The notes under the pieces: model-generated
What the model was told of the DNA's origin: nothing
The model's database searches: none
Seen by the model: only the letters and a program-made list of their open reading frames with translations
Source: a virus
Virus record (IMG/VR): IMGVR_UViG_3300028840_000998
Span: 1-37,141 of that record
Direction: 5' to 3' (one strand)
DNA: 37,141 bases
Position numbers and translations under genes: made by a program
Shown: positions 1-37,141 of the stretch, in pieces
How positions within the stretch are numbered: the stretch's first letter is position 1
Layout: every line of letters begins with the position of its first letter

Positions 1-10
1 GGTGGGGGGT
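1..10. repeat. Left terminal 10-bp direct repeat (putative cos end)
   Basis: The sequence GGTGGGGGGT is repeated exactly as the last ten bases of the window (37132-37141). With a GpA-type terminase just downstream, the simplest reading is a ten-base cohesive end, filled in and therefore present at both termini. A circular contig with a short overlap would look the same, so the chemistry of the end is inferred. Confidence 0.65.
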
Positions 11-28
11 GTAATTTTTTTATTACAC
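9..28. other. Hairpin at left terminus
   Basis: GTGTAAT (9-15) and ATTACAC (22-28) form a perfect 7-bp inverted repeat around six T. It touches the terminal repeat. A role in terminase recognition is inferred from position only. It is not a typical terminator, because no T run follows the stem. Confidence 0.5.
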
Positions 29-141
29 AACATGTAGTGACCACCCCTGCCACCACCAAAATCACACCAGATGTTGTGGCTGTGTCTTGGGTGCCACAGT
101 GGTCAAAAACAGAGAGGCAGGTTGGCCAGTGAAAGTCTCAA

Positions 142-153
142 AACACATGTGTT
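142..153. other. Perfect 12-bp palindrome in the packaging-end leader
   Basis: AACACATGTGTT is a perfect palindrome 130 bp inside the left end and 145 bp upstream of the small terminase gene. In lambda the terminase and IHF binding sites (cosB) lie between cos and Nu1, so a binding site for the small terminase is possible. No second copy was noticed nearby. Confidence 0.35.
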
Positions 154-332
154 GCAGGACAGCCTTGGTCACAGGCAACCACCTGGTTGAGAGGTGCACA
201 GTTGATGATGATGAGCCAGGTGCTTGCCTCATGGCCAAATCATGGGCGGACTGCAAATGGGGCATCACAATCACTGCAGACATGAAAGGCAGAAAGAATG
301 GCAGCCACCTATATGGTCAAGAGTCAACGTGA
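147..332 (+). CDS. Possible small Cys-containing protein, unrecognised
   Basis: This frame is open from position 15 and uses codons typical of the phage. The first ATG is at 147 and would give 61 residues with four Cys and a DDDE stretch (MCCRTALVTGNH near the start). There is no convincing ribosome binding site. It overlaps the start of the small terminase gene by 35 bp, which is long for this genome, and it covers the region where packaging sites are expected. No family was recognised. It may simply be leader DNA with an open frame. Confidence 0.22.
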   Translation: MCCRTALVTGNHLVERCTVDDDEPGACLMAKSWADCKWGITITADMKGRKNGSHLYGQEST

Positions 333-768
333 GGTGTCTGATTTCTTTGGTGTCTCACGCTCTGCAGTCAAGGGTTGGCTTGAGGAGGGTGCACCACGCA
401 AGAAACAGGGCAAGGCTTGGCAGTATGACCTGGCTGGCATTGCAAGGTGGCGTATTGAAAGAGCCCAACAGCATGCCACCAGTGCAGCTGTCAGTGAGTG
501 GCGTGACAGGTCACAAGAATACAATGCAAAGCTCAAAGAGCTTGACCTCTTGCAGAGGCAGGGTGAGCTGATGCCCACTGCAGAGATTGTGCATGATATG
601 CGTGAGCTGTATGTTGAGGTCAGGACTGCACTGATGGCTGGCAAGAATGACATGCCCACTGATGTGCAGGACCAATATGAGCAAACCATCAGAGATGCAT
701 TGGCCAGGCTGGTCAGTGACCTTGATGCAAGGGTTGAGACCCTTGAGAGAAAGAGAGGCAAGAAATGA
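298..768 (+). CDS. Terminase small subunit (Nu1-like)
   Basis: Protein of 156 residues. The N-terminal third (about 7-55) reads as a winged helix-turn-helix of the phage DNA-packaging Nu1 type: VKSQREVSDFFGVSRSAVKG followed by WLEEGAP, then a basic stretch and a tryptophan. The remainder is charged and helical, as expected for the part that joins the large subunit. It would recognise the packaging site close to the left end and recruit the large subunit. AAAGG at 283-287 suits ATG 298; ATG 313 is a possible inner start. The stop overlaps the next ATG (ATGA). The family is supported by the fold pattern and by position immediately upstream of a GpA-type large terminase. Confidence 0.85.
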   Translation: MAATYMVKSQREVSDFFGVSRSAVKGWLEEGAPRKKQGKAWQYDLAGIARWRIERAQQHATSAAVSEWRDRSQEYNAKLKELDLLQRQGELMPTAEIVHDMRELYVEVRTALMAGKNDMPTDVQDQYEQTIRDALARLVSDLDARVETLERKRGKK

Positions 769-1169
769 GAGTGGTGCTGTTGGAAGAGTGCCCCATCTGT
801 ACTGACAACCTGCAGTGCAACGTGGTGGTTGGCAACCTTGGCTCACTGCATGCAAGCTGTGACCCTGTCAATGAGATATACCTGCAGTGGGGCACAGGCA
901 ACCCACCACCACCACCCACTGCCATCACAAAGGATTTCACTGTTGACTGCCCATGGTGTGAGCAAGAGCTTGCATGCAAGGTGGTCATTGCCTTTGTGGT
1001 CTGTGATGACCCTGATGCCCTTGAGATTGGTTTGACTGTACAGCCAGAGGAAGAGGAAGGATACAGGTGCAGCAACTGCAGCAAAGACACTGCCATCTTG
1101 CATGGCTCAAGGTCTGTCTGCCTTGAGTGTTTCACTGCCAAGCATGAGGTTGACACAGCACTCTCATGA
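765..1169 (+). CDS. Zinc-knuckle protein between terminase subunits, unknown
   Basis: Protein of 134 residues, not recognised as a family. It carries four CxxC pairs (C9/C12, C62/C65, C102/C105, C119/C122), enough for two zinc sites, with a proline run near 47-51. The second and last pairs read CPWC and CLEC, a zinc-ribbon look. It overlaps both neighbours by four bases (ATGA), so it is translationally coupled between the two terminase genes. That position is unusual, since these subunits are normally adjacent. A role in packaging is inferred from position alone. It could also be an unrelated small regulator of late genes. Confidence 0.75.
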   Translation: MRVVLLEECPICTDNLQCNVVVGNLGSLHASCDPVNEIYLQWGTGNPPPPPTAITKDFTVDCPWCEQELACKVVIAFVVCDDPDALEIGLTVQPEEEEGYRCSNCSKDTAILHGSRSVCLECFTAKHEVDTALS

Positions 1170-3034
1170 GCACTGCAAAGCGTTTGCCACTGTGGGCCAA
1201 GGTGTATGACTGCCTGATGCCACCACCCAAGATGAGCTGTGCTGATTGGGCCAGGGCATACAGGGTGCTTGACCGGAGGTGGTCAAGGTACCCTGGCCCT
1301 TGGCAGTCATCACGCACCCCATATCTTGATGGCCCCATGCAGGCTTTCAGCTCACCCACTGTGAGAAAGGTGACACTGTGTACACCAACACAGATGGGCA
1401 AGACAGAGGCCATGCTCAACATGCTTGGGTATGCCATTGCCATTGACCCTGGCACAGGCATGTGGGTGCAGGCCAGAGGTGCAGATAGCAGACGCACCCT
1501 CAACAGGCTCAAGGCCCTCTCATCATCAACACCTGAGGTGAGCCAAGAGCGTGACAGAAATGAGAGGCATGACCAGACTTTGTGGGTGTGTCAGTACCGA
1601 AACATGGCACTCTGGCTTGCATCCTCACGCTCACCTGCATCACTGGCACAGGTGCCATGCAGGTATGTGTGGTGTGATGAGGTTGACAAATGGCAGAGGT
1701 GGTCTGGTGAGGAGAGTGACCCTGTTGAGCTGGCTGCAAGACGTACTGACTCATACAGTGGCATTGAGTGCGTGGTGCTCTGCAGCACACCCACCACAGA
1801 GGATGGTTTCATCTGGCAGAGCCTTGAGGGCAGCCACAGGTTGGCTTTCTTTGTGCCATGCCCACGCTGTGAGACCTGGCAGCAACTGATATGGGGCAGT
1901 GATGTTGAGCATGGCGTCTGTTGGCCAGGTGGCAGAGGTGCAGACCCTCAAGAGCTTGCTGCCAAGGATTTGGTCAAATACAGGTGCTGTGACTGTGGTG
2001 CCCTGTGGGAGGATTTCACCAGACGGCAGGCAGTCAAGAAAGGTGTGTGGTGTGATGCAGAGCAAGAGCCATCACGCAAGATTGAGCCAGACCCACTGAC
2101 TGCACCTCACCTTGGCTTTCAGTGGTCAAGGTTGTACAGCACCACTCACCACACCCTGGCACAGTTTGTGGGCATGTGGCTTGATGCACAGGGGTACCCT
2201 GAAAAGCTCATGGGGTTTGCCAACAATGTGCTTGCAGAGCCATGGGTTGAGGTGGTTACCCATGCCAAGTGGCATGCCTTGCTTGACAGGTGCAGTGGGT
2301 ACAGGCTTGGTGAGGTGCCTGCATCTGTGCAGCTCATCACATGTGGGGTTGATGTGCATGAGGATGATTTCAGGTTTGCCATACGTGGGTGGGGTCATGG
2401 TGAGGCCAGCTGGCTCATTGCATATGGGTCTCTGCCTTTCACCAGGGGTGCACGTGACTGGCAGAGGTTGGCAGCCACTGTGCTGGTTGAGAGGCAGTCA
2501 GAGGATGGCAGGGTTATCATGCCAAGCCTGTGCCTGGTTGACTCTGGCTTTGTGCCTGAGGAAGTGTATGCATTTGCCAGACAGCATGGGCACGTGGTGA
2601 GGGCCACCAAGGGCACAGAGCAAATTGCATCACCATGGCGACAAAGCAACCTCAAGAGGGTTGGTGGTGTGCTCTGGTTGGTCAAGCCTTCCATCTTCAA
2701 AGAGTACCTGCACACCAGGCTCACGCTTGAGGCAGGCCAGCCAGGTGCCTGGTATTTTCCTGAGGGCACAGGTGATGAGTATTTCAGAGAGCTTTGCAGC
2801 CACAGGAAAGAGAGAGTCACACAGAAACGTACTGGCATAGTCAGATACGAATGGCGCAAGAAACAGGGCAGCCAAGACCACTGGCTTGACTGTGAGATTG
2901 CCAATTGCATTGCAGCCAAGATGTGCAATGTGGCAGCCCTGCCCATGGCCCCACCCGTCAAGAAATCACAGGGCCACCCTGGTGCCAAGGGTGGCAATGA
3001 TTGGATTGGGGCAGGTGACGGGTGGTCTCTTTGA
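1166..3034 (+). CDS. Terminase large subunit (GpA-like ATPase/nuclease)
   Basis: Protein of 622 residues, close to lambda gpA (about 640). It pumps DNA into the prohead and cuts at cos. The ATPase half shows a Walker-A-like PTQMGKTE at 74-81 and a Walker B strand YVWCDEVDKW near 167-176. Two Cys pairs in the middle (CPRC, then CCDC before GALW) match the zinc-like insert common in this family. The nuclease half contains GVDVHEDDFRFAIRGWG and a later LVDSGFVPEEVYAF, both typical of GpA, and ends with a DCEIANCIAA motif. The start ATG overlaps the previous stop. A GpA-type enzyme predicts cohesive ends, which agrees with the short terminal repeat. Confidence 0.95.
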   Translation: MSTAKRLPLWAKVYDCLMPPPKMSCADWARAYRVLDRRWSRYPGPWQSSRTPYLDGPMQAFSSPTVRKVTLCTPTQMGKTEAMLNMLGYAIAIDPGTGMWVQARGADSRRTLNRLKALSSSTPEVSQERDRNERHDQTLWVCQYRNMALWLASSRSPASLAQVPCRYVWCDEVDKWQRWSGEESDPVELAARRTDSYSGIECVVLCSTPTTEDGFIWQSLEGSHRLAFFVPCPRCETWQQLIWGSDVEHGVCWPGGRGADPQELAAKDLVKYRCCDCGALWEDFTRRQAVKKGVWCDAEQEPSRKIEPDPLTAPHLGFQWSRLYSTTHHTLAQFVGMWLDAQGYPEKLMGFANNVLAEPWVEVVTHAKWHALLDRCSGYRLGEVPASVQLITCGVDVHEDDFRFAIRGWGHGEASWLIAYGSLPFTRGARDWQRLAATVLVERQSEDGRVIMPSLCLVDSGFVPEEVYAFARQHGHVVRATKGTEQIASPWRQSNLKRVGGVLWLVKPSIFKEYLHTRLTLEAGQPGAWYFPEGTGDEYFRELCSHRKERVTQKRTGIVRYEWRKKQGSQDHWLDCEIANCIAAKMCNVAALPMAPPVKKSQGHPGAKGGNDWIGAGDGWSL

Positions 3035-3129
3035 CCCTCCCAATCACCCCTGCCTGCCCCAATCTGCCCACCTTAGGCTATCACCCTATACTTTCACCAT
3101 CTGGCCTGATATGCCCTCAGAATGGCCCA

Positions 3130-3154
3130 CAGGCCCTCTCATGGGCTGTTTTTT
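3130..3154 (+). terminator. Intrinsic terminator after terminase genes
   Basis: CAGGCCC and GGGCTG pair around a TCTCAT loop, with one bulged G, and are followed directly by six T (3149-3154). It lies about 100 bp after the large terminase stop and just before a promoter-like element, so it would separate the terminase transcript from the head transcript. The stem is short (six pairs). Confidence 0.6.
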
Positions 3155-3177
3155 CTGTGTCTTTCCTGACACACCTG

Positions 3178-3239
3178 TTGACAAACCCCTCAAAGTGTGT
3201 CAAACATGACACAGATGTTGGGAAACAGGCCACAACCAG
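3178..3239 (+). promoter_or_regulatory. Promoter-like element with operator and shared leader (copy A)
   Basis: A consensus -35, TTGACA (3178-3183), is followed after 18 bases by AAACAT as a weak -10. The inverted repeat TGTGTCA/TGACACA (3196-3213, loop AACA) covers the -10. AACAT (3203-3207) and ATGTT (3215-3219) form a second inverted pair. The block ATGTTGGGAAACAG (3215-3228) recurs exactly at 23846-23859, at the same distance from another TTGACA, and both are followed by CAACCAG. Two copies at the two operon boundaries argue for a real promoter with a common regulator or transcript leader. Confidence 0.6.
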
Positions 3240-3269
3240 TGGGGTGATTGAGAAAGGTGGGCACATCTG

Positions 3270-3485
3270 GTGGCAGCACCAAGCCTGGCAGAGCAACTTG
3301 AGGCAGTTGAGACAGCCATATACAACCTTGTCACCGGTGCCAGGTCATACACCATTGCAGGCAGGACAGTCACCAGGGAAGACCTGACACAGCTGAGAGA
3401 GTGGCGACGTGAGTTAAAGGATGAGGTTGGCCTTGCCACCTCTGGCCCTGCACGCAATTATGCAGGATTCACCAACCCCACCTGA
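3270..3485 (+). CDS. gpW-like head-tail joining protein
   Basis: Protein of 71 residues, about the length of lambda gpW (68). The pattern of an N-terminal helix (LAEQLEAVETAIYNLVTG), a short hairpin (RSYTIAGRTVTREDL) and a second helix (LREWRRELKDEVG) matches gpW and related head-tail joiners. It also lies between large terminase and portal, as gpW does. gpW stabilises DNA in the filled head and prepares the connector for the tail. The start is GTG, 12 bases after AGAAAGG (3251-3257). No in-frame ATG is available near it. Confidence 0.8.
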   Translation: MAAPSLAEQLEAVETAIYNLVTGARSYTIAGRTVTREDLTQLREWRRELKDEVGLATSGPARNYAGFTNPT

Positions 3486-3497
3486 GAGGCAGGCAGC

Positions 3498-5123
3498 ATG
3501 AGGCAGAGACCTGAGGAGAGGCAGCCGAAACCCAACATGATTGCACGTGCCCTTGATGCTTTCATTGGCACGCTCTCACCAAGACGTGGTGCACAGAGGC
3601 TCATGGCCAGGTCAGTTGCTGGTTGGCTTGCTGCAGAGGGTGGGTACAGGTCTGCAAGGCACAACAGACTCAACAGTGAGTGGCACCCCATGGATGGCAG
3701 TGCAGATGATGCCATCCTCAATGACCTGCCCACCCTGAGGGCAAGGTCTCAGGATGCAGTCAGAAACAACAGTGATGCTGCAAGTGCAGTCTCAACCATG
3801 GTCACCAATGTGGTGGCCAATGGCATCAGGCTGCAGTCAAGGGTGAGCATGGCAGATGGGCTGCCTGAGGATGGCATCACTGAGGAGATGGCATCTGCAA
3901 TGCAGAAAGCCTGTGAGGTGGTTTTCTACAGGTGGCAACCATGGGCAGATGCTGCAGGCAGGCTTGATTTCTTTGAGATGCAGGCACAGGTTGAGCGTGC
4001 CATGCTGGTTGATGGTGAGGTCTTGGCCATTCGCCAAATGATTGACATGCCTGGCAGACCATACAAGACTGCAGTTGAGCTGGTTGAGCCTGCAAGGCTT
4101 GGCACACCAATTGACATGATGAGTGACAAGTCAATCAGGGGTGGGGTCAAGATTGGTGAGCATGGTGAGCCCATGGGTTATTGGATAATGAAACCACAGG
4201 CCAATGGCCTGCAGAAAGCCAGCTCTGATGGGTACACATATTATGAGAAAATGGACCCCATGACAGGCATGGCCAATGTGCTGCACCTGTATCATCAGGA
4301 CAGGCCAGGCCAGTCACGTGGGGTGCCCATGCTCTCATCTCAGCTTGATCTGATTGAGCACATTGAGAGGTATGTTGAGGCAGAGGTTGTGGCTGCAAGG
4401 TCTGCAGCCTGCAGTGGCATCATCATCACAACCCCTGACCCATACAGTGCAGCTGCAGGCAATGCCACCATCCTGCAGACTGGCACAGATGGCACTGAGA
4501 GGATAGAAAACCTGCAGCCCAATATGGTGCAGTACCTCATGCCAGGGCAGGACATGAAAACCTTTCAGGTTGACAGACCTGGCACTCAGTTTGAGGGTTT
4601 CCTCTCTGTCATGCAGAGACGTTTTGGCAGTGCATGGGGTCTGCCTGATGCCCTCATCTCAAAGGATTTCTCAAAGGCAAATTACAGCTCAATGAGGGCT
4701 GCCTTGCTGCAGGCATATAGACTCTTTCGGTACAGACAGTCATGGCTCTCACGCAAGTTTTGCCAGCCTGTGTATGAGTGGGTCTTGCAAGAGGCTGCAG
4801 CCATGGGGCAGCTGCCTGTTGATGCAGCCACCTTTGTCAACCATCTTGACATATTCTGTGCAGCCCAATGGGTGCCACCTGGTTGGGAGTGGATTGACCC
4901 TCTCAAAGAGGCCACTGCAGCTGAAAAGAGCATGGGCAACTATCTGTCAAACCTGGTGCAAGAGGCAGCAACCAGGGGTCTCAATTGGGAGCACATACTT
5001 GAGGATGCAGCCAGGGTGATGAGCAAGATGGGTGAGCTTGAGTTGCCCACACCTAAGGTTTTCCAAGGTGGCACCTCAAGCACAGCAACTCAATCAGACA
5101 GCATGCAGCAAGAGGGCCAGTGA
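3498..5123 (+). CDS. Portal protein (lambda gpB family)
   Basis: Protein of 541 residues, near the usual 510-560 of lambda-type portals. It forms the dodecameric ring at the packaging vertex that takes up terminase and later the neck. The N-terminal region has a pattern typical of this family: ARSQDAVRNNSDAASAVSTM followed by a conserved VVANGI segment. The middle contains LHLYHQDRPGQSRGVP, the conserved 'R.gQ.RG.P' portal segment, then GLPDALISKDFSKANYSS and RAALLQAYRLFRYRQSWL, also characteristic. The stop is one base before the next ATG, so the two genes are tightly coupled. Confidence 0.93.
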   Translation: MRQRPEERQPKPNMIARALDAFIGTLSPRRGAQRLMARSVAGWLAAEGGYRSARHNRLNSEWHPMDGSADDAILNDLPTLRARSQDAVRNNSDAASAVSTMVTNVVANGIRLQSRVSMADGLPEDGITEEMASAMQKACEVVFYRWQPWADAAGRLDFFEMQAQVERAMLVDGEVLAIRQMIDMPGRPYKTAVELVEPARLGTPIDMMSDKSIRGGVKIGEHGEPMGYWIMKPQANGLQKASSDGYTYYEKMDPMTGMANVLHLYHQDRPGQSRGVPMLSSQLDLIEHIERYVEAEVVAARSAACSGIIITTPDPYSAAAGNATILQTGTDGTERIENLQPNMVQYLMPGQDMKTFQVDRPGTQFEGFLSVMQRRFGSAWGLPDALISKDFSKANYSSMRAALLQAYRLFRYRQSWLSRKFCQPVYEWVLQEAAAMGQLPVDAATFVNHLDIFCAAQWVPPGWEWIDPLKEATAAEKSMGNYLSNLVQEAATRGLNWEHILEDAARVMSKMGELELPTPKVFQGGTSSTATQSDSMQQEGQ

Positions 5124-5124
5124 G

Positions 5125-6639
5125 ATGCCATTTGAAAATGAGCACAGTGCACGCTTGAGGTCTCCTGATGATTTCAACGCTGATACTTTCAGACGCACTG
5201 AGGGTGGCACCATCTTTGGCAGGGTGGCAGTCCCAGAAACCATTGATGTGATATGGGGCAAGCTCAAGGGTGCTGATGGCCCTGATGACTTCCCTGTGCC
5301 TCAGGCTCTCAGGTTTCCTGTTGACCACTGGACAGCTGCAGAGGCCAGAGATTGGCTTGAGGAAAACCAAGTCACATATATCCTCTTTGAAGAGGCAACC
5401 AACACAGAAACAGGTGATGAGATGAGTGATGATGGCAGACTTGCAACGTACCCTGCAGAGGCTTTTTTGCTGTCAGAGTCAGAGACCAATGTGCATGTGA
5501 TGCTCAAGGATGAGCAAGATATGCCAAGACGGGTGAGAATGGTTGTAAACTCTGGCAAGCCTCATGGGCATGGTGTGTGGGGCAGCATGGTGCTTGACAT
5601 GGCCACAGGCTCTGTTGGCAAACAGAGAAAAAGCATCCTGTGTGAGCACAACCCTTTGCTCATTGCCGGTGCCACAGACAAGCTGGCCATTGAGAATGAT
5701 GGCCAGGTGTATGCAGAGGGCCACCTCACTGACAAGACTGAGATTGGCAGAGAGAGGATGGCCTTGCTGAGTGAGGGCCACCCTTTTGAGGTCTCCTGCT
5801 ACGTGGTACCCAAGAGAGTTGTGAGGCTGTCAGAGCATGAGTCACGTGAGGTCAATGGCAGAGAGGTGCAAGGGCCTCTGCATATCTTTCAGGATTGGAA
5901 AATCAGAGAGGTGTCTCTCTGTGCTTTGGGAGCTGATGAGCGTACCAGTGCGGCTGCACTGTCTCATATACAGGGTGAAATTACATTGCACCTGTGTGGC
6001 ACTGATGAGGATGGCCACACTGTTGACAGAAAGGATGGCGAAAGCATGAAAGGCACAGAATTGGCAGAAGAGGTGCAGGTGCAGGATGAGGAAGAGGAAA
6101 AGCCACAGGACAGTGAGCCCACTGAGGACAGTGCCAACACTGATGTTGAGGATGCTGCAGAAGAGACTGCAGAGGAAACAGCAGAAGAGGTCACAGAAGA
6201 AACTGCAGAGGGTGATGACACCACTGAGGGTGAGGCTGCCACTGAGGAAGAGGCAGAAGAGCCTGCAGCTGATGCAGAGCTGAGTGAGCATCACCCTGCA
6301 GACGTTGAGCGTGCCAGGTGCAGTGCCATCATTGACAAGGCCAATGCCCTTGGCCTGCATGAGCTTGGCAAGACCTGCATTGATGAGGGGTTGACCATTG
6401 AGGCAGCCACCATCAAGCTGCAGGATGCAAGGCTCAAGCAACTTTCTGACAGTGCCCCACCTGCACCAGGGCCAAACAGTGGTGAGGCAGAGGCCACCTC
6501 TGAGGGCACTGAGTTGTCAGAGGAAAGCCTCAAAGAGCAATGGGAGCTGGCAGACGCAAAGACAAAGAAAGCATTTTTCAACACGTTTGAGTATTACCTT
6601 GCCTTTCACAAGGTCAAGGCACAGCGTGAGGATGGCTGA
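5125..6639 (+). CDS. Prohead protease with acidic scaffold region
   Basis: Protein of 504 residues from the ATG one base after the portal stop; an in-frame start further upstream would overlap the portal by 92 bases and is unlikely. Residues about 60-90 (FPVDHWTAAEARDWL) resemble the N-terminus of XkdF-type phage proteases. Residues 165-280 fit an HK97-like protease fold: CEHNPLL with candidate catalytic His175, FEVSCYVV with candidate Ser224, then a REVSLCALGADERTSA strand. From about 340 to 430 the chain is a Glu/Thr/Ala-rich acidic low-complexity stretch, and the C-terminus has a helical 'ERAR..I.....G' segment common in phage protease-scaffold fusions. It would scaffold the prohead and be cleaved at maturation. 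Confidence 0.8.
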   Translation: MPFENEHSARLRSPDDFNADTFRRTEGGTIFGRVAVPETIDVIWGKLKGADGPDDFPVPQALRFPVDHWTAAEARDWLEENQVTYILFEEATNTETGDEMSDDGRLATYPAEAFLLSESETNVHVMLKDEQDMPRRVRMVVNSGKPHGHGVWGSMVLDMATGSVGKQRKSILCEHNPLLIAGATDKLAIENDGQVYAEGHLTDKTEIGRERMALLSEGHPFEVSCYVVPKRVVRLSEHESREVNGREVQGPLHIFQDWKIREVSLCALGADERTSAAALSHIQGEITLHLCGTDEDGHTVDRKDGESMKGTELAEEVQVQDEEEEKPQDSEPTEDSANTDVEDAAEETAEETAEEVTEETAEGDDTTEGEAATEEEAEEPAADAELSEHHPADVERARCSAIIDKANALGLHELGKTCIDEGLTIEAATIKLQDARLKQLSDSAPPAPGPNSGEAEATSEGTELSEESLKEQWELADAKTKKAFFNTFEYYLAFHKVKAQREDG

Positions 6640-6672
6640 GTAACAGGAGAAACCGGGAAACCCGAAAGACTG

Positions 6673-6696
6673 AGAGAAAGGATGGTGCAAGATGGC
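6673..6696 (+). promoter_or_regulatory. Duplicated RBS leader, copy 1
   Basis: The leader AGAGAAAGGATGGTGCA, one variable base, then GATGG occurs here and at 7150-7173, each time with the gene ATG 19 bases from its first base. AGAAAGG pairs with a CCUUUCU 16S tail. An out-of-frame ATG lies 11 bases before the real start. Sharing between the two abundant head proteins suggests selection for high translation. Confidence 0.75.
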
Positions 6697-7114
6697 ACTA
6701 GCAATCAACACCCCAATCAAGGAGAGGATTGGCAAATATCTTGACTTTGCTGTCAAGACTGGCGTGCACATTTTTGCCGGTGCAATGGTGGGCCTTGAGG
6801 CTGCCTCTGGTTTTGCTAGGCCCTTGGTGTCTGGTGATGCAATCCTTGGCCATGCCATGGATGAGTATGACAACACTGGTGGTGCAGATGGTGACCTCAA
6901 AGTACACACCCTGGTGGGTGAGAATGCACTTGGGTACCTGTTGCAGGTGCCAGTTGATGGCGTGGTTGTCACCAGTGGTGGTGATGCTGTATTTGCCTCT
7001 GATGATGCCACACTGTCACTCACTGATGGTGGCACTGACACTGAGGTTGGCAAGGTGGCACAGTACATTGAGGATGACCTTGCAGTTGTGCTCTTTGTGC
7101 CATATTCGTCCTAA
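6692..7114 (+). CDS. Putative head decoration / capsid cement protein
   Basis: Protein of 140 residues directly upstream of the major capsid gene. It is Gly/Asp-rich and predicted mainly beta: FAGAMVGLEAASGFARPLV, then GDAVFASDDATLSLTDG. In lambda order this is the gpD slot, and small beta-rich proteins here usually decorate or cement the shell. The assignment is from position and composition, not from a recognised motif. It shares an almost identical ribosome binding leader with the capsid gene, which fits an abundant virion protein. The stop is TAA. Confidence 0.6.
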   Translation: MALAINTPIKERIGKYLDFAVKTGVHIFAGAMVGLEAASGFARPLVSGDAILGHAMDEYDNTGGADGDLKVHTLVGENALGYLLQVPVDGVVVTSGGDAVFASDDATLSLTDGGTDTEVGKVAQYIEDDLAVVLFVPYSS

Positions 7115-7149
7115 TGACTAAACAGACAACAGAGGGCAGCAAACCAGAC

Positions 7150-7173
7150 AGAGAAAGGATGGTGCACGATGGG
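7150..7173 (+). promoter_or_regulatory. Duplicated RBS leader, copy 2
   Basis: Second copy of the leader described at 6673-6696, with C in place of A at the variable base. It supports ATG 7169 as the capsid start. The similarity ends a few bases upstream of AGAGAAAGG, so only the translation signal, not the gene, is duplicated. Confidence 0.75.
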
Positions 7174-8137
7174 TGAGGCACTAGGCGTAACCAAGGCAGG
7201 CATCATTGGTGCTTTCAGGGCTGAGTATGAGGGTATTCTTGATGCAGCGTGGTGGCCCATGACGGCCATGGAATTTATGAGCAACAATGACAGTGAGACA
7301 TACAAATGGTTGGGTATGTCTCCTGCCATGAGACGGTGGGTTGATGGTAGGCAGGTCAACAGGCTCAAGGGCAGTGGGGTCACCATTGTCAATGAGCCTT
7401 ATGAGGCCACCATTGGCATTTTCAAGGAAGAGCTGAGAAGAGACCAGAGTGGTCAGATTTTGCTGAGAGTGCAGGAGATGGCCAGGAAGGCTGCAGAGCA
7501 CAAGTCAAGGCTTGTGACTGATGCCATTCTCTTGGGAAAGACTGTTGAATGCTACGATGGGCAGTTTTTCTTTGATGATGACCACCAAGAGGGTGACAGT
7601 GGCGTGCAGACAAACCTGCTAGACTCTGGTGATGTTGCTGCACTTGAGGTGGTTGATTCTTCCAACCCAACAGCAGATGAGATGAACAAGGCCATTCTTG
7701 GCATCATCAACCATTTCTATACCATCCTTGATGACAAGGGTGATGAGTTCAATGGCAATGCCATGGAGTTTATGGTGATGGTGCCTGTGACTGGCACTTT
7801 CTGGACATCTGCCAGGCAGGCTATCAGTGCCAATTTCCTTGACACTGGTGCTGGCACCAGAGACAACACCCTCAGAGATTTCAACATCACTGTTGTGCCT
7901 AATGTCAGGCTTGGCAGTGTTGGTGGGTGGTCAACTGAGATGGTGGTTTTCCGCACTGATGCCAGTGCCAAGCCATACATCATGCAGGAAGAGTACCCGC
8001 TCACTGAGGATTTTGTTGGTGAGGGCAGTGAGGAGACTTTCAAAAACAGAAACCTCTTGTTTGGTGTTGAGTGGGATGGTGGGGTTGGTTTCGGGTATTG
8101 GCAGTATGCCATGCACGCGACTTTCAGCACCCCCTAA
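7169..8137 (+). CDS. Major capsid protein (Mu gpT-like)
   Basis: Protein of 322 residues, matching the 300-310 of Mu gpT. The N-terminal region has the characteristic order FRAEYEGILDAAW, then SETYKWLGMSPAMRRWVDGR and VTIVNEPYEATIGI, as in the Mu-like major head subunit family. The middle contains LLGKTVECYDGQFFFDDDH, the gpT 'yDG..fF...H' segment. It has no long N-terminal scaffold of the HK97 type, so scaffolding probably comes from the preceding protease gene. A gpT-type shell downstream of a lambda-type terminase and portal shows a mosaic head module. The gene ends in TAA, 34 bp before the next gene. Confidence 0.9.
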   Translation: MGEALGVTKAGIIGAFRAEYEGILDAAWWPMTAMEFMSNNDSETYKWLGMSPAMRRWVDGRQVNRLKGSGVTIVNEPYEATIGIFKEELRRDQSGQILLRVQEMARKAAEHKSRLVTDAILLGKTVECYDGQFFFDDDHQEGDSGVQTNLLDSGDVAALEVVDSSNPTADEMNKAILGIINHFYTILDDKGDEFNGNAMEFMVMVPVTGTFWTSARQAISANFLDTGAGTRDNTLRDFNITVVPNVRLGSVGGWSTEMVVFRTDASAKPYIMQEEYPLTEDFVGEGSEETFKNRNLLFGVEWDGGVGFGYWQYAMHATFSTP

Positions 8138-8171
8138 TTGACACCTCATTGAGAAAGGCAAGGGCAGCCTC

Positions 8172-8411
8172 ATGGGCAATGATGTGGTTGAGCTGGTGTT
8201 GTCAGAGCACAGGTCAGTGCATGGCTCTTTCAGAGAGCCTGGCTTTGTCATGGCAGAGGTCAGGTTGCATGGCAGCTTGACTTGTGAGGACCTGCAAAAG
8301 GCCCTCCTGTGTGGTCACCTGACCACTCAGGTGAGGCACGTTGCAGAGACCAAGCCACCAGCAAAGACTACATCAACCAAAAGAGGCAGACGCAAGAGCA
8401 AGGCCACATGA
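8172..8411 (+). CDS. Small unknown protein downstream of capsid
   Basis: Protein of 79 residues, not recognised. It has a mixed N-terminal half and a basic Lys/Arg/Thr tail (KTTSTKRGRRKSKAT). In lambda order this is the gpFI position, but no similarity can be seen. AGAAAGG lies 14 bases upstream of ATG 8172. The last codons and the stop form part of a strong intrinsic terminator, so the basic tail is partly dictated by the hairpin sequence. Confidence 0.7.
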   Translation: MGNDVVELVLSEHRSVHGSFREPGFVMAEVRLHGSLTCEDLQKALLCGHLTTQVRHVAETKPPAKTTSTKRGRRKSKAT

Positions 8412-8431
8412 TGGCTTTGCTCTTGCTTTTT
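8392..8431 (+). terminator. Strong intrinsic terminator overlapping a gene end
   Basis: GCAAGAGCAA (8392-8401) pairs perfectly with TTGCTCTTGC (8417-8426). Inner pairs G-U, G-C, C-G and C-G extend the stem to 14 bp around an ACATGAT loop, and five T follow (8427-8431). The left arm is coding sequence of the small protein and its TGA (8409-8411) lies in the loop. It would reduce transcription after the capsid genes, giving less neck and tail product. Confidence 0.85.
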
Positions 8432-8444
8432 ACAAGGCAAGGGC

Positions 8445-8816
8445 ATGTCACTCAAAGACCAAATCATCAGTGATGTGGCAAACCTGTTTCAACGTACAGA
8501 CGACTTTGCAGAGCCCATACAGCTTGTCAACCAGGATGGCAGCATCACCATCAATACAGATGCCATTGTATGGGAGGATACAGACCAAGAGGAAACCGGT
8601 ATTGAGGGTACTTTCAATATCAAGGCTTTCAGGGTCTTTGTGAGCACCATTGATGCACCAGACATTGACCGCACATGGAGAGTGGTGATTGATGGTGATG
8701 CCCTGCCCATCAACATCATTGGTGAGGATGACAGAATTGCTGGCACTTTCTTGCATGTCATCAGAGACGTGCCAAAAGAGCGTGCACGTGAGGGTTTCCG
8801 CAGACTGAGGAGATGA
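8445..8816 (+). CDS. Neck / head-completion protein (gpFII-like)
   Basis: Protein of 123 residues, close to lambda gpFII (117). A short N-terminal helix (MSLKDQIISDVANLF) is followed by a beta-rich body with a central 'ITINTDAIVWEDTDQEE' strand pair and VVIDGDALPINIIGEDD, the usual layout of the small beta-barrel that joins head to tail. The C-terminus is basic (ERAREGFRRLRR). The family call is by pattern and position after the capsid gene. No promoter was seen between the terminator at 8392-8431 and this gene, so it depends on readthrough. Confidence 0.65.
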   Translation: MSLKDQIISDVANLFQRTDDFAEPIQLVNQDGSITINTDAIVWEDTDQEETGIEGTFNIKAFRVFVSTIDAPDIDRTWRVVIDGDALPINIIGEDDRIAGTFLHVIRDVPKERAREGFRRLRR

Positions 8817-8819
8817 TAC

Positions 8820-10370
8820 ATGCCGCCAACCTGGTACCCAATCAATGACTTTGTTGACCCTGTTGGTGCATACCTGTGGAATTTATCAGACAGGATACAA
8901 TACCCATTTCAGGTGCCAGACTTCCATGTTGTCAAAGGGTGGGCCAGGTACAATGACCTTGATGGCAATGGGTGGTTTTCTCAGTTTACCCTCAACCCTG
9001 ATGTTGAGGTGATTGTGCCTGGTGCCACAGTCAGCTATGCAGGCATTATATGGCGTGCAGACCACATGATTGGCTTGATTGATTACCCATCAGATGAGGT
9101 GCCACCAGCATATGCCTTGACTCATGACAGGTTTGAGGTGTGGACAGGGCCAGGCAGGACAGGTGAAAAGCTAGTTGAGATTGACAGTGATGCAACTTTC
9201 ATTGATGACAATGAGTATATGGTTGACTACACATCAGGCATGGTACGTTTCTCTGAGGCTGCAGAGGGCCTGACACTGTACCTCACATACTTTGGCCTGC
9301 AGGGTGCCAATAGGGCTGCATATCACCACTACCTTGCAAGCAATGTCTCAAGTATTTGCAGTGCCTTGTTGGTGGGTCTCACTCATAATCTCAAATTCAT
9401 TGGCAGCCTGCAGCCAGGCTCTGACAAGTACCTTGATTTTTCCGGTGTCACTGGCACACCACAACCCGGTGATTGGGTCATGTACATTGGTGATGGCGGG
9501 GTGCTGCCAAGAGAGGCAGGTCTCACTGCAGATACACTCACCTGGTACTGCCTCAATGTGCTACCTGTGGCTGATGGGTTGGGCAGTATTGGCACGTATG
9601 ATGGGCCAGTGTCAAGCATATGGTCACAGGGTGGCTTTGACATACTCTCTGCAGCAACCAGGATCAAAACACCAGAGATTTTGAGTGGTGCAGACTTGTT
9701 GATTGATGCCACTGGCTTGGTCACTGTTGATGGCCCAACCTTGATTGATTTGGGTGCCACAGAGGACATGATTATTGGCAGTGATTCACCAACCCCACCT
9801 GAGGGCAAGGTCACAGTCAGTGGCAAGGGTGTGGTGACCATTGAGGCAAATGATGAGGGTGGCTTTCCTGGTGGTGATGCCCTGGTTATCACTGACTCTT
9901 TCAACACCACCAAGCTCACCAACAAGGGCAGGCTTGTCACAGACCAGCCCATCACCCTTGACATGCCTTTGATTGAGGGTGGCCAGTTTGACCAGCTGCA
10001 AGCTTTCAATCAGAGCAATGCCATCAATGCAACTGGCTGGACTGTGGCACCTCTCACTGGCCTCATTGTGGGTGGCAAGCTCAAGCCTCAGAGAGTATGG
10101 CTTGAGCTTGAGAGCACAGCCTCTGAGGGCATCACCAATCTCAAGGTGTGGCAGAGGAATAGTGGTGACCTTAGCATCACAACCTTTTGGGACAGTGGCG
10201 TGATTGACTTGTCAGGGTCATATGCAACATATTTCTTTGACGTTGCACCATTGCTCAATGATGTTGGCAGAACGTGGGGCATCAGTTTCACCTGTGCCAA
10301 CAGTGTTGCAGGTGCAGTCAAAATCTCTGGTGTGTGGGTTGAGTGCCACCTTGGCACTGACGTGTGGTAA
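8820..10370 (+). CDS. Large unknown structural-type protein
   Basis: Protein of 516 residues, not recognised. It has many short Gly/Asp-rich beta segments, no Cys-rich or membrane segment, and aromatic residues of a beta-sandwich kind (WYPINDFVDPVGAYLWNLSD at the start; VDYTSGMVRFSEAAEGLTLYL in the middle). The C-terminal 110 residues (from about 410) look like a separate beta-sandwich, as in carbohydrate- or fibre-type modules. GAGGAG upstream supports ATG 8820. It lies between neck and tail genes, where lambda has nothing of this size. It may be a head- or neck-attached fibre or a receptor-binding accessory. Function is unproven. Confidence 0.75.
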   Translation: MPPTWYPINDFVDPVGAYLWNLSDRIQYPFQVPDFHVVKGWARYNDLDGNGWFSQFTLNPDVEVIVPGATVSYAGIIWRADHMIGLIDYPSDEVPPAYALTHDRFEVWTGPGRTGEKLVEIDSDATFIDDNEYMVDYTSGMVRFSEAAEGLTLYLTYFGLQGANRAAYHHYLASNVSSICSALLVGLTHNLKFIGSLQPGSDKYLDFSGVTGTPQPGDWVMYIGDGGVLPREAGLTADTLTWYCLNVLPVADGLGSIGTYDGPVSSIWSQGGFDILSAATRIKTPEILSGADLLIDATGLVTVDGPTLIDLGATEDMIIGSDSPTPPEGKVTVSGKGVVTIEANDEGGFPGGDALVITDSFNTTKLTNKGRLVTDQPITLDMPLIEGGQFDQLQAFNQSNAINATGWTVAPLTGLIVGGKLKPQRVWLELESTASEGITNLKVWQRNSGDLSITTFWDSGVIDLSGSYATYFFDVAPLLNDVGRTWGISFTCANSVAGAVKISGVWVECHLGTDVW

Positions 10371-10398
10371 AGGGCCATCAACAGAAAGGATGCAAAAC

Positions 10399-10695
10399 AT
10401 GCCACCTGAGGAAAACACAAACCAACCTCTCATCAATTGGGGTGCCATCTTTCTTGCTGGTGTAGCAAAGCACGTCTTTGACTGCCTCAAGATGTTTTCA
10501 ACCACCATTGATGGTGAGACCAAGTATTGGTCTGATGAGTTGCCTGAGGAAGAGGATGGCATCATCACCATCAAGCTCAAGATACCTGTTGAGGATGCAT
10601 ATTTCTGGTGGCAGGCAAACTCTCACCTTGCTGTTGAGGCTTTCCAATCACCAAAGCAATGGCGTGAGAGGATACAGGAAAGGGCCAATGCATGA
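10399..10695 (+). CDS. Small unknown protein
   Basis: Protein of 98 residues, not recognised. It has a helical hydrophobic segment (INWGAIFLAGVAKHVFDCLK) and a Trp-rich C-terminus (AYFWWQANSHLAV, then QWRERIQERANA). ATG 10399 is preferred over 10390 because AGAAAGG (10383-10389) is nine bases upstream of 10399 but touches 10390. The stop overlaps the following ATG. It heads a run of three small coupled genes between neck and tail. Confidence 0.65.
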   Translation: MPPEENTNQPLINWGAIFLAGVAKHVFDCLKMFSTTIDGETKYWSDELPEEEDGIITIKLKIPVEDAYFWWQANSHLAVEAFQSPKQWRERIQERANA

Positions 10696-11012
10696 CACCG
10701 GACACCACTGCAATTGGTGCCCTGGCCACTGCAGTGGTGGCTCTGGCAGGCTCTGTGGCTGCAATCACTAAGCTGGTGAGGGATATGGGCAAAATGAGCA
10801 AGCAATTGAGGCAGATGCAGTCACAGAGCCAGCCACAGCCCTTGTGTGGCACTGACACCAACCCTGGCACTGGTGAGGGGTGTGCACCTCTCAGGGTGCT
10901 TGAGGCTGCACAGACAGACATGAGGGCTGATGTGGCAGAGGTCAAAAGAGATGTCAAGCAAATCCTGTGGCACATGGTCAATGGCACAGGCTCACAGAGA
11001 GGTGGTGGCTGA
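10692..11012 (+). CDS. Small membrane protein with coiled coil, holin-like candidate
   Basis: Protein of 106 residues. Residues about 7-27 (AIGALATAVVALAGSVAAIT) form one transmembrane helix, followed by a basic amphipathic stretch with heptad character (MGKMSKQLRQMQSQ) and a second helical region near 70-95 (AAQTDMRADVAEVKRDVKQI). One N-terminal membrane helix with a charged tail occurs in pinholins and in accessory phage membrane proteins. No lysis enzyme is adjacent, so holin is only a possibility. Its start overlaps the upstream stop and its own stop overlaps the next ATG (TGATG). Confidence 0.65.
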   Translation: MTPDTTAIGALATAVVALAGSVAAITKLVRDMGKMSKQLRQMQSQSQPQPLCGTDTNPGTGEGCAPLRVLEAAQTDMRADVAEVKRDVKQILWHMVNGTGSQRGGG

Positions 11013-11422
11013 TGGGCTGGCAAGATGCAATCAAGGTGGCCTTGCTTGTCATCAGGGGTGTGGCCTGGCTGGTGGGCAACGTCAAGCTCTTTGTCAAGGC
11101 TCACAAGCTGGCCAACCCACATGAGACAGGATGGCTGCAGGGCAAGGATGATGATGATGAGTTTGTGTTGTGGCGTGCCTCAGGTGGCCTGCCCAACCTG
11201 GCCATCATCACTGCAGGTTTCACCAAAGAGGCTGCCCTTGATGACCTGGTGAGTGGCAGGCTTGGTGGCCTCTCTGATGTGCTTGTCTTTGGTGAGCGTG
11301 ATGAGTGCATTGAGTGGGTGCTCAAGTGGGTTGACACAGATGAGCATTTCATTGCTGCATGTACATCAGACACCAGTGCAATTGAGGACATTGGCAGACA
11401 ACTTGAGCATGAGGTTGAGTGA
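11012..11422 (+). CDS. Unknown acidic protein with N-terminal hydrophobic helix
   Basis: Protein of 136 residues from ATG 11012, which overlaps the previous stop as TGATG. The N-terminus (DAIKVALLVIRGVAWLVGNV) is an amphipathic or membrane-seeking helix, then a DDDDE patch and a compact alpha/beta-looking body ending in an acidic tail (IEDIGRQLEHEVE). No family was recognised. Coupling to the membrane protein before it and the tail gene after it suggests co-production with the virion genes. Confidence 0.65.
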   Translation: MGWQDAIKVALLVIRGVAWLVGNVKLFVKAHKLANPHETGWLQGKDDDDEFVLWRASGGLPNLAIITAGFTKEAALDDLVSGRLGGLSDVLVFGERDECIEWVLKWVDTDEHFIAACTSDTSAIEDIGRQLEHEVE

Positions 11423-12273
11423 TGGGTGTGAGCGTGGGTGGGCCATCTGGTGGTGGTGGTTTTGGGCCACTGATACAGCCGATTGATGAGAGCCTTGCAA
11501 TCAATGCAGGCATGCTCACTGTCTATTCTGAGTGGGTTGAGCTTGACCTCTTCTGCAAGTATGCAGGTGAGGTACAGGTTGCCAATGGCACAGACCCAAC
11601 AGGCTCACCATGGGTGCCCTATGTTGACAGGCTGGCATGGCAGTTGACCCCTGGTGATGGTCTCAAGCAAGTCAGTGCCAGATATAGGGCATATGAGGGC
11701 AACTATAGTGGCACGGTACAGGCAGAAACAACCCTTGTGTCAGGTGCCACACCCACAGGTGCTGCAGGTCTCTGCATGTACAACCTGGCATGGCTCATTG
11801 CCAATTGCCCAACCTGGCAGGCATGGGTTGGTGCAGCATCACCTGCAGAGGCCATGACAAGAATACACAGGTACATGTACCCAACCCCACCCACACAGCT
11901 CAAGTGGCCCTTTGTGCTCATCACAGAGGTGCCACAGGATGACTATACTGCAGAGGGCAGTGGTGGGCCTTATTCATTTGTCAACATGCAGACCTTGTAT
12001 GTGCTCTTTGAGGCACAGCCTGAGGTTGACATACTCACCACAGGGTATGAGGCAGCAATCATCATTTTCAGAAACTATGTTGATGCAGTGCTTGCAGAGG
12101 CAAGGGCCTTGGCTTGCACAGATAGCTTTTTCTGCATTGAGGATATGAGCCAATTCTCACAGGTCTCAATACCAGACCCAACAGCCCTTGAGGATGTTGA
12201 TGAGGATGGCAACCTTGATGAGGCAACCAGCATGCAGGTTGTGTATGCAATGAGGGCACAAGGCCAGGGATAA
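11422..12273 (+). CDS. Tail terminator-like protein with N-terminal Ig-like domain
   Basis: Protein of 283 residues from ATG 11422 (TGATG overlap; GTG 11419 is an alternative). After a Gly-rich start (GGPSGGGGFGP), residues about 30-100 look like a bacterial Ig-like beta domain: WQLTPGDGLKQVSARYRAYE then SGTVQAETTLVSG. The second half (about 115-283) has the layout of phage tail terminators (lambda gpU type): a helix with RIHRYMYP, a strand WPFVLITEVPQ, then VLFEAQPEVD, a long helix FRNYVDAVLAEARALA and a final strand before the acidic tail. The terminator would cap the tail tube before head joining. The fold call is by pattern and position, just ahead of the putative tube gene. Confidence 0.5.
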   Translation: MGVSVGGPSGGGGFGPLIQPIDESLAINAGMLTVYSEWVELDLFCKYAGEVQVANGTDPTGSPWVPYVDRLAWQLTPGDGLKQVSARYRAYEGNYSGTVQAETTLVSGATPTGAAGLCMYNLAWLIANCPTWQAWVGAASPAEAMTRIHRYMYPTPPTQLKWPFVLITEVPQDDYTAEGSGGPYSFVNMQTLYVLFEAQPEVDILTTGYEAAIIIFRNYVDAVLAEARALACTDSFFCIEDMSQFSQVSIPDPTALEDVDEDGNLDEATSMQVVYAMRAQGQG

Positions 12274-12288
12274 CAGAGAGGTGTGAGC

Positions 12289-13191
12289 ATGGAAGTTTTC
12301 TATCTGTATGCAATTGACATGGTGGGCACCATGGTTGGGCAAATCCGAAACCAGAGGCTCAACCCTGCCATCAATCTGGTGCAAGAGGGTCCTGGTGGGT
12401 CTGTTGACCAGCACTATGCTGCCATAGCTGGTGGGCAGCCTGCAGTGGGTTTCACCAGCTCTGCCTGTGCCAAGATGATTGATGAGTGTGGCTTTGATGG
12501 TACAGCCATCACCGGTGCTGCACCTTTCAACAGCTGGTGGCAAAAGGGTGAGGATGGTGGCCTCAGGGCAGCCTCTGGTCACATCAAGATGAGCATTGTG
12601 CAGGGTCTCATATACCCTCTCTCTTTGCGTGCACCTCACGTGCCACCTGCCACAATTGATTACAACGTGATTGCTGCATATGATGAGGCAGTGCTGCCCA
12701 TACAAATCACCAGTGCAGCCCTTGGTGTGGCACCTGTGGCAGATGAGCTTTTCTGTGCTGGCCCTGTCATCACAGCTGGTGTTGAGTTTGAGGGTGTGCA
12801 GGACATCACAGTCAACTTTGGCATCACCCCTGAGGTGCAGAGCCACAAGGGTATACCTTGGCCAATCTACACAGGCATCAGGCAGAGGCTGCCTCAGGTG
12901 GTTGTGAGTTTCCTTGATGCCTCTTTCCTTGACAACATTGACCTTGATGGATGGATGGGTCAGAGCACCATATACCTGAGGAAACTGCAAGAGGGTGGCA
13001 CCAGGGTGCCAGACGCAACCACAGAGCACATCAAGGTTGACATGGCCAAGAGCATGGTGATTTTGGGTGACACCACTGCAGCCACTCCCAACACTGCAAG
13101 CAACACCATCACCATCACCCCTGTGTATGATGCTGCAGATCCGTCACCCCCACCAAGCATTGAGATTGACACTGCAAGTGCATTGCCTTGA
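12289..13191 (+). CDS. Putative major tail tube protein
   Basis: Protein of 300 residues from ATG 12289, chosen because AGAGAGG lies seven bases upstream; the same GAGGTGTGAGC context precedes the start at 36126. It is beta-rich, with N-terminal FYLYAIDMVGTMVGQIRNQ, a central ITAGVEFEGVQDITVNFG and a late Thr/Ser-rich region ending in PPPSIEIDTASALP. The position between the terminator-like gene and the chaperone and tape measure is that of the tube protein. No sheath gene follows, which favours a siphovirus. Identification rests on order and size. Confidence 0.55.
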   Translation: MEVFYLYAIDMVGTMVGQIRNQRLNPAINLVQEGPGGSVDQHYAAIAGGQPAVGFTSSACAKMIDECGFDGTAITGAAPFNSWWQKGEDGGLRAASGHIKMSIVQGLIYPLSLRAPHVPPATIDYNVIAAYDEAVLPIQITSAALGVAPVADELFCAGPVITAGVEFEGVQDITVNFGITPEVQSHKGIPWPIYTGIRQRLPQVVVSFLDASFLDNIDLDGWMGQSTIYLRKLQEGGTRVPDATTEHIKVDMAKSMVILGDTTAATPNTASNTITITPVYDAADPSPPPSIEIDTASALP

Positions 13192-13215
13192 GGAAACCAT
13201 GCAGAAAGGGCAGCC

Positions 13216-13983
13216 ATGGTGTTTATGTATTATGTGGAAAGGCCAGAGGGTGCAACAAAGCCACAGACAAAGAGGCAAGTGCTTGAGAGGCTTGCAGAGG
13301 CAGGGTTTGAGCATGCTTTCCCTGATGGGCTGATGGTCTCTCAGGCAGGAGTACTCAAAGGGCCAGGGGAAAAGCCAGGCACCATCTTGTGTGCCTGGCC
13401 TTTCTACATGAAAGCCACAGAGGTGCCAGTTGTGACCATCAACAAGGATGCACAAGGGTGGGTTGATGTGGGTGATGGCATCTGGCTTGGCTTTGAGAAA
13501 GAGGCCATGCCAACACCTGCAGAGCTGCAGAGCCAAGACCTTGTGCCAGGTCATAAGGTGACAATGAATGATGGCAACCAGTGGCACATACCCTGTGCCA
13601 GACGGGTCAACGGTACAACATACCTGCCACAGGTGATGCAGATGAGCCCTGATGGCCAGGTCACATACAAGGTCAAGGCTGAGTATAGGCAACTGGTCAA
13701 GGATGCAGAGACTGTATGGGATGGCCTCATTGAGCAATGGGATGCAGCACCACAGGGCAGTGATGAAAGAGTGACACTCAACATGACCCTTGATGATGCC
13801 ATGCTGTACCGTATTGGCATCAACGCTTTGAGGGTCAACTATCGTGTTGGGCTGCATGAGATCAATTTGCTTGAGCTGTTTGACACCAACAGGAGCCTCA
13901 TTGAGCTGTCACTTGCTCTGATTGATTGGCCCTCTGTGATTGAGTGGTCACTTGCTCAGCTCAAAAAAAAAGGCCAGGAATGA
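13216..13983 (+). CDS. Tail assembly chaperone, frame-0 product
   Basis: Protein of 255 residues. It lies between putative tube and tape measure and ends at a run of nine A, exactly where lambda G ends and GT begins. The C-terminal half is helical (LLELFDTNRSLIELSLALID, then SVIEWSLAQLKKKGQE), as in gpG-type chaperones. The N-terminal half (to about residue 130) is an unusual addition, a charged and partly beta region that includes HIPCARRVNGTTYLPQVM; gpG itself is only about 140 residues. AGAAAGG is seven bases upstream of ATG 13216. The chaperone would coat the tape measure during tail assembly. Confidence 0.65.
   Translation: MVFMYYVERPEGATKPQTKRQVLERLAEAGFEHAFPDGLMVSQAGVLKGPGEKPGTILCAWPFYMKATEVPVVTINKDAQGWVDVGDGIWLGFEKEAMPTPAELQSQDLVPGHKVTMNDGNQWHIPCARRVNGTTYLPQVMQMSPDGQVTYKVKAEYRQLVKDAETVWDGLIEQWDAAPQGSDERVTLNMTLDDAMLYRIGINALRVNYRVGLHEINLLELFDTNRSLIELSLALIDWPSVIEWSLAQLKKKGQE
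13963..13972 (+). other. Slippery A9 run, probable -1 ribosomal frameshift site
   Basis: In frame 0 the codons are CTC AAA AAA AAA GGC, so the heptamer A AAA AAA is in the correct phase for a -1 slip. The -1 frame stays open for 37 codons after the run and stops at 14082-14084, overlapping the next ATG. Programmed -1 shifting at this gene is conserved among tailed phages. Confidence 0.75.
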
Positions 13984-14084
13984 TGACACAGAGCCACAGA
14001 CTGCAATGGCACAGGGCATGCCGGGGCAGCTATGCACCCACCTTTGGTGAGTTGCATGTCATGGCTCTCATGGGGTGTGAGTGA
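13980..14084 (+). CDS. Tail chaperone -1 extension (GT-like)
   Basis: This frame is entered from the chaperone gene by a -1 shift at the A run and adds 37 residues, giving a fusion of about 289. It could also start alone at ATG 13980, which overlaps the chaperone stop (ATGA), giving 34 residues. The text contains RLQWHRACRGSYAPTFGELH and ends in VMALMGCE. The codons are those of the phage, and the stop forms a TGATG overlap with the following gene, which supports real translation. By analogy with GT, the extension would contact the tape measure or the tube. Confidence 0.6.
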   Translation: MMTQSHRLQWHRACRGSYAPTFGELHVMALMGCE

Positions 14085-14560
14085 TGTTTGAGGTGAAAGT
14101 GATTTTCAGAGAGCAAGGCATCACTCAGAAGAGTGTGCAAAGGAAAATCACCACACAGGCAGTCAAGGCCACCATGCAAGAGATTGGCCTCTTTTGGCAC
14201 AGACGTTTCTTGCCAGAGCATTTCAAGCCAGGTGCAGCTGCCAAGTATGGGTACCACACCAGACAGGACAAATGGAAGAAACGCAAACTGAGAGAGACAG
14301 GCAAAGACGTTGACCTTGTTTTCAAGGGCAAGATGAGAGACATGATGGTGAGCTTTGCCAGGGTCAGTGGCTCTGCCAAGAGGGTGAGGATTGAGATGCA
14401 AGGGCCTGAGTATGTGTATTATCACAACAAGGGCAGAGAGGCCACCCGCATCACTCCTGCAGAAGAGGTTGAGTTGAGACGTATGGCTGAGGAGTTTTTC
14501 CATTTCAAGGTACATGAAATCATCATGGACACCAGGCCAGAAACCACAAAGGTGGGTTGA
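14084..14560 (+). CDS. Putative minor tail / tail completion protein
   Basis: Protein of 158 residues from ATG 14084 (TGATG with the preceding extension). It is basic and helical at the start, with a central LRETGKDVDLVFKGKMRDMM and a conserved-looking QGPEYVYYHNKGREATRI followed by TPAEEVELRRMAEEFF. The 'Y.HNKG' plus helical C-terminus resembles HK97 gp10-like and gpZ-like completion proteins and phage virion morphogenesis proteins. In most siphoviruses that gene precedes the tube; here it lies between chaperone and tape measure. Function is tentative. Confidence 0.5.
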   Translation: MFEVKVIFREQGITQKSVQRKITTQAVKATMQEIGLFWHRRFLPEHFKPGAAAKYGYHTRQDKWKKRKLRETGKDVDLVFKGKMRDMMVSFARVSGSAKRVRIEMQGPEYVYYHNKGREATRITPAEEVELRRMAEEFFHFKVHEIIMDTRPETTKVG

Positions 14561-14562
14561 GC

Positions 14563-16101
14563 ATGCCTAAGGTAGTGATGGGGTTTGAGCCTCAAGAGGC
14601 AAGGCTCATACAGGCTTTCCTCAAGATAAACAATCAGTTTGACAAGACCAAAGACAAGGCCAAGCAACTCAACCAGCAGACCAAGCAAGGGCAGAGTGCC
14701 TTTTCAGAGATGGGTGGCAGCATCACCAGCCAGCTTGGCAGCATGGCTGCAGGCTTTCTCTCAATCAGCACAGTCATCAGTGAGGTCACCAAGGCATGGC
14801 AGTCTTGGAATGACCAAATTGACAAGACAGGCAACGCTCTGTCTGATTTCACCAACCAGCTCAAGGCTGTCACCACAGGCAGGGGTGACCCATACTCAGT
14901 GGTGAGGCCAGAGTTGATTGACATTGCCAAGAGTGCTGGCCTCAATAGGCAAGAAATCATTGACCTGTATGGTGCAGTGGGCAACGCTTTGCCCTTTGGC
15001 GCAAGCACTCAGCAAATCCTCTCACTCACCAGAGAGGTGGCGGGTGCAAAGAGGTCAATTGGTGGTGAGGATTTGTCACTATTGGGCACCATTGCTGGTG
15101 TCATCAGCAAGACAGCCATGCAGCCTGGCCAATTCACAGAGGAAGCAATCAGCAATGTGGCCTTTTCTGCCCTGCAAAACCTTGGTGAGCGTGCACCCAA
15201 AGCCACAAGACCTGGCTTTCAAAAAGGGTTGGGTGCCCTTGGTCAAATGGGCATCTCAGGGCCAGAGGCTGTGAGCATGATGGTGGCAGCTCAATTTGCT
15301 GGTGAGTCTGGTGGTCTCTTTGAGCGTATGGCTGAGATGGCTGAGAAAAGAGAGCTGTTTGACCTGCCAGCTGCAAAGCGTGGTGAGATTGAGTCACCAC
15401 AGATGAGAGCCAGACGTGCCATGAGGGCAAAGCACAAGACCATGGCACCTGAGGATTTCATCAGAGATGTGTTGGGTGATGAGGCTGCCATGAAAGAGTA
15501 TTTCCCTGGCAGATCATTCAAAATCAAAGACTTTGCAGAGGCATATGACAAGCTGGGGCCTGCCCTCACTGAGGCCATGGAGAAAGACGCAATTGATGCA
15601 CAGTGGGCCTCTCTCAAAAACATACCTGAGGTCAAGCGTGCATGGGAGCTTGAGCAAACCAGGGCAGGCATGAGCTTGGCACCCCTCACTGGTGGGCCTG
15701 GTGCAATGATAGCAGAGGGCAGAAACATCTTTCTTGCCAAGGAAGAGGCCAGGCTTGAGTACCTTGTGCAGCAAGGCCAGATGCAACCATACATGAAAGA
15801 CTTTATGATGCAGGGCATCAGAAAGGGTGTGGCAGGTGGCCTGTATGAAAATGAGATTTATGCCATTCTTGGCCTTGAGCCACCTGTGCCAATTGAAAAC
15901 CCCGGGCTTGAGCGGGTCAGAAGAGAGGCAGAGGAAACTGGCAGCCCTGCATCACTGGTGGGGTATGGATATGCAGCCAGGGGTGCACAAGAGGTTGCCA
16001 GAGTGACAAACAACACAGCCGAAAATTTCCGTCAAATGAACAACGAGTTTGACAAGGCCAAGGATGAGGCCAAGGCTGTTGATGTGGGTGACAGAGAATA
16101 A
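14563..16101 (+). CDS. Tail tape measure protein
   Basis: Protein of 512 residues from ATG 14563 (an in-frame TTG at 14557 is less likely). It follows the chaperone pair and is the longest mainly helical virion protein: N-terminal coiled coil (FLKINNQFDKTKDKAKQLNQ), a hydrophobic Gly/Ser segment (LGSMAAGFLSISTVISEV), and long Ala/Glu/Lys helices with Gln. The C-terminal motif NNEFDKAKDEAKAV echoes the N-terminal NNQFDKTKDKAKQL. It sets tail length; 512 residues at about 1.5 A each suggests a short tail of roughly 75-80 nm. No peptidase or lysozyme-like domain was recognised. Confidence 0.7.
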   Translation: MPKVVMGFEPQEARLIQAFLKINNQFDKTKDKAKQLNQQTKQGQSAFSEMGGSITSQLGSMAAGFLSISTVISEVTKAWQSWNDQIDKTGNALSDFTNQLKAVTTGRGDPYSVVRPELIDIAKSAGLNRQEIIDLYGAVGNALPFGASTQQILSLTREVAGAKRSIGGEDLSLLGTIAGVISKTAMQPGQFTEEAISNVAFSALQNLGERAPKATRPGFQKGLGALGQMGISGPEAVSMMVAAQFAGESGGLFERMAEMAEKRELFDLPAAKRGEIESPQMRARRAMRAKHKTMAPEDFIRDVLGDEAAMKEYFPGRSFKIKDFAEAYDKLGPALTEAMEKDAIDAQWASLKNIPEVKRAWELEQTRAGMSLAPLTGGPGAMIAEGRNIFLAKEEARLEYLVQQGQMQPYMKDFMMQGIRKGVAGGLYENEIYAILGLEPPVPIENPGLERVRREAEETGSPASLVGYGYAARGAQEVARVTNNTAENFRQMNNEFDKAKDEAKAVDVGDRE

Positions 16102-16112
16102 GAGGGTGAGCC

Positions 16113-16496
16113 ATGGCAAGCGTGGGTGGTGTCAACTTTATCACCTTGAATTGGTCAAGAAATCCACAGGGTGAGGCAGTCAGGATGCTTGAGAGACCAG
16201 GTGGTGATGGGGTGGCTTTTCAGAGGATAGGAAAGAGAGCCAGGCCCACCAGTGCCAGAGGCATTGCAGATGTGGCTGATGAGGCTGCAGTTGTGGCCCT
16301 GGTTGATGCAGTGACAGCCATGAGAGGCAGCCTGCAGACTGTGGTTGAGGATGATGGCACCTCAACTGATTATGTGATGGTACACAATGCAGTCAAGAGC
16401 AATGCACGCTTTGTGCTTTCACCTGCAGGTGGCCTTGTGGGTGGCAACTGGCTTGTGATGGTTGAGTTTGTGTTGCAAGAAACAGTGGTGGTGTGA
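16113..16496 (+). CDS. Putative distal tail component, unknown
   Basis: Protein of 127 residues, beta-rich, with no recognised family. The pattern includes NWSRNPQGEAVRMLERPGG, a central DEAAVVALVDAVTAMRGS and a final GGNWLVMVEFVLQETVVV strand. It directly follows the tape measure, where lambda has minor tail protein M. AGAGGG upstream supports ATG 16113, and its stop is coupled to the next gene by TGATG. Confidence 0.6.
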   Translation: MASVGGVNFITLNWSRNPQGEAVRMLERPGGDGVAFQRIGKRARPTSARGIADVADEAAVVALVDAVTAMRGSLQTVVEDDGTSTDYVMVHNAVKSNARFVLSPAGGLVGGNWLVMVEFVLQETVVV

Positions 16497-17014
16497 TGGT
16501 CACTGAATTGCCACCTTTGCAGCTTGGTGCACGTGACTGGCTCTTGAGGTACAGCTCTGACCTATTAGAGCCTGTGTACAGGATATATAGAAATGGCAAG
16601 CTGATTGCCACCACAGTGCATGGCACTCATCACGTCTTGATTGACTCATTTGACAGGGCAGACTTTGAAATCAGAGATGATGACAGCCCACCTGAGTACA
16701 ATGTGCCATACAAGGGCACCATTTGGTGGTATGGCAACCCACTGGTTGCCAATTATCTCATTGAGCAATGGCAAGTCTCTGCATGGGTGCAAGTGGCAGA
16801 GGTCTTTGAGACTGGTGAGAGTGTGTACAGGTGGCAGACAGGTGTGTTGCCAAACAATGCAGAAAGCCAGTTTAGAGTGAGAGCCTTTGACCATGTTGGC
16901 AATGAGAGTGCACCCCTGTTGCTTTCAAAGTACGTGGTACGCAGACCAGAGAAAACAGAATGGTCATGGTCATACAGTCAGGGCACAGGTCAAGTCACAG
17001 TTGATGTGGCATGA
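16496..17014 (+). CDS. Tail protein with fibronectin III-like fold
   Basis: Protein of 172 residues. The sequence reads as one beta-sandwich of the FN3 type: YRIYRNGKLIATTVHG, IEQWQVSAWVQVAEVFETGE and ESQFRVRAFDHVGNESAP, the last being the classic FN3 'RV.A.D..GN.S' strand pair. A short Trp/Ser-rich tail follows. Such domains are common in distal tail and fibre proteins, where they bind carbohydrate or act as spacers. It starts inside the previous stop codon (TGATG). Its precise role is unknown. Confidence 0.6.
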   Translation: MVTELPPLQLGARDWLLRYSSDLLEPVYRIYRNGKLIATTVHGTHHVLIDSFDRADFEIRDDDSPPEYNVPYKGTIWWYGNPLVANYLIEQWQVSAWVQVAEVFETGESVYRWQTGVLPNNAESQFRVRAFDHVGNESAPLLLSKYVVRRPEKTEWSWSYSQGTGQVTVDVA

Positions 17015-17030
17015 GAAGAAAGGCACAGAC

Positions 17031-17585
17031 ATGAAAAGCACCAACCCTCACATCTGGACACCCCAAAGCATCATACCTGCCAAGCCAGGCATGCTTGAGT
17101 CTTTCAGGTTTTGCAATCAGTACAGGCTTGAGGCAGTGGTCAAAGCCACACAAGAGGTCATGTGGCGTGCCACCATCACCAATCTGGTTGTCACTGAGGG
17201 TCTCAATGCCATCCTTGAGACCATGTTTGGCACTTTTGGCAAGCCACCTGCATACTACATTGGCTTGATTGAGGGTGCCACTGCACCTGTGGCTGGTGAC
17301 ACCTTGGCAACTCATGGTTTCACAGAGTACACAGGGTACACAGGTGACAGGAAAACATGGGTCACAGGCACTGCATCTGCAGGCAACATCACCACCCTCA
17401 ACCCCACCTCAAGGGCAGAGTTTGATTTTACCGAAACCAAGACCATCACAGGAGTGCTCACCACAGACCAAGAAACAGGCAATGTGGGTGTCCTCTTTGC
17501 TGCAGGCATGCTGGCCACCAGCAAGGTGCTTGATAATGGCTGGACACTGAGAGTTGAGTACACAGTCACTGCAACCAGTGCATGA
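17031..17585 (+). CDS. Phage fibre or minor tail-type protein
   Basis: Protein of 184 residues from ATG 17031, with AGAAAGG eight bases upstream. It contains a pattern common in phage structural proteins: NLVVTEGLNAILETMFG, then AYYIGLIEGATAP, AGDTLATHGFTEYTGYTGDR and later VGVLFAAGMLATSK, ending in a strand (TLRVEYTVTATSA). I recall this type as a minor virion or fibre-associated protein of unknown role, and I could not assign a name. The frame is open further upstream, but no signal supports an earlier start. Confidence 0.6.
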   Translation: MKSTNPHIWTPQSIIPAKPGMLESFRFCNQYRLEAVVKATQEVMWRATITNLVVTEGLNAILETMFGTFGKPPAYYIGLIEGATAPVAGDTLATHGFTEYTGYTGDRKTWVTGTASAGNITTLNPTSRAEFDFTETKTITGVLTTDQETGNVGVLFAAGMLATSKVLDNGWTLRVEYTVTATSA

Positions 17586-17594
17586 GGGTGAGCC

Positions 17595-18653
17595 ATGCCA
17601 GATGAGAAACAGGGTGCAGATGCACTGAGGGTATACTTGACGGGTGCCACCTCTGATGGTGGCACCCAAGTCAATCCTGATGCATCACTTGGCAACCACA
17701 GATCAAGCCATGAGGTGCCTGGCATGGCATGGGACCTGTGGCAGTTTTTTGCTGGCCTGACCATACAACAAGTCAGTGCTGCCTGTGGTGAGGGTATGGC
17801 ATACATTGCTGCACTTGGTGATGATGAGCTTGCTTTCACAGCACCTGGTGAGGGTGACTCAGGTGAGGTGGTCACCATTGCACAGGGTGAGACCAAGGTG
17901 CTTGAGTCTGGCTCAAGTGGCAGCAAATACTGCAGGGTGTACAGGTGGGGCAATGAGCCTTTCAGAGGCATTGTGCCAGTACAGCTCTCAACCTGGTACA
18001 ACAATGCTGTTGGCATGAGCAACATACTTGATGCAGAGAGGGCTGCAGGTGAGGAGAAAGTCAGGTGTTTATGCCTGAGGGCTGAGTGCTCTGAGGGTGT
18101 TGAGAGCATCAAGTCATGGGTCAAGCCTCTTGGTGACCCTTTCACATCTGATGTGCAGCAACTGCCAGCCTCTGGTGTGGGTTTCATTGAAACCACAGGT
18201 GTGACAGAGGCCATTGACAGGCATGGCTTTCTCAGGATTGATGACAGTGGTGGCACACTCAAAGAGATTGCCTTTTTCACTGCCAGGCACAACAGCCAAA
18301 AGGTTGAGATTACAGATGCAGCCCACAGGGGTTTGCTTGGCACCACAGCACAGGCAGGTGCAGCCACTGACATTGTGAGGCCAGTGCCAGGCATCAGGGT
18401 GGCATACCAGGCACCCACAGTGCAGCCTGATGGCTCTGCATACGTTGCCTCTGATGAGAATGATGTGCCACCAGGTCTGACATGGTACTCAGCCATCACC
18501 AGTGCCACAGGGCCTGTGGTGGCCTCTCTGACAGTGGGCCAAATCTATTATCTGTGGTTGAGGCTGTCTTTTCCTGCCTGCACAGGTGCAAGCAATGTGG
18601 CCTTTGCACGTGCCTTCAATCAGGTTGGGCTGGCATATCAGCCAGGGTTGTGA
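17595..18653 (+). CDS. Unknown tail-region structural protein
   Basis: Protein of 352 residues, beta-rich and acidic. It has an N-terminal region with GATSDGGTQVNPDASLGNHR, a Cys-containing centre (EEKVRCLCLRAECSEGVESI) and a C-terminal FN3-like segment (SLTVGQIYYLWLRLSFPACT). The first 50 residues resemble the start of minor tail proteins that present fibres. AGGGTGAGCC precedes ATG 17595, as it does ATG 16113. No family was recognised. Position and composition suggest a distal tail or fibre-support protein. Confidence 0.6.
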   Translation: MPDEKQGADALRVYLTGATSDGGTQVNPDASLGNHRSSHEVPGMAWDLWQFFAGLTIQQVSAACGEGMAYIAALGDDELAFTAPGEGDSGEVVTIAQGETKVLESGSSGSKYCRVYRWGNEPFRGIVPVQLSTWYNNAVGMSNILDAERAAGEEKVRCLCLRAECSEGVESIKSWVKPLGDPFTSDVQQLPASGVGFIETTGVTEAIDRHGFLRIDDSGGTLKEIAFFTARHNSQKVEITDAAHRGLLGTTAQAGAATDIVRPVPGIRVAYQAPTVQPDGSAYVASDENDVPPGLTWYSAITSATGPVVASLTVGQIYYLWLRLSFPACTGASNVAFARAFNQVGLAYQPGL

Positions 18654-18656
18654 TAC

Positions 18657-19571
18657 ATGATAAAAAATGCATTTCACACTGAGAGCATTGAGCTTGCTGA
18701 TTTTCCCATTGCAGGCATAGTCAAGTATGCCTCTGGTGATGAGGACATTGAGCTTGAGGACACACATGACACCTTTTTGGCCATCTTGGTTGAGGTTGAT
18801 GAGAGCCTTGAGCTTGAGGATATTGAGGGCACATTTCTGGTGGTCAACATCACCCACGTTGAGAGCATGCATGTGCTTGAAAGCCTCAAGGTGGTTGGGC
18901 CTGCCACAGATGGCACCCTCTCTGGCCTGTACAGGGTGGCAAATGCAGACCTTGACAGGTATGAGGCATACCTTGGCACAGGTGCTTGGCCAGACCTGAG
19001 TGATGACTTGGTGAATAATCCCCCATGGGATACTTTCACAACCTGGCCTCACACCCTGCCTGCCCTGGCACCGAATAATACCTATTACCTGGTAATCAGA
19101 AAGCGTGATGAGTGGGGCCTGATTGAGGGCAATGTTGATGCTGCAATCATCAGGCTTGGCCCATCAGGTGAGTTGCTTGACCCTGGCCCATCTGATCCTT
19201 TCAATGCAGAGCTGTTGGGTGAGCCTGTGGGCAAGGTGAGGTTTCGCGCCAATTACAACCTGCAGCAAGACCCTGTGCCTGCAGATCAGTGGCACGTATA
19301 CCTCACAGATGATGGCAGCACCCCTGACCCCACCAACCCTGCACACCTGTACCTTGTGCAGAGCATGGGTCTGCAGAGGGTTGAGGATTTGGACACAGCA
19401 AGCATTGACTCATGGGTGCACGGTACAGTCATCAAGGCCATCATCAGAACATATAGAACACCTGACACCACAGAGAGCCTGAGTGACACAGTGCTTGAGT
19501 ACACCATCAACCTTGATGCACCAGACTTGCGTGATGGTGAGCTTTTCCTTGGTGGTGGTGCAGATTGTTGA
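18657..19571 (+). CDS. Unknown tail protein with repeats and FN3-like domain
   Basis: Protein of 304 residues. The first 80 residues contain an approximate tandem repeat: SIELADF, DIELEDTHDTFLAILVEVD, SLELEDIEGTFLVVNITHVE and MHVLESLKVV, acidic hairpins spaced about 25-30 residues apart. The middle has an FN3-like pattern (YEAYLGTGAW to YLVIRKRDEWGLIEG). A second beta domain follows and includes VRFRANYNLQQDPVPADQWH. The C-terminus ends in GGGADC. It lies just before the large hub-like gene. A fibre or receptor-binding role is possible but unproven. Confidence 0.6.
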   Translation: MIKNAFHTESIELADFPIAGIVKYASGDEDIELEDTHDTFLAILVEVDESLELEDIEGTFLVVNITHVESMHVLESLKVVGPATDGTLSGLYRVANADLDRYEAYLGTGAWPDLSDDLVNNPPWDTFTTWPHTLPALAPNNTYYLVIRKRDEWGLIEGNVDAAIIRLGPSGELLDPGPSDPFNAELLGEPVGKVRFRANYNLQQDPVPADQWHVYLTDDGSTPDPTNPAHLYLVQSMGLQRVEDLDTASIDSWVHGTVIKAIIRTYRTPDTTESLSDTVLEYTINLDAPDLRDGELFLGGGADC

Positions 19572-19580
19572 GAGGTTGAC

Positions 19581-22076
19581 ATGTCCCAAATTATTGGCCC
19601 TGAGTTTTTGCTATCGGGTGACCTGACAACCAAGTGGGCTGCCAGAGTCTTTGCATCAGACTCCTATGCAGGCCCTTGGCAGTGGGTGCCTGCATTGAGG
19701 GTGGTGTCATTCTCAATGACTGCAGCACCTGAAATCAGCAAGGCCACCTTTGTGTATGAGTATGGCAACGTCAAAGAGCCAAATGCACCCTTTTTCTTTA
19801 CCAGAGGGCCAAGAGATTTGGGCAACAAGTTTGTCAGGATTGAGTTGGCCAATGATTATGGCTCTTTCATTGCCTGGCAGGGGTACATGGTTGACAGCAA
19901 CCTTGACCTGTGGGCAGAGAGTGACCTTGCACAGGGTGCAGGGGTGCAGACCATGCAGGCATATGGCCTTGAGTACTTGCTCACCAAGGTCAAAATCACA
20001 CAGGGATTGGCCAGGGTGCAGGTTGGTGGCCCACCTGTCTTTGCTGTGTGGCTTGACTATGTGCCACCTTTCAACATCAACATTGACAGAGGCACATCAA
20101 TCACCCCACAGGACGTGGGCAATAGGTCTGCAGTGCGTTTCTCTGTTGAGGTCTCACAGGGCAACACACAGGACGTGTTTCTCTTCAATCAGTTTGACCG
20201 CACCTCATGGGGTCGCAGATGGTCTGCAGCTGATGCCATAGAAACCATCCTCAAGGTATATGGCACTGCCCTTGGCATACCATGGGCAGTCAATGGCCAG
20301 CTTGACTTGATTGAGAATTGGGAGCCCACACACACAGTTGAGGGCATGTCTGTTTGGGATGCATTGCAGAGCCTCATGCCAAAGGCCAGGGGTATTGCTT
20401 TCACCATGGAGCACATAGACCCGCCCACCATCTGGCTTTCTTCCCATTTTCCTGATGACATTGTGGTCAACACCAATGATGGTGCCCTCACGTTTCCGGG
20501 AAACACAGAGGTGTATGACCTTGACTTCAATGATGCCCTTGATGTGAAACAAGGTGTGCTTTTCATGAGCACACAAGACAGGTATAGAGAGGTGGTTGTC
20601 ACAGGGGAAAAGGCACGCTCAACTTTCACTGCAACAATGAGGGGTGATGGCAACCCTGATGGTGCCCTCACCAAGGGCTGGCAACAGGTTGATGAGGATG
20701 CATACAAAGACCCGCCAATCCCATCACCAGTGCCAGGTGCAGATGATTTGTGGTATGCCAAGGCACGTGATAGGTCAAGGTCTCTTGAGCGTTTCTCAAG
20801 GGTGTACAAATACTTTTCAAGAGACAGGCTTTGGGATGGCATGATTGCAGGAGTGAGCACCTGCCCTCTCATCAAGGATGATGGCACAACAGACAACTCA
20901 GAGGCCATCTTGCCCATCTTGAGCAACCAGGGTTTCATGAGGGTGCTGCCTTTCCTCAATGGGGTTGACTATAGTGTTGTACCATTTGGCCTCACCAGCC
21001 TTGGCCTTTGGAACCAATCAGACCCACGCAGGCCCTTTGGCATCATCTATGATGAGGCACACCTTGATGGCCCATCATGGCTGTTTCTGCATGAGCTGCA
21101 ACAGGGTCTGCCCAACATTGTGATGAGGCTTGCAGATAATGAGTTTGGCATTGAGCTGCCAAATGCTGGCCACTATCTGGCTGCAGGGCATTGGCAGTTT
21201 GACTATACCCAAGAGCTTGACAAGACCCGATATTATCCACAGCTCAACTATGAGGATTTGGCTTTCACCTTGACTTGGCAGCTTGACCAGAGGTTGAGGT
21301 ACAGGGCCACCATCTCAGGCAACCCTGATGATGCTGTTTTGCATCTCAAGGTGCCTGGTGCTCATTTGTGGATTGTGCACCCCAACACCATTGTTGACAT
21401 TGACACAGATGGCACTTTCACAACCTATGCAGGCCCATATGAGTTTAGAAATGACAGAGATGTGCTCAAGAAAGTGGCAGCCATTGCCACTGGCTGGTAC
21501 AGCACCAGACGCAATCTGTGCAGGTATACCATCTCTGGCATGTTTCCTCACATACCCATTGGGGCCATGTTGGGTGTGGGATACACAGGCTCAAGTTTTG
21601 CCCAAATCAATACAGTGGTGACCAAGAAACTGTACAGGTTTGATGAGCAACCCACGTGCACAGTGATGACAGGGTACAGCAACCTTGACATTGTGACTGC
21701 AGCCATGACCACCCTGGCAGGCAGGTCACAAGGCAGCCAAGGTGTGGGTGCAGGCAACAGGTCTGCATCTCAGAAAGGCAAGATACCAGCCACACCAAGC
21801 AATGCTGTGCACATCAGACAGACTCATGCAGTCAGAGAGAGGGCAGAGAGATCAGAGGACAAGACACAGCAACTGACTGCAACCATACCCTCTGGCCTTG
21901 GTGGTGGTGGTGGTGGTCTTGGTCCTCATGTGCACAGTGGCCTTGCTGATGACACAAATGCCCTCTCACTGCAACGCACCAAGATACAAGATGATGATGA
22001 TGAGACCATCAATGGTGTCTTTGGCGTGCACATCAATGCAGGCAGGGCATATAGTGACCGGTCTTTGTGGGGTTGA
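19581..22076 (+). CDS. Tail hub / tip protein, 831 residues
   Basis: The largest virion protein in the window. The N-terminal third is beta-rich with a tail-hub layout (YEYGNVKEPNAPFFFTRGPR, then FIAWQGYMVDSNLDLW and MQAYGLEYLLTKV), where a first beta domain and 'W.G.v' strands precede a helix, as in gpD/gp27-like hubs. Residues about 225-300 (AIETILKVYG, WDALQSLM, RGIAFTMEH) resemble the classic hub 'vld.L....G..w' insert. The C-terminal 120 residues are Gln/Ser/Arg-rich and end with a Gly-rich hinge (GLGGGGGGLGPHVHSGL) that looks like an attachment for fibres. It would close the tube and carry receptor-binding proteins. The family call is by layout. Confidence 0.6.
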   Translation: MSQIIGPEFLLSGDLTTKWAARVFASDSYAGPWQWVPALRVVSFSMTAAPEISKATFVYEYGNVKEPNAPFFFTRGPRDLGNKFVRIELANDYGSFIAWQGYMVDSNLDLWAESDLAQGAGVQTMQAYGLEYLLTKVKITQGLARVQVGGPPVFAVWLDYVPPFNINIDRGTSITPQDVGNRSAVRFSVEVSQGNTQDVFLFNQFDRTSWGRRWSAADAIETILKVYGTALGIPWAVNGQLDLIENWEPTHTVEGMSVWDALQSLMPKARGIAFTMEHIDPPTIWLSSHFPDDIVVNTNDGALTFPGNTEVYDLDFNDALDVKQGVLFMSTQDRYREVVVTGEKARSTFTATMRGDGNPDGALTKGWQQVDEDAYKDPPIPSPVPGADDLWYAKARDRSRSLERFSRVYKYFSRDRLWDGMIAGVSTCPLIKDDGTTDNSEAILPILSNQGFMRVLPFLNGVDYSVVPFGLTSLGLWNQSDPRRPFGIIYDEAHLDGPSWLFLHELQQGLPNIVMRLADNEFGIELPNAGHYLAAGHWQFDYTQELDKTRYYPQLNYEDLAFTLTWQLDQRLRYRATISGNPDDAVLHLKVPGAHLWIVHPNTIVDIDTDGTFTTYAGPYEFRNDRDVLKKVAAIATGWYSTRRNLCRYTISGMFPHIPIGAMLGVGYTGSSFAQINTVVTKKLYRFDEQPTCTVMTGYSNLDIVTAAMTTLAGRSQGSQGVGAGNRSASQKGKIPATPSNAVHIRQTHAVRERAERSEDKTQQLTATIPSGLGGGGGGLGPHVHSGLADDTNALSLQRTKIQDDDDETINGVFGVHINAGRAYSDRSLWG

Positions 22077-23533
22077 GCTTGCCTCTTTTCCATGCAGTTG
22101 CATACTTTGAGCGTTTCTATGCACCTCTCACCAATGATGACCTGTTGGTGAGAGGCATTGCATATGGGCTGCATTTCTTCCCTGACCCTGCAGACTACAA
22201 ACAAGCCATTGCCCTTGCTCAATACCACTCTTTCAGCACCAGCATACAGATGCCTGCAGAGGCAACCTTTTGGGCCAGGTTTCGCAGACGTTTTGACAAC
22301 TTTGATGCCACCAAGCCAATACCATTTGACTTGAATGCTGGCCCATATGTTGATGAGGTGCTTGATGATTGGGATGCATTCAAAGACTCTTGGGTGATTT
22401 CTGTGAGAGTGCTTGAGAATAGGTATTTCTTTGACCTTGACTCACCAGAGTTTCTGTGGGTGCCATCTCAATACAGCCGAACATTGCCAGACCCTGGTGC
22501 AGACCCCTCATACAAATATGACAATGCACGCTTTCCCATGGATATACGTGCAGCCCTTGAGTATTGGCAGTACAGGATATATTGGGTGGTTGATGCTGCA
22601 TTCACCCCACTGCCCAAAATATGGCAGGTGAGAAAGGCAGCCAGGGCAGTTGAGGAAATCAGGCATGATGGCCCTTGTGACCCCAATGATGTGCTGTACT
22701 CTGGTGCCATGCAGGGGTGGGCAGGGCAGTTGCATGACAAGTGTGTGCAACTCATGCAAAACCATGCTGTTGGGTACCAGGATGGCCCACGCTGGTTTGG
22801 TGTTGACCCTGAGTATTATGAGTACTATGTGGTGCACAGCTCAGATGGTTTCTCGCACAAGGCCCTTGGTGCATATGCATACACAGGCTTTCTTGAGATT
22901 GGCCACCAGCAAGGGTACAGATGTGATGTGAGGCTTGGCATATCACGTATCATTTTCTCAGTGGTGGTCAATGACCAAATACCAGAGCAATTCAGACAGG
23001 CTGCCCTGCACATTGGCATCTTTACAGACTTACTTGATGAGATTGGGACATGGGACATTGAGATATTGAGGCTGCCTGATGACACACACCTCTTGTCATA
23101 TGGTGACCAGTTTGATGCATTCAATGATGCAGGCAACGTCACCATTGACACAGTGCCAATGGCAGCCCTGGTTGATGATGTGCTCATCTTTGACGTAACA
23201 CCACCAGAGTACTTTGAGAACACAGCCACAGGCAGGGTCAACTATGGCTTGAGAGTGGTGGGTGATACTCTTGGTTGGGCTGGTGGTGGCAACCTCATTG
23301 CACCAAGCAATGTGCCACTCAATGGGACAGACAACCCTCTGTGCAATTGGGACAGAGACGTACCTTGTGACAGAGGCTCATGGCAGGCAGGTGTTGGTGG
23401 CTCATGCACAGTGAGGGCAGACTCTGGCTTTGACACCAATGATGATGGGTGGGTCACCATTGACAACACCTTTGTCTTTGTCAATGTAACGCAATGGTAC
23501 CCTGAGTTGATGGGTATTGATTTCTGGCCATGA
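22067..23533 (+). CDS. Unknown large distal-tail protein
   Basis: Protein of up to 488 residues, unrecognised. The start is uncertain: GTG 22067, TTG 22073 (inside the upstream stop as TTGA) or TTG 22079 are possible, and none has a clear ribosome binding site, so translational coupling is likely. It is rich in aromatic residues (YFERFYAPL, QYHSFSTSIQ, FEYY-like stretches such as PEYYEYYVVHSSDGF), beta-rich at the C-terminus, with Cys in CNWDRDVPCDRGSW and GGSCTVRAD. It is the last large gene before the second control region. A receptor-binding protein is the natural guess from place and composition only. Confidence 0.6.
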   Translation: MGLSLPLFHAVAYFERFYAPLTNDDLLVRGIAYGLHFFPDPADYKQAIALAQYHSFSTSIQMPAEATFWARFRRRFDNFDATKPIPFDLNAGPYVDEVLDDWDAFKDSWVISVRVLENRYFFDLDSPEFLWVPSQYSRTLPDPGADPSYKYDNARFPMDIRAALEYWQYRIYWVVDAAFTPLPKIWQVRKAARAVEEIRHDGPCDPNDVLYSGAMQGWAGQLHDKCVQLMQNHAVGYQDGPRWFGVDPEYYEYYVVHSSDGFSHKALGAYAYTGFLEIGHQQGYRCDVRLGISRIIFSVVVNDQIPEQFRQAALHIGIFTDLLDEIGTWDIEILRLPDDTHLLSYGDQFDAFNDAGNVTIDTVPMAALVDDVLIFDVTPPEYFENTATGRVNYGLRVVGDTLGWAGGGNLIAPSNVPLNGTDNPLCNWDRDVPCDRGSWQAGVGGSCTVRADSGFDTNDDGWVTIDNTFVFVNVTQWYPELMGIDFWP

Positions 23534-23613
23534 CCCTTGGCAGGCAGGCACTCATGTGCTTGCTTTGGCTGCCCTTGGTGCAGGGTGCCTGCCTGTCTTT
23601 TCTTCTGAGGTGA
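23530..23613 (+). CDS. Possible 27-residue hydrophobic peptide
   Basis: ATG 23530 overlaps the preceding stop (ATGA), a coupling form used elsewhere in this genome. The peptide is MTLGRQALMCLLWLPLVQGA followed by CLSFLLR, which is signal-like. It ends two bases before the next ATG. It may be a membrane peptide or a leader that couples translation to the following gene, but an open frame of this size can arise by chance. Confidence 0.35.
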   Translation: MTLGRQALMCLLWLPLVQGACLSFLLR

Positions 23614-23615
23614 GG

Positions 23616-23750
23616 ATGAGAGACTACCAGAGGCCAGGCAGACTGCAATGCCTCATCATTGCCCTGGCCTTTCTCATCATCAGCTGCATCTGCATGGTCT
23701 GCCTCATTCTCAGCACCACAGGCTTTCTGAGGTGGTGGTTGGGTCTGTGA
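23616..23750 (+). CDS. Small single-span membrane protein
   Basis: Protein of 44 residues: MRDYQRPGRLQ, one clear transmembrane helix (CLIIALAFLIISCICMVCLI), then a short WWLGL end. GAGG at 23607-23610 is five bases upstream of ATG 23616; the frame is open further upstream without a better start. It closes the tail transcript. The size and a single helix allow a pinholin or accessory lysis role, which would fit its place at the end of the late genes. No lysis enzyme is adjacent. Confidence 0.5.
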   Translation: MRDYQRPGRLQCLIIALAFLIISCICMVCLILSTTGFLRWWLGL

Positions 23751-23755
23751 GCCAG

Positions 23756-23781
23756 GATTGTACAATCTGACTCAATTGTAC
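23756..23781. promoter_or_regulatory. Operator-like inverted repeats
   Basis: GATTGTACAATC (23756-23767) is a perfect 12-bp palindrome. Its right arm GTACAAT (23760-23766) also pairs with ATTGTAC (23775-23781) eight bases on. Three half-sites in 26 bp, about 30 bp upstream of a TTGACA promoter-like hexamer, suggest a regulator binding site. Confidence 0.5.
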
Positions 23782-23789
23782 TTTCTGAC

Positions 23790-23834
23790 AAAAATGCCTC
23801 AACCCTCTTGACAAATCGGAAAAAATGCCTCAAC
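23790..23834 (+). repeat. Direct repeat AAAAATGCCTCAAC, two copies
   Basis: Exact 14-bp copies lie at 23790-23803 and 23821-23834, 31 bp apart (about three helical turns). The first is preceded by TGACA and the second lies just after TTGACA, so they flank and overlap the promoter-like element. They are candidate activator or repressor sites. Confidence 0.6.
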
Positions 23835-23878
23835 ATGGCCCTGCCATGTTGGGAAACAGCCAAACAGCCAGCAACCAG
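23808..23878 (+). promoter_or_regulatory. Promoter-like element with hairpin and shared leader (copy B)
   Basis: TTGACA (23808-23813), a 17-base spacer and a weak -10 CAACAT (23831-23836). CAACATGGC and GCCATGTTG (23831-23851) form a perfect 9-bp inverted repeat with a CCT loop. The block ATGTTGGGAAACAG (23846-23859) is identical to 3215-3228 at nearly the same distance from TTGACA (38 versus 37 bases), and CAACCAG follows in both. It would drive the downstream non-structural genes. Confidence 0.6.
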
Positions 23879-23917
23879 AAAGAGGGCCAGCCAGCCCACA
23901 ACCAGAAAGGTGCAACC

Positions 23918-24169
23918 ATGCACACAATCAAGATGGCAATGACAACCAGAGGGCAAGCACAGCACATCATCAACCAGCTCAAGCACTCACCCACAGCACA
24001 TGCCTTTGATACCTGCAAGATGCTGAGTGCAGACCTGGCAGAGCTGGCCTCACGTTTGGCAAGCCATCTCACCTGCCCATGCATTGAGTCACGTGATGCA
24101 GTGCATGAGGTGATGTATGACATTGCACGCACCATTGCCATAGTGCGTGCAGAGCTTGGCATCAGCTAA
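23918..24169 (+). CDS. Small unknown helical protein
   Basis: Protein of 83 residues, the first gene after the second control region. It is mainly helical (GQAQHIINQLKHSPTAHAFD, then MLSADLAELASRLASHL and DAVHEVMYDIARTIAIVRAE). No family was recognised. ATG 23918 follows the leader CAACCAGAAAGGTGCAACC, repeated before the next gene. An early regulatory or host-takeover role is only positional inference. Confidence 0.65.
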   Translation: MHTIKMAMTTRGQAQHIINQLKHSPTAHAFDTCKMLSADLAELASRLASHLTCPCIESRDAVHEVMYDIARTIAIVRAELGIS

Positions 24170-24206
24170 CAGCCACCAGCCAGACAGCAACCAGAAAGGT
24201 GCAACC

Positions 24207-24395
24207 ATGATGTTTCTCTTTGATGAGATCAGAGACAAGACCAATGCAGAGCTGAGAGCCTTGGCAATCAGGCAAGGGTATGCTGATGCCTTGCACCCCA
24301 ATGTACAAAGGTGGTGGCTCTGTGCTCTGTTGACAGGTGATGCAGAGTTGTACTCAGAGGAAGAGAGAGAGGATGCTTTTATAGTCACAAAGTAA
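24207..24395 (+). CDS. Small unknown acidic protein
   Basis: Protein of 62 residues. It has helical text with NAELRALAIRQGYADALHP, a 'WWLCALLTGD' turn and an acidic end (AELYSEEEREDAFIVTK), which resembles a small SAP-like helix-turn motif; no firm family. It uses the same CAACCAGAAAGGTGCAACC leader as its neighbour, and this sets ATG 24207. The stop is TAA. Confidence 0.65.
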   Translation: MMFLFDEIRDKTNAELRALAIRQGYADALHPNVQRWWLCALLTGDAELYSEEEREDAFIVTK

Positions 24396-24434
24396 CAGCC
24401 AACAGCCAACCACCAACCAGAAAGGCAGACACTG

Positions 24435-25199
24435 ATGAGCCAAACAGTGCAGCCCTTGAGACTCACAACCAAAGACCACCTCAACCTACCTGCAGAGGTC
24501 ATCAGGGCACTCAAGCGTGGTCACCTGTACATGTATGGGTACACCAATGAGGGCATTGAGAGATGTGCCAGCAACCTCACAGGCTTTGTGGCCATCGTGC
24601 AGACAGTGCACCTGAGAGAGACAGAGAGATACAGCAAAGGCCCTCACTGGCCAGCACACCTCTGCAGTTTCAATGCACCCAAGAGGCAGCCTGGTCTGTA
24701 TGGTGCCTGGCACAGTGCAGCCAAGTCTGCAGCCCTCACAGCTCATTGCTGCAGAGACTATGGCATGCCAGAGGTTGAGTGGTATGACAGAGACATGAGG
24801 GTGCTTGAGCTGTGGCAGCTCTCTTGTGGCGTGAGGTCTGCAGTGCTTTGGGCAAAGATGGGTGATGAGATGGCCTCTTGCATGTCAGATGCTGGCCTTT
24901 CCAAGTCTGCACTCTTGCGTGAGTGGGTCAAAGATGATGACATTGCTGATGACTTGGCTTTCAAGGTCACTGGTGGGCCAAGGCAATATGCATGGGCAGA
25001 TGTTGCCAACAGACGCAATGGGGAAATCCTCAGAGGCACCATTGAGGCACATGACAGAGAGCATGGTGAGCCAGACATACCACAGGCATTTCTTGAGTGG
25101 TGGCATGCTCACCCTCACAGGCACTCTTGGTTGCCAGAAACTGCAGCCAAAATCAAGAGACTGTCAGGCAGGGCAGTCACAACCAGAAAGGTGGCGTGA
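24435..25199 (+). CDS. Unknown 254-residue protein
   Basis: Not recognised. It is alpha/beta-looking: an N-terminal PAEVIRALKRGHLYMYGYTN, a Cys/His segment (AALTAHCCRDYGMPEVEWYD), a helical middle (SDAGLSKSALLREWVKDDDI) and a C-terminus rich in His and Trp (QAFLEWWHAHPHRHSW). No nucleotide-binding loop is visible. It belongs to the small early-type operon, spaced by 39 bp after the previous gene, with AGAAAGG upstream of ATG 24435. Confidence 0.7.
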   Translation: MSQTVQPLRLTTKDHLNLPAEVIRALKRGHLYMYGYTNEGIERCASNLTGFVAIVQTVHLRETERYSKGPHWPAHLCSFNAPKRQPGLYGAWHSAAKSAALTAHCCRDYGMPEVEWYDRDMRVLELWQLSCGVRSAVLWAKMGDEMASCMSDAGLSKSALLREWVKDDDIADDLAFKVTGGPRQYAWADVANRRNGEILRGTIEAHDREHGEPDIPQAFLEWWHAHPHRHSWLPETAAKIKRLSGRAVTTRKVA

Positions 25200-25203
25200 T
25201 AGG

Positions 25204-25527
25204 ATGGTTGACATGGATGAGACCAAGGCTGATGTGTTGAGACAGGCCAGAGACCCTGACACAGGCAAGATGCCCTGTGGCCATGAGGACTGTTTCAACC
25301 CCACCCTGTATGAGGCATGCAAGACATGCCCTGCCTTTGAGGTCATGGTCAAGGAAAGGCCACCAGACACAACACCATACTTTGAGGGCATTGACCCTGT
25401 GACAGGCATGGAATGGTGGCGGGTGTGGGCAGAGCAAAAGAGGTGGGATGACAACGCACGATGGGAAGAGGAAAGACGCAACCAGAGAGAGGGCAGAGGC
25501 ATGCCACCTCTTGGGATTGGAGGGTGA
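25204..25527 (+). CDS. Small zinc-binding-type protein
   Basis: Protein of 107 residues from ATG 25204, five bases after the previous stop; ATG 25213 is an inner alternative. It has four Cys in CGHEDCFNPTLYEACKTCPA (25, 30, 39, 42) that could bind one zinc or iron-sulphur centre, then a Trp-rich acidic stretch (MEWWRVWAEQKRWDDNARWE) and a basic end. No family was recognised. It continues the early-type operon. Confidence 0.65.
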   Translation: MVDMDETKADVLRQARDPDTGKMPCGHEDCFNPTLYEACKTCPAFEVMVKERPPDTTPYFEGIDPVTGMEWWRVWAEQKRWDDNARWEEERRNQREGRGMPPLGIGG

Positions 25528-25532
25528 TAGAT

Positions 25533-26009
25533 ATGACTGCAGATTGCAAAATGCATGACCACATTGATGCCACTGAGTGCCCACACTATCAGAAAAATGG
25601 TGATGTGCACTGTTTCACTGTGAGAGTGTGCCAGCAAGTGAGTGAGCTTTGTGTCACTCTTGGTGCCAAGATGGGCAAGATGATTGTGATGAGAGGCATG
25701 ATGGCAGCTGCACAGGATGCAGCCATTGTTGCCATGCATCAAGAGCTTGAGCGTGAGGTTGCCAACACCACTGGCTGCATGCTCACTGTCATTGCTGGTG
25801 GCCCTGACAAGATGGTGTGGCTCTTGGCCAGTGCAGTCATTGACTTGCTTGGCACAAAGGCTGCAAATGAGTTTCTGCCATCCTGTTTCAAGATGGGCAA
25901 TGAGCTTGGTGCACTCATCTGTGCCCACATTGCCACTCTTGATGAGAAAGAGAAACCAGAGCACCTGACCACGCACACTCTGCATGGTGACAAGGTGAGC
26001 CTCAACTGA
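25533..26009 (+). CDS. Unknown Cys/Met-rich helical protein
   Basis: Protein of 158 residues from ATG 25533, with GGAGG nine bases upstream. It starts with a His/Cys segment (CKMHDHIDATECPHYQKNGD, then VHC) that may bind metal. Several helices follow, rich in Met and Ala (KMGKMIVMRGMMAAAQDAAI) and with a hydrophobic DKMVWLLASAVIDLLG segment. No family was recognised. After its stop the same frame stays open for 38 codons and encodes a Cys-rich text with no good start. Confidence 0.6.
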   Translation: MTADCKMHDHIDATECPHYQKNGDVHCFTVRVCQQVSELCVTLGAKMGKMIVMRGMMAAAQDAAIVAMHQELEREVANTTGCMLTVIAGGPDKMVWLLASAVIDLLGTKAANEFLPSCFKMGNELGALICAHIATLDEKEKPEHLTTHTLHGDKVSLN

Positions 26010-26220
26010 TATGATGAGTCAACAGCCTCAACCAACATTGACCTGCCTGGTGGCCAGGGTGTGCACTGTTTGCAGTATGGCTGTGCTGCATGCTGTGCAC
26101 CAATTGTGTGCAAGGGTACTGGTTGACCCTCTGCACTCAGTGCTGTGGCAAGCACCCCTGGCCACCATTTTTCTTTTCAACCAGAGGCAGCCATGCAGGT
26201 CACAGAAAGGCAGGTACACC
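26010..26220. other. Unresolved 211-bp stretch with Cys-rich open frames
   Basis: Two frames carry short Cys-rich texts here (for example CLQYGCAACCAPIVC and CTNCVQGYWLTLCTQCCG). The ATGs at 26011 and 26014 open in frame into the next gene and would give it a 70-residue extension without a ribosome binding site. A weak hairpin (GTGGC/GCCAC, 26145-26165) before a T-rich stretch near 26168-26177 may act as a poor terminator. I cannot decide whether a gene lies here. Confidence 0.4.
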
Positions 26221-26394
26221 ATGGGGTATACCAGGGCCAAGGGAAAGACAAGGGCAGCCAGAGTCAAGCACAGGCAAGGTGTGGTGCAGTATGGCAATGC
26301 AGCCTGGCTTGACTTCCTCATTGAGATCAAGCGTGATGACTACCACATCAGACGCACCAGAAATGGCAAGCTTGTCAAAGGCAGGTGTGTATGA
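26221..26394 (+). CDS. Small basic protein
   Basis: Protein of 57 residues, strongly basic, with many Arg/Lys in TRAKGKTRAARVKHRQG and a C-terminal hairpin (FLIEIKRDDYHIRRTRNGKL). This composition suits nucleic-acid binding, but no family was recognised. ATG 26221 follows AGAAAGGCAGG at ordinary spacing, and a longer frame begins at 26011. The stop overlaps the next start as TGATG. Confidence 0.55.
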   Translation: MGYTRAKGKTRAARVKHRQGVVQYGNAAWLDFLIEIKRDDYHIRRTRNGKLVKGRCV

Positions 26395-26600
26395 TGAGGG
26401 TTGCAGCTCTCACAAGGCAAGAATGGTGCATTGAGACCCTTGACAAGGCCACCAGACTGGTGGGCAGGGTTGCTGCAGAAATGCATGAGCTTGGTTGCAC
26501 TCATCCAAGGCATGCAGATGAGCTTGATGTTGCAGTCACAATGCTTGGCTCTGCCCTGAGAGACATGAGAGAAAGAGAGGCAGAGGGTGCCAAGGATTGA
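26394..26600 (+). CDS. Small unknown helical protein
   Basis: Protein of 68 residues, nearly all helical (QEWCIETLDKATRLVGRVAA, then DELDVAVTMLGSALRDMRER). It starts at ATG 26394 within TGATG; ATG 26391 is also possible. No family was recognised. It overlaps the next gene by 14 bases. Confidence 0.55.
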   Translation: MRVAALTRQEWCIETLDKATRLVGRVAAEMHELGCTHPRHADELDVAVTMLGSALRDMREREAEGAKD

Positions 26601-26820
26601 CCAACCAAAGCCAGCCAGCCTGACAGCTCTGAGAAAGGCCAGGGCCATCCTGTCAACCAGGCATGTGCCTCTGGCAGAGACTGCTTGGCAGTCACATGAG
26701 TTGAGCAAGGTGCATGACACCATTGACCGTGAAATCAAGTGGCGTGAGTGGGTGAGGCAGTGTCAGGATGGTGGCAACTGGCTGTGCTTGCCAGAGAAAG
26801 CCAAGGGTGATATGGCATGA
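26587..26820 (+). CDS. Small unknown protein, GTG start
   Basis: Protein of 77 residues. GTG 26587 is preceded by AGAGAGG inside the upstream gene; there is no early ATG. The text is basic at the front (PASLTALRKARAIL) and Trp/Arg-rich later (EIKWREWVRQCQDGGNWLCL). No family was recognised. The start choice and coding status are moderately supported by codon use. Confidence 0.5.
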   Translation: MPRIDQPKPASLTALRKARAILSTRHVPLAETAWQSHELSKVHDTIDREIKWREWVRQCQDGGNWLCLPEKAKGDMA

Positions 26821-26887
26821 GTCAATGCCTGCAGGTGGGCAGCACCTGTGCATCAATCCGAAACACTAGCAGAAAGGCAGGGCAGCC

Positions 26888-28159
26888 ATGGGCAGACTAC
26901 CAGCAACCAAGACCAAACCAAAAACAGACTTGAGCCAGATGATTGTGCTCTTGTATGGCCCACCCAAGATTGGCAAGTCAACGTGGGCCAGCACAGCACC
27001 AGGTGCAATCTTTGTGGCCACAGAGGCTGGCCTTGGCCAGTTGTCAGTGTACTCAATCACCAGTGAGGGCAGTGATTGCTGTGAGTCTTGGGATGATGTT
27101 GTACTTGGTGTCAATGAATTGCTCACCCATGCCAAGGCAACCAAGCCTGCAGAGGACACATACCAGACAGTGGTGATTGACACAGTTGAGGAGTTGGTTG
27201 ACCTTGCAGCCACCCATGTCATCAGCCAGCACAACCAAAAGGCAGAGAGAAAGGCAGAGCACATCTCTGACATACCCTATGGCAAGGGGTATGCAGCACT
27301 GTGGCGTGAGTGCAAGGGCCTCATCAGCAAGATTGCACGCTCAAGGTATGGCCTGGTGCTCATCTGTCACGCTTTCACAGTCACAGAAGAGGACACCACA
27401 GGAGAGTACACCAAGACAGTGCCCTCATTGAGTGGCAAGCTGAGAGGGCAGGTTGAGGCTGTGGCAGACCTCATTTTGCTTGCAGACACAGTGACTGAGG
27501 GCAAGGGCCATGAGGAGAGAGTCATATTCACCAAGCCAAGCAAGTACCACACAGCCGGTGACAGGACAGGCAAACTGCCTGCCAGGCTGCCTCTTTCCTT
27601 TGAGGCAGTGGCTGATGCCCTCAGAGATGAGGTGAGGTCATGGGGTGTGGCTGTGTACCAGAAAGCCTGCAGCCATCCTGGCTTGCCTGACAAGGCATCT
27701 GTGATGAGTGCCTTGACCAGTGTGGTGCAGGTGGCCCTTGGCAAGGTGGGTGATGAGGCTGTCACCTTTGACCTTGACTTTCTACGCACTCTTGACAATG
27801 AAACAAGAGGCAAAATCAGTGACATGGTTGATGCAGAGGTCAATGAGGCCCTTGAGGTGGCTGCAGAGGCAGAGACAGCCTCTGAGGCAGAGCCTGAGGG
27901 CCAACCTGAGGCAGAGCCCACTGATGACACCCCTGAGAAGAAAGAGCCTGAGGCAGAGCCTGAGGCACCTGAGAAACCAAAGGGCAAGGGTGGCAAGAAA
28001 GCCTCAACCAAGAAAGCCACCAAGACAGCCAACAAGAAAGCCAAGCCAAAGGCACAGCCAAAGGATGAGGATGAGCAAGAGGAAGAGCCAGAAACAGAGC
28101 CAAGCCAAGACCCCACCTTTGAGTACAGTGACCAAGATGGCCCAACACCCTTTGATTGA
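26888..28159 (+). CDS. RecA-like ATPase, Sak4-type recombination protein
   Basis: Protein of 423 residues. The ATPase core occupies about 15-240, with Walker A GPPKIGKS (24-31) and Walker B strand YQTVVIDTVEELVD (about 104-117). The layout matches the phage nucleotide-binding AAA_24 / Sak4 group, single-strand annealing or RecA-like proteins. From about 310 the chain becomes a Glu/Pro-rich acidic stretch followed by a Lys-rich segment (KGKGGKKASTKKATKTANKK) and a second acidic end, an intrinsically disordered tail that may bind SSB or DNA. AGAAAGG lies 10 bases upstream of ATG 26888. The RuvC-like gene overlaps its end, which fits a recombination module. Confidence 0.85.
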   Translation: MGRLPATKTKPKTDLSQMIVLLYGPPKIGKSTWASTAPGAIFVATEAGLGQLSVYSITSEGSDCCESWDDVVLGVNELLTHAKATKPAEDTYQTVVIDTVEELVDLAATHVISQHNQKAERKAEHISDIPYGKGYAALWRECKGLISKIARSRYGLVLICHAFTVTEEDTTGEYTKTVPSLSGKLRGQVEAVADLILLADTVTEGKGHEERVIFTKPSKYHTAGDRTGKLPARLPLSFEAVADALRDEVRSWGVAVYQKACSHPGLPDKASVMSALTSVVQVALGKVGDEAVTFDLDFLRTLDNETRGKISDMVDAEVNEALEVAAEAETASEAEPEGQPEAEPTDDTPEKKEPEAEPEAPEKPKGKGGKKASTKKATKTANKKAKPKAQPKDEDEQEEEPETEPSQDPTFEYSDQDGPTPFD

Positions 28160-28790
28160 GGCCCTGTGGGTGGGTGCTGTTGACCCTGGCAGAGAGTGGG
28201 CCATGGTTTGCAGACCACTCTTGGTGCCTGGTGGGTATGCCATGCTTGATGGCAGCCAATGGGTGCTAATGAGCCACCACAACACAGGCATGATTGCTCA
28301 AGGCCCTTGTGAGGTGCAGGGCATCATTGATGCCTGCATGCACAGGGTGGCAGAGGGTATGGGTGGCAGGGTGTGTTTCAGAGGCATGCTCTGCATGCTG
28401 GTTGGTGTTGAGGGTGCATACCTCAAGCCAGGCTTTGGCAAAAAACAGGCCCTTGCCTATGCCACAAGGGTGGGCTGGTTTCAGATGGGGTTGACTGTGC
28501 ATGGTGCCACCTCTGTCATCATTCCACCCGCATATGGCAAGGGTGGTCTTGCATGGAAAAGAGAGGTTGAGGTCTCTGGCATGAGCCTCAGGCAACAGCA
28601 AAACTGGTGCCATGGCATGCTTGGTGTGTGGCCACAGGATGAGCATGAGGCAGATGCCTTTGCCCTCTGTCACTACATACAAACCAGGGTGCACAAGCAC
28701 CTCACCATTGGCATCAAAATACCCTCATGCATACAGGATGGCATCAAGCAACTCAAGAAAGGCAGGGCAGCCAATGCAACAGACTCTTGA
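28137..28790 (+). CDS. RuvC-like Holliday junction resolvase
   Basis: Protein of 217 residues. RuvC-type RNase H motifs are visible: AVDPG with Asp16, VGVEGAYLK with Glu92 and QDEHEADAFALCHY with His170 and Asp173. Between them, GFGKKQALAYATRVGWFQMG is like the helix of resolvases that contacts DNA. It would cut branched DNA during recombination or before packaging. ATG 28137 overlaps the ATPase gene by 23 bases without a strong ribosome binding site; GTG 28170 is an alternative that keeps the first motif. Confidence 0.8.
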   Translation: MAQHPLIEALWVGAVDPGREWAMVCRPLLVPGGYAMLDGSQWVLMSHHNTGMIAQGPCEVQGIIDACMHRVAEGMGGRVCFRGMLCMLVGVEGAYLKPGFGKKQALAYATRVGWFQMGLTVHGATSVIIPPAYGKGGLAWKREVEVSGMSLRQQQNWCHGMLGVWPQDEHEADAFALCHYIQTRVHKHLTIGIKIPSCIQDGIKQLKKGRAANATDS

Positions 28791-29106
28791 GGAAACAGGC
28801 AAGGTCACAACCAACATCTCACAAGAGGGCAGGCACAACCTTGCCTCATTGGTTGACAGCATCACTGACTGCATGGGGTGGCGTGCAACACCAGCCTGTG
28901 TGGCCAGGGCCATCATTGAGGGTGTGCTTGGCAGCACTGCCCTCAAGGGCCTGCACACTGTCAAGAGTGAGGATGATTTGAGTGAGAGGGTGGCCCTTTG
29001 GATGAGCAAAGGATACAAGCCACTGAGGAAACCCAAACCCAAGAAACTCAAAAGGGTTGCCAAGAGGCAAATTGACCTATTCAGAAAGGGTGATGCCAAT
29101 GACTGA
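28774..29106 (+). CDS. Small unknown protein with basic C-terminus
   Basis: Protein of 110 residues from ATG 28774, with AAGAAAGG upstream. The first half is helical (HNLASLVDSITDCMGW, then ACVARAIIEGVLGSTAL), and the last 30 residues are very basic (PLRKPKPKKLKRVAKRQIDL). A DNA-binding role is possible from composition; no family was recognised. It overlaps the neighbours on both sides. Confidence 0.6.
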   Translation: MQQTLEETGKVTTNISQEGRHNLASLVDSITDCMGWRATPACVARAIIEGVLGSTALKGLHTVKSEDDLSERVALWMSKGYKPLRKPKPKKLKRVAKRQIDLFRKGDAND

Positions 29107-29686
29107 GGGTATGCCTGAGGGGTACAGACGTGCACTGCCAGCAATGGCAGAGGCCAATGTAAACAGGGCACTTGAGCAATGGTGGCAGGCATGCACACAA
29201 GCTGCCTGTGATTTCAAGCTCAATGATTTCTGGCGTGAGCAAGCCTTTGCAATCGGATTGACTGAGGCAACTGCAGAGTTGCGTACCAGATGCTGCAGCA
29301 CCCTTTTGCATCTGCATGGTGTGGCTGCAGGTGAGGTGGGCATTGTGCAGTGCACCATTGATGCCCTGGCTGATGCCAGACGTTTTGCCATATTGGATGG
29401 CCTCAGGACTGATGTACTGATACACAAAGGTGTGAGCTGCACGCCACCCTCACTCATGAGCTTTGAGGGCCAGGCTGCAGCTGTCTGTTGGTACTGTGCA
29501 GGGTACATGCACTATGGCGCAGAGAGATATGCTGCACAGACAGAGCCTGCAGAGACCTTGGTACCACGTATCTGGCACTATGGGCCAGATGCAATGTGGC
29601 AGGATGATGATGAGTGGCACCAGTACCATGGGAGATGGGCCACTCAAATCAAAACAGCCCAATCATGGGCAGGAAAGAGAGGGTGA
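29099..29686 (+). CDS. Unknown 195-residue Cys/Trp-rich protein
   Basis: Not recognised. ATG 29099 is chosen because AGAAAGG (29083-29089) is nine bases upstream, while ATG 29093 is too close. The body is helical with several Cys (WQACTQAACDFKLNDFW, LRTRCCSTLLHL), then an Ala-rich segment with AAAVCWYCAGYMHYGAERY and an acidic Trp/His end (MWQDDDEWHQYHGRW). It directly precedes the lipoprotein and membrane pair. A lysis enzyme was considered because of this position, but no catalytic motif is visible. Confidence 0.6.
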   Translation: MTEGMPEGYRRALPAMAEANVNRALEQWWQACTQAACDFKLNDFWREQAFAIGLTEATAELRTRCCSTLLHLHGVAAGEVGIVQCTIDALADARRFAILDGLRTDVLIHKGVSCTPPSLMSFEGQAAAVCWYCAGYMHYGAERYAAQTEPAETLVPRIWHYGPDAMWQDDDEWHQYHGRWATQIKTAQSWAGKRG

Positions 29687-29688
29687 GC

Positions 29689-30066
29689 ATGAGAGCAAGG
29701 GCAATCTTGTTGGTGCTGTTGATGGCTGTGCTTGTGCAGGGGTGTGCAAGCATGAAAACCTTTGACCCCTCACAGCTTGCAATGGCGTACTATACCCAAG
29801 AGAGGACATACAGACCCATGCACCTTGAGGGCATACAAACAGTCACTCTTGCAGCTGCACAGGGTGAGTCAATCACCCTCATACTCAGCTCACAGCTTGA
29901 GCCTCTGTCTGTGTATCCAAGAGACCCCACAGCAATACAGCAAATGGGTGAGGCCCTTTTCAAGGTGGGTGGCGTGATAGGTGCCACTGCAGTGGGCCTT
30001 GACCTGGTTGGTGCTGTGGCCAATCCACCAGCACCAGTGGTTGTGGATCCGGTCATAGTCAAATGA
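29689..30066 (+). CDS. Lipoprotein, o-spanin-like or envelope protein
   Basis: Protein of 125 residues. A signal peptide (MRARAILLVLLMAVLVQGC) ends in a lipobox with Cys19 as the predicted lipidated residue, so the mature protein would be anchored in the bacterial envelope. The mature part is mostly polar, then a Gly/Val-rich hydrophobic stretch (KVGGVIGATAVGLDLVGAVA) and a Pro-rich end. ATG 29689 lies just after the previous stop. With the following single-span coiled-coil protein it could be a two-component spanin in reversed order. A superinfection-exclusion lipoprotein is the main alternative. Confidence 0.7.
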   Translation: MRARAILLVLLMAVLVQGCASMKTFDPSQLAMAYYTQERTYRPMHLEGIQTVTLAAAQGESITLILSSQLEPLSVYPRDPTAIQQMGEALFKVGGVIGATAVGLDLVGAVANPPAPVVVDPVIVK

Positions 30067-30107
30067 CAGACACACACTTTGCCATTTGGCAGGAAAGGCA
30101 GGGTACC

Positions 30108-30476
30108 ATGAGAGCATTGGTTGAGTATGTACGTGAGTGGTGGGTTGATGCCATTGGCATGGGCACTCTTTTGCTGTTGCTCATTGTGGGTGTGGGCAAC
30201 ATGATTGCCACATGCCTCATGCACCAGGGCATTGCCACACTACAGGCAGAAATCAGGCTCAATGACCAAAATGCAGCCAGACGTGCTGAGAGTGTTGAGC
30301 AAGCCATCAAAGAGAGCCAGGTGCACATTGAGGCTTTCATGATGCAGCACAGCACACCCATACAGCTTGGCAGCCTCACTGCAGAAGAGGTGGCCAAGCT
30401 CAATGTGCAGCTTGCCATGGCCATTGCTGCCAACACTGGCTGCAAGGTCAACTTGACTTGTGATGTTGAGGAATGA
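30108..30476 (+). CDS. Single-span membrane protein with coiled coil (i-spanin-like)
   Basis: Protein of 122 residues from ATG 30108, which has GGAAAGG upstream; ATG 30063 (overlapping the lipoprotein stop) would add 15 residues. One transmembrane helix (about 16-37, IGMGTLLLLLIVGVGNMIAT) is followed by a charged helical region (LQAEIRLNDQNAARRAESVE) with heptads, then a tail with two Cys. The N-terminal anchor plus coiled coil resembles inner-membrane spanins (lambda Rz). Neighbouring a lipoprotein strengthens the idea, but the usual order is reversed. Confidence 0.6.
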   Translation: MRALVEYVREWWVDAIGMGTLLLLLIVGVGNMIATCLMHQGIATLQAEIRLNDQNAARRAESVEQAIKESQVHIEAFMMQHSTPIQLGSLTAEEVAKLNVQLAMAIAANTGCKVNLTCDVEE

Positions 30477-30535
30477 CTCACGCAAAGCGTGAGCCAAGGC
30501 CCATGGCCCTGGTGTCTGCATCCCCTGCACCAGGG
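30477..30535. other. Two hairpins in an 88-bp gap
   Basis: CTCACGC-AAA-GCGTGAG (30477-30493) is a perfect 7-bp hairpin starting immediately after the stop at 30476. CCCTGGTG (30507-30514) and CACCAGGG (30528-30535) form an 8-bp hairpin. No T run follows, so a factor-independent terminator is not clear. They may slow transcription or stabilise the mRNA end. Confidence 0.55.
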
Positions 30536-30564
30536 TCAGGGCCACACTTTGAGAGGTGGTTGAG

Positions 30565-30810
30565 ATGGGATTGAATGACAAAAAGCAAATCTTTGGGTAT
30601 GTGGCATCAATGAGCTTTGTTGACCCGCCACCAGGTGGCACCAAGCAAGATGCAAGGATGGTGTTGACCATTGGGCCAACCTTTGAAAACTGCCCTGATT
30701 GTGGCCTTGCTGTGCCCACCTTTGATGGCACAGAGCCTGGCTGGCATGCCAAATGGTTGAGCAAGTTTGATGGCAAAAAGGTTGTCATTGAGATTGACAA
30801 GGTGACCTGA
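30565..30810 (+). CDS. Small unknown protein with Cys pair
   Basis: Protein of 81 residues from ATG 30565, with GAGAGG eight bases upstream (GTG 30556 is an alternative). It is beta-rich, with CPDCG in a turn (TFENCPDCGLAVPTFDG), and ends KKVVIEIDKVT. It resembles small phage proteins with one zinc-ribbon half, but no family is certain. The stop overlaps the phosphoesterase start (TGATG). Confidence 0.6.
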   Translation: MGLNDKKQIFGYVASMSFVDPPPGGTKQDARMVLTIGPTFENCPDCGLAVPTFDGTEPGWHAKWLSKFDGKKVVIEIDKVT

Positions 30811-31673
30811 TGAGAAAGGCAACCATCTTTCTCAGTGATTTGCACGTGGGTGACCCTGACTTTTTCAGGGCTGATGTGCTTGGTGTGACGGGTGAGCAAC
30901 TGTTTGCAGTCTTTGCAGATTGGCTGGCCCTCATGGTCAACAAGAGGTATGAGGTGCACACAGTCAACGTGGGTGATGGCATTGACTGTGTGCCATACCT
31001 TGCAGAGGCCCTGAGGCATCAAGCTCACATCATTGATGAGCTGCACAGCATTGGCAATGTGGCAGGATGCAGGCACACTTGGCTTGCCGGAAACCATGAC
31101 AAGAGGTTGATTGACTGCAGCCTCTTGAGGTATGGGCATGACTGTGGCAAGTACTGTGATGGCACTGTATGGGCAGAGCATGGGCACAGGCTTGACAAGG
31201 CATGGCGTGACAAGGGCATCTTGAGCACCTGGTTGGGTGACCACATCATCAAGAGAGGCAGGCAGCTTGAGAAAAGGTGGCCTCTCTTTGATGAGACCCT
31301 ATTGAGGGCAGGCAGAGTGCTCATGCCAAAGGGCCATGATGGGGTGAGTGATGAGAAACAGGTTGAGGCAGCCTGTGCCATGCATAAGGCCAATGCCAAG
31401 CTCATCAAGTTTGTCTTTGGCCACACTCACAGGGCACTGTATGTGCGTATGGCCTCTGATGAGAGCATCATTGCTGTGGTCAACTGCCACTCTTGGGTGC
31501 CCTCACCCTCAAGCCATCCTGAGGGCTGGTATGAGCGTGGGCAGGTGGCACCCTTTGTGTATTGGGCTGAGAGAGACCTGTATATGATGGTCACCCCCAA
31601 TGGCATGCACAGGGTGGCAGGCTCTGACAGGACACCTGCCTCACTCATGGAGGATTTACACATTGCAGCCTGA
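30810..31673 (+). CDS. Calcineurin-like metallophosphoesterase
   Basis: Protein of 287 residues. All metal-binding motifs are present in order: SDLHVGD (9-15), GDGID (55-59), GNHD (94-97), HGH (124-126) and GHTH (204-207), which define a two-metal phosphoesterase of the calcineurin fold. The substrate is not shown by sequence; phage members act on nucleic acid or cyclic nucleotides, and relatives include the Mre11/SbcD nucleases. The position between membrane/lysis-type genes and the HNH gene, within the replication half, suggests DNA or nucleotide processing. It starts at ATG 30810 (TGATG). Confidence 0.92.
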   Translation: MRKATIFLSDLHVGDPDFFRADVLGVTGEQLFAVFADWLALMVNKRYEVHTVNVGDGIDCVPYLAEALRHQAHIIDELHSIGNVAGCRHTWLAGNHDKRLIDCSLLRYGHDCGKYCDGTVWAEHGHRLDKAWRDKGILSTWLGDHIIKRGRQLEKRWPLFDETLLRAGRVLMPKGHDGVSDEKQVEAACAMHKANAKLIKFVFGHTHRALYVRMASDESIIAVVNCHSWVPSPSSHPEGWYERGQVAPFVYWAERDLYMMVTPNGMHRVAGSDRTPASLMEDLHIAA

Positions 31674-31974
31674 GTCATACCAAGAGTACATGCAATCACC
31701 AGAGTGGCATGAGAGACGTGAGATGGCTTTGTGTGAGGCAAACTGGACATGTGCAGCCTGTGGCTCTGAGAGTGAGTTGCACGTGCATCACACCTCATAT
31801 GAGAGGCTTGGCAATGAGGCTGATGATGACTTGCAAGTGCTCTGTGCCTCTTGCCATCACGATACTCACAACCCCATGCCATGCAGACACTGCAACGGTG
31901 ATGATTGTTGCTTGTGGTGTGATGGCAGTGGATATGAGACGCCACTTTCAGTGCTTATCAGAGAGCCTGATTGA
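31663..31974 (+). CDS. HNH endonuclease with C-terminal zinc motif
   Basis: Protein of 103 residues. The start is taken as TTG 31663, nine bases after GGAGG (31649-31653), because it restores the family's N-terminal helix (ESYQEYMQSPEWHERRE); the first ATG (31690) would remove part of it. The core contains CAAC (30-33), VHH (His42-43), DDLQVLCASCHH (61-65), a typical HNH nuclease with a Zn ribbon. A second pair of CxxCxG motifs (CRHCNG and CLWCDGSG) resembles the DnaJ zinc repeat. HNH proteins in lambda-type phages often assist terminase, but this one lies in the replication half and may be an independent nicking enzyme. Confidence 0.82.
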   Translation: MQPESYQEYMQSPEWHERREMALCEANWTCAACGSESELHVHHTSYERLGNEADDDLQVLCASCHHDTHNPMPCRHCNGDDCCLWCDGSGYETPLSVLIREPD

Positions 31975-32030
31975 TTAGTCAGGCAAGTACCAAGGGCAGG
32001 GCCAAGAGGCCCACAGAGAAAGGTTGAGAC

Positions 32031-32372
32031 ATGGCAAAGGCAGCCACCAAAAAGAGCACCAAGAGTGCAGCCAAGACGGGTGCCAAGGGCAAGCAAGAGA
32101 GCCTGCCTGGTGCTGAGAAACCACCGGCCAAGCCACCCCTCAAGATGAGGGCACAGCAAATGGCCAAAGACTCAGAAGAGTACCTTGACTTGCTCAAGCA
32201 AAGGGCCAAGCTTGATGAGAGGCAGGCAGACCTGAGGAAGAAAAAGAAAACCATGCAAGCCAGGCTTGATGAGCTTGCATACCAGCTGGCCTTTGGTATC
32301 CAAGACCCACAACTCAGGCTTGATGAGGTGACCACAGAGGCTGCAGAGGCAGCCACCAAGGCTGCCAAGTGA
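32031..32372 (+). CDS. Lys/Ala-rich basic coiled-coil protein
   Basis: Protein of 113 residues. The N-terminal 30 are Lys/Ala/Ser-rich (KAATKKSTKSAAKTGAKGKQ), then a strong helix with heptads (LLKQRAKLDERQADLRKKKK) and an Ala/Thr-rich end. This resembles nucleoid-binding or scaffolding proteins with a disordered basic tail; the ATPase gene at 26888 has a similar Lys-rich tail. No family was recognised. Its stop overlaps the initiator-like start (TGATG). Confidence 0.65.
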   Translation: MAKAATKKSTKSAAKTGAKGKQESLPGAEKPPAKPPLKMRAQQMAKDSEEYLDLLKQRAKLDERQADLRKKKKTMQARLDELAYQLAFGIQDPQLRLDEVTTEAAEAATKAAK

Positions 32373-33019
32373 TGGCAGACAGTCAGAGCTTGCATGAGGC
32401 TTGCAAGGGTCTCTTGCAGGCAGGGGTGCCACTGGCAGGGTGCATGGTATATGTGGCCATGAGGTCATACCAAAACCAGGCCAGTGGCACTGCCTGGCCA
32501 AAGCAAGAGACTGTGGCAGATCAATGGCACATACCAATCAGGACACTCACAAGGTGGCTCAAGGTGCTTGAGGAAAATGGGCACGTCAAGGCCAAACGTG
32601 GGCAGCATGGCAAGGTATATACCTTTCCGAAAGTCAAAGGCAGGAAATCACGCAAAAGGCAGAAGAAAACCGGCCAGACACCTCAACCAGATATGCCACA
32701 TGTGGCCGATCTCAGCCAGGATGAGGCAGCCTCAGATACGCCACATATGGCTGATCTCAAAGAGCACCCAGACACGCCACATATGGCATATCAGAGCAAG
32801 GTGATGGTGCCTCTTTCAGATACGCCACATGTGGCCAGTCCAGATACGCCACATATGGCTGATCTCTATAAGGATGAACATATAGAAGTGAACCAAGAGA
32901 AAGAGAAACCCTCTGTGATAGTTACACCAAGACAGGCAGATGCAATGCTTGATGCCTTGGTGAGCAAGGGCAAAAAGGCAGCCAGAAAGGTTGACAGAGA
33001 TGGCAGAGCAAGACGTTGA
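32372..33019 (+). CDS. Replication initiator-like protein (winged helix) with iteron-encoded repeats
   Basis: Protein of 215 residues. Residues 42-76 (WPKQETVADQWHIPIRTLTR followed by WLKVLEENGHVK) form a winged helix-turn-helix of the HTH_36 kind found in phage replication initiators. Residues 107-165 contain five copies of D-T/M-P-H-M/V-A-D-L, encoded by the DNA iterons. A Lys-rich C-terminus follows and may touch the helicase. The next gene is a DnaB-like helicase. The layout (initiator gene with internal origin, then helicase) matches lambda O and P in principle, with a helicase in the P place. ATG 32372 lies in TGATG. Confidence 0.75.
   Translation: MADSQSLHEACKGLLQAGVPLAGCMVYVAMRSYQNQASGTAWPKQETVADQWHIPIRTLTRWLKVLEENGHVKAKRGQHGKVYTFPKVKGRKSRKRQKKTGQTPQPDMPHVADLSQDEAASDTPHMADLKEHPDTPHMAYQSKVMVPLSDTPHVASPDTPHMADLYKDEHIEVNQEKEKPSVIVTPRQADAMLDALVSKGKKAARKVDRDGRARR
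32690..32866. repeat. Five iterons, putative replication origin
   Basis: The unit is GAYACGCCACATATGGC plus a looser YGATCTC. Copies lie at 32690-32713, 32735-32758, 32771-32794, 32819-32841 and 32843-32866. In copies 1 and 4 the core GCCACATGTGGC is a perfect palindrome; in 2, 3 and 5 it is GCCACATATGGC. Spacings are 45, 36, 48 and 24 bp, all multiples of three, so the coding frame is kept. An AT-richer stretch follows (32867-32890). Placement inside the initiator-like gene is that of lambda ori. Confidence 0.8.
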
Positions 33020-34325
33020 CCAAGGCACAGAGCAAGGCACCCTCATGGCACCCCACTTTCTGCAGGGTGAGAGGCAGGTGCTTGCCAATCTGGTGTACAG
33101 CAATGGTGAGTGCAACAAGCCTCTTGTGATGGGCAGTCTCAGTGATGAGTGTTTCTTTGGGAAAGAAAGACGTGAGGTGTGGTGTGCTGTTGAAAGGCTG
33201 TGGCAGAGGCAAGAGCAAATTGACCCCTCTGCAGTGGCATATGAGCTGCAGAGGTTGGGCCATGCAAATGGTCAATCATTCCTGATACAGGCAGTGGGCA
33301 ACTGCCAGGTGATGCCCAATAGTGTTGAGTACAACCTTGACAGGTTGCTTGAGTGCAAGAAAAGACGCCAGCTCATGGCCACCCTTGGTGATGGTATGGC
33401 CAGATTGAGTGACCTTGACTCTGATGTTGATGAGGTGGCCATGAGCCTGCACCATGCAGTCATGCAGGGTGACACCATCAAGGAAAAGCCAGAGGAAAGG
33501 CTCAAGAGCACACTACATGCCATCATGGATGAGTATGGCCAAGAGCGTGATGAGGCTTGCCTTACCGGATTTCCAAGCATTGACTGTGCCATTGGTGGCC
33601 TTTTGCCTGGTGAGCTGGCTTTGCTGGTTGGCAGACCAGGTGCAGGCAAGACATGGCTTTGGCTCTCAATGCTGGCCAGCATCCTGAGGAAAGGCAAGAG
33701 CGTGATGATGGCCTCAGGGGAGATTGGCACAAAAGAGCTGTTGTGCAAGCTGGCATGCAGGGTGGGTGGGGTCAACTATAAACGATACAGGACAGGCAAG
33801 TTGACTGATGCAGACCTCAGGAAATTCACCTCTGCATGTGCTGAGTTGTCAGGGTACTCACTTCTGCCTGTGAGCAAGTCTGAGGCAAATACCCTCTCTC
33901 ATCTGCATGGCATGGCCAATCACTACAGGCCAGACGTGGTGGCAGTTGATGGGGTGTACCTATATGCACCTGGCAGAAAGGTTGAGGGTTGGGAGTACTA
34001 CCAGCAAATATCAAGAGACCTCAAGGCCATCAGCACAGAGTCTGAGTGTGTGGTGCTCTCAACCACTCAGCTTGGCAGGTCACAGAAAGTGGCTTTCTCT
34101 GATGCTTTCAGACAAGATGCCAGCCTCTTGGTGGCCATTGATGGTGAGCAACTGTGCTGCAAGACCAAGTGCAGGGCCATCAAGGCACGTGACAGTGGCT
34201 TTTTTCAATTCGGATTGTTTGTAGACTTTGAAACCAGCATGGTGGCAGAGCAAATGGCAGAGGGTGCACCAGTCACACCCTTTGCCAACCTTGAGCCAGC
34301 AGACCCAACAGAGTGCCCTTTCTAA
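33000..34325 (+). CDS. DnaB-like replicative helicase
   Basis: Protein of 441 residues, near the usual 440-470. The N-terminal domain (about 20-125) has the DnaB fold text: LQGERQVLANLVYSNGE, then CFFGKERREVWCAVERLW. The RecA-type core starts with TGFPSIDCAIGGLLPGELAL and Walker A GRPGAGKT (211-218); ASGEIGTKELLCKLACR and VVAVDGVYLYAP follow as the DnaB 'S.EM...L..R' and Walker B segments. It would unwind the fork after loading at the iterons. ATG 33000, nine bases after AGAAAGG, overlaps the initiator gene by 20 bases. Confidence 0.93.
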   Translation: MAEQDVDQGTEQGTLMAPHFLQGERQVLANLVYSNGECNKPLVMGSLSDECFFGKERREVWCAVERLWQRQEQIDPSAVAYELQRLGHANGQSFLIQAVGNCQVMPNSVEYNLDRLLECKKRRQLMATLGDGMARLSDLDSDVDEVAMSLHHAVMQGDTIKEKPEERLKSTLHAIMDEYGQERDEACLTGFPSIDCAIGGLLPGELALLVGRPGAGKTWLWLSMLASILRKGKSVMMASGEIGTKELLCKLACRVGGVNYKRYRTGKLTDADLRKFTSACAELSGYSLLPVSKSEANTLSHLHGMANHYRPDVVAVDGVYLYAPGRKVEGWEYYQQISRDLKAISTESECVVLSTTQLGRSQKVAFSDAFRQDASLLVAIDGEQLCCKTKCRAIKARDSGFFQFGLFVDFETSMVAEQMAEGAPVTPFANLEPADPTECPF

Positions 34326-34351
34326 CACACAACCAGAGAGGCAGGTACAAC

Positions 34352-35083
34352 ATGGCAGCCAAGGGCAAGAAAGAGTGCAAGAGAGCAACCCTCAAGAGGC
34401 TCACCAAGGTGCAGCTGGTTGACAGAGTGGTGCAGGCTGAGAGGCAGTGCACAGCATTCAAGAGCCACAGAGACAAGCTGCAGGTGCTTATTGGTACCCT
34501 TGAGAATGAGAGAGAGGGCCATGCCAATGATGCAGCCTCAAGATGCAGACAGCTTGAGCAACAGAGGAATGAGGCAACCAAGCTCTCACATGAGTGGCGA
34601 AACAAGGCAGAGAGGCTTGAGCAAACCCTGAGTGAGGCCAATGCACATGCAGGCAGGCTTGCAAAGAGACTTGACCAATCAGTCAATGTTTCTGATGGAT
34701 TGGTTGCAAGAGTCAGTGAGCTTGAAAATAGCAATGGCACTCTCACTGCCAAGTGTAGTGAGCTGAGAGGGGTACTTGAGCAAGAGAGGGCTGAGAGAGA
34801 CAGAGAGGGCCAAGAGTTTGCAAGGGTGGTGCACGAAAAGGGCAACGCTTTGGATGAGATGAGGGCCATGTTTGTCGCCAAAGATGATGAGTGGGCAGAG
34901 GCTGTTGATGCTCTTGCCTTGCAGAGAGCAAAGACTGAGGTGCTTGAGGGCATCATCATCAAGGCCATGCAGGGTGGCCAGGTGGTGCATGTCAGGTGTG
35001 GTGATAAAGAGGTGAGCAAGCCTGCATGGCTGCATGAGAAAGAGAGGGCACAAGATGAGCAATCAGATGTTTCTGGTGCCTGA
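34352..35083 (+). CDS. Long coiled-coil protein, unknown function
   Basis: Protein of 243 residues. Residues about 10-200 are a nearly continuous coiled coil (VQAERQCTAFKSHRDKLQVL, RLEQTLSEANAHAGRLAKRL, LRGVLEQERAERDREGQ) with a basic N-terminus (AAKGKKECKRATLKRLTKV). The C-terminus has a short Cys/His part (QVVHVRCGDKEVSKPAWLH). It may tether a replication or segregation complex, or form a filament. No family was recognised. The leader CCAGAGAGGCAGG supports ATG 34352. Confidence 0.7.
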   Translation: MAAKGKKECKRATLKRLTKVQLVDRVVQAERQCTAFKSHRDKLQVLIGTLENEREGHANDAASRCRQLEQQRNEATKLSHEWRNKAERLEQTLSEANAHAGRLAKRLDQSVNVSDGLVARVSELENSNGTLTAKCSELRGVLEQERAERDREGQEFARVVHEKGNALDEMRAMFVAKDDEWAEAVDALALQRAKTEVLEGIIIKAMQGGQVVHVRCGDKEVSKPAWLHEKERAQDEQSDVSGA

Positions 35084-35618
35084 TGGTGGAAAGAGGAAGA
35101 GACAGAGCATCATTGACTGTTGGGTCAAGGATGGCACCAAGCAAGTCATCATGCTCTGTGACGTTGAGTCTCTGTGCTTTGAGGTGCCCATCTGCCAGCA
35201 CTGTGATGAAAAATGGTGCTGCAGGGGTAAGTACAGACAGATGAGAAACCTTGCCAGCAAGGTCTGTGGCTGCCTTGGTGTTGAGGGCTGTACTGATTGG
35301 CCAAATGTGCCAGCTGTGTGCTTGCTGCACCCTTTCACAGTCAATGCCAGAGGCATGCTCACCCTGGTGCATGATGCCAGGCTGAGTGGTACGTGCTGGC
35401 GTGTTGGCAGTCTGTACCGTGCACCTGCATGGCAAGTGCACAAGACTGGCCTTGGCCATGGCTTTGGGGCAGAGTTTGTGGCACAGCTTGAGACATACAT
35501 GCCAAGGCATGACCAGGATGAGAGGCTTGGTGCATGGGTGAGGCTGGCTGATTTCAGGGCTGCAGCCTCACATGAGTTTGAGGTTGCATACCAAGGGGAG
35601 TGGCCGGATGAGAGCTGA
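35055..35618 (+). CDS. YkgJ-like Cys-rich protein, copy 1
   Basis: Protein of 187 residues from ATG 35055 (ATG 35034 possible). It has the Cys pattern of the YkgJ zinc/iron-chelating family: CQHCDEKWCC (47, 50, 55, 56), CGCLGVEGC (71, 73, 79) and a later CLLHPF (Cys89). The segment YRAPAWQVHKTGL near 121-133 is shared with the next gene (DRVPAWQAHRASL), so the two are likely tandem duplicates that have diverged. YkgJ proteins bind a metal or Fe-S centre; their chemical role is unclear. Context: immediately upstream of the second copy and the PAPS-reductase-like gene. Confidence 0.7.
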   Translation: MSNQMFLVPDGGKRKRQSIIDCWVKDGTKQVIMLCDVESLCFEVPICQHCDEKWCCRGKYRQMRNLASKVCGCLGVEGCTDWPNVPAVCLLHPFTVNARGMLTLVHDARLSGTCWRVGSLYRAPAWQVHKTGLGHGFGAEFVAQLETYMPRHDQDERLGAWVRLADFRAAASHEFEVAYQGEWPDES

Positions 35619-36123
35619 TGTGCAGAGGCTGCAAGGCAGACTCATGGCAAGGGTGAGGCTCAACATGAGATGGCTGATGTTCCCATTGCCTACATGTGAG
35701 GGCTGTGTTGAGGCCCCATGCTGCAAGGGTGTTGCCACAGGCAAGGTCAAGTGCTCACACTTGTTTGGTGCCAGATGCACCAGGTACAACACAAGGCCAC
35801 AGGGCTGCCAGTTGTATCCTTTCTTTATTGATGACAGCAGCACGCTCACTCTGTGCCCATCAGCTGTGTGGCTCACGTGCCTGCCTGCCAACCCTGATGC
35901 AGACAGAGTACCTGCCTGGCAGGCCCACAGGGCAAGCCTCACTGCATGTCTTGGTGATAGGCTGGTCACAACCTTGGCAGGTTGGGCTATGGACAGCAAT
36001 GGCCTCAACAGACTCTCAACCAATGGCGTGCTGCCTGTGGGTTTCATGCCTTGGCCTGACTTCCAATCATTGGCCAGCCTTGGTGGGCAAAGGGTGGTTG
36101 AGTTGCCACAGAAAGAGGTGTGA
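35608..36123 (+). CDS. YkgJ-like Cys-rich protein, copy 2
   Basis: Protein of 171 residues. The family motif is clear: CEGCVEAPCCKG (30, 33, 38, 39), CSHLFGARCTRYNTRPQGCQ, and LYPFFIDD, the 'RP..C..fP' end of YkgJ domains. The rest is hydrophobic and ends with a Leu/Gly-rich segment (PDFQSLASLGGQRVVELPQ). GGGGAG lies upstream of ATG 35608, with an 11-base overlap with copy 1. It probably binds a metal or Fe-S cluster. Working with its paralogue and the Fe-S-type PP-loop protein that follows is an inference. Confidence 0.8.
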   Translation: MRADVQRLQGRLMARVRLNMRWLMFPLPTCEGCVEAPCCKGVATGKVKCSHLFGARCTRYNTRPQGCQLYPFFIDDSSTLTLCPSAVWLTCLPANPDADRVPAWQAHRASLTACLGDRLVTTLAGWAMDSNGLNRLSTNGVLPVGFMPWPDFQSLASLGGQRVVELPQKEV

Positions 36124-36125
36124 GC

Positions 36126-36923
36126 GTGGGTCAGGATGCATGGCAGTTGACCCTTGATGGCAGAGACTGTGTTGACATGGCTGTTGAGCGTATCAAGATG
36201 CTTGAGCCACCTGATGGGTATGTGCTTGCTTTCAGTGGTGGCAAAGACAGCATTGCAGTCAAGAGGCTTGCAGACTTGGCAGGAGTCAAGTACACAGCCT
36301 GGTACAACAGCACAACCATTGACCCACCTGACCTGGTTGCTTTCATCAGAGAGCACCACCCAGATGTGCAGTGGCACATGCCTCAAGCCTCTTTCTTTCG
36401 GCTGTTGATTAAAGAGCGTTTCCCACCATTGCGCCATATCAGGTGGTGCTGTGGGCATCTCAAGGAAAACCATCTCAATGGGGTCATCTTGACTGGTGTG
36501 AGGGCACAGGAGTCACCAAGACGCAAGATGAGACGCATGACAGAGCCTTGCCTCAAGAAAGGTGCACACAGAGTGTTTGTGCATCCCATCATTGATTGGT
36601 CTGAGGCAGAGGTCTGGCAATTCATCAAGGCACAGGGCATGCCCTATTGCAGCCTATATGATGAGGGTTTCAAGAGGCTTGGGTGCCTTTTCTGTCCCAT
36701 GAAACCCACTGCAGACAAAGAGCGTGAGAGGGCACGGTATCCAAAGTATGAGCATGCTTTCAGGCTGGCATTCAAGAGGCTTTGGGATTTCAGACAAGAG
36801 AGAGGCATGACCCTTGAGAGATGGGCAGACAGTGATGCCATGTTTGAGTGGTGGCTCTTGCATGATGGCCACAGGTCAACCAAGAGCCAGGGTGAGCTTT
36901 TTTTCACAGAGGGTGGGGGGTGA
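36126..36923 (+). CDS. PAPS-reductase-like PP-loop ATP pyrophosphatase
   Basis: Protein of 265 residues. The PP-loop LAFSGGKDS lies near 35-42. The pair RWCCGHLKE (Cys108-109) and RLGCLFCP (Cys187, Cys190) gives CC-X77-CXXC, the layout that holds a [4Fe-4S] cluster in APS reductases; DndC-type proteins also belong to this superfamily. The reaction may be sulphate reduction, sulphur transfer or nucleotide/DNA modification, and sequence alone cannot decide. GTG 36126 is preferred to 36120 because its upstream context GAGGTGTGAGC is the same as before ATG 12289. Confidence 0.85.
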   Translation: MGQDAWQLTLDGRDCVDMAVERIKMLEPPDGYVLAFSGGKDSIAVKRLADLAGVKYTAWYNSTTIDPPDLVAFIREHHPDVQWHMPQASFFRLLIKERFPPLRHIRWCCGHLKENHLNGVILTGVRAQESPRRKMRRMTEPCLKKGAHRVFVHPIIDWSEAEVWQFIKAQGMPYCSLYDEGFKRLGCLFCPMKPTADKERERARYPKYEHAFRLAFKRLWDFRQERGMTLERWADSDAMFEWWLLHDGHRSTKSQGELFFTEGGG

Positions 36924-36957
36924 TGGCATGGGTGGGGTTTGTATGGGGTGCACCCAA
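36911..36957 (+). repeat. Internal copy of the terminal G-rich motif, G-quadruplex-like
   Basis: GGGTGGGGGGT (36911-36921) is identical to the last 11 bases of the window (37131-37141). It is followed by GGGTGGGG and GGGG, so four or more G runs lie within 47 bases on the + strand. It overlaps the end of the PP-loop gene, whose last codons read Gly-Gly-Gly-stop. Confidence 0.6.
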
Positions 36958-37141
36958 TATCTTGATTTGAGCATGCCAGGTGGGGTCACCCTCTCAGAGG
37001 CTCTGTGGGCCATTCTCAGGGCCGCTCTTGCAAGAGGTGCCCATATCGGCTGTCAGGCAGACATGGCCTCTGTGGCTGCAGAGAGCCCCAGAGATGGACC
37101 CTGCGGGTCCTCCCAGAGCCCTGCGGGCGCGGGTGGGGGGT
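36928..37141 (+). CDS. Possible partial gene running off the right end
   Basis: ATG 36928 opens a frame of 71 codons that reaches the end without a stop. If the ends are joined by merging the ten-base repeat, it continues through the left end to TGA at 130-132, about 110 residues. Codons up to about 37090 look phage-like (TLSEALWAILRAALARGAHI); after that it is GC-rich hairpin sequence with rare codons. No function was recognised. A real gene crossing the packaging site is unusual, so it may be chance. Confidence 0.3.
   Translation, partial: MGGVCMGCTQYLDLSMPGGVTLSEALWAILRAALARGAHIGCQADMASVAAESPRDGPCGSSQSPAGAGGG
37096..37128. other. Paired hairpins next to the right terminus (putative packaging-site element)
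   Basis: GGACCC-TGC-GGGTCC (37096-37110) and GCCC-TGC-GGGC (37118-37128) share the core CCCTGCGGG at 37099-37107 and 37119-37127, exactly 20 bp apart, about two helical turns. They lie just inside the terminus in a region rich in CG, which is rare elsewhere. Terminase recognition is inferred. Confidence 0.6.
37132..37141. repeat. Right terminal 10-bp direct repeat (putative cos end)
   Basis: Identical to positions 1-10 (GGTGGGGGGT). See the left-end entry; together they are consistent with ten-base cohesive ends produced by a lambda-type terminase. Confidence 0.65.

Follow-up and report, generated by a model that had tools for sequence, protein, structure and literature searches.

A phage-type PP-loop protein with invariant cysteines of a predicted iron-sulfur site, encoded next to two YkgJ-like paralogues at the right end of a virus genome

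The right end of this virus genome encodes two small cysteine-rich proteins reminiscent of the YkgJ family and a PP-loop protein reminiscent of PAPS reductases, in three genes that overlap head to tail on the plus strand as the last of a rightward replication operon, which raises the question of whether these genes constitute a functional unit or whether the PP-loop enzyme has a role of its own beside unrelated neighbours. The window (the whole stretch of DNA analysed, 37,141 bp) contains the complete IMG/VR record, and its genes include those for a lambda-type terminase and portal, a head maturation protease, a Sak4-like annealing protein, a replication initiator, and a DnaB helicase, the last of which, located upstream, places the trio at the end of the replication operon. 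The window gave no matches when scanned for Rfam families and tRNA genes. The features considered here are:

765-1169: 134-aa protein with 12 cysteines in several CXXC pairs, zinc-ribbon-like, located between a likely small-terminase gene and TerL
32991..34325, plus strand: DnaB-like replicative helicase (PF03796, E = 1.8e-21)
34313..35083, plus strand: coiled-coil-like gene upstream of Y1, which it overlaps by 29 bp in a shared operon
35055..35618, plus strand, ATG start: open reading frame of Y1, a 187-aa YkgJ-like Cys-rich protein with 12 cysteines (CX2CX4CC ... C ... C..P..C; RAPAWQVHK), paralogue of Y2
35608..36123, plus strand: open reading frame of Y2, a 171-aa YkgJ-like protein (CX2CX4CC ... 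CTRYNTRPQGCQLYPF; RVPAWQAHR)
36120..36923, plus strand, GTG start: PP-loop (PAPS_reduct) protein of 267 aa, with SGGKDS at residues 39-44, CC at 110-111 and CXXC at 189-192, and without an ECGLH tail

The earlier note described three open reading frames at 35055-36923 on the given strand that overlap or lie within three bases of each other, and a check of the reading frames bore this out. The reading frame of Y2 opens at 35572, but translation more probably starts at the ATG at 35608, which is preferred because a good Shine-Dalgarno sequence (GGGGAG) lies just 5' of it; with this start the protein has 171 aa and its gene overlaps Y1 by 11 bp. The GTG at 36120 with which the PP-loop gene begins overlaps the stop codon of Y2 by 4 bp. 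Short gene overlaps are found across the entire window, the genome being compact, and so overlaps of this size provide little evidence for a special three-gene module.

Judged by its profile matches, the PP-loop gene adds a member to an uncharacterised family that is already known and is common in phages: its product is a clear member of PF01507 (84 bits, cut-off 22.5) and matches phrog_424 with 127 bits (E = 1.8e-36). Phage proteins of PHROG 424/PF01507, such as those of Methanosarcina virus MetMV and phage NatCom_17901, possess the same SGGKDS and CC...CXXC motifs and likewise lack ECGLH; they are often encoded near replication or methyltransferase genes, and the nearest examples are 36-51% identical to the window protein. 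Culturable carriers of a homologue include Bacteroides phage BF10P1 and Ruminococcus phage phiRgPS_6. The locus differs from those of MetMV and NatCom_17901 in having a YkgJ-like pair upstream and no methyltransferase detected in the record. In a set of 167 sequences, comprising the window protein and 166 relatives encoded at phage loci or genome loci, the residues C110, C111, C189 and C192 (CC-X77-CXXC) and also G41, K42 and D43 of SGGKDS are invariant (167/167). Profile alignment matches the CC and CXXC pairs to the four [4Fe-4S] ligand cysteines of the P. aeruginosa APS reductase CysH (2goy), with which the fold and the position of the PP-loop also agree. The AF2 model of the PP-loop protein is of high quality (pLDDT 90, pTM 0.86), and the best folds retrieved with it by Foldseek are PAPS and APS reductases and the PAPS domain of human FAD synthase, followed by the Fe-S thiolase TtuA. 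The description of a PAPS-reductase-like PP-loop protein with an Fe-S-type set of cysteines, made originally from the sequence alone, is upheld by the alignment with 2goy, the conservation and the fold. That the protein would bind a [4Fe-4S] cluster is well supported by these ligands, and we infer that the site is occupied. Members of the PP-loop superfamily adenylate their substrates using ATP, with release of pyrophosphate, and by analogy the same ATP-dependent chemistry is expected of this protein. PP-loop proteins encoded at L112:4929-6446, L114:4929-6446 and L115:410-1957, from gut Clostridia, have an extra C-terminal region of ~200 aa with no Pfam match.

Sequence comparison indicates that Y1 and Y2 are real paralogues that have diverged: the pair is aligned by BLASTP with E = 4e-11, and its alignment score of 114 exceeds the maximum obtained from shuffled sequences, both without constraint (56) and with the cysteines fixed (71; 2000 shuffles each). 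Compared with the rest of the window, neither has another match. Both contain C-X2-C-X4-C-C, then C, C and P..C, together with the motif R.PAWQ.H[KR], in agreement with the earlier account of two diverged copies sharing PAWQxHK/R. Y2 is likely a distant relative of the YkgJ family, as suggested by a phmmer match (E = 5e-4) between it and a protein of a Vibrio phage with the annotation IPR005358. Like PF03692, it has paired cysteines (CX2CXnCC) followed by C..Y..RP..C. The cysteine spacing of Y2 is CX2CX4CC and not CX2CX2CC, however, and its matches to PF03692 (16.3 bits, E = 0.016; 17.9 bits in another search) fall below the cut-off of 23; Y1 has no match to PF03692 (CxxCxxCC) and is tied to the family only via Y2. 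The YkgJ-like character proposed at the outset for both copies is supported, but assignment to the family is less secure than that proposal implied, Y2 being sub-threshold and Y1 undetected. The pair also differs from YkgJ in being two tandem, overlapping copies with a C-terminal PAWQxH motif. An AlphaFold model of Y2 with Y1 as its sole alignment partner (two rows) was uninformative (pLDDT 35) and so offers no fold support for a YkgJ identity. No close relatives of Y1, Y2 or the pair were confirmed in the viral_contigs and genome_contigs collections, and the phages collection yielded only matches with E values of at least 2. The flagellin lysine methylase FliB binds [4Fe-4S] through a YkgJ-type cysteine motif, CX4CX3CC (PMC8598068), the spacing of which differs from that of Y1 and Y2; by analogy, Y1 and Y2 probably bind an Fe-S cluster or a metal. 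The proposal that all three products are metal or Fe-S proteins is therefore well supported for the ligand set of the PP-loop protein, whereas for Y1 and Y2 it takes the form of this analogy.

The earlier note went further and suggested that the three genes could be a coupled module, and it called for a search of other phages for the same triplet; within the collections examined, the genes were rarely together, an outcome that the note had itself named as refuting the idea. At 160 loci gathered by homology to the PP-loop protein (80 viral and 80 genome), co-occurrence being assessed from the PP-loop side only, a convincing YkgJ-like neighbour was found by profile, phmmer or motif in none (0/160). 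PF03692 occurs anywhere in just 3 of 50 related phage contigs and is never adjacent to the PP-loop gene: in G034 and G022 the match lies >10 kb away, and in G001, which has the closest PP-loop relative (51% identity) and contig ends that share a 78-bp repeat, the YkgJ gene is ~4 kb upstream, where it adjoins genes for ParB and for an SPL-like radical-SAM protein. Within G001, the ParB-like, YkgJ-like and SPL-like radical-SAM genes stand in a row (L178:1878-4647, L179:4232-5596), and a ParB-methyltransferase-like fusion is encoded downstream of the PP-loop gene. Terminase-matched control contigs have no PF03692 (0/31), but because these controls are shorter and terminase-centred, 3/50 versus 0/31 is no meaningful difference and no enrichment is claimed. 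A reciprocal scan with other phage YkgJ proteins confirmed nothing. The neighbours of the PP-loop gene differ greatly among relatives (Louvain clustering, window excluded), and none of the other sequences examined showed the succession of Y1, Y2 and the PP-loop gene. From these comparisons, the three-gene grouping is probably not a conserved system.

The lack of YkgJ-like neighbours at the 160 loci, the few and non-adjacent PF03692 matches in related contigs beside none in the controls, the commonness of short overlaps throughout the genome, and the variable surroundings of the PP-loop gene are all consistent with the possibility, which we entertain tentatively, that the YkgJ-like pair is functionally unrelated to the PP-loop gene, each being separate accessory cargo in a right-end region of variable content. 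This explanation overlaps with the preferred one given below. It accounts less readily for two paralogues and a PP-loop gene that are consecutive and overlapping, each with paired cysteines, or for the presence in G001, a contig with terminal repeats, of a YkgJ gene with radical-SAM and ParB companions ~4 kb upstream of the PP-loop gene.

Relatives of the PP-loop gene give some indication of its role. In phage NatCom_17901, it is located between two DNA methyltransferase genes, overlapping one by 4 bp and the other by 14 bp; in MetMV, a methylase gene is ~0.9 kb downstream; and at L018:4890-6320, a single open reading frame encodes both a PP-loop domain and a domain that resembles N4/N6-methylases and contains the motifs GSGTT and HPPY (weak N6_N4_Mtase match, E = 0.015; sequence MDPMEGSGTTRD..., VFCHPPYADM). 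About half of the contigs carry a methyltransferase (PF01555 in 19/51, PF00145 in 8/51), at a median distance of 3.9 kb from the PP-loop gene versus 11.2 kb under random placement over whole contigs. Counted by distance from the PP-loop gene, 11 methyltransferases lie in the first 3 kb and 12 in the next 3 kb, and at viral loci the density of methyltransferases by distance is flat within 5 kb. The random-placement null is lenient because PP-loop and methyltransferase genes both favour the early region, and given this leniency and the flat local density, the association of the PP-loop family with DNA methyltransferases is treated as suggestive. The window has no matches to PF01555, PF00145, ParB or desulfurase, so the link to methyltransferases is drawn from the relatives. 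Because relatives adjoin or are fused to DNA methyltransferases, the PP-loop protein by itself may plausibly act in DNA modification or against restriction, and to that extent the earlier idea of a modification or counter-defence function survives; a coupled three-gene module is not supported. The papers found report no biochemistry for this phage family, the function of which is called unclear by authors, one account suggesting DNA metabolism on the basis of genomic position (PMC4642752; also PMC11437467).

The explanation preferred here, to which we assign a probability of about 0.5, is that the PP-loop gene encodes a phage-type Fe-S enzyme that modifies nucleic acids or serves to evade restriction, and that the YkgJ-like pair are lineage-specific neighbours. 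The gene product would be a [4Fe-4S]-binding ATP-pyrophosphatase with the PAPS-reductase fold but without the tail that bears the catalytic cysteine in genuine (P)APS reductases; encoded within the replication operon, it would most likely activate (adenylate) a nucleic-acid or nucleotide substrate, for a modification helping the phage genome to evade restriction. Y1 and Y2 would derive from one small YkgJ-like gene that was duplicated, and their adjacency to the PP-loop gene would be specific to the lineage, any functional link being putative.

A three-protein sulfur or metal module, in which the YkgJ-like proteins would supply electrons, metal or sulfur and the Fe-S PP-loop enzyme would thiolate DNA or tRNA, appears unlikely. 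Its appeal lies in the potential Fe-S ligand sets of all three proteins, in the appearance of TtuA, an Fe-S PP-loop sulfur transferase, among the fold matches, and in a remote match to DndC, but the triplet did not turn up in any other sequence examined, the match to DndC (TIGR03183) scores 18.8 bits where the cut-off is 290.4, and the window contains no cysteine desulfurase, though a host enzyme could serve. With PF00266 absent from the window and represented by 1 weak match in 51 contigs, desulfurase is essentially lacking, and so a self-contained thiolation system is not favoured. The DndC score and the undetected desulfurase partner also led to rejection of identity with DndC itself, leaving the kinship to which the earlier note pointed a remote one. 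The sulfur-linked defence proteins DndC, SspD and BrxP have the PP-loop superfamily in common with the window protein, which matches the BrxP profile with 61.8 bits confined to the PP-loop core.

A separate observation is the extreme scarcity of CpG and TpA throughout the genome. At a GC content of 52.6%, the window has an observed/expected CpG ratio of 0.12 (0.08-0.19 across every 2 kb), the lowest among all loci compared, with TpA at 0.31 and TpG/CpA at 1.84. At codon junctions (position 3 to position 1), CpG is 0.08 and TpA is 0.19, indicating that the depletion is a DNA-level effect and not one of codon choice. A fragment of a close relative, L093 (IMGVR_UViG_3300017963_001372; TerL 85% identical), has a similar signature (CpG 0.23, TpA 0.30, CpA 1.82, no GATC), indicating that the bias is a trait of the lineage or of the host. 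GATC occurs 16 times in the window versus ~105 expected (one strand); on both strands together, AGCAG/CTGCT occurs 11 times versus 136 expected, CCCAG/CTGGG 6 versus 84, and GAAC/GTTC 12 versus 103; and AGGCCT, GAGCTC and GGGCCC are absent, a pattern of avoidance resembling that of restriction sites. The avoidance of AGCAG is not common to L093. Extreme avoidance of CpG, TpA and GATC is at least consistent with heavy restriction pressure on the phage. That the trio itself is an undescribed Fe-S-dependent nucleic-acid modification system, with the YkgJ-like proteins as redox or metal partners of the PP-loop enzyme, and protects the phage under unusually heavy restriction pressure is quite unlikely.

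A genuine PAPS or APS reductase, as an auxiliary gene raising host sulfate reduction, would fit the PF01507 fold and the APS-reductase-type Fe-S ligands, but the catalytic C-terminal tail of the ECGLH type is present in none of the family sequences (0/167), which makes a working sulfonucleotide reductase very unlikely, and this absence together with scores far below the cut-offs of NCBIfam cysH (51.9 bits, cut-off 165.1) and APS_reductase (44 bits, cut-off 235.3) led to rejection of the reductase identity for a gene that, moreover, sits in a replication operon.

By itself, the YkgJ-like pair adds little until another example appears. Phage 'PAPS reductases' are commonly catalogued among the auxiliary genes of sulfur metabolism. 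The lack of ECGLH, the strict conservation of the Fe-S ligands among 167 sequences, and the repeated methyltransferase neighbours and one methyltransferase-like fusion argue that a large subgroup of this family is not of that kind, and that its products are probably nucleic-acid-modifying or anti-restriction enzymes.
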